NCBI RefSeq assembly: GCF_000380645.1
Contig: NZ_AQXZ01000018.1
Coordinates: 496,001 to 560,000 of the forward strand
Length of the DNA stretch: 64,000 nucleotides
Direction: 5' to 3'
DNA from: Smaragdicoccus niigatensis DSM 44881 = NBRC 103563
GTDB lineage: Bacteria; Actinomycetota; Actinomycetes; Mycobacteriales; Mycobacteriaceae
Shown here: positions 1 to 64,000 of the stretch, one piece after another
How the letters are laid out: each line of letters starts with the position of its first letter
Numbering within the stretch: the first letter of the stretch is position 1
Position numbers and translations under genes: made by a program
The notes under the pieces: model-generated
Database searches by the model: none
Seen by the model: the letters and a program-made list of their open reading frames with translations, nothing else
What the model was told of the DNA's origin: nothing

Positions 1-2
1 AG

Positions 3-224
3 GGCGAACAAGCCCGACTTTGGGCGCAGATTATGGACCGTTTGAATCTGACGGTCGCACCGAGACCGAGCACTCAGCCCGGCGATGCGGTCTGCCTCGA
101 AGTGCACTGCGCCGACCACGGCCCGCAGTTCGCCACGACTAACCCAAAGGTGCCCTCGTGGAAGCCAATTCGAATCCGCCCCGAATCGCTCCGCACAGTG
201 CATCTTCCGGTTCACGAAGTCTGA
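3..224 (+). CDS. Possible 3' end of an unidentified gene entering from the left edge
   Basis: A plus-strand frame is open from the first bases of the window to a TGA at 222-224, giving about 73 residues. Its third codon positions are G or C in roughly two thirds of codons, which suits coding sequence here, but I recognise no domain. An internal ATG at 33 could equally start a 63-residue protein. The following 190 bases are AT-richer and look intergenic. It may simply be a chance frame. Confidence 0.3.
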   Translation, partial: GEQARLWAQIMDRLNLTVAPRPSTQPGDAVCLEVHCADHGPQFATTNPKVPSWKPIRIRPESLRTVHLPVHEV

Positions 225-413
225 GTCAGAATTTTGATCACGGTCGCGTCCGCGGAATCGAAATCAAGATTTCCGCGGTGTTCTGAAACATTTCAGAAAT
301 ACGCGCAGTGACTTTGCACCGAACTATCAGGTTTCTCTCAGTTTGAGTTGATCTTCGAAACACCAAGTAGAAATGTCAACCAGCGAACTGAATTTATCCG
401 AGGCGTTCGGAGA

Positions 414-737
414 TTATCGGAGTCGTTCTGCTTCGCGCGCGAGCGACACCAGTTCCGCAGTCAGCTCGAGGAGTTCGGAATAATCCGCACGTTCCCGAAT
501 CGCCGTGGCCACGTCTTCGGCCGCACACCGCGCCGCGAACGCCCGATCGGCGAGGCTGCTCGCTTCGTCCGCGCTCAGCACGACGGAGTCGATCGGGATG
601 GCGGTGCCCTTGATCGACGTGCGGTGTTCGTAGGCGCGTTGCCGGCACGATTGCCGGCAGTACAACCGGCGCCGGCCCATGTCGGACTCGACTACTTCAC
701 GCCCGCACCAGGCGCATGAATGAGGTCGGCGAGACAC
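414..737 (-). CDS. Small CxxC protein of the Rv2049c type, unknown function
   Basis: The predicted protein has 107 residues. Near the N-terminus it carries a CAWC pair followed by CRQSC, a likely four-cysteine zinc site. The rest is charged and helical, ending in an Ala/Glu/Leu-rich segment. It diverges from rbpA just as the small Rv2049c gene does beside rbpA in M. tuberculosis, which is why I accept it over the antisense frame. I chose GTG at 737, giving MSRRPHSCAWC. The frame is open as far as 1124, but the upstream part would run antisense through rbpA. The function is unknown; a nucleic-acid or protein-binding zinc protein is a guess from the cysteine pattern. Confidence 0.7.
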   Translation of the reverse strand: MSRRPHSCAWCGREVVESDMGRRRLYCRQSCRQRAYEHRTSIKGTAIPIDSVVLSADEASSLADRAFAARCAAEDVATAIRERADYSELLELTAELVSLAREAERLR

Positions 738-802
738 GGGCAAAACCGTAATAGCAGCCGTCGTCGGGAGTGCAACGGCACGCCGGTAAACTAGTGGCCA
801 AC

Positions 803-840
803 CGTTCCCTGCCGGGAACGATTCAAGGGCTTCTATCGTT
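803..840 (+). promoter_or_regulatory. ECF-sigma-like promoter of rbpA with overlapping inverted repeat
   Basis: GGGAAC at 814-819 and CGTT at 837-840 are separated by 17 bases, matching the GGGAAC / CGTT pattern of stress ECF sigma factors such as mycobacterial SigE and SigH. The -35 element is the right arm of a perfect 7-bp inverted repeat, CGTTCCC (803-809) and GGGAACG (814-820). A start about 8 bases past CGTT would leave an RNA leader of roughly 33 bases before rbpA. Sigma choice is inferred from the motif only. Confidence 0.5.
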
Positions 841-881
841 GTAGACAGTGAAGCAAGTTTTCCATCAGAGGAGATAGCCGA

Positions 882-1220
882 ATGGCAGATCGCGTACTCC
901 GGGGAAGTCGTCTCGGTGCAGTCAGCTATGAAACTGACCGCGATCACGACCTCGCCCCGCGCCGAATCGCGCAGTACAAGACCGATAACGGCCTGATCTT
1001 CGACGTCCCCTTCGCGGACGACGCCGAGATCCCGCCGACCTGGGTATGCCGCAACGGCATGGAGGGCATCCTCGTCGAGGGCAACACCCAGGAGCAGAAG
1101 AAGGTCAAGCCGCCGCGTACGCACTGGGACATGCTCCTCGAGCGTCGTAGCGTGCCGGAGCTCGAGGAACTGCTCGCCGAACGTCTCGAACTGCTGCGCA
1201 AGCGGCGAGGCGGCAGCTAA
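882..1220 (+). CDS. rbpA: RNA polymerase-binding protein RbpA
   Basis: This 112-residue protein matches actinobacterial RbpA along its length. RbpA binds the housekeeping sigma factor and the RNA polymerase beta subunit and stabilises the open promoter complex. The N-terminal tail (MADRVLRGSRLGAVSYE) leads into the core domain (about residues 26-71), the basic linker (KKVKPPRTHWDML) and the C-terminal sigma-interacting helix (VPELEELLAERLELLRKR). A GAGGAGA ribosome site lies about 7 bases before ATG 882. An ECF-type promoter upstream predicts stress induction. The neighbours (small CxxC gene on one side, ppm1/lnt on the other) match the M. tuberculosis Rv2049c-Rv2051c order. Confidence 0.97.
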   Translation: MADRVLRGSRLGAVSYETDRDHDLAPRRIAQYKTDNGLIFDVPFADDAEIPPTWVCRNGMEGILVEGNTQEQKKVKPPRTHWDMLLERRSVPELEELLAERLELLRKRRGGS

Positions 1221-1250
1221 CCGCTCGACCTTCGCCCTAATCTAGGGCGC

Positions 1251-1826
1251 ATGGTTCGCGCTCCCCATTACGTAAGTGCGGTCGCCATCGTGGCGGCCGC
1301 ACTTTCTGCATGCAGCAGCAGCGACGACGCACCGGTCATTCCGACTTCGACGCACGCGCCGAAAGCAACGAGCGCAGCCCCGACCACCAAGGTCAAGCGG
1401 GCACCGATTCCCGTGGTTGGCGAGGAGAGCACGCAAGAAACCGGCGCCGGTTCGATCCCGCTGCCGAAGATGCTGAGCCTGAGCGTCATGGAGTCGCCAC
1501 TGGGACCCATCCTCGTGACCCCGACCGGGCGCGCCGTCTACTACTACCTCGCCGATGACCCGAAGACCGGTACGAGCTCCTGCGTCGACCAGTGCGAGAT
1601 TCACTGGCCCGCGGTGAACGCGAACTCTGAGCCTCCGGTGGCCGATGGCGTCGACGCCGATCTCGGCATCTACGATCGCACCAACGGAGTCCCACAGCTC
1701 ACGGTCAATGGCCGTCCGGTGTACTTCTACCGCAACGACATCTCCCCTGGCTCGATCAACGGCCAGGGGGTCGCGGGGATGTTCTGGCTGGTCAGCCCCG
1801 ACGGCAAGATGATCAAGCCGCGCTGA
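1251..1826 (+). CDS. Secreted-repeat (COG4315-type) lipoprotein
   Basis: The 191-residue protein begins with a hydrophobic signal segment and a lipobox ending at Cys21 (ALSAC), so it should be lipid-anchored outside the membrane. A Thr/Ser/Pro-rich linker (about 22-75) precedes two copies of the short secreted-repeat module (LVTPTGRAVYYYLADD and LTVNGRPVYFYRND), each with an aromatic-rich Y/F strand followed by D. Both are part of a domain with a C-x-x-x-C-x-x-x-W segment (CVDQCEIHW). Family members are secreted lipoproteins of unknown function. The gene starts 30 bases after rbpA with no clear ribosome site and ends before a large inverted repeat. Confidence 0.85.
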   Translation: MVRAPHYVSAVAIVAAALSACSSSDDAPVIPTSTHAPKATSAAPTTKVKRAPIPVVGEESTQETGAGSIPLPKMLSLSVMESPLGPILVTPTGRAVYYYLADDPKTGTSSCVDQCEIHWPAVNANSEPPVADGVDADLGIYDRTNGVPQLTVNGRPVYFYRNDISPGSINGQGVAGMFWLVSPDGKMIKPR

Positions 1827-1877
1827 CGGAGGCCGACCTCTTCACCCCCGCGTCGGGCAGGCTTTGCGGAAGCCAAT

Positions 1878-1937
1878 GTCTCCCGCAAGCTGTCTTGTAC
1901 AAAAGTGTACTTTTGTACAAGACGCCGTGCGGGAGAC
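1878..1937. repeat. Nested 60-bp inverted repeat between convergent genes
   Basis: An inner pair of perfect 15-bp arms (gtcttgtacaaaagt at 1892-1906 and its complement at 1909-1923, 2-base loop) sits inside an outer pair of perfect 10-bp arms (gtctcccgca at 1878-1887, tgcgggagac at 1928-1937). The arms are separated by 4 bases on each side. It lies between the convergent ends of the lipoprotein gene and ppm1. The simplest role is a bidirectional terminator, though there is no U-tract and the inner arms contain two TTGTACAA palindromes, so a protein-binding site or cruciform is possible. Confidence 0.8.
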
Positions 1938-1954
1938 TCTTACCCTTGGCCGAA

Positions 1955-2758
1955 CTAGCCGTTCTGCTTCTTGAGACGCTTGAAGCGGCTCTTCCACTTG
2001 GCCTTGCGTGCCTGCCAGCCCCAGACCGGAACCTTGAGCATCGCTTCCTTGACGATCGAGCCACTCATCTTCGACTCGCCGATCTCACGCTCGGTGAATG
2101 TGATCGGACGCTCGACGACGGTGAAACCCATCTGCGAGAAGTTGAAGGCCATGCTGATCTGGAATCCGTAGCCAACGGCATCGATCGAGTCGAAGTCGAC
2201 CTGCTGGAGCGAGGTCGTGCGGAAGGCGCGGAAACCGCCCGTGATGTCGCGGATCTTCACGCCGAGCATGATGCGGGCGTAGATGTTTCCGCCGCGCGAG
2301 ATGAACTGGCGGCTGAACGGCCAATTCACGGTCTTCCCGCCCTTGATGTAGCGCGACCCGAGAGCGAGGTCGGCGCCCTCGTCGACCGCCTCGAGGAGCA
2401 GGTGGAGTTGCTCCGGTGCATGGCTGCCGTCTGCATCCATCTCGACGAGCACGGTGTAGCCCTTGTCGAAGCCCCACTTGAACCCGGCGATGTAGGCGGC
2501 GCCAAGGCCGGCCTTCGCCGTGCGGTGCATCACGTGGATACGACCGCGCTCGTCGGCGGCGGCGAGCTTGTCGGCCAGGTCGCCGGTGCCGTCCGGGCTG
2601 CCGTCATCGGCGACCAGCACGTCGACGTTCGGAAGAGCCGCATGGAGTCGACCGACGATCAGAGGCAAATTCTCGAGCTCGTTATAGGTCGGGATGATCA
2701 CCAAGGTCTTGTCGCTGGGGCGGTCCACGTTTCCCTCTTCCGTTTGCTTCGCAGCCAC
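1955..2758 (-). CDS. ppm1: Polyprenol-phosphate mannose synthase (Ppm1, GT2)
   Basis: This 267-residue GT2 enzyme transfers mannose from GDP-mannose to polyprenol phosphate. The product is the donor for lipomannan, lipoarabinomannan and protein mannosylation at the membrane. Visible motifs are the nucleotide-binding start ([13 protein letters not shown]), the metal site ([13 protein letters not shown]), [13 protein letters not shown], and the dolichol-phosphate-mannose-synthase signature GSRYIKGG...NWPFSR. No membrane anchor is fused, and the C-terminus is basic. In M. tuberculosis this domain is fused behind an Lnt domain; here the two are adjacent genes 19 bases apart. The track start is GTG 2758. 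GTG 2728, with a better AGAGGG ribosome site, is an alternative. Confidence 0.93.
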
Positions 2759-2777
2759 TCACGGTTCGTCTCGAAGA

Positions 2778-4289
2778 CTATCCCCGCAAAGCGTGCCGCC
2801 GTTGGGCTGTGCCCGAAATCGTGGCACCAATCGCGATGGCGCACAGCAGAAGTTCCACAGTCGGCCCCAGCCGGCTGGCCAGGGTGACGTGAGTGTTCAG
2901 AGGCACGTCGGCGATCAGTGTCGCGGGATCGAACAGCTCAGACCGTGTCATGACATCGCCATTGGCGGCAATGACGGCGCTCACACCACTGGTTGCGGCG
3001 ACCACCACAGCCCGATCATGCTCCACCGCACGGACTCTCGACATCGCGAGCTGTTGGTAGGTCATGTCGGTGTCACCGAACGTGGCGTTGTTCGTCGGTA
3101 CCGCGAGCAGCTGTGCTCCGTTGTCCACGGACTGCTCGAAGGCACGGTCGAAAACGACTTCGTAGCAGGTCGCGATGCCTACCGCGACGCCGCGCGCATG
3201 CACTACACCGTCGCCATCACCCGGCACAAAATTGCCGGCTTTGTCGGCGTAGTCCGAGAACAACGCGAAGAACGACCGGAACGGAATGTACTCACCGAAC
3301 GGCTGAATGATCTTCTTGTCGTGACGCTCCTGCGGGCCGTATTTCGGGTCCCAGACGATGACCGTGTTCGAGGTTGTGAGGTTGTCGTTGACGAGCACGG
3401 CACCGACGAGGATCGGTGCATCGATGTTCCGGGTTTCGTCGCTGATCAGCTCATAAGCGTCCGGATTCCGGAACGGGTCGATGTCCGACGAGTTCTCCGG
3501 CCACACCACGATGTCCGGGTGCCTGGCGGTTCCGGCTCGGACCGCCGCCGCCAACTTGTCGGTCTCCCGGAGATGGTTGTCGAGAACGGCGCGACGCTGC
3601 GCGTTGAAGTCGAGTCCGAGGCGGGGAACACTGCCCTGGATCGCCGCCACCGTGATGGTCGGGCCGGTCGGGGCCGGACGCATGAGCACCGCCAGACCGG
3701 CCAGCAGAAACGGCGCCAGCAGGCCCGCGACGGCCATGATGGCCGCAGACCGAGCAGGGCGCTGAATCAGGTACACCACCAACGCCCCGATGAGCGCCAC
3801 GGCGAAGCTCAGGAGTGGAGCGCCGCCGAGCGCAGCGAGCGGGAGTAGCCAGCCGTCGGCCTGGCCGAACGCCAATCGGCCCCATGGAAATCCGCCGAAC
3901 GGGAAGGACGACCGCCCGAATTCCGCAAGAGACCAACAGGCAGCAATCCAGACCGGCCAACCACGCAGTGGTAGGACCAGTCGGCTCAGGAGCCCGAACA
4001 GGCCGTAGTAGACCGCGCACGCGACCGACAGCGCGATCCACGGCCCCGGTCCGACGTAGACACCGGTCCACGGAAGCAACGGAAGGAAGAACGCCAACCC
4101 GGCGAGGAATCCGATCCCGAACCCCGCACGGAGCCGGTCGACCATCTGCAGGGCGACAACCAGCAGCGCGACCCCGAACGGAGCGAGGAACCACAGCGGG
4201 TACGGCGGGAAGCTCAGGTACAGCAGGACACCCGCCAGGATCGCCAACAGCGGCGCCCGGAGGCGTTGGGGAATGAACTCAAGCCGCAT
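2778..4289 (-). CDS. lnt: Apolipoprotein N-acyltransferase Lnt
   Basis: The 503-residue protein adds the third acyl chain to lipoproteins at the outer face of the membrane. About six membrane segments fill residues 10-205, a nitrilase-type catalytic domain spans about 210-475, and a last membrane segment closes the protein. The catalytic triad is visible as Glu265 (VVWPENSS), Lys325 or 326 (RHDKKIIQPFGEY) and Cys375 (ATCYEVVF). The start overlaps the end of the upstream amidohydrolase gene by 11 bases and the stop is 19 bases before ppm1, so the three genes are probably one operon. Length and motifs are complete, so it should be active. Confidence 0.94.
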   Translation of the reverse strand: MRLEFIPQRLRAPLLAILAGVLLYLSFPPYPLWFLAPFGVALLVVALQMVDRLRAGFGIGFLAGLAFFLPLLPWTGVYVGPGPWIALSVACAVYYGLFGLLSRLVLPLRGWPVWIAACWSLAEFGRSSFPFGGFPWGRLAFGQADGWLLPLAALGGAPLLSFAVALIGALVVYLIQRPARSAAIMAVAGLLAPFLLAGLAVLMRPAPTGPTITVAAIQGSVPRLGLDFNAQRRAVLDNHLRETDKLAAAVRAGTARHPDIVVWPENSSDIDPFRNPDAYELISDETRNIDAPILVGAVLVNDNLTTSNTVIVWDPKYGPQERHDKKIIQPFGEYIPFRSFFALFSDYADKAGNFVPGDGDGVVHARGVAVGIATCYEVVFDRAFEQSVDNGAQLLAVPTNNATFGDTDMTYQQLAMSRVRAVEHDRAVVVAATSGVSAVIAANGDVMTRSELFDPATLIADVPLNTHVTLASRLGPTVELLLCAIAIGATISGTAQRRHALRG

Positions 4290-5847
4290 AGATCGTCCTG
4301 CCCGCGCGGACCGTCCGCAGGCAACGCGGTGCGACTGAATCCGCGCCCAACGGCGGCAGCGGAGGAACCAGCGACCGCGGATCTGTCGACCAACGCTGCA
4401 CGGCGTCCTTGGGGGTCGAAACGATCAACTCGGTCGGTTCCCATACCGCGAACGACGCCGGCGCTCCGGGCACGAGCGTTCCACTCACGCCATCCCGCAC
4501 ACCTGCCGCGCGCCATCCGCCGCGCGTCGCGCCGCCGAAAGCCGCCCGTGGGGAGATCGCGAAACCAGGCGTGCGGTGATTGACCGCGGCTTTCACTGCC
4601 GCCCACGGATCGAGTGGCGTGACCGGCGCATCCGACCCGATCGCGATCGGAATACCGGCCGCAACCATGGGAGCGAACGGCATCACTGCTCGCGCTCGAT
4701 CGGCCCCGATGCGTCGCGCGTAGCTGCCATTCGCGCCGCCGAATGCGTGCTCGAATCCGGGCTGAACACTCGCGATGACACCGGCGAGTGCGAGCACCCG
4801 GATGTGCTCCTCCGCGATCATCACCGCGTGCTCGACCCGGTGGTGGCACGCCGCGACCGCGGCACTGCCGAACTCCTCGATCGCCGCTTCGAAACCCCTG
4901 GTCACGGCACCGATCGCGGCGTCTCCGATCGCATGGAAACCGGCCTGGACACAAGCTTCGGTGCAGGCCCGGATGTGCTGCCGAACCGCGTCGTCACTGA
5001 GGTATCGCGTGCCGGTCGAGTGCGGGCAGTCTGAGTACGGCTCACTCAAGGCAGCCGTCCCCGAACCGATCGAACCGTCGACGAACAGATCCCCCGCGAG
5101 CCCCGCCGCCCCCGTCTCCGCCAGCACCATGCGTGCTTCCTCCGCCGTCTCGACTGCTTGTCCCCACAGTCCGTAGACGTTCACACCATGGTCAAACGTG
5201 AGGGTCTCGCGGAAATCGATCAATCCCCCGATCTTCGGACCGCCACACTCATGGACCGAGACGACGCCACGCGAGGCCGCGAGGTCGAGTGCTGCGGTAC
5301 GTGCCTCGGTTCGCTGCTCGACCGACAACAGCGTCTGCGCGATCACTCGGACACGATGGTGGTCATCGGCGGTGAGCATGCCCTCGGGGAGGTCGCCGTC
5401 GACCGTCGACCGCAGGGCGCGCGAGGCGATTGCCGAGTGGCCATCGATGCGCGGGACGTAGGCCACGCGATCCCCCACCGCGCCGTCGACTTCCGCTTGC
5501 GTCAACGGTCCCGAGTCCGGCCAGGCGCTGTCATCCCAACCTTGTGCCCAGACGACGTCGGACGCCGCGTTGCGGAGCAGCGACAGGCATTCCTCGCGAT
5601 TCCGGGCCACCGACAGGTCGATTCCGGTCCGGGTAAGTCCGAAGGACGTCGTGTGCACATGTGCGTCGACGAAGGCCGGCGCGACGAATGCCCCCTCGAG
5701 ACGGATGACCTCCGCGTCGGGATGCAGTGCCAATCCGGGCCGGTCGGAACCGAGCCAAACGATCACGCCATCGGTCACCGCCATGGCGGTTGCGCCCGGC
5801 GAGCTGGGCGAATATATCCGTCCGTCGATCAACAGTTGTGTGGCCAC
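4279..5847 (-). CDS. Amidohydrolase family protein (YtcJ-like, metal-dependent)
   Basis: The 522-residue protein has the composite-domain architecture of YtcJ-type amidohydrolases. A small beta domain (residues 1-60) leads to the metal site HVHTT (AFVDAHVHTTSFG). The TIM barrel follows with GWDDSAWP, FHAIGDAAIG, CHHRVEHAV and the late metal-binding Asp in IGSDAPVTPLDP. These enzymes hydrolyse amide or ester bonds; the substrate cannot be read from sequence. The start is GTG 5847, facing the divergent secreted-protein gene. It leads an operon with lnt and ppm1, but nothing links its chemistry to lipoprotein or mannolipid synthesis. Confidence 0.85.
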   Translation of the reverse strand: MATQLLIDGRIYSPSSPGATAMAVTDGVIVWLGSDRPGLALHPDAEVIRLEGAFVAPAFVDAHVHTTSFGLTRTGIDLSVARNREECLSLLRNAASDVVWAQGWDDSAWPDSGPLTQAEVDGAVGDRVAYVPRIDGHSAIASRALRSTVDGDLPEGMLTADDHHRVRVIAQTLLSVEQRTEARTAALDLAASRGVVSVHECGGPKIGGLIDFRETLTFDHGVNVYGLWGQAVETAEEARMVLAETGAAGLAGDLFVDGSIGSGTAALSEPYSDCPHSTGTRYLSDDAVRQHIRACTEACVQAGFHAIGDAAIGAVTRGFEAAIEEFGSAAVAACHHRVEHAVMIAEEHIRVLALAGVIASVQPGFEHAFGGANGSYARRIGADRARAVMPFAPMVAAGIPIAIGSDAPVTPLDPWAAVKAAVNHRTPGFAISPRAAFGGATRGGWRAAGVRDGVSGTLVPGAPASFAVWEPTELIVSTPKDAVQRWSTDPRSLVPPLPPLGADSVAPRCLRTVRAGRTIYAA

Positions 5848-6005
5848 CGGTCAAGTGTGCCGGACCTCACTTCATATCAAGCTAACGGTCACCCGCGAAA
5901 CACCATTTGGGAAGCGATCCGGTAACGCCCCTAAGTCTCAGGTTGACATTGAGAGTTGGCCGGAACATCGTCGAGTCAACATCCCTAATCCCAAAGGAGT
6001 CGAGG

Positions 6006-6686
6006 ATGAGCCGTATCACCGGGCGAGCGAAGCGACGGGACAGGTTCAGCACAGTCCGTCGGATCACTACTGTCACCACCATCACCGCAGGGCTCTTCGT
6101 GGCAGGTGCGATCGCCGCACAAGCAGCCCCCGACGCGACGACGCAACCCGTGTCATCGAACCCCTTCACATCCCTACTGAATCAATCAGCCGGCGACCCG
6201 GCCGCGACGAGCGCGGTGACTCAGCTGTTCGGTTCCGCGATCAAGCCGGCCATCGGTGGTGTCGAAAATCCGGTGGATCCGGAATTCGGCATCAGCATCC
6301 CGAAGCCGTTCATGTACCCGGCGCCCACCACCGGCTGCAGCATCGACGGCGGCGACAAGATGGGCGTCACGCTCGGCGTGGCGATGAGTGGCCCGAACTG
6401 GCCGCTGCCTCCGCACCTCGCCCGCGGTCACGTGCTCTTCAAGGCGGTACCGGGGTTCGCCGCCGACCCCAAGCAGTCCGACATCAAAGTCGCGTGGATC
6501 AACCTGTCGAACGGTAAGAACGGCATCGAAAAGCTCGATGGTGACGTCGCCGGCATCCCGATGATCGCCAAGGACGTCAACACCGGCTCGGGCCACATCA
6601 TGGCCGCCATGTTCGGCAGCATCAAGACGCCGGCGGGCAAGAGCTGCCAGATCCTCGTCCCGACGGTCGGTCAGTTCACCGCGTAG
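6006..6686 (+). CDS. Secreted protein of unknown function
   Basis: I place the start at ATG 6006, behind AAAGGAG at 5993-5999, rather than at the far-upstream start of the open frame. The product has 226 residues with a twin-basic, then hydrophobic signal region (about 1-45) ending in AAQAAPD, a plausible signal-peptidase-I site. The mature part has two cysteines (GCSIDGG and SCQILVP) that could form a disulfide, and no domain I recognise. It stands alone between divergent and terminator-bounded neighbours. It looks like an exported single-domain mycolata protein. Confidence 0.75.
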   Translation: MSRITGRAKRRDRFSTVRRITTVTTITAGLFVAGAIAAQAAPDATTQPVSSNPFTSLLNQSAGDPAATSAVTQLFGSAIKPAIGGVENPVDPEFGISIPKPFMYPAPTTGCSIDGGDKMGVTLGVAMSGPNWPLPPHLARGHVLFKAVPGFAADPKQSDIKVAWINLSNGKNGIEKLDGDVAGIPMIAKDVNTGSGHIMAAMFGSIKTPAGKSCQILVPTVGQFTA

Positions 6687-6697
6687 CCTCTCAGAAC

Positions 6698-6732
6698 GCA
6701 GGAAAACCCGCGCCACGCGCGGGTTTTCCTGC
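6698..6732 (+). terminator. Strong intrinsic-type terminator after the secreted-protein gene
   Basis: Perfect 15-bp arms (gcaggaaaacccgcg and its complement) enclose a 5-base loop, 12 bases after the stop codon. The right arm contains TTTT, and the stem is about half AT at its base, so it should end plus-strand transcription before tldD. Confidence 0.85.
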
Positions 6733-6746
6733 TCTCTGGGGATAGT

Positions 6747-8255
6747 TTGGGCAACGTGCGGACTCCCGACGCAGACTTCCTCGCCCTCCCCTTGGACGCG
6801 ATCGCCGATGCCGGCCTGTCGACTGCCCGATCACTCGGCGCCTCGCATGCCGATGTTCGGGTGCATCGTCTGATCAATCAGTCGATTCGGCTGCGAGACG
6901 GTCGCGTTCAGTCCGTCAACGATTCGGTGACCACCGGATTCGCCGTACGGGTCATCGTCGACGGCACGTGGGGATTCGCTGCGAGTCCGCGCATGTCCGC
7001 CGAGGCGGCGCACGACGTGGCTCGCCAGGCCTGCGAGGTGGCCCGCACACTGTCTCCGCTCAACCGGGACCCGGTGACGCTCGCCGACGAACCGATCTAC
7101 GCGGATGTCAGCTGGGTATCGCCGTACGACATCGATCCATTCACCGTGGACACCGCCGACAAGATCGAACTTCTCCGCGACTACAGCTCACGACTACTCG
7201 ACACTCCCGACGTCGACCATGCCACCGCCGGAATCTCCCAGGTCAAAGAGCAGACGTTCTACGCCGATCTCGCCGGGTCACGCATCACTCAGCAACGCGT
7301 GCGACTGCATCCCGACATCACCGCAATCACCGTGGCGGGCGGGTCGTTCGAGTCAATGCGGACGCTCGCACCACCCGCCGGGCGCGGCTGGGAGTACCTC
7401 ACAACGGGTTGGGACTGGGACGGCGAACTTGCCCAGATCCCCAGCTGGCTCGCGGAGAAGGTCGCCGCTCCGACAGTCGTCGCCGGACCCACCGACCTCG
7501 TCATCGATCCCACCAACCTGTGGCTCACGATCCACGAATCCATCGGCCACGCAACCGAATACGACCGCGCCATCGGCTACGAAGCGGCCTACGCCGGGAC
7601 GTCGTTCGCCACTCCCGACAAGCTCGGAACAATGCGCTACGGCTCGGAATGCATGACCGTCACCGCCGACCGCAACGAACCACACGGCCTCGCGTCCGTC
7701 GGATACGACGACGATGGCGTCGCAAGCCAGAAATGGGATCTCGTGCGCGATGGCCGCTTCGTCGGCTATCAACTCGACCGCGCTTTCGCGCCCCGACTCG
7801 GCGTTGCCCGATCCAACGGCTGTTCGTACGCCGACTCACCGCTCCACGTTCCGATCCAGCGAATGGCGAACGTTTCCCTGCAACCGGATCCGGAACGCGA
7901 CACGACGACCGCGGAACTCATCTCCCGAGTCGAGGACGGTCTCTACATCGTGGGCGACCGCTCCTGGTCGATCGATATGCAGCGCTACAACTTCCAATTC
8001 ACCGGGCAGCGGTTCTTCCGCATCCGGAACGGCGAACTCGCCGGTCAGGTCCGGGACGTCGCCTACCAGGCCACCACGACCGACTTCTGGGGGTCGATGG
8101 AGGCCGTCGGCGGGCCCAGCACCTGGCGCTTGGGCGGCGCTTTCAACTGCGGCAAGGCTCAACCGGGGCAGGTCGCTGCAGTGAGCCACGGATGCCCCTC
8201 GGTGCTTGTGCGCGGCGTCAACGTTCTCAACGCACGCGAGGAGGCAGGAGCGTGA
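6747..8255 (+). CDS. tldD: TldD-family metalloprotease
   Basis: The 502-residue protein is the catalytic half of the TldD/TldE (PmbA) protease, which cleaves unfolded peptides and matures some modified peptides in other bacteria. The zinc site HESIGH is at residues 263-268. The surrounding sequence (PTNLWLTIHESIGHATEYDRAIGYEAAYAG) and the glycine-rich C-terminal domain are typical. The start is TTG 6747; GTG 6756 is an equally possible start. Its last codons overlap the start of tldE, so the two subunits are translationally coupled. The pair matches Rv2315c/Rv2314c in M. tuberculosis. No precursor peptide gene is seen next to it. Confidence 0.93.
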   Translation: MGNVRTPDADFLALPLDAIADAGLSTARSLGASHADVRVHRLINQSIRLRDGRVQSVNDSVTTGFAVRVIVDGTWGFAASPRMSAEAAHDVARQACEVARTLSPLNRDPVTLADEPIYADVSWVSPYDIDPFTVDTADKIELLRDYSSRLLDTPDVDHATAGISQVKEQTFYADLAGSRITQQRVRLHPDITAITVAGGSFESMRTLAPPAGRGWEYLTTGWDWDGELAQIPSWLAEKVAAPTVVAGPTDLVIDPTNLWLTIHESIGHATEYDRAIGYEAAYAGTSFATPDKLGTMRYGSECMTVTADRNEPHGLASVGYDDDGVASQKWDLVRDGRFVGYQLDRAFAPRLGVARSNGCSYADSPLHVPIQRMANVSLQPDPERDTTTAELISRVEDGLYIVGDRSWSIDMQRYNFQFTGQRFFRIRNGELAGQVRDVAYQATTTDFWGSMEAVGGPSTWRLGGAFNCGKAQPGQVAAVSHGCPSVLVRGVNVLNAREEAGA

Positions 8256-9601
8256 TGATCCCAGGACACGAACTCGTCGACCGGGCACTCGCCTACTCAC
8301 GCTCGGCGGAAGCGATGGTCATCGTTCACGATTCGACCGACGCGTCCCTGCGGTGGGCCCGCAACTCGATGACCACGAACGGCATCGCCGAAAGTCGCGA
8401 ATGGACCGTCATCGCGGTGTCGGCGGAGGGCGGCGTCGGGAGCGTGACCTCGACGAGCGTCGATCCCGCCGACATCGAAGCGGTCGTGCGTGCGGCCGAG
8501 GCGGCAGCGAATGCGGCTCCCCCGGCCACCGATCGGATGCCGCTTCCCGACGCCGACGGCGAGGCTTGGGACAGCGAACCCGCAACGACCAGCATCGACA
8601 TTTTCAGCGGGATCACGCCCGGTCTGGCCGCCGGCTTTGCCGCGTCCGACGAACTGTACGGATTCGCCCATCACCAGGTCGTGAACACCTGGCTGGGCTC
8701 GACGACCGGACTCCGCCGCGCGCACGTACAGCCCACCGGATCGATCGAAATCAACGGTAAGAGAACTGGTTCCAGCGCGTGGGTGGGAGCGGGCACGGCC
8801 GACTTCCGGGACGTCGACGTCGATGATCTCCTCGCCCAGCTGACCCAGCGCCTCGATTGGTGCACGCGGCGAGTCGACCTGCCCGCCGGCCGCTACGACA
8901 CAATCCTGCCGCCGTCCGCCGTCGCCGACCTCATGATCTATCTCTACTGGACGATGGAGGGCCGGGGCGCCCACGAGGGCCACAGCGCGTTCGCGCACGA
9001 TGGCAAGACCAGGGTCAGCGAACGGCTGTCGACGCTTCCCCTCACGTTGTTCTCGGACCCCACCTTCACGGGCCTCGAGTGCGAGCCGTTCATCGCGACG
9101 ACGAACTCCTCGGACATGCTGTCCGTGTTCGACAACGGCCTCGCGGTCGGGCGGACCAACTGGATCCACGACGGCGTCATCAGCAATCTGATCTACCCGC
9201 GCGCCACCGCCGCCGAATTCGGCGCGACGTTCACCGCCCCCGCGGACAACCTGATCTTGAACGTCGGATCGTCCGCGTCGATCGACGACCTGGTCGCCAA
9301 CACCGAGCGCGGATTGCTCCTCACCACGCTCTGGTACATCCGCGAGGTCGACCCGGCATCGCTGCTGCTCACCGGGCTCACCCGCGATGGGGTCTACCTC
9401 ATCGAGAACGGACAGATCGCCGGAGAGGTCAACAACTTCCGGTTCAACGAAAGCCCGATCGACCTGCTGCGTCGCGCAACCGACGTCGGCACCACGGAGA
9501 GAACGCTCCCCCGCGAATGGAAGGACTGGTTCACGCGCACCGCCATGCCGCCGATGCGCATTCCGGACTTTCACATGTCGTCGGTCAGCGCCGCGACCTA
9601 G
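8252..9601 (+). CDS. tldE: TldE/PmbA-family protease subunit
   Basis: This 449-residue partner of TldD lacks the HExxxH zinc motif, as expected for TldE, and has the same overall fold (HELVDRALAYSRSAEAMVIV..., then TNSSDMLSVFDNGLAVGRTNWIHDG). The start is GTG 8252, whose GTGA overlaps the tldD stop; a gaggagg ribosome site lies 8-13 bases upstream. ATG 8255 is one codon later. The open frame extends far upstream through tldD, but that part is a shadow. The role is inferred from the TldD/E pair. Confidence 0.9.
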   Translation: MMIPGHELVDRALAYSRSAEAMVIVHDSTDASLRWARNSMTTNGIAESREWTVIAVSAEGGVGSVTSTSVDPADIEAVVRAAEAAANAAPPATDRMPLPDADGEAWDSEPATTSIDIFSGITPGLAAGFAASDELYGFAHHQVVNTWLGSTTGLRRAHVQPTGSIEINGKRTGSSAWVGAGTADFRDVDVDDLLAQLTQRLDWCTRRVDLPAGRYDTILPPSAVADLMIYLYWTMEGRGAHEGHSAFAHDGKTRVSERLSTLPLTLFSDPTFTGLECEPFIATTNSSDMLSVFDNGLAVGRTNWIHDGVISNLIYPRATAAEFGATFTAPADNLILNVGSSASIDDLVANTERGLLLTTLWYIREVDPASLLLTGLTRDGVYLIENGQIAGEVNNFRFNESPIDLLRRATDVGTTERTLPREWKDWFTRTAMPPMRIPDFHMSSVSAAT

Positions 9602-9602
9602 G

Positions 9603-9760
9603 GCGCCGCTCCCGACCCCCGGCCGTCGCGAGCGGTGGTCAGGTGGGCGGGATGCAAGGCGGACGAGGAGCACATAGCGGAGCTATATGCGACGAGGACA
9701 ACGCGGCAGACCGGGTGCCTGGGCATCGCGCAGTAGGCCACGGGGTCGGGAGGGGTGCCC
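9603..9760. repeat. Structured intergenic element with 11-bp terminal inverted repeats
   Basis: The gap between the convergent stops of tldE and the F420-type gene is bounded by perfect 11-bp inverted repeats, ctcccgacccc (9609-9619) and ggggtcgggag (9742-9752). At its centre is a small hairpin (atagc 9674-9678, gga, gctat 9682-9686), flanked by a direct repeat gacgagga at 9662-9669 and 9691-9698. It resembles a non-coding dispersed element (MITE- or REP-like) or an elaborate bidirectional terminator. No second copy is seen in this window. Confidence 0.5.
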
Positions 9761-10138
9761 CTAAGCCGAAACGATTCGAATCCCGACGGTTCCGTCGTTT
9801 CCGCGACGAAGCTTGCTGCCGGCGATCGCGAGTCGTCCAAGCAGTCCGTAATGCTTGGCAATCAGCTGCCTGGTGCGCTCAGCGTCCGCGCCGGTTTGAA
9901 TCTCGGCGACCGCCTCGAACGTCTTCCCCGACGGCTTACCGCGTCCGTCGCAACGCGCCACGGTGACCCGGGAATCCCGGCGAATTCGCTTGACCTTCCA
10001 CGAATCGGTCGGCGTCCACACGACATACGCTTCCCCATCCGGCGCGAACCAGACGGGTGTGCAGACGCCGGTGCCGTTCTTCCGGAACGACGTGAGCAGG
10101 ATGTATTTCCCGGTGCCGAGTTCAGCGAAAGTCGTCAC
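9761..10138 (-). CDS. PPOX-class F420-dependent oxidoreductase family protein
   Basis: The 125-residue protein has the split-barrel flavin/deazaflavin fold: KYILLTSFRKNGTGVCTPVWFAPDGEAYVVWT, then KVKRIRRDSRVTVARCDGRG and KTFEAVAEI. The TxRKNG...TPVWF pattern is typical of actinobacterial F420H2-dependent reductases of the TIGR03666 kind. The substrate is unknown. It begins 1 base after the stop of the upstream mycolyltransferase gene, so the two are probably co-transcribed. Confidence 0.85.
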   Translation of the reverse strand: MTTFAELGTGKYILLTSFRKNGTGVCTPVWFAPDGEAYVVWTPTDSWKVKRIRRDSRVTVARCDGRGKPSGKTFEAVAEIQTGADAERTRQLIAKHYGLLGRLAIAGSKLRRGNDGTVGIRIVSA

Positions 10139-10139
10139 G

Positions 10140-11186
10140 TTACTTGACCCCGAGCGAGGCTGCGATGGTCGGCCACGCGTTGTGGAGGTCGTCCTGCCAG
10201 TAGCCCCACGAGTGCGATCCGGTCTTCCGGAAGTCGAAGGTGGCCGGGATGTTCAGTTCCTTGAGGCGGGCCGCGAGGCGCTGGGTGCACCCGTTCGCGG
10301 CCGATTCGATCAAGCCACCGAGGACCACCTGATTGACCAGCGCCAGTTCGTCACCGGACTTGAAGCGCGGGTCCGACGCCGTGTCGTGGACGCCCGGTAT
10401 TCCGGTCCCACTGGAGATGTACAGCGTTGTGCCACGCAGCTTTTCGGCGTTGACGACGGGGTCGTTCGCCACCCAGGCCGGGTCACCAACCGGCCCCCAC
10501 AAGTTGTCGGTGTTCGCGTGCCCACGGGTTTCGACGACCATCTTCACGTATTCGCGGCCGATCGGCGTGCTCGTCTCGGCGCAACCGCTGAACGAACCGA
10601 CCGACTTGTACAAGCCGGGGGCCGACTCAGCGAGCGCGAGCGCGGAACCGCCGGCCATCGAGATGCCGGCGATGGCATTCTCGCCGTTGGTGCTGAGCGT
10701 CTGGTTGACCAGCGGAGGAAGTTCCTTGGTCAGGAACGTCGTCCACATGTTTCGGCCGAGGACCGGGTCGTCGTTCTTCCAGTCCGTGTAGTAGCTGAAC
10801 TTTCCGCCGACGGGAATGACCACGTTGACGTTCTTGTCCGCGAAGAACTGTGCGAGATCGGTCTGCGCCGACCAGGTGGCGTTGTCCTCGCCGCCGCCGG
10901 CACCGTTGAGCAGGTACAGCGTGGGACGCGGCACAGAGGTGTCGGCAGCACGGATCACCTGCAGTCCAACGTCGCGGTTCATCGACGGCGAGTGCACCAA
11001 GTAGACCGGGAACCGGGGATTGTCGCCGGCCTGCTTGACGATCGTGGCGATCGGAGCTGCCGTGGTCGCCGCGACGGCTGCGTCCTCGGCGTATGCCGGC
11101 GACTCAGCGACGAACGGAATCGCGAATGAGGCGAGGGCTGCCCCCGCACACACTGCCGCGTACTTCCGAACCTTGGCGTGCACCAC
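10140..11186 (-). CDS. Mycolyltransferase (antigen 85 / Cmyt family esterase)
   Basis: The 348-residue exported protein has a signal peptide (about 1-33, ending SPAYAED) and an alpha/beta-hydrolase fold. The family transfers mycolic acid from trehalose monomycolate to trehalose, arabinogalactan or proteins in the outer envelope. The nucleophile is Ser176 in GISMAGGSA and the catalytic histidine is His325 in GSHSWGYW. An oxyanion region (LLNGAGGGEDNATW) and the MNRDVGLQV strand are also typical. The start GTG 11186 gives a basic N-region. It is followed without a gap by the F420-type gene and preceded by a small secreted-peptide gene on the same strand. Confidence 0.92.
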   Translation of the reverse strand: MVHAKVRKYAAVCAGAALASFAIPFVAESPAYAEDAAVAATTAAPIATIVKQAGDNPRFPVYLVHSPSMNRDVGLQVIRAADTSVPRPTLYLLNGAGGGEDNATWSAQTDLAQFFADKNVNVVIPVGGKFSYYTDWKNDDPVLGRNMWTTFLTKELPPLVNQTLSTNGENAIAGISMAGGSALALAESAPGLYKSVGSFSGCAETSTPIGREYVKMVVETRGHANTDNLWGPVGDPAWVANDPVVNAEKLRGTTLYISSGTGIPGVHDTASDPRFKSGDELALVNQVVLGGLIESAANGCTQRLAARLKELNIPATFDFRKTGSHSWGYWQDDLHNAWPTIAASLGVK

Positions 11187-11260
11187 TTACTCCAATCCAA
11201 GTGCGAAGAATGCGAATCGGTCTGGCGCCAGCTCACGCTGACGCCAGACCGAGGTACGTA

Positions 11261-11500
11261 TTAGCTGGCGAACAGCGATGCGAGCAGAGGTCCGATCAAC
11301 GGAATCTGCCCGAGCGAGCCTGCCAGGCCTGAACTCTGCGACGACTTGTCCGGAACACCACAGACCGCGAGCTGGCCGTCAGACGTCAACAGGCACTGCG
11401 GGCTGTCCGCAGCACTGGCGACACCCGGAAGGACCATGGCCGTGGCGATAGCAAGCCCAGCGGCGCCCTTGACGATCCGCTTCGATGGCTTGATTGACAT
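11261..11500 (-). CDS. Small secreted peptide with hydrophobic C-terminus
   Basis: The product has 79 residues, with a clear signal peptide (MSIKPSKRIVKGAAGLAIATAMVL...ASAAD). The mature part is about 49 residues. It has two cysteines (CLLTSDGQLAVC) close enough for a disulfide and ends in an amphipathic, Gly/Leu/Pro-rich tail (GQIPLIGPLLASLFAS). It lies 74 bases upstream of the mycolyltransferase gene on the same strand, with a GGGAG ribosome site just before the ATG. No family is recognised. The tail suggests membrane or mycomembrane association, which is inference. Confidence 0.7.
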   Translation of the reverse strand: MSIKPSKRIVKGAAGLAIATAMVLPGVASAADSPQCLLTSDGQLAVCGVPDKSSQSSGLAGSLGQIPLIGPLLASLFAS

Positions 11501-11859
11501 CTTCTTGCTCCCTTCAAAAACCTTCGCCCTCTACCGGCGAGGCCGCTCGACGAACCTAGAAATCGAACATCCGACAGTAAGAAACTGTGGCATGTCTTCT
11601 GGTTGACGGATAATCAGCGGAGATTTCGATAGCGAACGGTTCTCGCGTCGTTACGAAACTGAGCCTTGCGGATCCCGTTGCGCTCGATCCCATTTCGGAG
11701 TACGGCTCTAATCGTCTCCATCCAATATCGCAAATTGGCCACGGAATAAGCATGGACTGGCAACGGTTTCAACTACCGATTTCGCCGAATTCCGAATACG
11801 GGTACAAATTGCTTCGGCAGGGAATTCACGGCGAAATCCCCCGAAGAATGGAGACGGAC
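11501..11859. other. AT-richer non-coding leader between two small genes
   Basis: About 360 bases, clearly lower in GC than the surroundings, separate the divergent starts of the 79-residue secreted peptide and a tiny plus-strand peptide gene. The plus-strand frame leading into the peptide is open back to at least 11689 and has an ATG at 11752, so a 55-residue product is possible. A minus-strand frame (11556-11753) looks like chance. No convincing promoter or riboswitch was found. Confidence 0.4.
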
Positions 11860-11919
11860 ATGCAGGCCCTTATCGAAATGCTTCTCGGACTCGTCCAGGC
11901 ACTGCTCGGCAGCAAGTAA
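11860..11919 (+). CDS. Tiny hydrophobic/amphipathic peptide
   Basis: ATG 11860 follows a TGGAG ribosome site by 6 bases and opens a 19-codon gene, MQALIEMLLGLVQALLGSK, ending at TAA 11919. A strong hairpin terminator starts 13 bases later, which is what makes this look like a real gene. ATG 11848 would add METD. The peptide would form one amphipathic helix without a signal sequence. That is the general style of the very small mycomembrane porins (PorA/PorH type) of corynebacteria, but it is shorter and I see no direct similarity. Confidence 0.5.
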   Translation: MQALIEMLLGLVQALLGSK

Positions 11920-11931
11920 TTCCCGTACTTT

Positions 11932-11967
11932 AAGAACCGGACCAGGCATTATGCCGGTCCGGTTCTT
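11932..11967. terminator. Long hairpin terminator between the tiny peptide gene and cobN
   Basis: Perfect 12-bp arms (aagaaccggacc at 11932-11943, complement at 11956-11967) enclose an inner ggca/tgcc stem. The right arm ends in TTCTT and the left in AAGAA, so it can serve both the plus-strand peptide gene and the convergent cobN gene, which stops at 11983. Confidence 0.8.
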
Positions 11968-11982
11968 GGCGTTTCAGGCCGG

Positions 11983-14900
11983 TCAGCGACCTTCGAGATC
12001 GCCTTCGGTTTCGAGATAAAGGGTTCTCAATTCGGCCAACATCTCCGGACTCGGCTGTTCCCACATCTTTCGTTGTGCCGCCTCGAGCAGTCGCCCGGTG
12101 ATTCCGTGCAGCGCCCACGGGTTCGACTGGCGCAGGAACTCCTGGTTCTCCGCATCGACGACATACGACTCCGTGAGCTTTTCGTACATCCAGTCCGCCA
12201 CGACGTTGGTCGTCGCGTCGTAGCCGAAGAGGTAGTCGACCGTCGCAGCCATCTCGAACGCACCCTTGTAGCCATGTCGGCGCATCGCCGACAGCCAGCG
12301 CGGATTCACCACGCGTGCCCGGAACACACGTGACGTCTCCTCCGCCAGCGTGCGCGTGCGTACCGCCTCTGGACGCGTCGAGTCGCCGATGTACGCCTCC
12401 GGGTCCCGGCCAGTGAGGGCACGAACCGTCGCGACCATTCCGCCGTGATACTGGAAGTAGTCATCTGAGTCGGCGATGTCGTGTTCGCGGGTGTCCGTGT
12501 TCTTGGCGGCGACGGCGATGCGGCGGTATGCGCCGCGCATGTCGTCCGCGGCCGGGATGCCATCGAGGCCACGCCCGTACGCGAATCCGCCCCACGTCGT
12601 GTAGACCTCGGCCAGATCCGCATCCGAGCGCCAATCGGTGCTCTCGATCAGCTGCAGGATGCCCGCACCGTAGGTCCCCGGCTTGCTACCGAAGATCCGG
12701 GTGGTGGCGCGACGATGATCGGAGTGTTCGGCAAGGTCCGCATCGACGTGCGCGCGGACGTAGTTGTCCGCCGGCGCTTCATCGAGACCGGCAACAAGTT
12801 GCACCGCGTCGTCGAGCATCACGAGTACGTGCGGGAATGCGTCGCGGAAGAATCCGCTGATCCGCACCGTGACGTCGATCCGCGGGCGGCCGAGTTCGGC
12901 CAGGGAAATGGCCTTCAGTCCAGTGACGCGGCGGCTCGCCTCGTCCCACTCCGGTCGAACACCCAACAGCGCAAACACTTCCGCAATGTCATCACCGGCG
13001 GTGCGCATCGCGGACGTGCCCCACACCGACAAGCCGACCGACCGTGGGTATTCGCCGTGATCCGAGAGATATCGGTCGATCAGGGAGTCGGCCATGGCCT
13101 GACCGGTCTCCCACGCCAATCGCGACGGAATCGCCTTCGGGTCCACCGAGTAGAAGTTGCGGCCGGTCGGAAGCACGTTCACCAGGCCGCGCAACGGCGA
13201 CCCGCTCGGCCCGGCTGGGATGAAACCGCCGTTGAGTGCGTGCAGGATGCGGTCGATTTCCAGCGTCGTCTGCCGCAGGCGCGGGACGACCTCAGAAGCG
13301 GCGAACTCGAGAATCCGGCCGACGTCATCGGTTGCCGGTTCGGCCTTCCAGTCATTGCGCTGCAATTCGGCCAGGAGTTCCCGCGCCTGCGCATCGATGT
13401 CGTCAGTCGTAACCCGGTCGTCGGATTCCTTGAGGCCCAATGCCTCCCGCAAACCGGGCACATGGTCTTGGCCGCCCCACACCTGGCGAGCACGCAGAAT
13501 CGCGTGGACTAGATCAAGCTCGGCATCCCCACTTGGCGCCTGCCCGAGGATGTGCAATCCATCGCGGATCTGCACGTCCTTGATCTCGCACAGCCAGCCA
13601 TCGACGTGCAGCAGCATGTCGTCGAAGACATCCTCTTCCGGGCGCTCAGCGAGTCCGAGATCGTGGTCGAGCTTCGCGGCCCGCATCAACGTCCAGATCT
13701 GTTGCCGAACCGCCGGCAGCTTCGCCGGATCCAAAGCGGCGACGTTCGCGTGTTCGTCGAGAAGTTGTTCGAGTCGGGCGATGTCTCCGTAGGACTCCGC
13801 CCGGGCCATCGGCGGGATGAGGTGGTCCACGAGGACGGCGTGCGCACGGCGTTTGGCCTGCGTTCCCTCACCGGGGTCGTTGACGAGGAATGGGTAAATG
13901 AGCGGAACATCGCCGAGCGCGGCATCGGTACCGCACGAAGCGCTCATTCCCAGGGTCTTACCGGGCAGCCATTCGAGGTTGCCGTGCTTTCCAACGTGCA
14001 CCATCGCGTGGGCTCCGAAGCCTTCGGCAATCCAGCGGTAGGCAGCGAGGTAGTGATGGCTCGGCGGGAGGTCGGGATCGTGGTAGATCGCAACCGGGTT
14101 CTCCCCGAACCCACGCGGCGGCTGAATCATCAACAGCACGTTCCCGAACCGCAGCGCCGCCAGAACGATGTCGTCCTGGTCCACGAACAGTTCGCCGGGA
14201 GCCGGGCCCCAATGCTCCTCCACGGCCGCGACGAGATCGTCGGGAAGCGCCTTCAGCCACGTGCTGTAGAGCTCGCCTGCCACGCGAATGGGGTTGCCGC
14301 GCAATTGTTCCTGCGTCAGCCAGTCGCGATCCTGGCCACCGGCCGCGATGAGCGCGTGGATGAGATCGTCGGATGAGTCGGTGTCGACGCCGGGGATGTC
14401 TTCGGTGCCGAGGTCGTATCCGGCCTGGCGCATGGCGCGCAAGAGAAAAACCACGCTGGCCGGGGTATCGAGGCCGACGGCGTTGCCGATCCGCGCGTGC
14501 TTCGTCGGATACGCCGACAGCATCAGCACAACTCGTTTGTCGGCGTTCGAGACGTACCGCAGGCGCGCCCAAGCCGAGGCAATTCCCGCGACGCGCCTCG
14601 CGCGCTCGGGGTCGGGCGCGTAGCGGGACAGACCGTCGGCATCGAACTCTTTGAACGAGAACGGCACCGTGATGATGCGGCCGTCGAACTCGGGGACTGC
14701 GACCTGAGTGGCGACATCGAGCGGCGTGACGCCGTCGTCGTTCGCAAGCCACGACGCCCGGTCCGTCGTCAGGCACAGTCCCTGCAGGATCGGCACGTCG
14801 AGGTCGGCAAGTGCACCGATGTCCCACGATTCGTCGTTGCCACCGGCACTCGCGAGTGCCGGCTTCGTGCCTCCCGCGGCGAGGACTGTCACCACAATCG

Positions 14901-15516
14901 CGTCGGCCTTCGCCAACGTGTCGAGGAGGGCCGGCTCGGCCGTGCGCAAGGACGCGCAGTAGATCGGAAGCGCCTGTGCACCTTGACCTTCGAGCGCTTC
15001 GCAGAGCGCGTCGATGTAGGCCGTGTTCCCCGCCAGATGTTGCGCGCGGTAGTAGATGACCGCAACCGTGGGGCCGGCGTTCACCCGGGTCGTGCGTTCG
15101 AGGACACCCCACGTCGGCGTGCGCGCGGGCCCTTCGAAGCCGTGTCCGGTGAGCAGAATCGTGTCGCTCAGGAAGTTGTGCAGATGCCGGAGGTTCTCCG
15201 GACCACCCTCGGCGAGGTAGTTGTGTGCCTGCGCGGCGACACCCACGGGAACGGTCGAACACTCCATGAGGTCGGCGTCCGGCGCGTACTCACCACCCAG
15301 CGCCACGACCGGCACACCGGACTCGATGAGGGCAGCAAGTCCCTCTTCCCACACCCGGCGACCGCCGAGGATTCGCACGACCACGAGGTCGACCTCAGTC
15401 AGCATCTCCGGAAGTTCGATCACACTCAACCGGGCCGGGTTCGCCCAGCGATAGTCCGCACCACTGGCCCGGGCACTGAGGAGGTCGGTGTCAGACGTCG
15501 ACAGAAGCAGGATCAT
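11983..15516 (-). CDS. cobN: Cobaltochelatase subunit CobN
   Basis: At 1177 residues this is the full-length large subunit of the aerobic, ATP-dependent cobaltochelatase (CobNST), which inserts cobalt into hydrogenobyrinate a,c-diamide. Typical stretches include GRNFYSVDPKAIPSR, HVGKHGNLEWLPGK, RISGFFRDAFPHVL and FGSKPGTYGAGI. No CobS or CobT gene is in the window. The start ATG 15516 lies 63 bases from the divergent aminotransferase start. No cobalamin riboswitch fits in that short gap. The gene order matches M. tuberculosis, where cobN also precedes cobG-cobH-cobI on the other strand. Confidence 0.96.
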   Translation of the reverse strand: MILLLSTSDTDLLSARASGADYRWANPARLSVIELPEMLTEVDLVVVRILGGRRVWEEGLAALIESGVPVVALGGEYAPDADLMECSTVPVGVAAQAHNYLAEGGPENLRHLHNFLSDTILLTGHGFEGPARTPTWGVLERTTRVNAGPTVAVIYYRAQHLAGNTAYIDALCEALEGQGAQALPIYCASLRTAEPALLDTLAKADAIVVTVLAAGGTKPALASAGGNDESWDIGALADLDVPILQGLCLTTDRASWLANDDGVTPLDVATQVAVPEFDGRIITVPFSFKEFDADGLSRYAPDPERARRVAGIASAWARLRYVSNADKRVVLMLSAYPTKHARIGNAVGLDTPASVVFLLRAMRQAGYDLGTEDIPGVDTDSSDDLIHALIAAGGQDRDWLTQEQLRGNPIRVAGELYSTWLKALPDDLVAAVEEHWGPAPGELFVDQDDIVLAALRFGNVLLMIQPPRGFGENPVAIYHDPDLPPSHHYLAAYRWIAEGFGAHAMVHVGKHGNLEWLPGKTLGMSASCGTDAALGDVPLIYPFLVNDPGEGTQAKRRAHAVLVDHLIPPMARAESYGDIARLEQLLDEHANVAALDPAKLPAVRQQIWTLMRAAKLDHDLGLAERPEEDVFDDMLLHVDGWLCEIKDVQIRDGLHILGQAPSGDAELDLVHAILRARQVWGGQDHVPGLREALGLKESDDRVTTDDIDAQARELLAELQRNDWKAEPATDDVGRILEFAASEVVPRLRQTTLEIDRILHALNGGFIPAGPSGSPLRGLVNVLPTGRNFYSVDPKAIPSRLAWETGQAMADSLIDRYLSDHGEYPRSVGLSVWGTSAMRTAGDDIAEVFALLGVRPEWDEASRRVTGLKAISLAELGRPRIDVTVRISGFFRDAFPHVLVMLDDAVQLVAGLDEAPADNYVRAHVDADLAEHSDHRRATTRIFGSKPGTYGAGILQLIESTDWRSDADLAEVYTTWGGFAYGRGLDGIPAADDMRGAYRRIAVAAKNTDTREHDIADSDDYFQYHGGMVATVRALTGRDPEAYIGDSTRPEAVRTRTLAEETSRVFRARVVNPRWLSAMRRHGYKGAFEMAATVDYLFGYDATTNVVADWMYEKLTESYVVDAENQEFLRQSNPWALHGITGRLLEAAQRKMWEQPSPEMLAELRTLYLETEGDLEGR

Positions 15517-15579
15517 CCCTGCAGCCTATGCGCCGTAATTAGGTAGACCTCATCGCGGTCGCGCTGACAGAATTTCGTA

Positions 15580-16779
15580 ATGGCTGACCGCTTCCGCTTG
15601 GCTCGTCGATCACAGGGCATGACGTCCTCACCCGTCCGCGACATCCTGAAGATCCTGTCCCGCAACGATGTGATCTCCTTCGCCGGCGGAATTCCCGACG
15701 CCGAACTGATCGATCGGGACGCCTTTCATGCGGCATTCGACCACGTCCTGACGAACAACGGTCGGCGCGCGCTGCAGTACTCGGCGACCAAGGGCGAACC
15801 CGAATTGCTCGATCAGATCGCGGCCCGGCTGTCACGCGATCTGCCAACGACTCCCGATCACGTGCAGGTTCTGAGCGGCTCGCAGGAAGGCATCTACCTC
15901 GTCGGTCAGGTGCTCATCGAGCCGGGCGATGTGGTCTTGGTCGAGCAGCCGACGTATCTTGCGGCGATTCAGGCATTCGCACTCGCGGGTGCTCAGCTGA
16001 TCCCCGTCAAGACCGACGATCACGGTGTCCTTCCGGCCGCGCTCGAGGAAGCGATCGAGCAGCATCAGCCGAAATTCGTGTACCTGATCCCGACGTTCCA
16101 GAACCCGACCGGCCGCACGATGGACGCGGCGCGGCGTCAGGCTGTCGCGGACGTGCTGGTTCGCACTGGCACTCCCCTCGTCGAAGACGATCCCTATGGT
16201 GAGCTGCGCTATTCCGGCGAACGTGTCGCGCCCATCGCGGCGTTGCCCGGCTTGGGACCGCAGACGATTCTGCTCAATTCCGCATCGAAGGTCATGGCAC
16301 CCGGCGTCCGAATCGGCTGGCTGCGGGCGGAGGGGCCGATCCTGCGCACCATCGAGATCGCGAAGCAGGCCGTCGGTTTGCAGACCGCGGTCACCGACCA
16401 ACTCGCGGTCGCCCGGTATCTCGACACCAACGATCTCGACGACCACATCCGCCGGATTGCCGCGGTCTACCGCGAACGCCGCGACGCGATGTACACGGGA
16501 CTGCGGTCCGTCCTGCCCGACACGGCCTCGACGACGAACCCGGAGGGCGGCATGTTCCTCTGGGTCGACCTCCGCGGGTCGGTCGACACCGCGGCCAACC
16601 TCAACCGCGCCGTCGAGCAAGGCGTCGCCTACGTTCCGGGCCCGGCGTTCTACGCGAGCGACCCGAATCCGGCGACGATGCGGCTGTCGTTCGTCACGAA
16701 CACCCCGGAAACGATCGCCGAAGGGGTGCGCCGATTGGGGGCCACGTTCGGCTGGCCCAAAGCTGCTCCGAGTCGTTAG
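15580..16779 (+). CDS. PLP-dependent aminotransferase (class I/II, LysN-like)
   Basis: The 399-residue protein belongs to fold-type I aminotransferases of the 2-aminoadipate / aromatic group. It shows ISFAGGIPD, LQYSATKGEPELL, YLIPTFQNPTGRTM, EDDPYGELRY and the PLP lysine, Lys237, in NSASKVMAPGVRIGW. It has no GntR DNA-binding domain, so it is not a MocR regulator. The substrate is unknown. It is divergent from cobN and 83 bases before the zinc/coiled-coil gene. Its position inside the cob cluster does not by itself imply a cobalamin role. Confidence 0.9.
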   Translation: MADRFRLARRSQGMTSSPVRDILKILSRNDVISFAGGIPDAELIDRDAFHAAFDHVLTNNGRRALQYSATKGEPELLDQIAARLSRDLPTTPDHVQVLSGSQEGIYLVGQVLIEPGDVVLVEQPTYLAAIQAFALAGAQLIPVKTDDHGVLPAALEEAIEQHQPKFVYLIPTFQNPTGRTMDAARRQAVADVLVRTGTPLVEDDPYGELRYSGERVAPIAALPGLGPQTILLNSASKVMAPGVRIGWLRAEGPILRTIEIAKQAVGLQTAVTDQLAVARYLDTNDLDDHIRRIAAVYRERRDAMYTGLRSVLPDTASTTNPEGGMFLWVDLRGSVDTAANLNRAVEQGVAYVPGPAFYASDPNPATMRLSFVTNTPETIAEGVRRLGATFGWPKAAPSR

Positions 16780-16862
16780 CGGACGTTGACCATCACATCC
16801 GAGGAGTTTGCCCCGCAAGACGGCAGAATCACGGCTAATCGACGCCCACCGGGGAGGGCTCC

Positions 16863-17360
16863 TTGCACGCCTACCGCCTGCACACCGACTACACGCTCAA
16901 GTGCCAGTGCTGTGCCATTTCACAGCGCTTCGTCTTCACGTCCAAGTCCGACGTCGTCGTCTGCGGATACTGCAAACCCCACTACGGCAGCACGCCGGCC
17001 AAGCTCGGGCAACAACAACGCGAACATGCCGCGCTCTACCTCAATCGACTGACCCAGGCGGCCAAGCAGCGGAACGCAGACCAGGTCAAGCACCGCGCCG
17101 AGTTGGACCATCTCGAACGCATCATCGCCGAGAAGGACGCACTCATTCGGCAGCTGGAGGTCGAACTTGGCGATGTTCACGTCTCCATCCGCAAGGGCCA
17201 GTTCAACGAAGCCGTCATGTCGTGGCTCATCGATGAACGGCTCACTCAGGCCGGTAAAGAGTCCGATGCCGCGCTTCGGCGACGGGAATCGCAGGAACGC
17301 CGCATCGCTGATGGCTCGACCAACCAGGGCGCCTCGATCGTGAAGCTTCATCCGCACTAA
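16863..17360 (+). CDS. Putative zinc-binding, coiled-coil protein of unknown function
   Basis: The start is TTG 16863 behind a GGGGAGGG ribosome site. The 165-residue product opens with two CxxC pairs (CQCC and CGYC, residues about 14-38), likely a zinc finger. This is followed by a highly charged coiled coil (about 50-110: RAELDHLERIIAEKDALIRQLEVELGDV) and a basic tail. I recognise no named family. It sits 12 bases before cobG on the same strand. A DNA- or RNA-binding or scaffold role is possible from the finger plus coil, but nothing more can be said. Confidence 0.7.
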   Translation: MHAYRLHTDYTLKCQCCAISQRFVFTSKSDVVVCGYCKPHYGSTPAKLGQQQREHAALYLNRLTQAAKQRNADQVKHRAELDHLERIIAEKDALIRQLEVELGDVHVSIRKGQFNEAVMSWLIDERLTQAGKESDAALRRRESQERRIADGSTNQGASIVKLHPH

Positions 17361-17371
17361 CGTCGGAGACG

Positions 17372-18481
17372 ATGACTCGTGAACCCGACGCCTGCCCCGG
17401 CCTGATTCAGCTGCACGACGCCGCTGACGGCCCTCTGGCGCGCATCCGCATTCCCGGCGGTGTCGTCACCGCCGCACAGCTCGAAGCGCTGGCCCACGCG
17501 GCCGAGAGCCTCGGCAACGGCGAGATGGAGCTGACCTCCCGCGGGAACATCCAACTTCGCGCCGTGCGGGACGCCGGACAGCTTCAGCACGAACTCCAGG
17601 AAGCCGGCCTCCTGCCCTCGCTCACGCACGAGCGAATTCGGAACATCGTGGCATCGCCGCTGTCGGGACGATCGGGTGGTCTGGCGGACATCCGCCCACT
17701 CATCGCCGAACTCGACTCCGCGCTTCAGGCGGTACCGGAACTCGCAAGTCTGCCAGGCCGCGTGCTGTTCGGAATCGACGACGGCCGCGGGGACATCATG
17801 GCGCTGGCACCCGATTTCGGCGTTCAGGCGACAGCCGCGGGATTTGCGCTCGTTTTGGCGGGCCAGGACTCGGGAGCTAGAACGAACGCCCCGGTCGACA
17901 CGATTGTCAACGCAGCCAGAGCGTTTGGTGAGGTGCGTACCGACGAGTGGCGGCTGTCGGACGTCGAGGAAGGCGCCACCAAGGTCCTCCGGCGCCTCCG
18001 GCTCACCCGAACTGCCGTGCCGCGCACGGTGGAAGCCCCCGACCACCCCATCGGCTGGTTCGACCAACCCGACGGACACGTCACGCTCGCCGGCGGCCTG
18101 AAGTTCGGCACGCTGTCCAGCCGTCTTGCGCAGTTCATCGCCGCGGTCGAGGCTCCGATCACGATCACACCGTGGCGCAGCATTGTCATCTCAGACCTCG
18201 ACGAAGGCGTCGCGGACACCGTCCTTCGGGTCCTCGCCCCGCTCGGCATGATCTTCGACGCGCACTCCCCCTGGCTCCACGTCACGGCATGCGCCGGGCG
18301 CCCCGGTTGCGCGAAGGCACTCGCCGACGTGCGAGGCGATGCGGCGGCGGCCATCGAGAACGGCACTCTGCCCCTTGACGGTCCCCAGCACTGGTCCGGA
18401 TGTGAACGGCGCTGCGGTAAGCCCAAGTCCGCCGGCGACGTGGTCGCGACGACCGACGGTTACGAAGCCAACTATGGTTAG
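17372..18481 (+). CDS. cobG: Precorrin-3B synthase CobG
   Basis: The 369-residue protein is the oxygen-using precorrin-3B synthase of the aerobic cobalamin pathway, related to nitrite/sulfite reductases. Two ferredoxin-like half domains (PGGVVTAAQLEAL... and LAGGLKFGTLSSRLAQF...) and the 4Fe-4S/siroheme-type cysteines (CAGRPGC and GCERRCGKP) are visible. The start ATG 17372 is close behind the zinc/coiled-coil gene. Its stop overlaps the proposed cobH start. With CobH and CobIJ it forms a plus-strand operon. Confidence 0.94.
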   Translation: MTREPDACPGLIQLHDAADGPLARIRIPGGVVTAAQLEALAHAAESLGNGEMELTSRGNIQLRAVRDAGQLQHELQEAGLLPSLTHERIRNIVASPLSGRSGGLADIRPLIAELDSALQAVPELASLPGRVLFGIDDGRGDIMALAPDFGVQATAAGFALVLAGQDSGARTNAPVDTIVNAARAFGEVRTDEWRLSDVEEGATKVLRRLRLTRTAVPRTVEAPDHPIGWFDQPDGHVTLAGGLKFGTLSSRLAQFIAAVEAPITITPWRSIVISDLDEGVADTVLRVLAPLGMIFDAHSPWLHVTACAGRPGCAKALADVRGDAAAAIENGTLPLDGPQHWSGCERRCGKPKSAGDVVATTDGYEANYG

Positions 18482-19109
18482 CGGCGTGTTCGAATACCTC
18501 AAGGATGGCGCCGCGATCTACGCACAGTCCTTCGCCACCATTCGGGCCGAATCGGACCTCTCGGCATTCCCCGACGACGTTTCCCGTGTCGTCGTGCGAA
18601 TGATCCACGCTGCCGGTCAAACCGACCTGCCCAGCGACGTCGCCTTCACCCCAGGCGTCGTGTCCGCGGCCCGCGAAGCGCTCACCAACGGCGCTCCCAT
18701 CTACTGCGACGCCCATATGGTCAGTTCTGGAGTCACGCGCACGCGTCTCCCGGCCGACAACAAAGTGTTGTGCACACTGCGCGACCCGCGGGTTCCTGTC
18801 CTCGCCGAAACGCTCGGAACAACCCGCTCGGCAGCCGCCCTCGAACTCTGGCGGGACAAGCTCGCCGGATCGATCGTCGCGATCGGAAATGCACCCACCG
18901 CACTGTTTCATCTGCTGGAGATGATCGAACTCGGGGCCGAACCGCCCGCGGCCATCGTGGGCTGCCCGGTCGGCTTCGTCGGTGCGATGGAGTCCAAAGA
19001 AGCACTGATCGCGTCGTCCGGACTCGAATACATCACCGTCCGGGGCCGGCGCGGAGGCAGCGCGATCACCGCAGCCGCCCTCAACGCACTCGCGAGCGCC
19101 GCCGAATGA
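18474..19109 (+). CDS. cobH: Precorrin-8X methylmutase CobH
   Basis: The 211-residue product moves a methyl group from C-11 to C-12 to give hydrogenobyrinate. Typical sequence is seen in MVSSGVTRTRLPADN, IGNAPTALFHLLEM, GCPVGFVGAMESKEAL and the C-terminal VRGRRGGSAIT. I chose ATG 18474, which overlaps the cobG stop. GTG 18486 (VFEYLKDGAAIY) aligns with the start of M. tuberculosis CobH and is a good alternative. The open frame extends upstream through cobG, which is a shadow. The stop overlaps the ATG of cobIJ. Confidence 0.94.
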   Translation: MVSGVFEYLKDGAAIYAQSFATIRAESDLSAFPDDVSRVVVRMIHAAGQTDLPSDVAFTPGVVSAAREALTNGAPIYCDAHMVSSGVTRTRLPADNKVLCTLRDPRVPVLAETLGTTRSAAALELWRDKLAGSIVAIGNAPTALFHLLEMIELGAEPPAAIVGCPVGFVGAMESKEALIASSGLEYITVRGRRGGSAITAAALNALASAAE

Positions 19110-20593
19110 CGGGCAAGCTCTGGGGAGTTGGCCTCGGCCCGGGTGACCCCGAGCTGGTGACCGTCAAAGCGGCTCGCGTCATCGCCGAAGCCGATGTCGT
19201 CGCGTTTCATAGCGCGCGGCACGGACACAGCATCTCGCGCTCGACTGCTGCCCCCTACCTGCGCGAAGGGCACATCGAGGAGCACCTCGTCTACCCCGTC
19301 ACGACCGAGACGACCGACCATCCGGGCGGCTATGAAGGCGCGATCGACGATTTCTACGCCGAGTCCGCCGAGCGCCTCGCGGTCCACCTGCGCTCGGGGC
19401 GATCGGTGGCCCTGCTGGCCGCGGGTGACCCGCTTTTCTATAGCTCGTACATGCACATGCACAAGCGGCTCGCGCTCGAGTTCGAGGCCGAGGTCATCCC
19501 AGGCATCACGTCGGTCAGTGCCGCGAGCGCGGCGTTGAACGTCCCCCTCTGCGAGGGCGAGGAAGTGCTCACAGTTCTGCCCGGAACCATGCCCGAGGCC
19601 GAACTTGCGCGCCGCCTTCGGGATACCGAGGCCGCGGCGATCATGAAGCTGGGACGCACGTTCCCGAATGTCCGCCAAGCGCTCGCTGATGCCGGGCGGC
19701 TCGACGAGGCCCACTACGTCGAACGCGCGAGCACCCGGCGCGAACGGGTACTCAAGGTCGCCGATGTCGATCCCGCCGACGTGCCGTACTTCTCGATCAT
19801 CATCGTGCCGTCGGCCAAGGGTGAAGGCGCCGCCGGTCACCAGGTCAGGCAGGTCGAACATCGCGGCCGCGTCACCGTCGTCGGCCTCGGCCCCGGGGAC
19901 ACCGCGTGGACGACCCCAGAGGTCAGCGCAGCACTCGCCCGCGCGACGGACCTCGTCGGCTACACGACCTACCTCAACCGAGTCCCCGGACGACCAGGTC
20001 AGCGCAAACACGCGAGCGACAATCGCGTCGAGGCCGAACGCGCGGCTTTCGCACTCGATCTCGCCAAGGGGGGAGCCGACGTCGTGGTCGTGTCGTCCGG
20101 CGATCCGGGCGTATTCGCCATGGCGGCAGCGGTTCTCGAGGTCGCCGACGACGCGGCCTGGCGCGGCGTGCCCGTCGACGTACTGCCCGGAATGACGGCG
20201 GCGAACGCCGTCGCTTCGCGGGCTGGCGCTCCCCTCGGACACGACTACGCGGTCATCTCGCTGTCCGACCGATTGAAGCCCTGGGACGTCGTCGAATCAC
20301 GCCTTCGCGCGGCGGCGGCGGCAGACCTCGCGATCGCGATCTACAACCCGGCCTCAAAGACCCGGACGTGGCAAGTCGCCGCGATGCGGGACCTTCTCCT
20401 CGAGCACCGAGCCCACGAGACGCCCGTGATCCTGGGCCGCGCGGTCGGTTCCGACGACGAAAGCGTGCAGATCGTCGCGCTCGGCGATCTCGATCCGGCT
20501 CAGGTCGACATGCGCACGCTGCTCATCATCGGTTCGTCGCAGACGATCCGGAGCGGCGATCGCGTGTTCACTCCCCGGCGGTACCCGGGCTAG
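19106..20593 (+). CDS. cobIJ: Fused precorrin-2 C20- / precorrin-3B C17-methyltransferase CobIJ
   Basis: This 495-residue protein carries two tandem SAM-dependent tetrapyrrole methylases. The first (residues about 1-240) is CobI (GVGLGPGDPELVTVKA, LAAGDPLFYSSYMH, PGITSVSAASA). The second (about 250-490) is CobJ (VVGLGPGDTAWTTPE, SSGDPGVFAMA, PGMTAANAVASRAGAPLGHDYAVISLSD, YNPASKTRTWQ). The same fusion is known in mycobacteria. It overlaps the cobH stop by ATGA and its own stop overlaps the end of the convergent coiled-coil gene by 4 bases. Confidence 0.95.
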   Translation: MTGKLWGVGLGPGDPELVTVKAARVIAEADVVAFHSARHGHSISRSTAAPYLREGHIEEHLVYPVTTETTDHPGGYEGAIDDFYAESAERLAVHLRSGRSVALLAAGDPLFYSSYMHMHKRLALEFEAEVIPGITSVSAASAALNVPLCEGEEVLTVLPGTMPEAELARRLRDTEAAAIMKLGRTFPNVRQALADAGRLDEAHYVERASTRRERVLKVADVDPADVPYFSIIIVPSAKGEGAAGHQVRQVEHRGRVTVVGLGPGDTAWTTPEVSAALARATDLVGYTTYLNRVPGRPGQRKHASDNRVEAERAAFALDLAKGGADVVVVSSGDPGVFAMAAAVLEVADDAAWRGVPVDVLPGMTAANAVASRAGAPLGHDYAVISLSDRLKPWDVVESRLRAAAAADLAIAIYNPASKTRTWQVAAMRDLLLEHRAHETPVILGRAVGSDDESVQIVALGDLDPAQVDMRTLLIIGSSQTIRSGDRVFTPRRYPG

Positions 20594-20892
20594 CGATCGA
20601 GCGCGCGGACCAGCAGGTCCTTGATCTCTCCCACGCCTTCTTCGAGGGATCGAACGCGGGCGTTGGTGTCGTCAACCTTTGCTTCGAGGCGATCGACGCG
20701 AGCATCCAGCCCTGCGACACGAGCGTTGCTCGCGTCGAAGCGTTCCCGCGTCTGCACACTGAGCACATTCACCGCAGCGAGAATCGCCTTGTGTCCGGCG
20801 CGATCTGCTTCGAGCGCCGCAATCCGCGCGTCATGTTTCGCCAGCATCCGGCCCATCTCGTCAGCGTACCGGCGCCTATTGAGAATTCTCAT
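20590..20892 (-). CDS. Short coiled-coil protein of unknown function
   Basis: The frame from ATG 20892 gives about 100 residues, nearly all of them heptad-like: KHDARIAALEADRAGHKAIL, then RFDASNARVAGLDARVDRLEAKVDDTNARVRSLEEGVGEIKDLL. This is a long alpha-helical coil with no signal peptide or membrane segment. ATG 20856 (MGRMLAKHD) is another possible start; neither has a good ribosome site. The stop overlaps that of cobIJ. The 3-4 spaced hydrophobics and the position between two cob genes are all that support it. Confidence 0.55.
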   Translation of the reverse strand: MRILNRRRYADEMGRMLAKHDARIAALEADRAGHKAILAAVNVLSVQTRERFDASNARVAGLDARVDRLEAKVDDTNARVRSLEEGVGEIKDLLVRALDR

Positions 20893-20932
20893 CACGCACG
20901 AGTTGACGCAGTGACTCGCCGTCGCGTTCCGG

Positions 20933-21676
20933 TCAACCGGGGAATTGTTCCAACTCTCGCGTGGCGGCCAGCCACGCCAGCGCCGCATCTACCGAATCCG
21001 CCACGTGCACTCCCGCAGGTAGCGGCGGCCGATCGACCATCACCACCGGGATCCCGAGAATTCGCGCAGCTTCGAGCTTCGCCTCCGCCAAGTCCCCGCC
21101 GCTGTTCTTCGACACCACCGCGTCGATCGCGTAGCTGCGCATGAGTTCGAGGTCGTCCTTGAGCGTGAATGGCCCACGGCGCAGCAGCAATTCGTGTTGC
21201 GGCGGAATCTCACCATCAGGTGGATCGATGGCGCGGATGAGGAACCATCGCGACTCGTCGCCCGCGAAATGGTGCACGCCCTGTCGTCCGATCGCGAGGA
21301 AGACTCGATCGCCGGGAAGCTGTCCGGCTGCCTCGGCAAGGGAGGGCACGTGAATCCACCGATCCAGCGGGCCTGCCGTCCACGCCGCTCTCCGGAGGAC
21401 CAGCTGCGATAGGCCAACCTCGCGACAAGCGGCCGCCGCGTTCTCGCTGATGTTTGCCGCGAACGGGTGGGTGGCATCAACAACCGCACCGATGTCGTTG
21501 TCCTGCAACCAGTTCGCGAGACCCTCGACACCGCCGAATCCCCCGACTCGAACCTCGCCCACCGGCAGGACGGGATTCTGGACGCGGCCCGCCAGTGAGG
21601 TGATGACCTCGAATCCGTCCGCGCGGGCAGCTAGCTCTCGGGCTTCACCAGTGCCACCGAGAACCAGCAATCTCAC
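20933..21676 (-). CDS. cobK: Precorrin-6A reductase CobK
   Basis: From GTG 21676 the product has 247 residues, close to the 244 of M. tuberculosis CobK. It reduces precorrin-6A with NADPH. Visible are the N-terminal nucleotide loop (VLGGTGEARELA), VDATHPFAANIS, the middle SLAEAAGQLPGDRVFLAIGRQG, and the C-terminal VSKNSGGDLAEAKLEAARILGIPVVMVDRP. The GTG overlaps the cobL stop (GTGA), so cobL and cobK are coupled. In M. tuberculosis cobM lies between them; it is absent here. Confidence 0.94.
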   Translation of the reverse strand: MRLLVLGGTGEARELAARADGFEVITSLAGRVQNPVLPVGEVRVGGFGGVEGLANWLQDNDIGAVVDATHPFAANISENAAAACREVGLSQLVLRRAAWTAGPLDRWIHVPSLAEAAGQLPGDRVFLAIGRQGVHHFAGDESRWFLIRAIDPPDGEIPPQHELLLRRGPFTLKDDLELMRSYAIDAVVSKNSGGDLAEAKLEAARILGIPVVMVDRPPLPAGVHVADSVDAALAWLAATRELEQFPG

Positions 21677-22854
21677 TTCGTCACGATCCACTGCGTCACG
21701 GGGAGCATCGGCCGGAAGGCGGTGAACCCGCCGAGCGGCTCGCCGCGGTAGATCTGGAAGCGTCGAAGTTGACCGCCGTATTTCGACGACCACGACATGA
21801 TCTGCGCTTCGGTCTCAGCGGTCACCGCGTTGGCGACGAAACGTCCGCCCGGCTTGAGCCGCTCCCACGCCGCCTCGAACATTCCGGGCTGAGTCAAACC
21901 GCCGCCGAGGAATATCGCATCCGGGTCCGGCGCGTCGAGGAACGAGTTGGGCGCCTTGCCGCGGACGACGATACGCGGCACACCGAGGCGCTGCGCGTTG
22001 TGGGGAATGAGAAGTGCGCGTCCAGCGTCCTGTTCGAAGGCCACCGCCGAACACGTCCGTTCGGCACGCAGCCACTCGATCGCGATGCTGCCCGAACCGC
22101 CACCGACATCCCACAACAGTTGCGTCGGCCGCGGTGCCAGCGCACTCACCGTCAGCGCACGGATCTCCTGCTTGGTGAACTGTCCGTGCGTCCCGAACAG
22201 GTGATCGGGGAGCCCGGGAACGCGCGATTGACCGCCGGTCCCCGAGCATTCGATCGCAATGACGTTGAGCGGATCAGCCTCTTCCGTGGTCCAGCGGGCC
22301 GCGGTACCGATCGTCATCGTTTCCTCCGGCCCACCCAACTGGCCGAGCACGAACATCTGCGAGGCACCGAAACCGTTGTCGTTCAACAGTCCGGCGACCC
22401 ATGCGGGCGTGTACTGGTTGCGGCTCAGGACGAGGAGCCGGCGACGATCGGCGAGTTCGGGCAGCAGCGTTTCGACCGGATCGGTGACCAAGCTGATGAC
22501 TCGGGTCGCCGCCAGCGACCAGCCCAGCCGCGCGCACGCCAACGACGCCGACGACGGGGACGGAATCACATCGAGATTGCCGATGCCGACGATGCGGCTC
22601 AGGATCACGCCGATCCCGTGGAACATCGGGTCGCCGCTCGCGAGGACACAGCGGCGCTTGTCCTCGTAGCGGTCGAGCAAGGTGGGAAGTTGCGGCAGGA
22701 GCGGGGTCGGCCACTCGACGCGCTCGGCGGTGGATTCCACGAGTCCAAGCTGGCGAGCCGAACCGTACAAAACCTCGGCCTCACCGATCGCGCGCTTCGC
22801 CCGGCCGGACAGTCCGTCCCAGCCGTCTGCGCCGACCCCCACCACTGAAATCAT
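21673..22854 (-). CDS. cobL: Precorrin-6Y C5,15-methyltransferase (decarboxylating) CobL
   Basis: The 393-residue bifunctional enzyme methylates C-5 and C-15 and decarboxylates precorrin-6B. The N-terminal half is a tetrapyrrole methylase (MISVVGVGADGWDGL, LASGDPMFHGIG). The C-terminal half is a class I SAM methyltransferase (LLWDVGGGSGSIAIEWLRA, IFLGGGLTQPGMFEAAWERLKPGGRFVANAVT). I chose ATG 22854, whose ATGA overlaps the upstream SDR stop, with GGAGG upstream; the open frame begins six codons earlier. Confidence 0.94.
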   Translation of the reverse strand: MISVVGVGADGWDGLSGRAKRAIGEAEVLYGSARQLGLVESTAERVEWPTPLLPQLPTLLDRYEDKRRCVLASGDPMFHGIGVILSRIVGIGNLDVIPSPSSASLACARLGWSLAATRVISLVTDPVETLLPELADRRRLLVLSRNQYTPAWVAGLLNDNGFGASQMFVLGQLGGPEETMTIGTAARWTTEEADPLNVIAIECSGTGGQSRVPGLPDHLFGTHGQFTKQEIRALTVSALAPRPTQLLWDVGGGSGSIAIEWLRAERTCSAVAFEQDAGRALLIPHNAQRLGVPRIVVRGKAPNSFLDAPDPDAIFLGGGLTQPGMFEAAWERLKPGGRFVANAVTAETEAQIMSWSSKYGGQLRRFQIYRGEPLGGFTAFRPMLPVTQWIVTK

Positions 22855-23633
22855 CTCGGCATCTTCCTCCAAACGAAACGCGGCACGAAGCGCATCGTGA
22901 AAAACAGCGGGCGCAACGTCTTCGGTACCCAGACTGGACCGGATCGGTTCGCGAGTCCTCGAACGACGGCATCGGCGACCTGGTCCGGCGTGCTCGAGAA
23001 CGGCGCGGGCTTCATTCCCTCGGTCATCCGGCCGATGACGAACCCCGGTCGGACCAGCAGCAAATGAACACCACTGCCGTGCAGTGCGTCCGACAAGCCC
23101 GAGGCGAATCCGTCGAGACCGGCCTTGGCCGAGCCGTAGACGTAGTTCGCGCGGCGAACCCGCGTGCCGGCGACTGAACTGAACACGACGATCTGGCCGC
23201 TACCCTGCGCGCGCAGATGGACCGCCAGGTGGGTCAGCACGCTCAACTGCGCAACGTAGTCCGTGTGGACCACCGAAACAGCATGGGCGGCATCATGTTC
23301 GGCACGCGACTGATCACCCAGCACGCCGAAGGCCAGAATCACGACGCCCAAGCGGCGGAAACTCGCGGCGATTTCATCGAGGACCTGCGCGTGGCTCTCC
23401 ACGTCATCGGCATCGAACTCGACCGTGTGCACCTCGGACGCCCCCGCAGCCTTGATCTCCGCCACTTGACTGGCGAGATCTCCGCTGCGCCGCGCGGCGA
23501 GGACGACGGTCCGGCCGGGAGCCAGACGCTTGGCCACCTCGAGTCCGATTTCACTACGCCCGCCGAGAAGAACCACGGCTCCGGGTGCGGTCTTGTCCGA
23601 TCCGATCTTCAAAAGAGCTGGTCCCGTCTTCAC
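22851..23633 (-). CDS. Short-chain dehydrogenase/reductase (Rv2073c-like)
   Basis: The 260-residue SDR has an N-terminal nucleotide loop of the LLGGRSEIG type, an FSSVAGTRVRRANYVYGSAKAGLDGF active-site run with the YxxxK pair, and RPGFV. The RRANYVYGSAKAGLDGF segment resembles the DprE2 group that reduces keto-arabinose precursors, but the position next to cobL and divergent from an Rv2074-like gene matches Rv2073c. The substrate is unknown. It heads the minus-strand SDR-cobL-cobK operon. Confidence 0.88.
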   Translation of the reverse strand: MKTGPALLKIGSDKTAPGAVVLLGGRSEIGLEVAKRLAPGRTVVLAARRSGDLASQVAEIKAAGASEVHTVEFDADDVESHAQVLDEIAASFRRLGVVILAFGVLGDQSRAEHDAAHAVSVVHTDYVAQLSVLTHLAVHLRAQGSGQIVVFSSVAGTRVRRANYVYGSAKAGLDGFASGLSDALHGSGVHLLLVRPGFVIGRMTEGMKPAPFSSTPDQVADAVVRGLANRSGPVWVPKTLRPLFFTMRFVPRFVWRKMPR

Positions 23634-23665
23634 GAACTCCAGTCTTGCCCATTACGGTCACAACC

Positions 23666-24064
23666 ATGCCAACACCCCCGGTGCCCCTGTCCGCCGCGGC
23701 GCTCGAGTTCGTCACGGAACGCCATCACGGGACCCTGACCACCTTGCGCCCCAACGGAACTCCGCACGTCGTGGCGGTGGCGTTCACCTACGAGGCCGAG
23801 ACCGGATTGGTACGCATCATCACCGACGGCGCGTCCCAGAAGGTGCGCAATGTTCGACGCAACGGATATGCGGCCGTGTGCCAGGTCGACGGCGCGCGCT
23901 GGCTGACGCTCGAAGGGCCGGCAGCCATCATCGACACCGCACCGGAGATCCGCGACGCCGAAGAACGGTTCACCGTCCGCTTTCGCCCGCCGCGCATCAA
24001 CCCGACGCGCGTCGTGCTGCAGATCGACGTGAGCCGACTCCTCGGATCTGCGTCACTGAAGTGA
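23666..24064 (+). CDS. PPOX-class F420-binding protein (Rv2074-like)
   Basis: ATG 23666 gives 132 residues with the split-barrel fold: LTTLRPNGTPHVVAVAFTYEAETGLVRIIT, then ASQKVRNVRRNGYAAVCQVDGARWLTLEGPAAI. The pattern and neighbourhood match Rv2074, which has been characterised as an F420H2-dependent biliverdin reductase, so a similar role is possible. Its end overlaps the convergent peptidase gene by 12 bases. The open frame starts further upstream at 23585, but that part would run into the SDR gene. Confidence 0.87.
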   Translation: MPTPPVPLSAAALEFVTERHHGTLTTLRPNGTPHVVAVAFTYEAETGLVRIITDGASQKVRNVRRNGYAAVCQVDGARWLTLEGPAAIIDTAPEIRDAEERFTVRFRPPRINPTRVVLQIDVSRLLGSASLK

Positions 24065-25177
24065 GCGCAGCCCCCGCGGCTGGTTGTTCAGCGTCTCGCA
24101 GCCCTCGGGCGTGACGAGCACGATGTCCTCGATGCGGGCACCCCAGCGGCCGCTGAAGTAGATTCCGGGCTCCACGCTGAACGTCATGCCCGGGCGCAAT
24201 TCGAGGTCGTTTCCGGCGACGATGTACGGCTCCTCGTGAACCGATAGACCGATGCCGTGGCCAGTGCGGTGCAGGAAGAACTCGCCCAATCCCGCTTCGG
24301 TGAGGACATCACGGGTCACCGCGTCGATCTCCTCCGCCGTCGCACCCGGTCGTACCGCTGCCACCCCGGCTGCCTGGGCCTTCTCGAGGAGCGCGTACTG
24401 CTCGGCAATCTCCGGAGCCGGCGTGCCCACGCAGTAGGTGCGCGTGGAGTCCGAGTTGTACCCGGGGGCCACCGGGCCGCCGATATCGATGACGACGATG
24501 TCGTTCGGTTCGATCACGCGATCCGACACCTCATGGTGCGGATCTGCGCCGTTCGGCCCGGCGCCGACGATGATGAACGCCGCCGACGTGTGGCCTTCCT
24601 CGATGAGTGCGGCCTCGATATCCGCGGCGACGTCCGCTTCGGTACGGCCCGCGCGCAGCCATTCGCCCATCCGGGCGTGGACGCGGTCGATCGCGTCCCC
24701 CGCTCGCCGAAGTGCGGCGATCTCGGCCTGATCCTTGATCATGCGCAGCTCGCGAATCATCGGCGTCGCGAGCTGCGGCAGCTCACCGAGCGCGGCCGCG
24801 AGCGGGATGAGATGCAACGCGGGCATCGCTTCGGTGACGACGACGTGGCCGTCCTCCGGAATCAATCCGCGCACGATCTCGTAGGCATTCTCGCCGTCGT
24901 TCCACGTGTGCAGCTCGAGTCCGAGCTCGCCCGCCGCGGAATCGCGCAGCGTGGCGATCTCCAGCGTTGGCACGACGATCGACGCGCGCGTGCCATTCGT
25001 CGGGATGACCAAACAGGTCAATCGCTCGTGCGTCTCCGACGGGACACCCACCAAGTAGTGGAGGTCCGGACCGGGCGTGATGAGCAACGCGGAAATGCCT
25101 GCGCGAGCGGCAAGTTGGGCGGCACGGGCGATTCGATCGGCGTACACGCTGCTGGGGAAACGGGCTGGCTCAGTCAT
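24053..25177 (-). CDS. pepE: M24-family aminopeptidase / Xaa-Pro dipeptidase (PepE-like)
   Basis: I chose ATG 25177, giving 374 residues, which matches Rv2089c (PepE). The N-terminal creatinase-like domain (about 1-140) is followed by the pita-bread M24 domain. Its five metal ligands are visible: Asp in VVIDIGG, Asp in YNSDSTRTY, His in RTGHGIGLSVHEEP, Glu in SVEPGIYF and Glu in ARIEDIVL. It should release proline-containing dipeptide ends. The open frame extends to 25657 through the exonuclease gene, which is a shadow. It is divergent from the exonuclease gene 33 bases away. Confidence 0.93.
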   Translation of the reverse strand: MTEPARFPSSVYADRIARAAQLAARAGISALLITPGPDLHYLVGVPSETHERLTCLVIPTNGTRASIVVPTLEIATLRDSAAGELGLELHTWNDGENAYEIVRGLIPEDGHVVVTEAMPALHLIPLAAALGELPQLATPMIRELRMIKDQAEIAALRRAGDAIDRVHARMGEWLRAGRTEADVAADIEAALIEEGHTSAAFIIVGAGPNGADPHHEVSDRVIEPNDIVVIDIGGPVAPGYNSDSTRTYCVGTPAPEIAEQYALLEKAQAAGVAAVRPGATAEEIDAVTRDVLTEAGLGEFFLHRTGHGIGLSVHEEPYIVAGNDLELRPGMTFSVEPGIYFSGRWGARIEDIVLVTPEGCETLNNQPRGLRSLQ

Positions 25178-25210
25178 CGGATGCAGCTTATTACGCGGTA
25201 GCCTCGTCAG

Positions 25211-26158
25211 GTGACCGGACGACTTCTCCTCCTCGACGGTGCCAGTTTGTGGTTTCGTGCGTTCTTCGCCGTACCCGACTCCATTCGCGATTCCGAAGGC
25301 CGACCCGTGAACGCGGTCCGAGGCTTCACCGACATGGTCGCGGCACTCGTCGACCGGCATCGGCCGACGCGTCTGGTCGTGTGTCTCGACCTCGACTGGC
25401 GTCCGCAGTGGCGCGTCGACCTCGTCCCCACCTACAAGACGCACCGGCTCGCGGCGGCGCCGTCGTTCCCCGGCGAAGAAGAGGTCCCAGACGACCTCAC
25501 CCCGCAAGTGGACAAGATCATGGCCGTGCTGGCCGCCGCCGGCATCGCCACGGGTGGCGCGAAGGGCTTCGAAGCCGACGACGTCCTCGGCACGCTCGCG
25601 ACCCAGGAAAGCGTCGACGAGGTCGTCGTCGTCAGCGGCGACCGTGACCTCCTGCAACTCGTCGCCGATGAGCCGAATCCGATCCGGGTGTACTACGTCG
25701 GTCGTGGATTGGCCAAGGCCGAGCTGTACGACCCCGCGATGGTCGCCGAACGCTACGGTGTGCCGGCCGACCGCGCTGGTGAGGGCTACGCCGAACTCGC
25801 CACTCTTCGCGGCGATTCGTCCGACGGATTGCCGGGCGTCGCGGGAGTCGGCGAGAAGACCGCGTCGACGCTGCTCCTGCGCTACGGCTCACTCGACGCT
25901 CTCCGCAGGGCGGTCGACGACCCGGCCAGCGGCCTCGCGAAGGGCATGCGCGCGAAGCTCGAGGCGGGTGCCGAGTACCTCGACCGCGCGACGCCCGTCG
26001 TCCGGGTGGCGCGCGACGCCGAGGTCATCATGTCGAAGACCGACGAACTGCCCGCCACCCCGGCGGACGAGGTCGCACTCAAGGACCTGGGCACGAAATA
26101 CAACGCCGAAAACGCCGTTGCCCGGCTCATCGCAGCGATGGCCGGGCAACAGAGCTGA
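25211..26158 (+). CDS. 5'-3' exonuclease (PolA N-terminal-domain type)
   Basis: The 315-residue protein, starting at GTG 25211, is a stand-alone 5'-3' exonuclease/flap nuclease like Rv2090. Metal-binding acidic residues occur in [42 protein letters not shown] and [20 protein letters not shown]. The last is also the helix-hairpin-helix DNA-binding motif. It probably acts on RNA primers or flaps. The convergent DUF4333 gene ends 7 bases away. Confidence 0.93.
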
Positions 26159-26165
26159 TTGACAT

Positions 26166-26825
26166 CTACTGAGGCTTGGAAACCTCGTAGGTTCCGTCCT
26201 CGTCGATGATCTTGATGGTCACGGTGCGGCTCTCGCCGTCAACGGTCACATTGCACGTGAACGACGAGTTGACCTCGACCTTCTCGTCCTTCGGGCACTT
26301 GACGTTGGTGACGTTCTGGAGGTCGTACGAGTCGGTCAGGACCGACTGGACACCCTTCTGAACGGCGGCCTGGTCGAGCACCTTCGCGCGGAAGAACATG
26401 AAGTACGCGCCCGCGGCGAGCGCGATGATGACGACCACAGCGGCAACCAAGCCGATGATCAGGGGCGTCTTCGACTTACCGCCGGTCGGCTGCTGCGCGT
26501 ACTGGCCGTAGTCCGGCTGGCCAGGCTGTTGCCACGCCTGTCCCGGCGGGCCCCACTGCTGCCCGGGCTGCGGCGGCGGAGGCTGCTGCCACGTCGGCTG
26601 CGCAGGTTGCTGCTGGCCGGGAATTCCCCACGCGGGCGTCGACGGGTTCGACTGCTGACCCCACCCGCCCTGCGACGGCGGCGGAGTCGGTTGCTGCGAC
26701 CACGGTTGCGGGGTGTATCCCGGCTGACCCTGAGCCGGCGGAGGCGGCGGTGTCTGGTACGCCTGCGTCGGGTCGCTCTGGCCCTCGTTGCCCCACTGGT
26801 ACTCGGGTCTGTCAGGACCGCTCAT
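26166..26825 (-). CDS. Proline/glutamine-rich membrane protein with DUF4333 domain
   Basis: The 219-residue protein has a cytoplasmic N-terminal part of about 115 residues rich in Pro, Gln, Gly and Trp, then one membrane segment (TPLIIGLVAAVVVIIALAAGAYFMFF). The outer C-terminal domain is of the DUF4333 type, with two cysteines (VKCPKDEKVEVNSSFTCNVTVDGE). It matches Rv2091c in position, between the exonuclease and helY. The low-complexity N-terminus looks like a disordered interaction segment. Function unknown. Confidence 0.88.
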   Translation of the reverse strand: MSGPDRPEYQWGNEGQSDPTQAYQTPPPPPAQGQPGYTPQPWSQQPTPPPSQGGWGQQSNPSTPAWGIPGQQQPAQPTWQQPPPPQPGQQWGPPGQAWQQPGQPDYGQYAQQPTGGKSKTPLIIGLVAAVVVIIALAAGAYFMFFRAKVLDQAAVQKGVQSVLTDSYDLQNVTNVKCPKDEKVEVNSSFTCNVTVDGESRTVTIKIIDEDGTYEVSKPQ

Positions 26826-26886
26826 CGTTGCCCTCCGCTCGCTGGTCCGGCACTTCTGCCCCTACCGTAACGCCAATGCTTTTACT

Positions 26887-29541
26887 TTACGCAGCATCCA
26901 CAGCAACGACACCTCGGCGGATCGCCTTGATCGCGCGCGCCGCTGTGGTGCTGATCTGAGGGTCGTCGGCGCCCTGCTTCAGCTGATCGAGCAGGTCGAT
27001 CACCTGCCGACACCAGCGTACGAAATCGCCTGCCGCGAGGGGAATGCCACGATCCCCGCCCGCCGCGAGCGAGTCCGCAAGACTGCCGCCGCTGGCCCAG
27101 GTGAACGCCGCATGCGCGAAGCCCATGTCCGGTTCGCGAGTGCCCGACAGCTTGTGCCGGGCCTCGTCGTCACGCAGTCCGGCCCAGATGTTCATGGTCT
27201 CGGTCAGTGCGTTCCGGACCCGGGAGTTCAGGCTCGCCGCGCTGTCGTACGCCTTGTCACCCCGAGACTCGTACACCATCGTCGAAACGACGGCCGCCAG
27301 TTCGACGGGGCTCAGACCGGTCCAGGTTCCGTGCCGTAGACACTCGGCGACCAGAAGGTCGGATTCGGAGTACAACCGCGCCAGCCGGTGTCCGGCTTCG
27401 GTCGCCTCACCATCGACGAGGTAGCCGCGATCGGACAGCAGACCGACGATGCGGTCGAAGGTGCGGACGAGTGAGTTCGTGGTGGACGCGACCTTCATCC
27501 GCATCGCGTCGGTCTCGCGCAGAATCCGGTGGTACTGCTCGCCGATCCGGCACATCGCCTCGACATCCGGAGCCCGGTGGCTGGGGTGCGATCGGAGCGC
27601 GCGGCGCAGCAGATTCAGGTCGCGATCGTCGTCCTCCGGCGCTCGCTTCGGCTTGCCCCTCGGCGGACGGATGCCCGTCGAGCGCAAGCCCGAGGCGATG
27701 TCGCGACGCGCCGGCCCCGTGTTGCGTTCCAGATGCCGCGGTAGCCGCATCGTGCCCAGGACCGGAGCCCCGTTCGGCACATCGCCGATCGTGATGCGGC
27801 CAGCCCAGGCACCGTCGGTCACGACGATCGGGCGTGGGTCGCGCTCGTCGCGAGCCGGCTCGATCACGACGGCGATTCCCGCCCGGCGACCGCGCGGAAT
27901 CGAGATGACGTCACCCCGCCGCAGCGTGAACAAGTCCCGCTCAGCGGAGTCGCGCGAGGTCTCCCGCTTCTGCCGGTTGAGCTCGCGTTCCCGATTCTTG
28001 ATGCGCTCGCGGAGTCCGACGTATTCCAGGAAGTCGCCGTCCGGCCGCTCGAGCTGAGTGCGCAGCCGCGCGAGTTGGAAGTCGTTCTTCTCGATTCCCC
28101 GAACCAGACCCACGACCGAGCGATCGGCTTGGAACTGGGCAAACGAACGCTCGAGCAGTTTTCGCGACATGTCGGCGCCGAGATGCCCGATCAGGTTGAT
28201 CGACATGTTGTAGCCCGGCGTGAATGAGCTCTTCAGCGGGTACGTGCGCGTCGACGCGAGGCCCGCCACTCCGGAGGCATTCAGTTCCGGGTACCAGAGG
28301 ACGACGGCATGGCCTTCGACGTCGATACCGCGGCGGCCAGCACGACCCGTGAGCTGCGTGTACTCCCCCGGCGTCAGTTCGACGTGCGCCTCACCGTTGT
28401 ACTTGATGAGCTTTTCGAGAACGACCGTGCGCGCGGGCATGTTGATGCCGAGCGCTAGGGTCTCGGTCGCGAACACGGCCCGGACCAGCCCATTGACGAA
28501 GAGTTCCTCGACCGTGTGCCGGAACGCCGGGAGCATGCCCGCGTGGTGGGCGGCGAACCCGCGGTGCAGCGCCTCGCGCCAATCCCAGAATCCGAGCACC
28601 TCGAGGTCCGCGCGCGGCAGTTCGCCGGTGTGCTTGTTGATGATCTCGTCGATGCGCTCGGCCGCGCTCTCCGGATTGACCCGCAGCCGCGAACCCAGGC
28701 ACTGCTTGACAGCCGCATCGCAGCCCGCACGACTGAAGATGAACGTGATTGCCGGAAGCAGACCTTCCTCGTCGAGCTTGGCGATGACATCCGGCCGCGA
28801 CACCGGCCGGCTCATCCCGCCGCGTCGCCGCGCCCACGGGTCGTTCGCCTCGGACAGCTCACGGTGGCGCAAGTAGCGCACGAGGTCCTCGTCGACGACG
28901 ACCTTCCCGCCGGCCTTCTGATCGAACAGATCGAACAATCGCTTGCCGACGAGAACGTGTTGAAACAGCGGGACCGGGCGAACCTCGTCGACGACGACCG
29001 TCGTGTCGCCGCGGACCGTCTGGATCCACGCGCCGAACTCCTCGGCGTTGCTCACCGTCGCCGAGAGTCCGACGAGGCGCACGTCCTCGGGCAGGTGGAG
29101 GATGACCTCTTCCCACACCGCGCCGCGGAAGCGGTCCGCGAGGTAGTGGACCTCGTCCATCACGACGTAGCTCAGGCTCCGCAGGGTGTCGGAGTTCGCG
29201 TACAGCATGTTGCGCAGGACTTCGGTCGTCATGACGACGACCGACGCCTCGGGGTTGATGCTCTGGTCGCCGGTCAGCAGGCCGACGTTCTCGACGCCGT
29301 AGCTCGCGACGAAATCCGCGTACTTCTGATTGCTCAGCGCCTTGATGGGCGTGGTGTAGAAGCACTTCGTGCCCGAGCGCAGGGCGAGAAACACCGCGAA
29401 TTCACCGGGAACGGTCTTACCGGCACCGGTGGGAGCACAGACGAGAACGCCGTGGCCCGCCTCGAGCGCTGCGCACGCATCTTTCTGGAACCCGTCGAGA
29501 GGAAATTTCAGGCTGGCCTGGTAGTCCTCCAACAGCGTCAT
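26887..29541 (-). CDS. helY: DExH-box RNA helicase HelY (Ski2/Mtr4-like)
   Basis: The 884-residue protein has two RecA domains: Walker [14 protein letters not shown] (about 36-49), [23 protein letters not shown], and the C-terminal motif [20 protein letters not shown]-terminal DSHCT-type helical domain follows ([17 protein letters not shown]...[19 protein letters not shown]). It resembles the yeast exosome helicases Ski2/Mtr4 and Rv2092c. An RNA-unwinding role is expected but its partner in actinomycetes is unclear. The start overlaps the tatC stop by ATGA, so it is coupled to the Tat operon. Confidence 0.94.
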
Positions 29542-30476
29542 AAGGTCTCGTCCGAGTAGTCCAAAGCTCGGTTCGACGGCTCGACCACCCCGGATGCCTC
29601 GACCTGCGACGGGCCTTCGATCGCCGAGGCCTGGTCGTCAGTCAGCGCGAGTTCGGCCTTGGCGGCGTTGCGCGCTTTGATCCGGTCGTGCACCCGGGCG
29701 AACTGGACGGCGAATTCGAACAGGACCGTCAGCGCGAGCGCGAGGGCGAGCATCGAGAACGGGTCCTGGCCTGGTGTCGCGATCGCCGCGAACACGAACA
29801 AGCCGAAGATCAGACCGCGACGCCATTCCTTGAGCCGCGCGTACGGGAGGATGCCGGCCACATTGAGCGCGACGATGAGCAGCGGAATCTCGAAACTCAC
29901 GCCGAAGATGATCAGCACGTTGATGAGGAATCCGAAGTACTCACCACCGGACAACGCGGTGACCTGCACGTTGTCACCAATGCTGAGCAGGAAGCTCAGG
30001 GCCTTGCTGACGACGACGTACGCGAGTACAGCGCCCGTCATGAACAGGATGCTGCCGAAGAACACGAAGAACATCGCGTAGCGACGTTCTTTCTTGTACA
30101 GACCCGGAGTGATGAAGGCCCACAACTGATAGAGCCACATCGGGCTCGCGAGAACGACGCCCGCGGTGAAGGCGACCTTGAACCGCAGCATGAACTGCTC
30201 AAACGGCTGAATCGCCAGAAGCCGGCATTGGCCGGTGTTCGACAACTCCGCGCGGTACGACGCCGGCAGCGAGCAATAGGGTTCGCGCAGCAGGTCACCG
30301 AGACTTTCCAGCGCGAAGAACGAATGCGAATACCACCAGAAGCCGAAGGCGGTGGTCACGGCGATGGCCGCGACACAGACCAACAGTCTGGTCCGCAGCT
30401 CATGGAGGTGCTCGACCAGCGACATCGTGCCGTCTGGGTTGACCTCTCGGCGCCGACGGCGTAGTGGAATGCGCAC
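29538..30476 (-). CDS. tatC: Twin-arginine translocase subunit TatC
   Basis: The 312-residue polytopic membrane protein recognises twin-arginine signal peptides of folded proteins. It starts with the conserved cytoplasmic [13 protein letters not shown] segment. Six membrane spans follow, with [25 protein letters not shown] and [14 protein letters not shown]. The C-terminal tail is long and acidic (about 60 residues), as in other actinobacteria. It is 21 bases downstream of tatA. No tatB is next to it; actinobacterial tatB usually lies elsewhere. Confidence 0.96.
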
Positions 30477-30497
30477 TTCGTGTGCTCTGTACCCGAT

Positions 30498-30770
30498 CTA
30501 GTGTTCGGTGTAGCCCGACTGCTGCTCCGGCTGCGGCTTCGGCTGAACCGGGCTTGGTGCCGGCGCGGGCGACGGAAGCTGTGCCTGCGGTGCCGCCTGC
30601 GGTGCCGCCTGCGGTGCACCACCCTCGGAGTTCATTTCCTTCATCTCGCTCTTGAGAATCCGCATCGACCGGCCAAGTCCTCGAGCTGCGTCTGGCAGCT
30701 TCTTCGAGCCGAACAGGATCACCACAACGAGCAGCACGATAAGCCAGTGCCAAATACTCAAACTGCCCAT
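30498..30770 (-). CDS. tatA: Twin-arginine translocase subunit TatA
   Basis: The 90-residue protein has one N-terminal membrane helix ([17 protein letters not shown]), the hinge [13 protein letters not shown], and the amphipathic helix ([13 protein letters not shown]). The C-terminus is Gln/Ala/Pro-rich. It forms the pore for folded proteins with TatC. The order tatA-tatC-helY is conserved with M. tuberculosis. A gap of 76 bases separates it from pafC. Confidence 0.95.
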
Positions 30771-30846
30771 GTCTTCTTTCCTCCGCTCTCGAACCCCACC
30801 GATGCTACCCGAGCAAGTGTTCCCTCAGCTGGTCTCAACCGGCCCG

Positions 30847-31791
30847 TTACCTGTAAGCCTCCAGTGCAGCTGCCGCGCGCTGGCGGACCGCGTGCGCCAG
30901 GGACGTGGGCTCGATCACTGTGACATCAGCACCGAACCCCAAAACGAGGCGAACCATCCACTCCGTCGTGCCATAGCTCATCGACGCCGTGACGTTGCCT
31001 TCATTATCGCGCGCGATGACGTCCATCGGATATTGGTCGACGACCCAGGCACACCCAGCAGCGATCCGAAGTGTCGCCTTCGGGAGGTCGGCGTCTCCGT
31101 GGAACAGTTCGAGGCCTTCGTCGGCAGCGGGGCGCTGTTTCGGCGTCGACGGCTCGTCGAGCACCTCGGCCGATTCGATCCGGTCGAAGCGGAACAACCG
31201 CACGTCCTCGGCCTGACGACACCACGCCTGCAGGTAGCCCTGGCCGTCGATGAGGCGCGGCTGGATCGGGTCGACGGTCCGCTCGGTCACGGCATCGCGG
31301 CTCGCCGAGTAGTACTTCAGACGCAGCGCCCGGTGGTCGCGCAGACCAGCACGAACGTTCGCGACCGCGGGCGAGTCCCCCGAGACAACCGGCTCCGCAG
31401 CCGCCGCCCTCGACGACACCCCGGCGGCCGACTCGATCTTCGCCAGCGCCGACTCGACCGCGGTCGTGTCGACGACGCCCTTGACGTCCGAGAGTGCACG
31501 CAGGGCGAGGGTCAGCGCGCCGGCTTCCTCCGCCGTGAGCCGCAGCGGACGTTCGAGGCCGGCCGACCGATAGACCGACACGGTGTCCCGGTCGAAGACG
31601 ATGTCGATCTCGAGACCCTCGCGGCCCGGCAGCTTGCAGTACCAGAGGAGATTGAGGTCGCTCTCGAGCTGCTTGATCGTGACGCCGAGGTCCTTAGCCG
31701 CCTTGTCCTTCGAGACCCCTTGGTGGGCAAGGAAGTACGGCACCATGTTCAGCAGCCGGCGGCTACGGAGGTCGGCGTTGTTCAAGCTCAC
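30847..31791 (-). CDS. pafC: WYL-domain transcriptional regulator PafC
   Basis: The 314-residue protein has an N-terminal winged helix (RRLLNMVPYFLAHQGVSKDKAAKDLGVTIKQLESDLNLLWYCKLPG). A WYL domain follows (LQAWCRQAEDVRLFRFDRIES) and a C-terminal WCX region. With PafB it forms the activator of the LexA-independent DNA-damage response in mycobacteria. It overlaps the pafB stop by ATGA. Confidence 0.93.
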   Translation of the reverse strand: MSLNNADLRSRRLLNMVPYFLAHQGVSKDKAAKDLGVTIKQLESDLNLLWYCKLPGREGLEIDIVFDRDTVSVYRSAGLERPLRLTAEEAGALTLALRALSDVKGVVDTTAVESALAKIESAAGVSSRAAAAEPVVSGDSPAVANVRAGLRDHRALRLKYYSASRDAVTERTVDPIQPRLIDGQGYLQAWCRQAEDVRLFRFDRIESAEVLDEPSTPKQRPAADEGLELFHGDADLPKATLRIAAGCAWVVDQYPMDVIARDNEGNVTASMSYGTTEWMVRLVLGFGADVTVIEPTSLAHAVRQRAAAALEAYR

Positions 31792-32780
31792 TGAGTAACC
31801 CCCGCTGCCTCGCTCGCCCCCGCCACCCCGCGAAGTCGAGCGATGATCTCCGTCCGGAGCGACTCCGGTTCCAGCACAACCGCATCCGGACCCAGCCCGG
31901 CGAGTAAACGCGCCAGCCAGTCCGATCCGCGAAGTTCAAGGTCGATCACGTCGCCGGGCCGCCCCGCGAGTTCGCGGGACTCGGTGACCGTGCCGATGAG
32001 CCGGATGTCCCGGCCGCGACCCTCGGCAACCCACACGCGCGCCATTCCGACGGTTTCGCCCATGACGGCGTCGCGGACGATCTGCCGAACGTCGGTATCC
32101 GCCGGAATAGGCACCTCTGCCGTGCCCGTGGTTCGAACGTCGTCACCCATCCGCGAGACGCGGAATGTCCGCACATCGTTGCGAGCGTGGTCGTGGCCGA
32201 CGAAATACCACCGCCCGTCATACGACACGAGACCCCACGGGTCGACGGTGCGGGTGGTGACCGTCGTGCCGCCGGCGGTCCGGTGTTCGAACGCGACGGT
32301 CTGTCCCGATTCGACCGCCGACTTCAGCAAGCGGATCACCTGCTCGGAACCGGTGTTCCGCGCCGGCAGCGGCGACACGATCGTCGGCACGTCGTCCGAG
32401 ATCTCGACTCCGGAAGCGCGCAGCTTCAGCACAGCACCCTGTACCGCAGTCGACAGCTCGCGCGAACCCCACAGTTGCGAGGCAACGTTGACCGCGGCAG
32501 CCTCTTCAGAGGTCAGCGTGATCGGCGCGAGTTCGGCCTGACGGCGGCGGATCTTGTAGCCCTCGGTGAGGTCCCACATGGACTTGTCGACCTCGATGGG
32601 AATGCCCATGTCGCGAAGGTCGGCCTTGTCGCGCTCGAACATCCGCTTGAATGCCTCATCCGAGGTGGTCTCGTCATAGCCGTCGACCGTCTTCTTGATG
32701 CTCTCCGCCGACAGATACGTGTTCGTGTACAGCAGAGCGATGTAGAGGTTGATCAACCGCGCGTGCTTCTGTGTCGCCAC
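31788..32780 (-). CDS. pafB: WYL-domain transcriptional regulator PafB
   Basis: The 330-residue partner of PafC begins with a winged helix domain (RLINLYIALLYTNTYLSAESIKKTVDGYDETTSDEAFKRMFERDKADLRDMGIPIE). Its WYL core is VDPWGLVSYDGRWYFVGHDHARNDVRTFRVSRMG, with the W-Y-F run that gives the domain its name. PafBC is thought to sense single-stranded DNA. The gene is 45 bases downstream of pafA on the same strand. Confidence 0.94.
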   Translation of the reverse strand: MATQKHARLINLYIALLYTNTYLSAESIKKTVDGYDETTSDEAFKRMFERDKADLRDMGIPIEVDKSMWDLTEGYKIRRRQAELAPITLTSEEAAAVNVASQLWGSRELSTAVQGAVLKLRASGVEISDDVPTIVSPLPARNTGSEQVIRLLKSAVESGQTVAFEHRTAGGTTVTTRTVDPWGLVSYDGRWYFVGHDHARNDVRTFRVSRMGDDVRTTGTAEVPIPADTDVRQIVRDAVMGETVGMARVWVAEGRGRDIRLIGTVTESRELAGRPGDVIDLELRGSDWLARLLAGLGPDAVVLEPESLRTEIIARLRGVAGASEAAGVTQ

Positions 32781-32825
32781 TCACACAGGTTAGAAGGTGT
32801 CATCGCTGCACGTGACGAAGGCACG

Positions 32826-34184
32826 CTACATCGATGCGATCAAACGTTCGACTCGCTCATCGACTGACCGGAACGGGTCCTTGCACAGCACGGTCCGCTG
32901 AGCCTGGTCGTTGAGCTTGAGGTGCACCCAGTCGACGGTGAAATCACGGTTCGCAGCCTGAGCCGCAGCGATGAACTCGCCGCGAAGCTTCGCGCGCGTC
33001 GTCTGCGGTGGCGTGTTGACCGCCTCGTCGACGGCCTCGTCCTCGGTCACCCGCTTCGCCAGCCCCTTGCGCTGCAGGAGGTCGAACACGCCGCGGCCGC
33101 GTTTGATGTCGTGGTACGCGAGGTCCAACTGTGCGATCTTCGGGTCGGAGAGATCGAGGTCGTACTTGTCCTGGTAGCGCTGGAACAACTTGCGCTTGAT
33201 GACCCAGTCGATCTCGGTGTCCACCTTCGCGAAATCCTGCGCCTCGACCGCGTCGAGCATGCGTCCCCACAGGTCGACGACCTGGTTGACGGCTTCGTCG
33301 TGCGGACGGTTCTTGAGGTGTTCGATCGCGCGGGCGTGGTACTCACGCTGGATGTCGAGCGCGCTGGCCTGACGCCCACCGGCGAGACGTACGGGCTTTC
33401 GACCGGTCATGTCGTGGCTGACCTCGCGGATCGCGCGGATCGGATTGTCGAGTGCGAAGTCGCGGAAGGAGACCCCTTCCTCGATCATCTCGAGCACCAG
33501 CGCCGCCGTACCGACCTTGAGCATCGTGGTCGTTTCCGACATGTTCGAGTCGCCGACGATCACATGCAGTCGGCGGTACTTCTCGGCGTCGGCATGCGGC
33601 TCATCGCGGGTGTTGATGATCGGGCGCGAGCGGGTCGTCGCGGAGGAGACACCCTCCCAGATGTGCTCGGCGCGCTGCGACAAACAGAACGTGGCCGACT
33701 TCGGAGTTTGCAGAATCTTGCCCGCTCCGCAGATCAGCTGACGCGTGACGAGGAACGGAAGCAGCACGTCCGAGATCCGCGTGAACTCGCCCTGGCGCAC
33801 CACGAGGTAGTTCTCGTGGCAGCCGTACGAGTTGCCGGCGGAGTCGGTGTTGTTCTTGAAGAGGTAGATCTGGCCGCCGATCCCCTCTTCGGCCAGCCGG
33901 TTCTCCGCGTCGATCAAGAGGTCTTCGAGGACCCGCTCACCGGCGCGGTCGTGCGTTACCAGTTGGGCGAGGCTGTCGCATTCCGCGGTCGCGTATTCGG
34001 GGTGCGAACCGACGTCCAAGTACAGCCGAGCACCGTTGCGGAGGAACACATTCGACGAGCGCCCCCACGACACGACGCGGCGAAAGAGATACCGCGCCAC
34101 CTCATCTGGGCTGAGACGTCGATGTCCGTGGAAGGTGCAGGTGACACCGAATTCAGTCTCAATACCCATGATCCGTCTCTGCAC
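32826..34184 (-). CDS. pafA: Pup--protein ligase PafA
   Basis: From GTG 34184 the product is 452 residues, the same length as M. tuberculosis PafA, with which its ends align closely. It joins the C-terminal glutamate of Pup to substrate lysines with ATP. Catalytic residues are visible: Glu9 in MGIETEFGV for magnesium/ATP and Asp57 in [34 protein letters not shown] and [31 protein letters not shown] form the glutamine-synthetase-like core. It is the first gene of the pafA-pafB-pafC run. Confidence 0.97.
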
Positions 34185-34248
34185 AATATCGACAGTACAG
34201 CGGTATAGGGCGCCGTGCCGGGGCATCACGGTGAGGAGATTCCCGTTG

Positions 34249-36534
34249 CTAACGGGGCAGTTTCAGCCTCTTGAGCGACAACGCATTCACCGCGACGATC
34301 AGGCTCGACCCCGACATCGACATCGCCGCCACCTCCGGACGGAGCGTCAACCCGAACGACGGCGCGAAGACGCCGGCCGCGATGGGCAGCGCGATCGTGT
34401 TGTAGCCGACTGCCCACGCGAGATTCTGGTGCATCTTGCGGAGAGTTCCGCGACCGATGCGCAGTGCGGTCGGCACGTCCAGCGGGTCCGAACGCATGAG
34501 CACGATGTCCGCAGTTTCGATTGCCACGTCCGTGCCCGCGCCGATGGCGATACCGAGATCGGCCTGGGCGAGAGCGGGCGCATCGTTCACGCCGTCCCCG
34601 ACCATGGCGACCGTGCGACCCGCTCCTTGAAGCTCGGCGATTTTGGCCGCCTTGTCCCCAGGAAGAACATCGGCGATCACGGTGTCGATGCCCAGACCAG
34701 CGGCGATCCGCTCACCGGTGGCGCGATTGTCGCCGGTCAGCACCACGACCTCGACGCCCATCTCGTGCAACGCGGTAACGGCCGCTTCGGACGTCGGACG
34801 CGGTGCATCAGCGATCGCGATGACTCCGACGACAGTTCCGTCGACCGCGGCGAAGATAGCCGTGTGTCCAGTCGCGGCGAGTCGTTCGCGAGCGGTCGCC
34901 AATTCCCCGAGTGCGATCCCCTTTCGCTCGAGCAGCCGCCGGTTTCCCACTGCCACGCGGCGTCCACCAACGCTGGCGATCGCACCCTCTCCGGAAACGT
35001 TCTCGAAGTCGACCGCCGGGACGACCTCGACGTCGGATGCCCGCCGAATGATCGCCTTGGCGAGCGGATGCTCGGACTCTCGTTCCACTGCGGCGACCAA
35101 CTTCAGCAATTCGGACTCGGGAAACGCCGGCACCGTGACGATCTCGGTGACCTCCGGTTCACCCTTGGTGAGCGTGCCGGTCTTGTCGAAAACCACGGTG
35201 TCGATCCGCGCAGACATCTCGATCGCCACCGCGGATTTGAACAGGACACCGCGTTTGGCACCGAGTCCGGACCCGACCATGATCGCCGTCGGAGTCGCGA
35301 GTCCCAACGCATCCGGGCAGGTGATGACCACGACGGTGATCGCGAACAGGATCGCCGAGGAGAACGGCCGGTCGGAGAACAGCAACCACGCGGCCAGGGT
35401 GAGCCCACCGCCGACGAGTGCCACCAAGACGAGCCAGAATGCTGCGCGATCGGCGAGTCGCTGACCTGGGGCCTTCGAGTTCTGGGCTTCCTGGACGAGT
35501 TTGACGATCTGTGCGAGCGCAGTGTCCGAACCGACCTTCGTGGCACGCACCCGCAACGACCCGTTGAGGTTGATCGTCGCGCCGATGACCTCGGCACCGG
35601 GCTCCTTGTGCACCGGCAGGCTTTCCCCGGTGACCATCGACTCGTCGACCTCACCGGCGCCCTCCTCGACCCGGCCGTCGACGGCGATCTTCGCACCCGG
35701 CCGGACGACAAGCAGGTCGTCGACCAGCACTCCGGAGGTCGGCACCTCGACCTCGGCACCATCGCGCACCACGGTGGCCTTAGGCGGCGCGAGGTTGAGC
35801 AGGGCACGTATCGCGTCGTTCGCACCGCCCCTCGCCCGCATCTCGAACCAGTGCCCGAGCAGCACGAACGAGGCGAGCATCGTCGCGGCTTCGTAGAACA
35901 CGTCGCCGCCGCCGGTGAGCGTGATGATCAGCGAATATCCCCAGCCGGTGCCGATCGCGACGGCCACGAGAACCATCATGTCGAGAGTTCTGCGACGCAG
36001 CGCCCGGAACGCACCGTCGAAGAAGATCCAGCTCGAGTAGAAGATCACCGGCAGACTCAGCAGAAGCGTGAACACGTCTGTACGCACACCGAACGGGGTG
36101 GGCAGGTCCCGGCCGATCATCTCGGCCCCCATCGGCGACCACAGCATGATCGGAATCGAGAACACCGCGGCTACGAGGAACCTGTTCCGCATGTCCGCGA
36201 CCATCGCCGCCATCGACATCCCGCCGTGGCCGCCGTGCCCCATCGCGGCATGATCCATCGCCGCGTGGTCGTCCATCGGGACGCACAGGTGAGCGGGCAC
36301 CGACTCCCCCGCACAGTGCAATCCGCACTCGCGCACCCAGTTCGACAAGTCCGAGACCGACGTGCGCTGTGGGTCGTACGTGACGGTCGCGGACTGAGCG
36401 ACCGGGTTGGGCGAGACGTCGACAACGCCGGGGCGTTGTCCGAGAACGGCTTTGGTGGTGGCTTGTTGACTTGCCCAGTGCACTCCACTGACGTCGAGAA
36501 CGACGGTGGCAAGACCCTGGCTGTGGTGGTCCAT
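34249..36534 (-). CDS. P1B-type heavy-metal (copper) transporting ATPase with CPD motif
   Basis: The 761-residue pump has a degenerate N-terminal HMA-like domain without CxxC and a Met/His-rich segment ([19 protein letters not shown], 88-106). Eight predicted membrane helices follow. The actuator motif is TGES (302-305), the phosphorylated Asp450 lies in DKTGTLT, and [12 protein letters not shown] is intact. The membrane metal site reads Cys406-Pro407-Asp408 where copper pumps have CPC. Tyr711-Asn712 and the MxxSS run at 740-744, both copper-type, are kept. It should export copper or a related metal. It starts 4 bases after the lipoprotein stop, in a copper operon. Confidence 0.9.
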
Positions 36535-36538
36535 GGCC

Positions 36539-37411
36539 TTACACCGTCATCGTGATCGCGGCGGTGTGCAGGACGCCATCAACCTGGAATTGAATGAACA
36601 ACCTCCAGTTGCCCGCCTTCGGGAAGTTGGCCGCGAAGTCGAGTTCCGGTCCGCCGCTGTTGCCTGTCACCGGGTTCTCTGGGTGCAAGTGGGCGATTGC
36701 CAGGTCCCGCTCGTGGATTGCCGTGAGGTGCGCGTAGCTCTCGAGGTAAGGCTGCAGGTTGCTGACCGGCTGGCCGTCCTTCGTGATCGTCACGGTCAAT
36801 GGCATCCCGTGGCCGGCCATCATCCCCGAACCGGTGTCGAGAGTGACGGTGTAGCCGTCGGCGACCGTGCTCGGCGACGCTGCGGGCAGTGGTGCGTGGA
36901 CGTAGTCGCCCGGCACCGTCACCGGCACGGACAGGATCGGCGTGACTGGTCTGCCGTCCGTTCCGTCGGCGGTGAACTGGATGTAGAAGCGGTGGTTGCC
37001 GGGGTCGAGTGACGCGAGATCCACCGTCCAGGTGCCATCGGCTGCCCTGGTGGGATGAAGGTGTTGATAGCCGGTCAAGTCGTCGCGGACCGCGTAGAAA
37101 TGCATGAGCTTCGTCTGCTCCGGAGTGAATCGGGTGACCGGTTTGCCGTCGGGACCGATGACCTGGAAGGTCCAGGTCTGCGGCTTACCGCTGGTCAGGA
37201 CCACGTCTCCGGGTTTGAACGTGAGGCCGTACTCGGTGTCGGACAAGCCGTCACCGGTCGCCATGTCATGCGCACCCGGCATGGTGGTCGTCATGTTCAT
37301 GCCCGGCATCGAGGTGGTCGGTTCGCTGTTGCCGCACGCGGAGAGGGTCAGCAGCGACGCCGACGCGAGTGCTGCCGCGACGAGTTTGAAGGTCGAAAGT
37401 GACGCGTTCAT
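36539..37411 (-). CDS. Copper-island lipoprotein with Met-rich N-terminus
   Basis: ATG 37411 gives 290 residues with a lipobox (LSACGNS). A methionine-rich stretch ([14 protein letters not shown]) suits copper binding outside the cell. The rest forms two beta-sandwich-like halves, with [17 protein letters not shown] and [19 protein letters not shown]. Both halves hold HLHP, so they look like an internal duplication. It is a secreted metal-binding lipoprotein by inference. It is tightly linked to the P-type ATPase and probably transcribed with the DUF6153 gene upstream. Confidence 0.8.
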
Positions 37412-37529
37412 CAAGAGTGTGCTTTCTGTGGGCGGACGCGCACCATCAGCCGCGTCCGGGAAGGAATCGTGAGTCCGCAGCGCGGAGCGCACGATCCCGC
37501 CCGGAATCACGCACCCGCGCAGAGGCTCC

Positions 37530-37958
37530 TCACGTCCTCGACACACACACCAGTTGAAGTAATCGCACACCCGTGACGGGTGGTCCGCGGAGCCAATCCG
37601 AACTGCGGCGGACCGCGGCAAGTCCCAGAAGCGCCACTACGGACAGCGACGCGAAGGACACCAACGCCAGGATCAGTGAAGTGACCGGACCGCGGGGAAT
37701 CGTCGCAACACACTCGCTTGCGTGCGCGCAGTGCAACAGCGAAACCGTAAGCACCGGCCCCATCTGAAGCAGGTCAGAGGCTGCCACCATGGAGGTGACC
37801 TCCGCAGCATGATGGTGGTCGACCGCCGACGAGGAACCGTCGAAGTCCGCGCACGCACCGGCATGAGTCAGTCCGTGCATCGCGAACAGTCCCACGAGCA
37901 CGAGCGCCGCGATCACGCCACGGAACGACGGCCGTGTACTCGTGACCTGCGTCGACAA
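37530..37958 (-). CDS. DUF6153-like small membrane protein, His/Cys-rich
   Basis: The 142-residue protein has an N-terminal hydrophobic segment (GVIAALVLVGLFAMHGLTHAG), an outer loop with likely metal ligands (CADF, VDHHHAAE, LLHCAHASEC) and a second membrane segment (SLILALVSFASLSVVALLGLAA). This is the pattern of DUF6153/LpqS-like proteins that occur with copper genes in actinobacteria. A RicR/CsoR-like palindrome lies 35-49 bases upstream of the start, so it probably opens a copper-induced operon. Confidence 0.75.
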   Translation of the reverse strand: MSTQVTSTRPSFRGVIAALVLVGLFAMHGLTHAGACADFDGSSSAVDHHHAAEVTSMVAASDLLQMGPVLTVSLLHCAHASECVATIPRGPVTSLILALVSFASLSVVALLGLAAVRRSSDWLRGPPVTGVRLLQLVCVSRT

Positions 37959-37991
37959 CGTTCCTCCCAGGCGGACCCATCTTCTCGAGAC

Positions 37992-38008
37992 ATACCCTAC
38001 CCGGGTAT
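37992..38008. promoter_or_regulatory. RicR/CsoR-like copper operator
   Basis: The palindrome ATACCC-TACCC-GGGTAT occupies 37992-38008. It fits the TACCC-N5-GGGTA motif described for the mycobacterial copper repressor RicR (a CsoR-family protein). It lies 34 bases before the DUF6153 start, in the position of a promoter-blocking operator for the minus-strand copper operon. No csoR or ricR gene is in the window, so the repressor must be encoded elsewhere. Confidence 0.7.
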
Positions 38009-38019
38009 CTGCTGCCGGG

Positions 38020-38607
38020 CTAGGTCACATCGAGCTCAGTGAACGTTCCGGACCCATAATGCCCCTCGATGTTGCACAACAGCTCGTACCTACCCGCGGG
38101 AAGATTCAGTGTCACCCAACCCGATGCGCCGGGAGCGATGCCGTCTCCCTCTCCAGAGCCGCATGTGTTCGATGCTTCGCCGAGGCTTCCGGTCTCATCG
38201 ACCTCGCCGGTCGCTCCGATCGCGCGCTGTCCGACTCTGGCATCGCCCGCCAACGGCATCACGATCACCTCATGGAGAAATCTGCCGTTGTTTCGAACCC
38301 GCAGGCTGACCTGGCCAGCCGGCACGGAACGCTGGCTGGTGTAGATCGCCATCGGCCCTTGGAAGCGACTGTTTCCGTAGCCGCCCATCATCGAGCCTCG
38401 GCCACCCATCATCGAGCCCATGTCCGTGACGGTCACGTCGACGACGGCGCCGTGAAGGTCAGGAATCGAACATGATGTTCCCGACGCCCATGGCAGGTCG
38501 AAGCTGGGGCCGGTGAAAGCCATTCCAGCCGTGGTCGCAACCCCCAAAGCGACCGCGGCCGCGGATCCGAGGAGCACAGTGCGCGAAGTCTTGACGGGCA
38601 TCGCCAC
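38020..38607 (-). CDS. Exported cupredoxin-like protein lacking the axial methionine
   Basis: The 195-residue protein has an N-terminal export signal or anchor (VLLGSAAAVALGVATTAGMAF) and a Met/Gly-rich segment (DMGSMMGGRGSMMGGYG). The cupredoxin domain shows the copper ligands His (RFLHEVIVMP) and Cys...His (LLCNIEGHYGSGTF). The residue ten after the cysteine, where a methionine usually sits, is threonine. The start is GTG 38607 (ATG 38601 is an alternative), directly abutting the upstream SHOCT gene, so the two are one transcript. Confidence 0.82.
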   Translation of the reverse strand: MAMPVKTSRTVLLGSAAAVALGVATTAGMAFTGPSFDLPWASGTSCSIPDLHGAVVDVTVTDMGSMMGGRGSMMGGYGNSRFQGPMAIYTSQRSVPAGQVSLRVRNNGRFLHEVIVMPLAGDARVGQRAIGATGEVDETGSLGEASNTCGSGEGDGIAPGASGWVTLNLPAGRYELLCNIEGHYGSGTFTELDVT

Positions 38608-38880
38608 TCACCAGCTGCCGTGGATCTCACGCATCGTGGCCAGGCGCTGGCGGTACTCATCCTCGGTCAGTTCACCTTTCGCGAACCGTGCCGCCAGAAT
38701 CTGCTCCGCAGAGGAAACGCCGTGCCCGCCAGCGGTGCTGTGCCGCGTTCCGCTGAACGCTCGAACGGCCGCGATGATCCCGAAAATGATGACCCCGTAG
38801 AAGACGATCATCATCACGGTCATCCCGAGCCAGCTGCCCCAGCCCATTCCGTATCCCCACATCATGGTGTGCCACCTCAT
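38608..38880 (-). CDS. SHOCT-domain small membrane protein
   Basis: ATG 38880 gives 90 residues. A Met/Trp/Gly-rich start (MRWHTMMWGYGMGWGSW) is followed by one membrane helix (MTVMMIVFYGVIIFGIIAAV) and a C-terminal SHOCT motif (ILAARFAKGELTEDEYRQRLATM). SHOCT domains are short oligomerisation modules. The Met/His start could bind copper. The open frame runs on upstream to 39186 but would overlap the divergent exporter, so I reject that part. Confidence 0.82.
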   Translation of the reverse strand: MRWHTMMWGYGMGWGSWLGMTVMMIVFYGVIIFGIIAAVRAFSGTRHSTAGGHGVSSAEQILAARFAKGELTEDEYRQRLATMREIHGSW

Positions 38881-38986
38881 CAGTCGAAGTCTGTGAGACC
38901 CAGACTCGTCGCGCGCGGCATCCGTCCCAAGGGCACTAAGTCGTGAACTCGACTTCGGAAAGTCACTGACGCGTAGCGTCGAAAGC

Positions 38987-40432
38987 ATGGTCGCCGAAAC
39001 CATCCGCGTAGCGTCACCGCGAGGCCGCTGGATCGTGGTCGCGACGGTTCTCGGCTCGTCGATCGCCATGCTCGATGCCACCGTCGTCAATGTCGCGCTA
39101 CCGCAGATAGGCCGCGATTTCGACGCGGGTATCGACGGCCTGCAGTGGATCGTCACGGGATACACGCTCACGTTGGCGGCATTCATCCTGCTCGGCGGTG
39201 CACTGGGCGATCGCTATGGACGACGCGAGGTCTTCCTCATCGGCACCGTTGCCTTCGCGATCAGCTCCGCGGCGTGCGGATTCGCGCCGAACCTCACCAC
39301 GCTGGTCGCAGCACGTCTCGTGCAAGGGGTCGCCGGCGCGCTGCTCACGCCCGGCAGCCTCGCGTTGCTCTCGGCGGCGATCGATCCGCGCGACCGTGGG
39401 GCTGCGGTCGGCGCGTGGTCCGGATTCGGCGGTATCGCCGCTGCCGTGGGACCCCTGCTCGGCGGCTGGCTCGTCGACGCCGTCAGTTGGCGCGCAGTAT
39501 TTCTCCTCAATATCCCGGTCGCCGCTCTGGTCGTCGCGATCACTCTCGCGAGCGTTCCGGAGAGTCGGTCGGCGGTGCGAGTCACCCGTTTGGACATCCC
39601 GGGAGCGGCGATCATCGCGATTGGCCTCGGCACGCTGACGTTCGGGCTCATCCGCGCCTCGACATGGGTGACCGCGGCAGGCATCGCACTGATCGTTGCG
39701 TTCGTGCTGGTCGAAATGCGGAGCCCGGAGCCGCTCGTTCCGCCGCGGCTCTTCGCCTCCAGACTGTTCTCAGTCACCAACGCCGTCACGTTCGTCGTGT
39801 ACATCGCGCTCAGTGGCGTGTTCTTCATGCTCAGTCTCGAACTTCAGGTCGTCGCCGGCTACTCGCCGCTCGCCGCGGGCGCAGCGGCCTTGCCCATCAC
39901 CATCCTGATGTTGGCGCTGTCGTCGAAAACCGGTGATTGGGCACAGAATCACGGCGCGCGGATCCCGATGGTGTTCGGTCCGCTGATCGCCGCCGCGGGC
40001 CTGCTTCTTCTTCTCCGAACCGGCCCGCACGCGAACTATCTCCTGGATGTTCTCCCTGGCGTCATCGTGTTCGGTATCGGACTCTCGGTCCTCGTAGCGC
40101 CCCTGACCAGCACGGTTCTGGGCTCGGTCAGCACCGACGACGCCGGAATCGCATCGGGCGTCAACAACGCCGTCGCTCGAACCTCGGGGTTGATCGCCGT
40201 CGCCGCGCTTCCAGCGGTCGTCGGGCTCCGGGGCGCCGGTCTCTCCGACGCGGACAAGTTCGACGCGGGTTTCACGACCGCCATGTGGATCTGCGCCGGA
40301 CTCCTCGCTGCGGGTGCGCTCGCAGCGACACTCATCGAAAAGCCGGAGAAATCGGCCAAAGCTGCGGAGGTCGCGCACTGTTCACACTGTGATGTGGGTG
40401 CGCCTCTCCTCGCGTCACAATCCGGCGAGTAG
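38987..40432 (+). CDS. MFS multidrug exporter (DHA2 family, 14 helices)
   Basis: The 481-residue protein has about 14 membrane segments with the MFS motif A (GGALGDRYGRREVF) and motif C-like run (GGIAAAVGPLLGGWLVD), plus LDATVVNVALP, typical of drug/H+ antiporters. It is divergent from the SHOCT/cupredoxin genes, 106 bases away, and its end overlaps the convergent lipoprotein gene by 18 bases. The substrate is unknown. Placement beside copper genes may be chance. Confidence 0.88.
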   Translation: MVAETIRVASPRGRWIVVATVLGSSIAMLDATVVNVALPQIGRDFDAGIDGLQWIVTGYTLTLAAFILLGGALGDRYGRREVFLIGTVAFAISSAACGFAPNLTTLVAARLVQGVAGALLTPGSLALLSAAIDPRDRGAAVGAWSGFGGIAAAVGPLLGGWLVDAVSWRAVFLLNIPVAALVVAITLASVPESRSAVRVTRLDIPGAAIIAIGLGTLTFGLIRASTWVTAAGIALIVAFVLVEMRSPEPLVPPRLFASRLFSVTNAVTFVVYIALSGVFFMLSLELQVVAGYSPLAAGAAALPITILMLALSSKTGDWAQNHGARIPMVFGPLIAAAGLLLLLRTGPHANYLLDVLPGVIVFGIGLSVLVAPLTSTVLGSVSTDDAGIASGVNNAVARTSGLIAVAALPAVVGLRGAGLSDADKFDAGFTTAMWICAGLLAAGALAATLIEKPEKSAKAAEVAHCSHCDVGAPLLASQSGE

Positions 40433-41260
40433 CAATTTCGCCGCATGGGAGATGGTGGCGACGCCCTCGTCGTAACCGCCCTCGCCTTGCAGGGCATTCA
40501 TGATTGCGAGCGTGTACCTCTGATCGGCTCCCGAGAAGCCGACAGAGTTGATCACCCAGCCGCCCTCCTCCTCGGACCAACCGTCCTTGTTGCCGGGATG
40601 CTGATCCGGGCCCGCCGCCCAGACACCCCACTGCTGGTCCGGTGCGACATTCTGCATCTGATCGACGATGTAGGCGCGATCGGTCGGGTCGAGCTGCGTC
40701 AACACGTACTGCATGAGGTGGTCGAGGTCGTCCGGAGTGCACTTCTGGAATCCCCAGTAGGGCTTGCCGCTACTGAACGAAACCTCGGGTTCGAGACCGG
40801 TCATGCCAAAGGCGACGAAGTCGCGGTTGAACTGCTGCTTGTCCTTGCCTGCGTACTTCTCCCACAAGGCGTCGGCCGCATCGTCGTCGGAGGAATGCAG
40901 CATTTTCTGGATCAGGTCCCGATCTGACGCCGTCAGCTTGATCGTGCCCGCGCGGTCCTTGGTCAAGAGGTCGGCCGCCATGGCGAGCTTGATCGTGGAC
41001 GCAGTCCAGACCAGCTGATCGGCGGCAGGGCTGCGATAGATGTAGCCCGTCGTGCGGTCACGAAGGACGAAACCGACACGACCCGGTCGAGTCTTCAGGT
41101 AGTCCTCGACAGCGTTGATGCGTTGCTGCGTGCTGCAGTGGGCTGCCGGCGAATCGCAGGAAACGGCCGGAGCCACGTCGTCGACGGTCGCCGCCTGGTG
41201 CGAACATGCAGCCGTCAATTCGATCAACGCGGCCGCCACGACCGCGAGGGCCCGCTTCAA
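40415..41260 (-). CDS. Beta-lactamase-fold lipoprotein (LppW-like), abutting prcA
   Basis: The 281-residue protein starts at TTG 41260, immediately after the prcA stop. It has a lipobox at Cys19 (LTAACSH) and a serine beta-lactamase-like domain. Ser88 and Lys91 form the STIK motif. The second motif reads SSDDD (123-127) instead of SDN, and the third reads KDGW in place of KTG. It may be a degenerate penicillin-binding fold rather than an active beta-lactamase, like the M. tuberculosis lipoprotein LppW. It appears to be the last gene of the proteasome operon, an odd place for an exported protein. Confidence 0.8.
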   Translation of the reverse strand: MKRALAVVAAALIELTAACSHQAATVDDVAPAVSCDSPAAHCSTQQRINAVEDYLKTRPGRVGFVLRDRTTGYIYRSPAADQLVWTASTIKLAMAADLLTKDRAGTIKLTASDRDLIQKMLHSSDDDAADALWEKYAGKDKQQFNRDFVAFGMTGLEPEVSFSSGKPYWGFQKCTPDDLDHLMQYVLTQLDPTDRAYIVDQMQNVAPDQQWGVWAAGPDQHPGNKDGWSEEEGGWVINSVGFSGADQRYTLAIMNALQGEGGYDEGVATISHAAKLLLAGL

Positions 41261-41959
41261 CTACTTCGCCGAAAGCTCTTCGAGCGCCGGTCCGGTAATC
41301 CGCTTGAACGCGCGACGCGGTCGATTCTGGTCCAGCACAGCAACTTCGAGCGGCGATGCCGGAGCGGCGGGCTGCCCCTCGACGGGCGGACGCCGCAGCG
41401 CCGCCACCGCGACGTTGAACGCAGCCTTGATGTCCATGCCGGATTCGTACGACGACTTGAGCACCGTGATGATCGGTTCGGTTGTGCCGCCCATGACGAT
41501 GAACTCCCGCTCATCGACGATCGATCCGTCGTAGGTGATGCGGTACATCACCGGCTGCTTCGGCGAGTCCGGACGGCCGACCTCGGCCACACAGATCTCG
41601 ACCTCGTACGGCTTGAGCTGATCGGTGAAGATCGAGCCGAGCGTCTGCGCATAGGCGTTGGCGAGCGAACGACCCGTCACGTCACGGCGGTCGTAGGAGT
41701 ATCCGCGCAGGTCAGCCTGCATGATGCCACCGCGGCGAAGGTTCTCGAACTCGTTGTACTTGCCGACGGCGGCAAAGCCGACGCGGTCGTAGAGTTCGCT
41801 CACCTTGTGCAGCGCCGTCGACGGGTTCTCCGCGACGAACAGCACGCCCGAGTCGTAGGTCAGCACAACGACGCTGCGGCCGCGGGCAATACCCTTGCGC
41901 GCGAGCTCCGAGCGATCGCGCATGATCTGCTCGGCAGACGCATAGTAAGGAAGGGTCAT
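41261..41959 (-). CDS. prcA: Proteasome alpha subunit PrcA
   Basis: The 232-residue alpha subunit begins [31 protein letters not shown], matching the gating N-terminus of actinobacterial PrcA, and has no catalytic threonine. Seven copies form the outer rings of the 20S core and dock ARC/Mpa. The ATGA start overlaps the prcB stop. It is followed directly by the lipoprotein gene. Confidence 0.96.
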
Positions 41960-42783
41960 CGCGCGTCTCCCTCAGTCTGCGTCCGGGCAGTGATCACTAA
42001 CCGGGCCATTTGCTCAGTCTTCGACCGGTCCACCTCGAGTGCACCGTTGACGTCGATGATCACGGCGGTCGGGTAGATGCGGCGCGCCAGATCCGGGCCA
42101 CCAGTGGCCGAATCGTCGTCGGCGGCATCCCACAACGCCTCGATCGCGATGGCCAGGGCTTCGTCGGCCGTGAGGCCCGAGCGGTAGAGCTTCTTCAACG
42201 ACGACTTCGCGAAAAGCGAACCGGAACCGATCGCGTGGTAGCCGTCGCGTTCCTCGCTGCGGCCGCCGACGGCGTCGAACGACACGATCCGCCCAGCCTT
42301 GGCGGTATCCGCCTCATCGAGGTCGTAGCCCACGAGCAGCGGAATCGCCACGAGCCCCTGCATCGCGGCCGGCAGATTGTTTCGAACCATGGTCGACAGC
42401 CGGTTGGCCTTGCCGTCGAAGGTCAGCGGAATGCCTTCGATCTTCTCGTAATGCTCGAGTTCGACCGCGAACAGACGCACGAGTTCGATCGCGATGCCAG
42501 CGGTGCCGGCGATACCAGCAGCCGAGTAGTCGTCCGTGATGTAGACCTTCTGGACATCGCGGCTGGCGATGAGATTGCCCATCGTCGCGCGGCGGTCACC
42601 CGCGAGAATCACACCCCCGGAGAAGGTCACGGCGACGATCGTGGTGCCGTGGGGCGCGATATCGCCAGCGGGACCCGTCACCCGACGCCCCGGCAGCATG
42701 TCCGGTGCGTGAGTCTCGAGAATTTCACTGAACGAAGAAAGATGAGAACCGTAGTGGAGAAAGCCTCCCCGCGCTTCGGTCAC
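41956..42783 (-). CDS. prcB: Proteasome beta subunit PrcB
   Basis: The 275-residue precursor has a propeptide of 46 residues ending DIAPHG. Cleavage exposes Thr47 ([11 protein letters not shown]), the active-site nucleophile. Asp63 in AGDRRAT and Lys79 in VQKVY are further catalytic-core residues. It forms the inner catalytic rings of the 20S core. The start overlaps the pup stop by ATGA. Confidence 0.96.
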
Positions 42784-42974
42784 TGGCCGCCCTTTTGCAC
42801 GTAAGCGCGGACGAAGTCTTCGGCGTTCTCCTCGAGCACGTCGTCGATCTCGTCGAGCAGGTCGTCAGTGTCTGCGGCGAGCTTTTCGCGACGCTCTTGG
42901 CCAGCGCCTGTCTCACCGGGGACGTCATCATCCTCGTCGCCGCCGCCGACCCGCTTGGTCTGCTCCTGCGCCAT
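42780..42974 (-). CDS. pup: Prokaryotic ubiquitin-like protein Pup
   Basis: The 64-residue, acidic, mostly disordered protein ends in YVQKGGQ. The final glutamine must be deamidated by Dop before PafA can attach it to lysines. The central segment ([28 protein letters not shown]) forms the helix that threads into the Mpa coiled coil. It is encoded directly before prcB, as in other actinobacteria. Confidence 0.98.
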
Positions 42975-43068
42975 GGCAACCCCCTACGCTTCTACCTAGA
43001 ACTCCACCGTACCGACGGAAGGCCGTCGTTGCCGGTCGAGACGCGTTTTACGTCCCGGATTTGATCTT

Positions 43069-44568
43069 CTACGTCGTCAGCTGATCGACGAGTTCGCGCG
43101 CCGAACTGACTGCGTCCAGCAGATTTCCGACGTGTGCACGGCTGCCCCGCAGCGGTTCGAGAGTCGGAATCCGGACCAGCGCGTCGCCGCCAAGGTCGAA
43201 GATCACCGAGTCCCAACTGGCCGCTGCGATGTCCGCACCGAACCGGCGGAGGCACTCACCCCGGAAGTACGCCCGGGTGTCCGTGGGTGGGTTGCGCATC
43301 GCGGCGAGCACCTGTTGCTCGGACACCAGACGCTTCATCGAGCCGCGCGCAACGAGGCGGTTGTACAGTCCCTTGTCGAGGCGAACGTCCGAGTACTGCA
43401 GGTCGACGAGGTGCAATTTCGGTGCAGCCCAGCTCAGGCCCTCACGACTGCGCATGCCCTCGAGAATCCGCAGCTTCGCCGGCCAGTCGAGCAGTTCCGC
43501 GCATTCCATCGGGTCACGTTCGAGCAGGTCGAGCACCATTGCCCAGTTGTCGATGATGTCGCGGACGCGGTCGGTGTTGCGGCCCTGGCGGTCCATGAAC
43601 GCGCTGACTCGGTCGAGGTACGCACGCTGCAACGCCAGGCCGGTCATCTCGCGTCCGTCCGCGAGCGCCGCCGTCGCCCGCAGGGTCGGGTCGTGGCTGA
43701 TGGTGTGCACGGCCGTCACTGGTCGGGCCAACTGCAGGTCGCTGAAGTCGACTCCCGCTTCGACGAGATCGAGTACCAGCGCCGTCGTTCCCACCTTGAG
43801 GTAGGTCGACATCTCGGCGAGGTTCGCGTCCCCGATGATGACGTGCAGGCGGCGGTACTTGTCGGCGTCCGCGTGGGGTTCGTCGCGCGTGTTGATGATG
43901 CCGCGCTTGAGGGTGGTCTCGAGCCCGACCTCGACTTCGATGTAGTCGGCACGCTGACTGATCTGGAAACCGGCCTCGTCACCGTGCTGCCCGATCCCGA
44001 CTCGTCCGGAACCGGTGAACACCTGGCGAGACACGAAAAATGGCGTCAGACCAGCGATGATCTGGTTGAACGGCGTGTCTCGGGACATCAGGTAGTTCTC
44101 GTGCGTCCCGTACGACGCACCCTTGCCATCGACGTTGTTCTTGTAGAGCTGGAGTCGCGGCGATCCGGGGACGCTCGACGCGTGCCGCGCGGCGGCCTCC
44201 ATGACTCGCTCACCGGCCTTGTCCCAGATCACGGCGTCGAGCGGATCGGTCACCTCCGGCGCGGAGTACTCCGGATGCGCGTGGTCGACGTACAGCCGGG
44301 CACCGTTCGTGAGGATCATGTTCGCTGCGCCGACCTCATCGGCGTCGATGATCGGCGCCGGTCCACCGTGGCGGCTCAGATCGAAACCACGGGCGTCCCG
44401 CAGCGGCGACTCGACCTCGTAATCCCAACGCGTCCGCTTCGCGCGGGGAATCCCCTCCGCGGCCGCGTAGGCGAGAACGGCCTGAGTCGAGGTGAGGATC
44501 GGGTTCGCGGTCGGGTCGCTGGGCGAGGAAATCCCGTACTCGACTTCGATGCCGATAATCCGCTGCAT
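43069..44568 (-). CDS. dop: Pup deamidase/depupylase Dop
   Basis: ATG 44568 gives 499 residues, beginning [14 protein letters not shown]. Dop converts the C-terminal Gln of Pup to Glu and removes Pup from substrates. It shares the glutamine-synthetase-like fold of PafA, with the catalytic Asp in [16 protein letters not shown] and [19 protein letters not shown]. The 40-residue loop region of Dop ([23 protein letters not shown]) is visible after the first strand. It is 94 bases upstream of pup. The open frame extends 16 codons further upstream. Confidence 0.97.
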
Positions 44569-44621
44569 ATGGCCGACTGTATCCGTCCGCGTACGGTCCC
44601 GCGTACGCGACTCCAAACGAT

Positions 44622-47444
44622 TCAGTTGACGCCCATCGCCGCGCGGACCCGCGCCCGGTCTCGGCGCGCACGTTCGGCGGCAGTGTCATCGCCGAGCGCG
44701 GAGTGAATGCGGGCGAGCAGCTCCCAGGGCCGGTCTTGATATGGCTCCAACCGGAGCGACAATTCGGCGGCTTGCCGAGCCTGCGCGAGCTGACCGGCGC
44801 GCCACAGTTCAGCAGCCTGGTCCAGTGCGGTACCGGCGGCCACGGTCCGAAGTCGCTCCCGTTCCGCGGCAATAAACTCCACCCGACCCTCGCTAGGCAG
44901 CAACTCGCCCCGATAGACGTCGAGGGCGCGGGCGCGAAACCGGATCCGATCGCCGGGTTCGACCGAACGATGCGCCCGGTTGACGTTGTCCTCGAAGGTG
45001 CGGACGTCCGACGAGCAATGGTCCGGCAGCTGTAATCGATAAGCGTCGCCGGCTCGCTCCACCGCATAGTTCGTCCCGGCCAGCAACGCACGAATGCTCG
45101 ACACCGCCACCTGCAGACGGTGGCTGGCCACCTTGTGCCCCACGTCGGGCCAGATCGCATCCTCGAGGAACTCGTGCCGACACGGCCTTCCCGCGTTGAG
45201 CGCGAGAATCCCCAGCAGGGACCGCGCCTGCGGACGCAAAGCGCCGGCGTCGAGAGAGGCGCCCGCCGTCTCGATCCGCAGGCCGCCGAAACAGAAGACG
45301 CCACCCGACTGAATCGCATCGACGTGCGCGGGCGTTTGGATTGCCCGGAACGCAGCCAAGGGGAATCCGCACGAACGTGCCACCGAGTCCGCCTCCTCGG
45401 CACGCGACTCAATGGCACCGAGCGCGAGCGCCCGCGCGCCACGCAGGTGGAATTCATCAGCTCTCGCAGCGAGTTCAGCGGCGACGGCGACAGTCCCGCC
45501 GCCCGCGTAAAGGTCCAGAATCTGGCACCACAGAGCGAGTACGGGCGCTTCGAGTTCGAGGAACCGCTTGCGGGCCTCATTGAGGTCGATGGCGGCGGCG
45601 GCCGGGTCACCGTTCAGCAGCCGAGCAGCGCCGATCATCAGTGTCAGAAGTGCCGACCCCCAACGATCGCCGCGCAGATCGGAGTCGTCCTTCATCTGCG
45701 TGCAGATGGAAAGACGCCACACTGCCTGCTGACTGACCACAAGAACGACTTCCTGCAGGGCGTGCGCTATTCGAGCGATCCAGGGAAATCCATCGCTTTC
45801 GGCTACCACAATGAGTTCGCCGAGCACGCCGGCCGCGTCCTCGCCCGCAGAGTTCGCCACATCCGCGATCGCCAGCCCGACTCCCGAGAGTGCGGATAGC
45901 AGCGGTGTAACTGTGCGGCCCGATCGGATTCTTCCCAGCGACTGCCCCACTTGGCCAAGTTCACCGGCCACCAACGCCAGAAGACCGTTGACCGTCTGAT
46001 GAGCGTCATTTCCGATGTGGCCGGTGACAACCAGTGGAACGGGGCCAGACAGTGCAGCCCGAACCCGAGCACTCCAATGCCCCGGTGCCGACTGTGGCTG
46101 CGAGATCGCCGGCGCGTGGGGCAGCCATCCCACCACAGCATCCGATTCGGCACGACATTGCCGCCGATAGGTCGGCTCATCGTGCATGTCGTGCGCGAGT
46201 TGGTAGGCGTGCACCGCGTCGGCAAGCTGGCCGTGCCGAGCGTGTCGGCGAGCGATCGCGAGCGCGAGCCACGGATCTCGCCGCCAACTGTTCGGTGGAG
46301 AGATCCCGCCATGGTCGTCGACCACGTCCCCGATTTCGACCGAATGCTCGCGGACAATCTGCGAGACCCGCTCCCAGTTCTCCGCCTTGGCGAACGCTTT
46401 TGCGGCCGAGCGCATCCGACCGTGACTCAAGAGAACCTCGCCGCTCCGGACGTACCACGCCCGCGAGCCCGCGTGACCGAGTTCCTCGACGATGACCTGT
46501 TCGAGGTGCGACCGCAAGACCTCGTGATACCGGTATTCGACGCCGTCGTCGGTCGACACGAAGAGTTGCCGAAGTTCGAGTTCAGACAGGATCTGCGCAC
46601 TACCGGTCGTGTCGAGGAGTTCGTCGGACAGATCCGCGGTGAGGCGATCGACGGTGCAGGTACGCAATAAGAAGCGCCTATGTTCGTCGGGAAGATCGGC
46701 GAGAACATGGCGCGTCAGATACGAGCGGACCAGTCGTGAGCTGGCTCCGAGTTCGAGTACAGCCTGATGTCGTGCGGCGGTACTTCTACCGGTGGTGGCG
46801 AGGTGGAACAGTTGGAGTCCGGCCGCCCATCCCCCGATGCGGCGCGTGAGCAGTGCTGCAGCATCTGGTCGCAGAGGCTCCCGATAGATCCTTTCGAAGA
46901 GTTCCTCGACCTCCCACGGGCGGAACCGAAGGGCCGAGCCATCGACCTCTGCAGCCACTCCCGATCCGCGTAACCGAGGCATATTGATCGAGGAACCACG
47001 TCGACTCCCGAACAGCAGACGTAGACCACGCGGGCGGAGGTCGACGAAGCGTTCGAGCGCGCGCTCGGCCGGAGTACCCGCGATTTCGTGCAGATCGTCG
47101 CAGATCAGCAGTCCTTCGACGCCGCCGGCATCCTCGAGCCCCGCGAGGAAAGCCGACATGGTAAGCGGGCAATCCGGCGCGGCGAATCCCGGAACCGCCC
47201 GCGCGAGGTTCGCGACGAGCGCAGCTTCGGTGTCGTCGTCCGGAGTCGCTCGATACCAACCGAGCTCCCGCGATGCGTGTGCTGCGATTTGTGCGAGAAG
47301 CGTCGTCTTACCGGAGCCGGCCGGCGCCACGACGAGCCCTACCGTGCCCGCGGAGTCGAACGAGAGTTGGTTCTCCAAACGTGGCCGGACGAGGCCGATG
47401 GGGTCGGGAGGGCGGAGCTTCTCGCGAAGGACCAATGGCTGCAC
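44622..47444 (-). CDS. STAND-ATPase regulator with C-terminal SARP (wHTH-BTAD) domain
   Basis: The 940-residue protein is a MalT-like hybrid. An N-terminal STAND ATPase domain (Walker [15 protein letters not shown], about 39-52; Walker [10 protein letters not shown], about 113-121) leads into a winged helix and a TPR-like helical middle (about 340-700). At the C-terminus is an OmpR-type winged helix (719-808: [32 protein letters not shown]) and a bacterial transcriptional activation domain (about 815-937). MalT-like proteins usually end in a LuxR helix; the SARP ending is unusual. It should be an ATP- and ligand-dependent activator. It faces a divergent LuxR gene across a region with SARP-type direct repeats. 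Confidence 0.88.
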
Positions 47445-47559
47445 GGCATTCCTCGTCGGTGAGATGAGATGACGCCGCTGTCATGATCGCCAATGACCGA
47501 TCTGTCTAGATCGACTGAACCCCACGGTACTCAGAGAAGTCCCGCCCCGAAGGACATTG

Positions 47560-47593
47560 TGTTGAGCACTTGTTGAGCACTTGAACTGACACT
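47560..47593. promoter_or_regulatory. SARP-type direct repeats with 11-bp period before a LuxR gene
   Basis: The heptamer TTGAGCA occurs at 47562-47568 and 47573-47579, part of an 11-bp unit (TTGAGCACTTG) repeated without a break. SARP regulators typically bind heptamer repeats with an 11-bp period. In their promoters the -10 box starts 8 bases after the last heptamer; here that position is GACACT (47588-47593). It lies in the 193-base gap between the SARP-hybrid gene and the LuxR gene. Binding is inferred. Confidence 0.5.
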
Positions 47594-47637
47594 CAAGGGC
47601 AACCGAAGAGGCACCGTTTCACTGGAGGCAGCTGATC

Positions 47638-48264
47638 ATGGAGGCACGCGTCAACACCTTCGTGTATTCGACCGATCCGATCCTTCGCGCCGGCGTTGAG
47701 AGTCAGCTGCGGATGCGCGCGGAACTTGCCATCCTCAAAACCTCCCAGCGTTACGCCGCCAACGTGTCAGTGCTGGTCGCAGACGTTTTGGACGCCGAGG
47801 TCAAGCAGGTTTTGACCGACCTCGCACGGAATTCGCGCTCCCGAAAACTACTCGTTCTCCGGCATGTCGAGGAGACCGCCTTGATCTCCGCGGCCGAAGA
47901 CGGCGTGAACGGCGTCTTGCGACGCAACGAAGCTACCTCGGACGCACTGACGCGCGCGATCCTGCGCCTCAACCGCGGTGAAGGTGTCATTCCGGCGGAC
48001 CTTTTGGGCACACTTCTGAACCAGGTCGGACGCCTGCAGAGGCAAGTCCTCACGCCGCGCGGACTCAGCTTCACGGGTCTCACCGATCGCGAGGTGAAGG
48101 TGCTGCGACTGGTCGCCGAAGGGCACGACACCTCCGAGATCGCGGCCGAGCTCAGCTACAGCCAACGCACAGTTAAGAACGTCCTCCACGACGTCACGAC
48201 CCGTCTCCAACTCCGCAACCGATCGCACGCCGTTGCGTATGCGATGCGCGAGGGGCTCATTTAG
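47638..48264 (+). CDS. LuxR-family regulator with degenerate receiver domain
   Basis: The 208-residue protein has a receiver-like N-terminus (about 1-125) and a LuxR helix-turn-helix (about 145-205: LTDREVKVLRLVAEGHDTSEIAAELSYSQRTVKNVLHDVTTRLQLRNRSHAVAYA). In the receiver, the first strand has a single Asp (YSTDP) rather than the usual acidic pair, and the conserved lysine is arginine (VLRRNE). Asp54-type phosphorylation is uncertain, so it may act as an atypical regulator. GGAGG lies about 11 bases before ATG 47638. SARP-type repeats lie upstream. Confidence 0.88.
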   Translation: MEARVNTFVYSTDPILRAGVESQLRMRAELAILKTSQRYAANVSVLVADVLDAEVKQVLTDLARNSRSRKLLVLRHVEETALISAAEDGVNGVLRRNEATSDALTRAILRLNRGEGVIPADLLGTLLNQVGRLQRQVLTPRGLSFTGLTDREVKVLRLVAEGHDTSEIAAELSYSQRTVKNVLHDVTTRLQLRNRSHAVAYAMREGLI

Positions 48265-48274
48265 GACTTCATGC

Positions 48275-48547
48275 TCAGATCTCGTCGAGCGTGACGATTC
48301 CGTCCCGAAGCGCCTGAGCCAGCAACGCCTCCTTCGATGACGCGTTGCGGCTCACTCGCTTGTACTTGAGACGAACCCGGGTCAGGTGTGTGCTCACCGT
48401 GCCAGTGGTCATAAACAGCGTTTTGGCTGCGGACGACTTCGAACCAGACTGAAGCCACACCCGGAGCACCTCCCGCTCCCGGGGCGAGAGCTTCGGGTCG
48501 GGGAAGCCTGAACCCTCCGGACCTGAAGGTCCCACTTCGGCGGCCAT
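48275..48547 (-). CDS. Receiver-less LuxR-type DNA-binding protein
   Basis: ATG 48547, with GGAGG 9 bases upstream, gives 90 residues: a short Gly/Pro-rich lead, then a complete LuxR helix-turn-helix (LSPREREVLRVWLQSGSKSSAAKTLFMTTGTVSTHLTRVRLKYKRV). No receiver or sensor domain is present. About 39 of 71 residues match the HTH of the response regulator at 57357-58076, so one may derive from the other. It converges on the LuxR gene at 47638, with stops 10 bases apart. Confidence 0.8.
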   Translation of the reverse strand: MAAEVGPSGPEGSGFPDPKLSPREREVLRVWLQSGSKSSAAKTLFMTTGTVSTHLTRVRLKYKRVSRNASSKEALLAQALRDGIVTLDEI

Positions 48548-48553
48548 TTTCAC

Positions 48554-49244
48554 CCACCTCCGGATCGGAGTTTACGTTCAATAACTTGAGCAAACCAGGC
48601 CGGGCAAGCAGCGGCAAACATATTCGAACAATGTATATTGATCGCTCTACAAACACCCGCGAACACAACGGTTGCTTAATCAACAAAATAGGGGATATTC
48701 GTATATCGATTAGGATACTAATATCATTCGATGAATATACAGTCGAATAGTTCGGACCACGTCACACAAGCCGACATTCCCGCCACAAACCACATCCACA
48801 AAGCCGTCAAAAAGGCTCAACCCCACCTGGTTGCGGCCCATCATCGCAGCATAGGCATTGTTTAATTACTTTATGCCACAACATATTTCGGGACACACGT
48901 AACTTCATGATCAGCGAATGCGGGCAACTCGAGTTGCCCCGTTGCAAATGATCGAGATTGTCACGCATGAGGTGCGCTTTTACGCTAATGCGCCTACGGA
49001 AAATGGTCGACAGGTCGACCTCAACGGCTTTTGGAAACCCACCGGACACCGCGGGCACGGAGAACGTTCAGGAGGACTGGGGAAATGTCCATCGAGCAAT
49101 ATACTTCGAACTTTTTCGCCCCATTTCCTCTACCGAAGGGAGATTTTTAGGTTGAACATTTAACTGCGTGGCGTTTCAAGGGGGAACTCCGCGCAACGGG
49201 GCGAAGCGAGCGTTATCGCCCGTGCTTGGAAGGATCCGCGTCAC
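48554..49244. other. AT-rich, gene-free control region upstream of the repeat proteins
   Basis: About 690 bases hold no convincing gene. GC is low: 48661-48720 is about 35% GC, against about 64% for the window. The region has an 18-bp perfect palindrome centred on CTCGAG (48922-48939), a 7+7 inverted repeat ggtcgac/gtcgacc (49005-49020), and TATACT (49100-49105), which could be a -10 box. Several short frames cross it but have poor codon use. It probably carries the promoters of the flanking genes and could bind an Lsr2-type silencer. Confidence 0.6.
48922..48939. promoter_or_regulatory. 18-bp perfect palindrome, possible operator
   Basis: GGGCAACTC followed by its exact complement GAGTTGCCC makes an uninterrupted palindrome about 310 bases before the first repeat-protein gene. 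Its length and symmetry suit a dimeric regulator such as a LuxR protein. No second copy was seen in the window. Confidence 0.4.
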
Positions 49245-50324
49245 ATGACTACACAACACAAGGCCTGGCGGGCCGCCAGAATGACAGTCGCTGCAGCGGC
49301 TTCCGCCGCCGCATTCACGCTCACCGCCGCAGGAGTGGGCAACGCCGCACCGAACGTCTGTGCCTCCAACGGGACATCGAGTTTCAACAGCGGTTCGGCC
49401 AACTGCACCGCAACAACTGGTAACGCCGCTGCCGCAGCAGGTGCTGACGCCAGCGCGTCGGCCACCGGTGGCACGGGCAATAAGGCCACCGCAGTCGGAC
49501 TTGACAGCACGGCCGCCGCCGGCGATACCGACGGCATCAGCTCGGGCAACAACAACACCGCCAACGCCTCAGGCACCGACAGCACTGCGAAGGCCGGCGG
49601 CTTCAACGGCAACAACGGCGACGGCAACACGGCCACCGCTCGCGGCACCAACGCCGGAGCTTATGCCGGCGGCTTCAACGGCGACGGCGACAACAACACA
49701 GCCACCGCCCGCGGCACCAACACCACCGCTGTCGCCGGCGACGGCAACAACAACACAGCCACCGCCCGCAACAACAGTTTCAGCACGAACAGTTCCGCGT
49801 ACGCCTACGCCGTAGGCGGTGACGGGAACTCCGCAACCGCCACCAACAACGGCGGCGTCAACAGCAACGCCAGCGCCTACGCCGGATATGGGGGGGACGA
49901 CAACAGCGCGACCGCCACCAACAACGGCGGCGTCAACAGCGGCGCCTACGCAGACGCATCCGAAGGAAGCAACAACACGTCTACCGCCACCAACAAGGGG
50001 AGCAACAGCTTCGCCGACGCGATTAGCGGTTCCGGAAACAACAACACCGCCACCGCCACCAACACGGGAAGCGGCACGAGAACCAGTCGCGCCGGGGCGA
50101 TCGCGGATGCAAACTTCGGTGACGGAAACAACGCCACGGCGAAGAACACGGGGCGGGGCACTGCGTCTGCTCTCGCCGGCGGAGACCCGATGACCTCCTC
50201 CGATGGAAACACCGCAACGGCTACCAACAGCAAGGCCGGAGACGGGTCTGCCACCGCCAATCTCGGCGGAGCGACTGCCAAGTCCACCGGACCCTGCGTC
50301 ACCGTCAACATCACCTGCCCGTAA
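49245..50324 (+). CDS. Secreted Asn/Thr/Ala/Gly-repeat protein (beta-solenoid-like), copy 1
   Basis: The 359-residue protein has a signal peptide (to about residue 35, AAGVGNAAPN) and then about eleven imperfect repeats of 19-28 residues. Each pairs a [D/N]NTATA strand with an AxAxxG strand. This alternation recalls the head repeats of trimeric autotransporter adhesins and other beta-helices. A cysteine pair opens the mature part (CASNGTSSFNSGSANC) and another closes it (CVTVNITC), so disulfides may cap the solenoid. No sorting signal or membrane anchor is seen. It begins AWRAARMTV, like its neighbour, and has a GGAAGG ribosome site upstream. Confidence 0.8.
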   Translation: MTTQHKAWRAARMTVAAAASAAAFTLTAAGVGNAAPNVCASNGTSSFNSGSANCTATTGNAAAAAGADASASATGGTGNKATAVGLDSTAAAGDTDGISSGNNNTANASGTDSTAKAGGFNGNNGDGNTATARGTNAGAYAGGFNGDGDNNTATARGTNTTAVAGDGNNNTATARNNSFSTNSSAYAYAVGGDGNSATATNNGGVNSNASAYAGYGGDDNSATATNNGGVNSGAYADASEGSNNTSTATNKGSNSFADAISGSGNNNTATATNTGSGTRTSRAGAIADANFGDGNNATAKNTGRGTASALAGGDPMTSSDGNTATATNSKAGDGSATANLGGATAKSTGPCVTVNITCP

Positions 50325-50419
50325 TTTCCGACTGTGGGCCGTAACCTGCGCAGCCGCTGCCGTCTGCGCGGGCCACGCCCCGGGATTCCTGGCAACTATC
50401 AACCACACGAAAAGGGCGA

Positions 50420-50442
50420 GCCGGGGCGGCCACCGCCTCGGC
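50420..50442 (+). terminator. Weak hairpin between the two repeat-protein genes
   Basis: A 10-bp stem (gccggggcgg / ccgcctcggc, with one G-T wobble) and a 3-base loop lie about 95 bases after the stop of copy 1. There is no T-run. It could attenuate read-through into copy 2, or the two genes may have separate promoters. Confidence 0.35.
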
Positions 50443-50530
50443 ATGGCTCTGCCAGCCCGCCCGGCACGAAACTGCCCGCGACGTCGCAGCAGACCGTAGT
50501 CGTTTGACCGAAAGAAAGAGATCACACCCC

Positions 50531-51640
50531 ATGCACATTCAGTACCGAGCGTGGCGCGCCGCACGGATTGCTGTTGCTGTCGCTGCCTCCACTGCGGCGG
50601 CGAGCATGGCCTCAGCCGGCGTCGGTCAGGCCGTCTCGCCACCAAGTGTGTGCGTGTCCACGGGAACCATGGGTTTTCACAGTGGTACCGCCACCTGTAC
50701 CGCTGATCCAGGCAACATCGCGCACGCGGTCGGAGCGGGGTCGAGCGCTACTGCGACCAACGGCACCGGTAATCGGGCGAACGCATCGGGGACCAACGCG
50801 TCGGCGACCGCCAGTAACGGCGATAACAACACCGCCACCGCCAGCGGGACGGGCAGCACCGCACGAGCCGGTGGTATCGATCCGGGCACCACCGGCAGCG
50901 GTAACACCGCGACTGCCGGGGGCACCAACTCGCTCGCGATCGCGGGGGCAACCGGAGCACCCGGGACCAGCGGCAACTTCAACACCGCGATCGCCCGCGG
51001 CACCAACACTTCGGCCACCGCGACAAACGGCGACTCTAATACCGCCATCGCAGTCAACCGCAGCAACGATGTGACGACCGGCGCCACCGCGTTCGCTTCC
51101 GGTGGCGACAGCAACACCGCGATCGCCGCGAACAGCGGCAGCAGCCACGCCATCGCCGTCGCAGATGCCTTCAGCGGCAGCAATAACACCGCCACCGCCA
51201 TCAACACTGGCAGCGGGACAAATCTAAGTTCTGCAGTCTCACTGGCATCCGCGGGGGAGGGAAACGCCGCAGATCCGACCAACGGTAGCGGCAACACCGC
51301 GACTGCCTGGAACAAGGGGTCGGGAGTGACCGTCGCTGCGGCTGGAGCCGGTGACAACAACACCGCTACCGCTGTCGGCGCGTCTAGTGACGTCACCGCT
51401 GCGCTCGCCGGCGGCAACGGCGCCGACCCGACCAGTGGCAACGGGAACACCGCCTTCGCGAGCAGCACGGCCCTCACAACTCAGAAAACAGAAGCCCTGG
51501 CGGATGGCGGAAACGGCAACGGCGCCATCGCCCGCAATGGCGGAACGGCAACCGTCCATGGTGACAACAGCCGTGCCAGCGCGACCGGTCTATGCAGCAT
51601 CACTGTCATTGGAACGAGCCAATCTGGAATGTGTCACTGA
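50531..51640 (+). CDS. Secreted Asn/Thr/Ala/Gly-repeat protein (beta-solenoid-like), copy 2
   Basis: ATG 50531 gives 369 residues. I prefer it over the upstream start of the frame because MHIQYRAWRAARIAV then aligns with the start of copy 1. After a signal peptide come repeats of the NTATA / AxAxAxG kind (GDNNTATASGTGSTARAGG, NFNTAIARGTNTSATAT). Opening and closing cysteine pairs (CVSTGTMGFHSGTATC and CSITVIGTSQSGMC) match the layout of copy 1. The two genes are tandem paralogues. A surface or secreted structural role, such as adhesion, is inferred. Confidence 0.78.
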   Translation: MHIQYRAWRAARIAVAVAASTAAASMASAGVGQAVSPPSVCVSTGTMGFHSGTATCTADPGNIAHAVGAGSSATATNGTGNRANASGTNASATASNGDNNTATASGTGSTARAGGIDPGTTGSGNTATAGGTNSLAIAGATGAPGTSGNFNTAIARGTNTSATATNGDSNTAIAVNRSNDVTTGATAFASGGDSNTAIAANSGSSHAIAVADAFSGSNNTATAINTGSGTNLSSAVSLASAGEGNAADPTNGSGNTATAWNKGSGVTVAAAGAGDNNTATAVGASSDVTAALAGGNGADPTSGNGNTAFASSTALTTQKTEALADGGNGNGAIARNGGTATVHGDNSRASATGLCSITVIGTSQSGMCH

Positions 51641-51788
51641 CCGGCCTCGGAGGGCAAGGGAGCCATCCGCAACGCGGTGATACCGACGGGGTTAGCGAAT
51701 CAGTTGCTGATCGAGTCAATATTCAGACATTTGTACGACTGACAGACTCGTCAAGACCTTTGCGCTCAACAGCCTGATGGTTCGAAGA

Positions 51789-51808
51789 ACCTGTGCAAAA
51801 ACACAGGT
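51789..51808 (+). terminator. Small hairpin after the repeat-protein genes
   Basis: Perfect 7-bp arms (acctgtg / cacaggt) enclose a CAAAAA loop, about 150 bases after the copy 2 stop and before the next gene. There is no T-run, so its use as a terminator is uncertain. The rest of 51641-51897 shows nothing else clear. Confidence 0.35.
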
Positions 51809-51897
51809 AAAGGCACTAGCTTGGCCACGCAGTCACGATGCGTCGCAGCGGCGATTCAGCCTGGACGAGAGCCCCGACGTGTGGTTTGCTGCAACGC

Positions 51898-52923
51898 ATG
51901 ACGCAGTCCGGACCTCCGCTGATCGTCTTCAATCAAGAGATAACCCCGCGCGATCACCTCATCCGTCTCACGAATCCCGATGCCCCGGTTGCCCATCCAC
52001 TCGCCACCCTGATCGGACAGCACAACGGCCTGCTCGGCGCAGCCGTGGCCGGGCAACTATTCCTCGCGACCGCAACATCGGACGATCCCGTCCGACTGCG
52101 TATCGAGGTCCTCGACAGCTCCCCGGAAATGGACACCCGGTGGCAGGACATCGTGGAAGTCTCCTTCACGCCGCAGTCGATCCCGCTGTCACTCGTCGGG
52201 GCTGACTCGGAGATGTATCCGCTCGGCTTGATGGGCGGTTTCGAATCCGGCCGCACCTACCGAGTGCGTTACTGCGTCAACGGCTTTGGCAGCACGAGTC
52301 CCACCGTGCAGGATGCCTATCAACTGCAGCTATGGCCAGCCCCGATCGCTCCAGACGTCATCGTCAATCAAACGAGTGCGGCCGCCAACCGATGGCACCG
52401 CGCCACCAAGGATGCGGCCGAGAATCTGCGCGTCGTCGAAGCTGAGATTGCTCGGCTCGAATCGGAGCGCATTGCCGCACTCTCGGCCGAGCCGGAGTCT
52501 CCCTTCCCACCCGGGCAGTCTCTTCTCATTCGAACCGACTTCACCAATGAGGCCGCGTGGGAGGAAACGGTCGAGGCCGCGATGGAACCGTTGGATCTCG
52601 GCGGAATCGAAGCGTGGGCGAACCTGACCCTCGTCGACGATCCGCAATTTGATTCGATGCCGGTTGACGACCTTCGGACGTTCGTCACGGACTACAGCTG
52701 GACCTTCGTTGCCGACAGCCGCACCATCACCGACCCGGAGCATCCGATCCTCGCGCTCAACAACGACGAGTTCGACCCCGAACTCGCCAAGTACCCCACT
52801 CTGCGGGTCGTACCGCGGCAGATGTTCTGGATCGAATCGAATCTGTCCATCGCCAACATGTCGTTCAGCTCGTTTGCGTCCAGCGCCGATCCCGACGGCG
52901 TCTTCCGCGGCTTTCCGGACTGA
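51898..52923 (+). CDS. DUF6924-like protein with an extra N-terminal domain
   Basis: ATG 51898 gives 341 residues. The N-terminal half (about 1-150) is a beta-rich domain (IVFNQEITPRDHLIRL, LFLATATSDDPVRLRIEVLDSS, FESGRTYRVRYCVNG). A charged helix (about 170-195) links it to a C-terminal domain. This looks like DUF6924: LLIRTDFTNEAAWEETVEAAM, then LTLVDDPQFDSMPVDDL and the end MFWIESNLSIANMSFSSFASSADPDGVFRGF. There is no signal peptide. Function unknown; the family assignment is from memory of the pattern. Confidence 0.65.
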   Translation: MTQSGPPLIVFNQEITPRDHLIRLTNPDAPVAHPLATLIGQHNGLLGAAVAGQLFLATATSDDPVRLRIEVLDSSPEMDTRWQDIVEVSFTPQSIPLSLVGADSEMYPLGLMGGFESGRTYRVRYCVNGFGSTSPTVQDAYQLQLWPAPIAPDVIVNQTSAAANRWHRATKDAAENLRVVEAEIARLESERIAALSAEPESPFPPGQSLLIRTDFTNEAAWEETVEAAMEPLDLGGIEAWANLTLVDDPQFDSMPVDDLRTFVTDYSWTFVADSRTITDPEHPILALNNDEFDPELAKYPTLRVVPRQMFWIESNLSIANMSFSSFASSADPDGVFRGFPD

Positions 52924-52961
52924 TTCCCGGCATCCGAACGTCAAGGGTGTATGAGATTCAC

Positions 52962-53666
52962 ATGAAGCGTGTTCATGTTCTCCTGACCGGGCTGACACTC
53001 ACGATCGTCCTACTGTCGATCAACCGGCTCACGGACCTTACGCAGGGGCATCTGCCACCCCACGAGTTCCTGCGGTGGCTCGACTTCAACGCGATGATTC
53101 CGATTCCGCTGTTGACGATCGTGCTCTACGTCCTGCTACTGCGCGACGTTGTCAGGTCTCGATCGATCTTCACCCGGGAGCACGTCGCGTTGACGTTGCT
53201 GTTCATCGTGGGCGTTTACTTGCTCGGCGCCGCGTCCGGCGATCACGAGGTCACGAACTACCTGCATTACCGCTTCTGCACTCCGGACCCGGGCTCGATG
53301 CTGTGCCAGATCGTCATCACCAACGACGACGGCTTCGCGACCGACGTGTACTACTTCGGCGTCATCGCCCTCAATGTGGCGCTCATGCTCTTCGAGCTCC
53401 GCAATCCACGATCTCCTGAGGCCAGCCGGAAGAACCTCGTCGGAGTGAGCGCCAACGCGCTGGTCATCGGATTGGGCGTGTTCGCGAACCTGGCTTTCGA
53501 AGAGATCGGGCGCGACCTCATCTACTTCTCGCTGCTGCTCGTGACGGCTCTCGCGGTTCTGCTGTTCGGCCGCCAGAAGGTGGGTGCGCTACCGGTGACC
53601 TACTACTTCGCGTTCGCGTACGGACTCGGCGTGGCCGGCACGGCTGTGGCCAAGCTCGTCACTTAG
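52962..53666 (+). CDS. Multi-pass membrane protein of unknown function
   Basis: From ATG 52962 (GTG 52947 is an alternative) the product has 234 residues with about seven hydrophobic segments (VHVLLTGLTLTIVLLSI, IPIPLLTIVLYVLLL, VALTLLFIVGVYLLGA and others). A loop carries two cysteines (FCTPDPGSMLCQIV) that may form a disulfide outside the membrane. No transporter motif is recognised. It lies 38 bases after the DUF6924-like gene and its stop overlaps the end of the convergent YjbR gene by 8 bases. Confidence 0.75.
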   Translation: MKRVHVLLTGLTLTIVLLSINRLTDLTQGHLPPHEFLRWLDFNAMIPIPLLTIVLYVLLLRDVVRSRSIFTREHVALTLLFIVGVYLLGAASGDHEVTNYLHYRFCTPDPGSMLCQIVITNDDGFATDVYYFGVIALNVALMLFELRNPRSPEASRKNLVGVSANALVIGLGVFANLAFEEIGRDLIYFSLLLVTALAVLLFGRQKVGALPVTYYFAFAYGLGVAGTAVAKLVT

Positions 53667-54009
53667 CGTCGAGCTGCTTGACCAGCGTTTTTGGCGCCAC
53701 GAGCCGATACGACTGCTCGACCCATTCCTCGACCTCGACCCACTGGGCCTCGCTGACCTCAGTACCGAGTTCGATGCTCACCCAGCCGTGGCGTCCCAGG
53801 CCGTAGCCCGTGGGCGTCACGGACTCGCGAGAGGCGACCAGCGCGGCAGCTTCCTCCGGCGGCAACTTCACCGTGATGCCGGAGGCTTCCGGCGACGTGA
53901 ACACGAAGTTCTTCCCGCGCACACGGAACGTGGGTTCGCCGTCCCAGGCTTCGATGTCTTTGCGCTCAGCTTCGGGGAAGCTCAGCGCCAGCTTCTCCAG
54001 GCGCGGCAT
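53659..54009 (-). CDS. MmcQ/YjbR family DNA-binding-fold protein
   Basis: ATG 54009 gives 116 residues. The MmcQ/YjbR pattern is seen in LSFPEAERKDIEAWDGEPTFRVRGKNFVF, ITVKLPPEEAAALV and GWVSIELGTEVSEAQWVEVEEWVEQSYRLVAPK. Its fold resembles the CyaY/DNA-binding type, but no function is established. It starts 1 base before the end of the upstream GT87 gene, so the two are co-transcribed. Confidence 0.85.
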   Translation of the reverse strand: MPRLEKLALSFPEAERKDIEAWDGEPTFRVRGKNFVFTSPEASGITVKLPPEEAAALVASRESVTPTGYGLGRHGWVSIELGTEVSEAQWVEVEEWVEQSYRLVAPKTLVKQLDAK

Positions 54010-54010
54010 G

Positions 54011-55282
54011 TTAGACACGCGCGCCGACCTCGACGTCGTCAAGCTCAGCCATGAGGTCTTCGTCCGCACGCTCGCGGGTGTTGACCAGCAGGTAGGCCAG
54101 CAGTGCGAAGAACACCAGCACGTAAAGGTTGTTCGTCAGCCAGTGCACGGCCGGGCCGCCACCCTTGACCGCGGTGAGTCCGAGGAAGGCCGGACGGTCA
54201 GACGGGAAGCGGACAGGCCAGCAGGCCACCGCAGCGGTGACCAGGGCGACGGGCGTGATCGTCGGCCAGCGCGGGTCGTCCCAGGCACGCTGGGCGAGAC
54301 CGAGGATCAGCGGCAGGAACCAGACCCAGTGGTGTCCCCAGGAGAACGGTGAGATCGCGCAGGCTGCGATGCCGCAGAGGGAAACGGCGAGGAGAACCTC
54401 ACCGCGCGCATACAGGCGACGCATGATGATGAACGTCGCGAATGCGCAGGTACCCGCGACGGCGACCCACACGATCGTCGGCGGCGTCGGTGTTCCGAAA
54501 GCACGTGCGATGAGTCCCATGATCGAGAAGTTTGCGCCGTTGTCGGCGGGCGCGATCCGGGATGCGTGGAACACCGCGTCGGTCCAGAAATCGAACGAAT
54601 TCCGCGGCATCGCCGCCGCGGCGACGAGCGTGAAGCCAACGAATGATGCCCCCGCCACGTACGACTTCGCGCGCTCACCCACTCCGAACAGACCGGCGAT
54701 GAAGAGTCCCGGCGTGAGCTTCATGGCTGCCGCGGCACCGATCAGGCCCGGGGCGAAGCGATTACGCAGATGGAAACCGGCGAGCACCAGCACCATGAGG
54801 AAGATGTTGATCTGGCCCAAATGGACACTCGTCCAAATCGGCTCGATCCACAGCAGCAATGCCGTCGTGGCGCCAGCCGCGACCGCAAGTTTCTTACTCG
54901 CCCGGTATCCGAGCATTCGGAGACTCAACCAGCACGCCGCAAAGACCGCGGTGAGCTCGGCGAACAGAATCAGCTCGTCGTACCGGTGCGCGGACACCAT
55001 GGCCAACGGGATCATCGGAATTGCCGCGATCGGCGGGTAAACGAATTCCAATCCGTTCTTCAATCCGAACAGCGATCCCGAATACAACGGATGCCCATTG
55101 AGAATCCATCGGCCACTGATGCGATAGCACTGCGCATCGATCATGAAAGATCGCACGAGCTCATATCGCGGAAGTAGAAATGCGAACAAAGTTGCTGCGG
55201 CCACGCCGGCAGCGGTCAAGACGAACAGCCCCATTACCGAACGTCGACCGCGCCCACGACCCATCTCGAAGCTGGTCGACAC
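54011..55282 (-). CDS. GT87-type polyprenol-phosphate-mannose-dependent mannosyltransferase
   Basis: The 423-residue polytopic protein has about ten membrane spans. Near the first loop is the acidic region expected for a GT-C enzyme (SFMIDAQCYRISGRWILNGHPLYSG), followed by EFVYPPIAAIPMIPLAMV and HLGQINIFLMVLVLAGF, which resemble DUF2029/GT87 proteins such as PimE and related alpha-mannosyltransferases. A role in mannolipid or arabinomannan synthesis with Ppm1-made donor is plausible. It stands in the place of Rv2113/Rv2114 between dop and mpa, away from ppm1. Confidence 0.82.
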   Translation of the reverse strand: MSTSFEMGRGRGRRSVMGLFVLTAAGVAAATLFAFLLPRYELVRSFMIDAQCYRISGRWILNGHPLYSGSLFGLKNGLEFVYPPIAAIPMIPLAMVSAHRYDELILFAELTAVFAACWLSLRMLGYRASKKLAVAAGATTALLLWIEPIWTSVHLGQINIFLMVLVLAGFHLRNRFAPGLIGAAAAMKLTPGLFIAGLFGVGERAKSYVAGASFVGFTLVAAAAMPRNSFDFWTDAVFHASRIAPADNGANFSIMGLIARAFGTPTPPTIVWVAVAGTCAFATFIIMRRLYARGEVLLAVSLCGIAACAISPFSWGHHWVWFLPLILGLAQRAWDDPRWPTITPVALVTAAVACWPVRFPSDRPAFLGLTAVKGGGPAVHWLTNNLYVLVFFALLAYLLVNTRERADEDLMAELDDVEVGARV

Positions 55283-55345
55283 TCGGCCGACTCTATCACG
55301 ACCGAATCAGGAATCCACCGGCTGATTTCAGCCTTAACGCTCCCG

Positions 55346-57106
55346 TTACAGGTACTGTCCGGTATTCGATTCGGTGTCGATCGCCCTGCTCGCACTGGCA
55401 TTCTTGCCGGTCACCAGGGTGCGGATGTAAACGATCCGCTCTCCCTTCTTGCCCGAAATCCGTGCCCAGTCATCGGGATTCGTGGTGTTCGGCAGATCTT
55501 CGTTCTCCGCGAATTCGTCGACAATGGAGTCGAACAAATGCTGGATTCGAAGGCCCGGTGCGCCAGTATCGAGGACCGCCTTGATCGCATACTTCTTCGA
55601 ACGGTCGACGATGTTTTGGATCATCGCGCCGGAGTTGAAGTCCTTGAAGTACAGAACCTCTTTGTCACCATTTGCGTAAGTGACTTCCAGGAAGCGGTTG
55701 TCTTCGCTTTCTGCGTACATCCGCTCGACCACTCGATCGATCATCGCGCGAATGCAGAGATGCTTGTCGCCACCGAATTCGGCGAGGTCGTCGGAGTGGA
55801 TCGGAAGGCCCTCGACGAGATACTTCGAGAAAATGTCCCCAGCCGACTCCGCATCCGGACGCTCGATCTTGATTTTCACGTCCAGGCGGCCCGGACGAAG
55901 AATTGCGGGGTCGATCATGTCCTCGCGGTTCGATGCGCCGATAACGATGACGTTCTCGAGGCCCTCAACACCGTCGATCTCCGCGAGCAGCTGCGGGACG
56001 ACCGTCGTCTCGACGTCCGAGGAGACACCCGATCCACGCGTACGGAAGATCGAGTCCATCTCGTCGAAGAACACGATGACCGGGGTGCCTTCGGACGCCT
56101 TCTCGCGAGCTCGCTGGAAGATGATCCGGATGTGACGCTCGGTCTCACCGACGAACTTGTTCAGCAGTTCCGGGCCCTTGATGTTGAGGAAGTACGACTT
56201 CACTTCCTTGGCATCCTCGCCACGCGCCTCGGCGATCTTCTTCGCCAGCGAGTTGGCCACAGCCTTCGCGATGAGCGTTTTACCGCAGCCGGGAGGGCCG
56301 TAGAGCAGAACGCCCTTGGGCGGACGGAGCGAGTACTGCCGGAACAGTTCCTTGTGCAGGAACGGCAGTTCGACCGCGTCGCGAATCTGCTCGATCTGGC
56401 GTCCGAGGCCACCGATGTCGTTGTAGTCGACGTCCGGGACCTCTTCGAGGACGAGGTCTTCGACCTCTGCCTTGGGAATCCGTTCGAACGCAAAGCCGGC
56501 CTTCGTGTCGACCAGGAGCGAATCACCCGGGCGCAGACGACGGATCGGGACGTTCGGGTCTTCGAGGTTGTCTGTGTCGACGAGGGCTGCCAGCGGTTGC
56601 GCGAGCCACACCACGCGCTCCTCGTCGGCATGACCGACCACGAGGGCACGCTTTCCGTCATAGAGGATCTCGCGAAGCGCGCAGATCTCCCCCACCGACT
56701 CGAACTCCCCAGCGTCGACCAGCGTCAGCGCTTCGTTGAGGCGAACGGTTTGGCCGAGGTGCAGCGTCTCCAGGTCGACGTTCGGAGACGTGTTGAGACG
56801 CATCCGACGCCCAGAGGTGAACACGTCGACGGTCGCATCGTCGTGAATGCCGAGCAGAACGCCGTAACCGCTCGGCGGCTGGCCCAGTCGGTCGACCTCT
56901 TCGCGCAGCGCAACAAGCTGCGAGCGTGCGTCCTTGAGCGTGTCGAGGAGCTTGCCATTGCGCGCCGTCAGGGAGTCGATACGTTCCTGAAGTTCGCTTG
57001 TGCGCCCAGGAGATTCGAGCAATTGGCGGCGCAGGGCAGCCGCCTCTACACGCAGAGACTCGAGCTCTTGCCTTGCGGCCGAATCCGAGTGTTCGTTCGG
57101 GCTCAT
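55346..57106 (-). CDS. arc/mpa: Proteasome-activating AAA ATPase ARC/Mpa
   Basis: ATG 57106, with GGAGGAG 6 bases upstream, gives 586 residues. An N-terminal coiled coil (about 1-75) binds Pup and two OB-like domains follow (about 85-235). The AAA domain has Walker [16 protein letters not shown], Walker [13 protein letters not shown] and arginine-finger region [19 protein letters not shown]. The C-terminus ends GQYL, the motif that docks into the alpha ring and opens its gate. It unfolds pupylated proteins for PrcBA. Confidence 0.97.
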
Positions 57107-57249
57107 CGCCACTCCTCCCGTTGCCGGTCTTTTCACGCTACCGGGAACTTGCGATTTACGCCGGGCGTCAGAGTCTCAGCGTGATCACGTCTCGTCCGTT
57201 TTGCACGTCACTTCATAGAAGAACTACCCGATTCCCTAGTCGGTTCCCT

Positions 57250-57281
57250 ATGTCATTCAACCGACATGTCATTCAACCGAC
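57250..57281. repeat. Perfect tandem 16-bp repeat before the response-regulator gene
   Basis: The unit atgtcattcaaccgac occurs twice without a gap, at 57250-57265 and 57266-57281, about 75 bases before the response-regulator start and 144 bases before arc/mpa on the other strand. Just upstream, ttcccta also recurs (57234 and 57244 areas). It looks like a pair of operator sites. Confidence 0.6.
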
Positions 57282-57356
57282 GACAGCGAAATTCCCTCCG
57301 AACCACTATTTTGGATTACCTAAAGCTCGCAGGTGAGAAAGAAGGGCCGGTAAGTA

Positions 57357-59011
<1,655 letters not shown>

Positions 59012-59083
59012 TTACACAGTGTTAATTTTCACCGTGAGCAGAATTTCTTTGAGGTTGCTGGGGGTTGCTGCAATGCTTAACCG

Positions 59084-60754
59084 GTGACAACTCCTCCACA
59101 TCCGCGACATGCGGCCGTAGCGGACGACGACGAGGTCGACGCTGCCTTGACGAACCCGGCACAACCGCGCCACGCGGTCGATCCTGATGACGACAAGCTC
59201 GATGCCGCGGTCCTGAAGACCGCAGGAATCGTCGTCATCGGCGTCATTATGGCCATCCTCGACATGACCATCGTCAACGTCGCTGTTCCTTCGTTCAAAG
59301 ACACGTTCGACACCAGCTTCGCGGTCGCCGCTTGGACGATGACCGGTTACACGCTCGCCCTCGCGACCGTCATTCCGCTGACCGGTTGGGCCGCAGACCG
59401 ATTCGGCACGAAGCGGTTGTACATCCTGGCGTTGACGCTGTTCGTCGCAGGCTCCGTCCTGTGTAGCTTCGCCACGAGCATCGAGATGCTCATCGGCTTC
59501 CGCGTACTGCAGGGACTCGGCGGCGGCATGTTGATGCCGCTGTCGATGACAATCATGACGCATGCTGCCGGTCCGCACCGAGTCGGTCGTGTCATGGCTG
59601 TCCTGGGCGTTCCGATGCTGCTCGGCCCGATCAGCGGACCGATCATCGGTGGCTGGCTGCTCGACCACGCTTCGTGGCACTGGATCTTCCTCATCAACCT
59701 GCCGATCGGCATCGTCGCGATCGCCCTTGCGGTGTTCGGACTCAAGCCCGACCGTCCGGAGCCGTCGGAGTCCTTCGACTTCCTCGGCATGCTGCTCCTG
59801 TCCCCCGGTCTGGCGCTGTTCCTCTTCGGTGTCTCGTCGATTCCCGAGGAACTCCGCACCCAGGGTGGAGGCATCCTGGACGCGCTGACGACGGGCCGTG
59901 TCGCGATCTCGGCGATCCTCGGTCTGATCCTGATGATCGCGTTCATCCCGCACGCGTTCCGGACCGAGCACCCGCTCGTGGACCTGACGCTGTTCAAGAA
60001 CCGCGACCTCACCGTTTCGGTCATCTGCTTCGTGTTCTTCACGATTGCGTTCTTCGGCGCGATGCTGCTGCTCCCCGCCTACCTCATCCAGGTGCGCGGC
60101 GAGACGCCGTTCGACACCGGGCTCATGCTCGCTCCGCAGGGCCTCGGCGCCATGCTGACAATGCCCGTCGCCGGCGCGCTGACCGACAAGATCGGTCCCC
60201 GCAAGATCGTCATCCCGGGTGTCGGCCTCATCGCCCTGACGATGGCCTTCTTCACCCAGATCACCGCGGACACCGCGATCTGGCAGATCCTCGTCGCGCT
60301 GTTCATCATGGGCCTCGGCATGGGCTGCACGATGATGCCGATCATGACTGCGGCGATCGCCACGCTGACGCACCACCAGGTGGCACGTGGTTCGACGCTC
60401 ATGAACATCGTCAACCAGTCGGGTGGTTCCATCGGAACCGCGATCATGTCGATGATCCTGACCGTCAAGTACGCAAGCGCACCCGCTGGCATCAAACTGC
60501 CGGACGGCACCGCGATGTCGTCGGTGGACGTGGCCTACGCGTCGTGGGATGCCAAGTTCTACGCGATGATCCAGGGCATCCCGGGGATCGACAAGATCAT
60601 CGCGGCTGGGTTCGACGCGGCCGCCGCGGCGTTCGCGTTCACGTTCCTGATCGCACTGATCCTGATCGTCCTGACGCTCATCCCGTCGTTCCTGCTTCCG
60701 AGCAAGGCTCCGGTGAAGAAAGAGGGCGAGCCGGCACCCGTTCTGGTGCACTAG
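59084..60754 (+). CDS. MFS multidrug exporter (DHA2 / EmrB-type, 14 helices)
   Basis: The 556-residue protein has an N-terminal hydrophilic extension (about 45 residues) and about 14 membrane segments. EmrB/QacA motifs are present: LDMTIVNVAVPSF, GWAADRFGTKRLYI, RVLQGLGGGMLMPLSMTIM and GPISGPIIGGWLLD. It is probably a proton-coupled drug exporter. The start is GTG 59084, 111 bases from the divergent trmI. A strong terminator follows. Confidence 0.9.
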   Translation: MTTPPHPRHAAVADDDEVDAALTNPAQPRHAVDPDDDKLDAAVLKTAGIVVIGVIMAILDMTIVNVAVPSFKDTFDTSFAVAAWTMTGYTLALATVIPLTGWAADRFGTKRLYILALTLFVAGSVLCSFATSIEMLIGFRVLQGLGGGMLMPLSMTIMTHAAGPHRVGRVMAVLGVPMLLGPISGPIIGGWLLDHASWHWIFLINLPIGIVAIALAVFGLKPDRPEPSESFDFLGMLLLSPGLALFLFGVSSIPEELRTQGGGILDALTTGRVAISAILGLILMIAFIPHAFRTEHPLVDLTLFKNRDLTVSVICFVFFTIAFFGAMLLLPAYLIQVRGETPFDTGLMLAPQGLGAMLTMPVAGALTDKIGPRKIVIPGVGLIALTMAFFTQITADTAIWQILVALFIMGLGMGCTMMPIMTAAIATLTHHQVARGSTLMNIVNQSGGSIGTAIMSMILTVKYASAPAGIKLPDGTAMSSVDVAYASWDAKFYAMIQGIPGIDKIIAAGFDAAAAAFAFTFLIALILIVLTLIPSFLLPSKAPVKKEGEPAPVLVH

Positions 60755-60769
60755 ATCGCACAACGCAGG

Positions 60770-60799
60770 AAGGCGGGCATCTGATCAGATGCCCGCCTT
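60770..60799. terminator. Strong bidirectional terminator
   Basis: The stretch is a 30-bp palindrome with arms aaggcgggcatctga and its complement, centred on TGATCA. It is followed by TTCTT on the plus strand and lies between the convergent ends of the MFS gene and the FHA gene. It fits a shared terminator for both. Confidence 0.8.
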
Positions 60800-60807
60800 C
60801 TTCGCGG

Positions 60808-61500
60808 TCATGCGGGCGCGTGGATGGTCAACGTCGTCCACGCACCCACATGGACGCGATCACCGTCCGACAGGGGAACCGGCACCGAGTACGGAATCGC
60901 GGCGCTCGCGCCGTTCACGGTTGTTCCATTCGCCGAGCCGACGTCGGTCAGCTCCCAACCGTCCGCGGTCGCCCGCAACACGGCGTGGAGGTGACTGATC
61001 CCGGGATCGAGCGGCGGACCCGTGAGATCGATTTCCGGCGAAATTCCGCGCGACGGACTCCGCCGGCCGATCCGAACCTCAGCTCCCCGCAACACGAACT
61101 CCCGCCCGGGACAGACCGCCGGAAATTCGATCTCATCCGCACCGGACCGCAGGTAGTACGCATGGTCGGCCTCTACGCGAACGATCCACGGCGACGCGTC
61201 GTCTGGTTTCGCAACGGGCGCCGGCGCGGTCACTGCCGGGGACTGTCCCGTATAGCCGGCGGGGAGGCGGCCGGAGGTGAAGTCGAAACCGTCGTTCTCA
61301 CAGAACCGATCACCCGCGACCTGCGGCGCGCCGCACACCGGACAGGTCGCCGAATCTCCGCCGGCTTGCTCGTCCACTTTGTTCGACATCGGCAGAGTCG
61401 GCAGGATCGCGGTCGGAACGCCTCCGATCGGAGCACCGCACGTGTCGCAGTAGTCCGGTTCGCCGGACAGGTGTCCCTTGGGACACAGATGGGCGCTCAC
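60808..61500 (-). CDS. FHA-domain protein with N-terminal zinc ribbons
   Basis: The 230-residue protein opens with two zinc-ribbon-like cysteine sets (CPKGHLSGEPDYCDTCG and CPVCGAPQVAGDRFCENDG). A linker and a C-terminal FHA domain follow (VLRGAEVRIGRRSPSRGISPEIDLTGPPLDPGISHLHAVLR...SANGTTVNG). FHA domains bind phosphothreonine. The GTG start overlaps the VWA stop by GTGA. Position next to a PP2C phosphatase and a kinase end suggests it reads their phosphorylation state. Confidence 0.88.
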   Translation of the reverse strand: MSAHLCPKGHLSGEPDYCDTCGAPIGGVPTAILPTLPMSNKVDEQAGGDSATCPVCGAPQVAGDRFCENDGFDFTSGRLPAGYTGQSPAVTAPAPVAKPDDASPWIVRVEADHAYYLRSGADEIEFPAVCPGREFVLRGAEVRIGRRSPSRGISPEIDLTGPPLDPGISHLHAVLRATADGWELTDVGSANGTTVNGASAAIPYSVPVPLSDGDRVHVGAWTTLTIHAPA

Positions 61501-62774
61501 GGCTTCTTCCCCACTCGAACAGTCCTCGTCGACCTGGTGTCGAGCGCCATTTCGTCAGCCGCGTCGACCTTCTTCTTGAGTCGTACCGTGCCGGTCGCCG
61601 GATCCTCGATGTCGACAACCTTGTCCAGAAGATCGAGGGTCGCCTGATTCCCGGCCGCGGTCGCGATCTGCGCAGCCCGACCAAACCGCTGCGTCGCGGT
61701 ATCCACGTCCCCCGCCTTGCGCGCCTCGAGACCCTCGGCGATGACCGACGCCAACTCAGCCTGCCCGGTGTAGTGGGCCACGGCCTTGTTGATCCGGGTC
61801 GACAGCGCGAGGTCGTCCGTCCAGACCGCCCGCACGAGCGACTGGCCGACGATGTTGTCACCATCGGGACCACCGACCACGAGACTGACTCGAGCCGCCA
61901 GCATCTCATCGCCGATCGTGCCCGCACCGACTTCGACGCTCACGTGGTAGTCCCGCGACTCCGATCCCCACGCCCCGGTCGGGAAATCGCCGCTGCGAGC
62001 GTTCACCTCCACGCGCTTGGCCGTGAGGTCCGAGATGTCCGGCGCAACCTGCTTGAGGTAGTTCAACCGCGCGCCGGCCGGCATCCACAGCCGAAGCCGA
62101 ACATCGGCCTGCGTCTTACTCATCGCGGCACTCACGATCGCGGTGAAGTCGTCGACGAGTCCGGCTGGCTGGGCGACGATGTCGACCGTGCCGAGCATCG
62201 CATTCGCGATCGGGCGCAGTTCCTCCACCCGCCAATCGGTTCCGACACCGCGGCAATGACATTGGAACGAGCCGGCCCACGTCTTCAAAGCCGCGGGCAG
62301 GGCACGCGGGTCTTCCCGGTTTTCCCCGTCGGTAAGCAGGATCGCCTGGTTGATGCCGGTGCTTCCCCGGAACAATGTGCCAGCTGCGTTGAGCCACGTG
62401 CTCATCGCAGTACCGCCGTCCGACCGCAGCTGTGCGATGGCCACCGAGGCTTCCTGGCGTGTCCGGGCGCTGGCCACCGCCGTGCCCGCACGAGGGTAGA
62501 CATTCAGGGCGACGTGAGTACCGGCCACGACCGCAAACCGGACGCCGTCGCGGAGCACGCTCACGGCGGCATTTGTCGCATCGCGCGCCGCCCGGATACG
62601 ACCGCCGGCCATCGATCCAGAGGTATCGATGATGATCACAACCGTGGCCTCTGCGGCGGAACCAAAAGCGGGACCGTCACCGTTGGTCGCGGTGACGGTG
62701 ACGATCGCATTGACCTCAGTCGCGCCCTCGTGGAGGTACTCATTCTGAAAGGTGTCGAGCGTGTAGTCAGGCAC
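61497..62774 (-). CDS. VWA-domain protein
   Basis: GTG 62774, with AAGGAG 6 bases upstream, gives 425 residues starting VPDYTLDTFQNEYL. A von Willebrand A domain (about 35-230) has the MIDAS metal site DTSGS (VVIIIDTSGSMAGGR) and later Thr/Asp residues (LLTDGENREDP). The C-terminal part is beta-rich, then helical. No membrane segment is seen. It is cytoplasmic by prediction and coupled to the PP2C gene upstream and the FHA gene downstream. Confidence 0.88.
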   Translation of the reverse strand: MPDYTLDTFQNEYLHEGATEVNAIVTVTATNGDGPAFGSAAEATVVIIIDTSGSMAGGRIRAARDATNAAVSVLRDGVRFAVVAGTHVALNVYPRAGTAVASARTRQEASVAIAQLRSDGGTAMSTWLNAAGTLFRGSTGINQAILLTDGENREDPRALPAALKTWAGSFQCHCRGVGTDWRVEELRPIANAMLGTVDIVAQPAGLVDDFTAIVSAAMSKTQADVRLRLWMPAGARLNYLKQVAPDISDLTAKRVEVNARSGDFPTGAWGSESRDYHVSVEVGAGTIGDEMLAARVSLVVGGPDGDNIVGQSLVRAVWTDDLALSTRINKAVAHYTGQAELASVIAEGLEARKAGDVDTATQRFGRAAQIATAAGNQATLDLLDKVVDIEDPATGTVRLKKKVDAADEMALDTRSTRTVRVGKKP

Positions 62775-63750
62775 GTGCTGCTCCTTCATGGTGGACCGGG
62801 ATGACGGCGACGGTGATGTTGTCGGAGCCGCCCGATCGACGGGCGAACTCAACCAGACTGCGAGCGGCGGCGATCGGCGATCCGGCCGCCGATGCCCAGT
62901 GTTCGGCGATCAGTGCGGCGAAGGAATCGACGGACGCGGCGTAGTTCCACAAACCGTCGGTGCACACGATCACGAGACCGGGGCCATCGATGACCCGCTC
63001 GACGACGCGGCGGTTCAGCGGGTCGGCGTCGGCACCGAGCCAAGCGGTGATCATGTGGGCTCGCGGATCGGAGTTCGCTGCGCTTTCATCCATCCCGTCG
63101 GCGATCGCGTCGGCGGCCCAGGAATCGTCAACGGTCACCTGTTCTGGTCGACCGTCCGCGGGCAGCCAGTAGCAGCGACTGTCGCCAACACTGGCGACTT
63201 CGAGCCGGTCTCCGCAAACGTGTGCCACGACCAGCGTGCAGGCCGGGACCTCGGCATCGGCCAACGCGACCCCTTGGGCATCGAGAAGCCGGCGGTCCGT
63301 TGCGGCGACGACCGCGGCGGCCGCGCCCTCGACGGCGGTCCACACATCGCCCACGTTCCCAAGGCTGGCCACCGCGGCAGTGGCGGCGGCCCGGGACGCC
63401 GCGCGCGGATCCGGGCCGGTCGACACTCCGTCCGAAACCGCCACCGCCAACCCGTCCCCGACAATTGCGATCGCCGCGGCATCCTCATTGCGCACATGTC
63501 GCAGTCCCGGGTCCGATACGAAGGCTCCCGCCGCGCCCAGGTCCGACTCTTCCCGGTCTGGCGGCGGGCTCAGCCGCCGACCACAGCTGTCGCAGAACCC
63601 GTCGGCGTCGGGCTTCCCCTCCCCGCAATCGCAGGAAGCGCGCGTCGGCGAACTGAGCGCGTGTCCACAGTCCTCGCAGAATCGATCACCGGCTCGATAC
63701 TCGGCACCACATGCCCCGCAACACAGCGGTGTCGGCGCCGTCACGTCCAC
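62767..63750 (-). CDS. PP2C-type serine/threonine phosphatase with zinc ribbons
   Basis: The 327-residue protein starts with two to three zinc-ribbon-like cysteine sets (CCGACGAEYRAGDRFCEDCG, CDSCG). A PP2C domain follows, with metal-binding Asp in AVAVSDGVSTG, DSRCYWL and CTDGLWNYA, and the final SGGSDNITVAV. It should reverse Ser/Thr phosphorylation. The start overlaps the end of the kinase-like gene and the stop overlaps the VWA start. Confidence 0.9.
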   Translation of the reverse strand: MDVTAPTPLCCGACGAEYRAGDRFCEDCGHALSSPTRASCDCGEGKPDADGFCDSCGRRLSPPPDREESDLGAAGAFVSDPGLRHVRNEDAAAIAIVGDGLAVAVSDGVSTGPDPRAASRAAATAAVASLGNVGDVWTAVEGAAAAVVAATDRRLLDAQGVALADAEVPACTLVVAHVCGDRLEVASVGDSRCYWLPADGRPEQVTVDDSWAADAIADGMDESAANSDPRAHMITAWLGADADPLNRRVVERVIDGPGLVIVCTDGLWNYAASVDSFAALIAEHWASAAGSPIAAARSLVEFARRSGGSDNITVAVIPVHHEGAARA

Positions 63751-64000
63751 GTCCGAGGGCGAACTGCGTTGGCCGCGTCGATGTATTCGATCTTCTCGGC
63801 GCCCTCACTTGCACGCCCGATGACCCGATACGCCGCCTCCAGGTCGAGGCGAACACGATGTTCCGGATCGGACCCGACGCTCTTGATCGAACCGATGATC
63901 CCGTCCGGCAGCTGCTTGCCCTCGTCCAGCGCGGCGAGGGCGTATTCGAGGATGTACATGCGCAGCCGCGCGTCTTCGACCGTCGGCAATTGGATCTGAC
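63741..64000 (-). CDS. C-terminal end of a probable PknG-like kinase (partial)
   Basis: A minus-strand frame is open from the right edge to its stop at 63741. The 86 visible residues (PTVEDARLRMYILEYALAALDEGKQLPDGIIGSI, then RLDLEAAYRVIGRASEGAEKIEYIDAANAVRPRTWT) are helical. They resemble the TPR end of PknG-type kinases, which often precede PP2C, VWA and FHA genes in actinobacteria. No kinase domain is inside the window, so the identity is inferred from context. The stop overlaps the PP2C start. Confidence 0.55.
   Translation of the reverse strand, partial: QIQLPTVEDARLRMYILEYALAALDEGKQLPDGIIGSIKSVGSDPEHRVRLDLEAAYRVIGRASEGAEKIEYIDAANAVRPRTWT

Follow-up and report, generated by a model that had tools for sequence, protein, structure and literature searches.

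The window analysed here is a stretch of 64,000 nucleotides from Smaragdicoccus niigatensis, a relative of Nocardia. Next to dop lie genes for a STAND ATPase joined to a SARP part, two LuxR-type proteins and two repeat proteins, arranged as follows.

43069..44568, minus strand: dop (context), from the open reading frame list; homologues in 57 of 61 relatives, same order in the congener
44622..47444, minus strand: STAND (AAA) ATPase carrying a SARP part (Trans_reg_C and BTAD) at its C-terminus, from Pfam, relatives, tree and dN/dS
47445..47637, no strand: divergent control region, 193 bp, with 178 of 193 positions identical in the congener
47561..47578, plus strand: predicted SARP operator GTTGAGC-N4-GTTGAGC, 18 bp, between STAND and luxR1, from a sequence scan
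47638..48264, plus strand: LuxR1, receiver-like domain and GerE HTH, from Pfam, relatives near eCIS sheath genes and a model
48275..48553, minus strand: LuxR2, 92 residues, HTH only; not at the congener's locus
48554..49244, no strand: AT-rich region preceding REP1, with a GC of 0.499 (whole window 0.648)
49245..50324, plus strand: REP1, exported four-cysteine repeat protein, from the open reading frame list, family comparison and a beta-solenoid model
50531..51640, plus strand: REP2, a REP1 paralogue in a frame open from 50504, from the open reading frame list and family comparison
51838..52923, plus strand: DUF6924 protein (context), the next gene common to the congener, from Pfam and the congener comparison

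An earlier note on this DNA had picked out the three regulator genes, the AT-rich region and the two repeat genes, and the open reading frame list, Pfam and base composition confirm that all of these are present at the positions given. Its domain calls (a STAND-ATPase/SARP hybrid, LuxR1 and a receiver-less LuxR2) are right by Pfam and structural model. No Rfam match was found in 42000-58000 and no sigma-70-like promoter in 47400-51900; folding of the spacer between REP1 and REP2 gives a z of -1.2.

The genes dop and mpa had been described as normally close together. This holds for 8 of 20 relatives, where they are less than 700 bp apart, and fails for others, the gap ranging from 86 bp to 12.2 kb. 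In the dop-mpa stretches of 20 relatives (6.1-17 kb each), tblastn found no STAND, LuxR1, LuxR2 or REP1 at E<=1e-8.

The one congener compared (G001) has STAND (87% identity) and LuxR1 (97%) in the same position, and neither LuxR2 nor REP was found at its locus. From this comparison, LuxR2 and REP1/REP2 appear to occupy a variable slot beside luxR1. The five genes had been suggested to form one regulated fibre system. Because the congener keeps STAND and LuxR1 alone, and REP reading frames are found at eight other places in this genome, the five genes are not co-inherited, and a single five-gene system is rejected.

Kinship of the regulators with injection-machine loci

A contractile injection system (eCIS) is a phage-tail-like injection machine. 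Judged by kinship and gene neighbourhood, STAND and LuxR1 are tied to loci for such machines instead of to a fibre system.

The STAND/SARP protein is 940 residues long. Its match to AAA_22 (E 6e-6, 27 bits) lies at Pfam's cut-off. The SARP part is C-terminal (residues 735-928), with matches to Trans_reg_C (3e-5) and BTAD (8e-4) that are significant and both below Pfam's cut-offs. In the STAND tree, the proteins of the window and the congener fall in a set of 13 rows (SH-aLRT 99), the other 11 of which are eCIS-linked; this nesting suggests that the window STAND descends among eCIS-linked proteins. Near STAND, eCIS tail-I and baseplate-J genes occur in 48 of 80 named loci, which are the best 80 of 509. 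The 32 loci without these markers include 9 with no STAND reading frame in the set and 16 with less than 3 kb to the right of STAND. Two strong STAND loci, L196 and L203, have enough room and are without markers too.

LuxR1 consists of 208 residues, with a GerE match (E 2e-13) over Pfam's cut-off, and its model shows an alternating beta/alpha domain of receiver-like type together with an HTH (pLDDT 79.0, pTM 0.67). Its kinship with eCIS proteins is drawn from identity (47-64%) and synteny rather than from a tree. A sheath gene is present in 10 of the 17 genomes with a LuxR1 relative, compared with 18 of 101 overall (hypergeometric 2.4e-5); sheath matches may also stem from prophage. In 8 of these 10 genomes the two genes lie on one contig, 1.5-20 kb apart. 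A Pvc16_N gene starts 4 bp after luxR1 in G027, and eCIS_core and sheath genes follow it in G063, while G058 has a LuxR1 relative and neither sheath nor Baseplate_J. Within the examined flanks of STAND, LuxR1 occurs in just 5 of the 80 named loci (again the best 80 of 509). The divergent arrangement of STAND and luxR1 recurs in L154, L156 and G073. In G063 and G090 the eCIS locus has one of the two genes at either end, so that they are not divergent neighbours as in the window.

Searches for Sheath, Tail_P2_I and Baseplate_J gave no match in this genome (G000) or its congener; the same searches gave matches in G027, G063, G073 and G090. Comparison of the window and the congener's locus with 1150 reading frames from eCIS loci found no remnants beyond STAND, LuxR1 and an AAA likeness to mpa. 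A further match, at 23 kb, was weak (E 6e-6). Both regulators are under purifying selection, with a dN/dS of 0.135 for STAND and 0.035 for LuxR1.

Regulators with GerE and BTAD domains have been linked to eCIS by Geller et al. (2021, PMC8213781), where they are named, in the portion drawn on here, without a circuit. The window pair has the same kinds of domains, its descent agrees and its relatives stand at eCIS loci. Unlike those regulators, it was found without eCIS structural genes alongside: the sheath, tail and baseplate genes that make up such a machine gave no match in either Smaragdicoccus genome. Another example, as far as the cited accounts go, is SlpR/SCO4263 of Streptomyces, a regulator of a contractile-particle cluster whose deletion removes the particles (PMC8505568, PMC10286715). 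It is LuxR-type, as is LuxR1, and the likeness would be one of regulator type and cluster kind.

A predicted operator before luxR1

Between STAND and luxR1 lies a perfect GTTGAGC-N4-GTTGAGC, with a perfect 11-bp tandem repeat at 47562-47583. The heptamers are arranged as in a SARP operator, and the site is kept across eight genera or lineages. The check for it covered 12 of the 17 genomes with a LuxR1 match, leaving out G071, G072 (where the match covers only 66 residues), G074, G083 and G084; presence of STAND was judged on at most 8 candidates per genome.

With cases counted without regard to kinship, all 10 examined cases with STAND have the operator before luxR1, agreeing at 12-14 of its 14 bases. 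None of the 6 LuxR1 cases that lack a full-length STAND match has it, the agreement there being 8-11 of the 14. All 14 bases agree in G000, G001, G063, G027 and G073, and 13 in G090, L154, L156 and L203. L170 has 12 (p 0.002), its luxR1 start having been placed by hand. The nearest approach without a STAND match is in G042, where LuxR1 is preceded by a near-operator with 11 of 14 bases (shuffle p 0.022). Two of the operator-less genomes without full-length STAND, G064 and G091, do have a sheath gene. In the examined stretches of seven STAND loci (L137, L138, L140, L141, L142, L146 and L147), no site with at least 12 of 14 bases was found, and LuxR1 was not found either.

Such an arrangement resembles PimR/PimM, a cascade from a SARP-LAL protein to a LuxR protein in the pimaricin cluster of Streptomyces natalensis, in which PimM is thought to act on the structural genes (PMC5930380, PMC3367932). 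According to the parts of these papers used here, both systems join a SARP part to a large ATPase and have a divergent LuxR gene; the DNA between the pair holds direct heptamers spaced by 4 nt, here predicted from sequence. They differ in several ways. The SARP part is C-terminal here and N-terminal in PimR, and the heptamer is GTTGAGC rather than CGGCAAG. LuxR1 is modelled as receiver-like, with no PAS match in the Pfam scan, whereas PimM has a PAS domain. Relatives of the window pair stand at eCIS loci, and PimR/PimM in an antibiotic cluster. The window pair has the heptamers before the LuxR gene and lacks the N-terminal SARP part and PAS partner of the PimR/PimM type. Since the heptamer site stands at luxR1 and co-occurs with STAND, a SARP-to-LuxR cascade like PimR/PimM is predicted.

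The four-cysteine repeat proteins

REP1 and REP2 had been called paralogous secreted repeat proteins with capping cysteines, which is borne out. Their mature parts are 49% identical and their N-termini, judged by eye, are signal-peptide-like. The family comprises 20 reading frames at nine places in this genome (eight besides the window locus). All 19 members measured have exactly four cysteines, counted from the first conserved one. Coil anchors are spaced mostly 19 or 18 residues apart, and REP1 is modelled as a beta-solenoid. These observations support REP1/REP2 as exported, beta-structured repeat proteins; their cysteines may form disulphides, and their place may be the envelope.

Short repeats with small alternating residues recall the solenoids of YadA heads, curlin and ice-nucleation proteins. 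The coil spacing and four conserved cysteines set REP apart from these, and their Pfam models match none of the 19 members at E<=1; at that threshold the Pfam scan otherwise gave just three matches, each of one member to a different kind of family and at chance level. Foldseek with the REP model had no match at E<=0.001, and VIA-align pointed to beta-helices in general (best Z 14.3, rmsd 4.1, 280 aligned). Kinship with curlin was rejected: the single PDB match of REP1, to the curlin-associated repeat protein 8c50_A (E 5e-4), is weak and composition-biased, and one other member tried had none. An ice-binding or ice-nucleating role was likewise rejected: TxT occurs in 53 of 218 coils, in runs of at most 6, and forms no continuous ladder. 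A mobile origin was set aside too, one query of 115 residues having no match in phages or plasmids and a four-row alignment none in viral contigs. So was shared upstream DNA of REP genes: the many matches were read as lying within repeats encoded by the gene before, or between close copies.

The earlier note had itself named the occurrence of REP genes without these regulators as evidence against its fibre system, and this is what is found. Neither REP1 nor REP2 has a match among the 80 named STAND loci, again the best 80 of 509. At the eight other REP places no common regulator gene was found in the stretches compared, from which reading frames with at least three REP-like motifs had been removed beforehand.

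Two probable modules and the alternatives

The locus probably holds two unrelated neighbouring modules: a control cascade for an eCIS that outlived its machine, and a separate REP family. The first would be STAND/SARP plus LuxR1, the structural genes not being found in the genus. STAND/SARP would sense a signal, bind the direct heptamers in the intergenic DNA and activate luxR1; LuxR1 would then act on further targets. The second would be REP1 plus REP2, exported beta-solenoids with two cysteines at each end, of a family expanded in the species.

Other readings assign the switch a different task. After loss of the eCIS, the surviving cascade might have come to drive REP1/REP2, making a regulated fibre locus real in this species. 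REP1/REP2 do come after luxR1 and share its strand, REP1 is preceded by a long AT-rich stretch of its own, and both regulators are kept under purifying selection without an eCIS. We nonetheless consider this unlikely: the operator was not found near REP1, the window's sole match of at least 13 of 14 bases being at luxR1 (the next best, 12, is within the STAND gene); LuxR2 intervenes on the opposite strand; in the congener the pair persists without REP; and no common regulator was found at the other REP places in the stretches compared.

The repeats might instead be a site through which LuxR1 regulates itself, since every match of at least 13 of 14 bases in the 277 scanned sequences sits at a luxR1 promoter. 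That is quite unlikely, given the six LuxR1 relatives without full-length STAND that have no site of at least 12 of 14, G064 and G091 with their sheath genes among them, and given that an 11-bp direct repeat is the SARP layout described in the cited part of PMC5930380. Very unlikely is that the switch serves dop. Dop is an enzyme of the Pup-proteasome system, and a transcript shared with STAND would let an eCIS-type sensor set its level. Only 53 bp separate the STAND stop from the likely dop start, on a shared strand, in both species; this is proximity only, the operator is on the luxR1 side, and STAND precedes dop in 0 of 20 other relatives.

Little is known of how Actinomycetota switch on their contractile injection machines. 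The two-module reading proposes a circuit from STAND/SARP through an 18-bp heptamer site to a LuxR protein and the eCIS. The four-cysteine repeat family, for its part, is new and stands apart from this circuit; the family libraries searched gave no credible match to it. If the switch did outlive its machine in this genus, one could ask here what else the switch controls.

The variable spot between dop and mpa

The Smaragdicoccus niigatensis genome (G000) is 5.32 Mb long, with a completeness rating of 100%. Its dop-mpa interval carries the following features at 44622-51640.

STAND/SARP, dop strand, upstream of dop: 940 aa, with an AAA/STAND ATPase at the N-terminus and a SARP part at the C-terminus
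47561-47578: predicted SARP operator, GTTGAGC-N4-GTTGAGC, in the 193-bp STAND-luxR1 intergenic region
LuxR1: divergent from the STAND gene
LuxR2, beyond LuxR1: small, opposite strand
AT-rich stretch
REP1, then REP2: repeat proteins

The earlier note read the five genes as a possible regulated surface-fibre system. The single congener compared (G001) speaks against such a unit. It has dop, STAND and LuxR1 in the same order and orientation (identity 87% for STAND, 97% for LuxR1) without LuxR2, the AT-rich stretch or REP1/REP2. The slot is taken by an HNH-type gene whose frame is open in two pieces, and the next gene common to both genomes encodes a DUF6924 protein. Across 20 other relatives, the dop-mpa gap (43069-57136 in the window) ranges from 86 bp to 12.2 kb and holds no STAND, LuxR1, LuxR2 or REP gene. 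The interval is a variable spot.

Of 101 relatives, 96 have LuxR2-like HTHs. Seven places are shown for G000, none of them at any REP place except the window's own. Near mpa, a longer open frame includes an HTH with 53% identity to LuxR2 (57846-58070, plus strand); its G001 counterpart reads as a response regulator.

Relatives at injection-machine loci

The STAND relatives were collected with a query of six aligned proteins, and the best 80 of 509 named matches were taken. A tail-protein-I-like and a baseplate-J-like gene, markers of contractile injection systems (eCIS), lie near STAND in 48 of these 80 loci. In seven of the remaining 32, at least 3 kb of sequence lies to the right of a STAND ORF. 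Five of these loci match weakly (E 1e-43 to 1e-32); the other two, L196 and L203, match strongly and have no marker gene. A 62-row tree places the STAND proteins of the window and G001 with nine Mycobacterium/Mycolicibacterium eCIS rows (SH-aLRT 92), inside a 13-row set (SH-aLRT 99).

LuxR1 lies inside the examined flanks of STAND at only 5 of the same best 80 of 509 loci. Searched across whole genomes, LuxR1 has a match (E<=1e-25) in 17 relatives out of 101. A sheath gene is present in ten of these, compared with 18 of 101 overall (hypergeometric 2.4e-5), and in eight of the ten it lies on the same contig as luxR1, at a distance of 1.5-20 kb. For instance, a Pvc16_N gene lies 4 bp downstream of luxR1 in G027, and in G063 luxR1 is followed by eCIS_core and sheath genes. 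In G063 and G090, the eCIS locus has STAND at one end and luxR1 at the other. The two genes are divergent neighbours, as in the window, in Blastococcus (L154), Micropruina (L156) and G073, where 0.3-3.2 kb separate them. STAND and LuxR1 are regulators that belong to injection-machine loci.

Regulators at such loci have been described. According to Geller et al., GerE adjoins 25.8% of eCIS loci and BTAD is listed among shell domains (PMC8213781). Streptomyces particles require the LuxR-type regulator SlpR/SCO4263 (PMC8505568, PMC10286715).

Sheath, Tail_P2_I and Baseplate_J have no match in G000 or G001, and 1150 ORFs from eCIS loci, used as queries, revealed no structural remnant beside the pair. 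Counted on two sequences per gene (G000 and G001), STAND has a dN/dS of 0.135 and LuxR1 one of 0.035; the comparison genes give 0.010 (dop), 0.031 (mpa) and 0.208 (DUF6924 gene). The STAND/LuxR1 switch is kept although no machine is found in either genome.

Two further loci show other settings. Virgisporangium (L203, 7791-11437) combines STAND, LuxR1 and the operator, and neither a tail-I nor a baseplate-J gene lies in the roughly 7.8 kb on each side; this is perhaps a second orphan pair. In L260 (G058:C8, 8537-10649), a LuxR1 relative adjoins a pyridoxal-dependent decarboxylase; sheath and Baseplate_J have no match in that genome.

A putative SARP operator

The 193-bp STAND-luxR1 region contains a perfect 11-bp tandem repeat. 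The whole region is identical to that of G001 at 178/193 positions, although dS is 0.44-0.50 for STAND and luxR1. The operator motif scores 14/14 in G000, G001, G063, G027 and G073, 13/14 in G090, L154, L156 and L203, and 12/14 in L170, and so is present in all 10 of the STAND-bearing cases examined. Six genomes with LuxR1 and without a full-length STAND match reach best scores of only 8-11 of 14: G042 11 (shuffle p 0.022), G064 10, G066 and G080 9, G058 and G091 8. Fisher's test gives 1.2e-4 for the association at face value, kinship ignored. Across 277 sequences (2.45 Mb, overlaps included), each match of at least 13/14 lies directly upstream of a luxR1 relative, counting L276, in which truncation removes luxR1, as the L274 site.

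Classical SARP sites are direct heptamers with four-nucleotide spacers. The SARP-LAL regulator PimR binds three of them between the divergent pimR and pimM, and the LuxR-type pimM product activates structural genes (PMC5930380, PMC3367932). The present arrangement is alike, with direct heptamers and a 4-nt spacer between divergent SARP-type and LuxR genes. From the operator pattern and this precedent, STAND/SARP is predicted to activate luxR1 through the putative operator, and in relatives it would also activate the eCIS genes behind luxR1. A search of mostly open-access literature listings and part of PMC12961389 turned up no operator or SARP cascade at contractile injection loci.

G064 is an eCIS genome without STAND. 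Its locus L233 has a different 11-bp direct repeat (9/11, shuffle p 0.075) about 120 bp before luxR1, perhaps the site of another regulator.

The repeat-protein family

REP1 is predicted to form a beta-solenoid (pLDDT 74.4, pTM 0.79, two-row alignment). The family has 20 ORFs in G000, at nine places on six contigs. One ORF is only 104 aa; the other 19 have four cysteines each, counted from the first conserved cysteine, and coil anchors are mostly 19 or 18 residues apart. A Pfam scan of the 19 (E<=1) gave just three hits, each from one member and to an unrelated family (best E 0.034), and no NCBIfam or PHROGs model matched REP1 or REP2 (E<=0.01).

An N-terminal REP profile matches 18 of 401 genomes of the taxonomic family, in two genera, and 8 of 396 at phylum scale, G000 included in both. 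The second genus is probably Mycobacterium, because one match sits in a protein that we take to be PPE-like. In G597 the four-cysteine layout recurs. A REP relative lies in G001 at a place syntenic with one G000 REP place; the family therefore predates its expansion.

REP-like repeats are also embedded in much longer open frames (L111 in G306, L097 and L113 in G413), one of which begins like a PPE protein. Near REP places or, in G001, in the REP slot are a DUF222 gene (L047, 3465-4835), a 90%-like piece of it (L046, 7693-8273) and an HNH-type gene (L048, 6494-7870).

The REP places compared have no regulator gene in common. That the cascade now runs REP1/REP2 is unlikely. The locus is better read as two modules: quite probably, an orphaned eCIS-type control cascade has as its neighbours members of a family of exported four-cysteine beta-solenoids that is unrelated to it and as yet unclassified.
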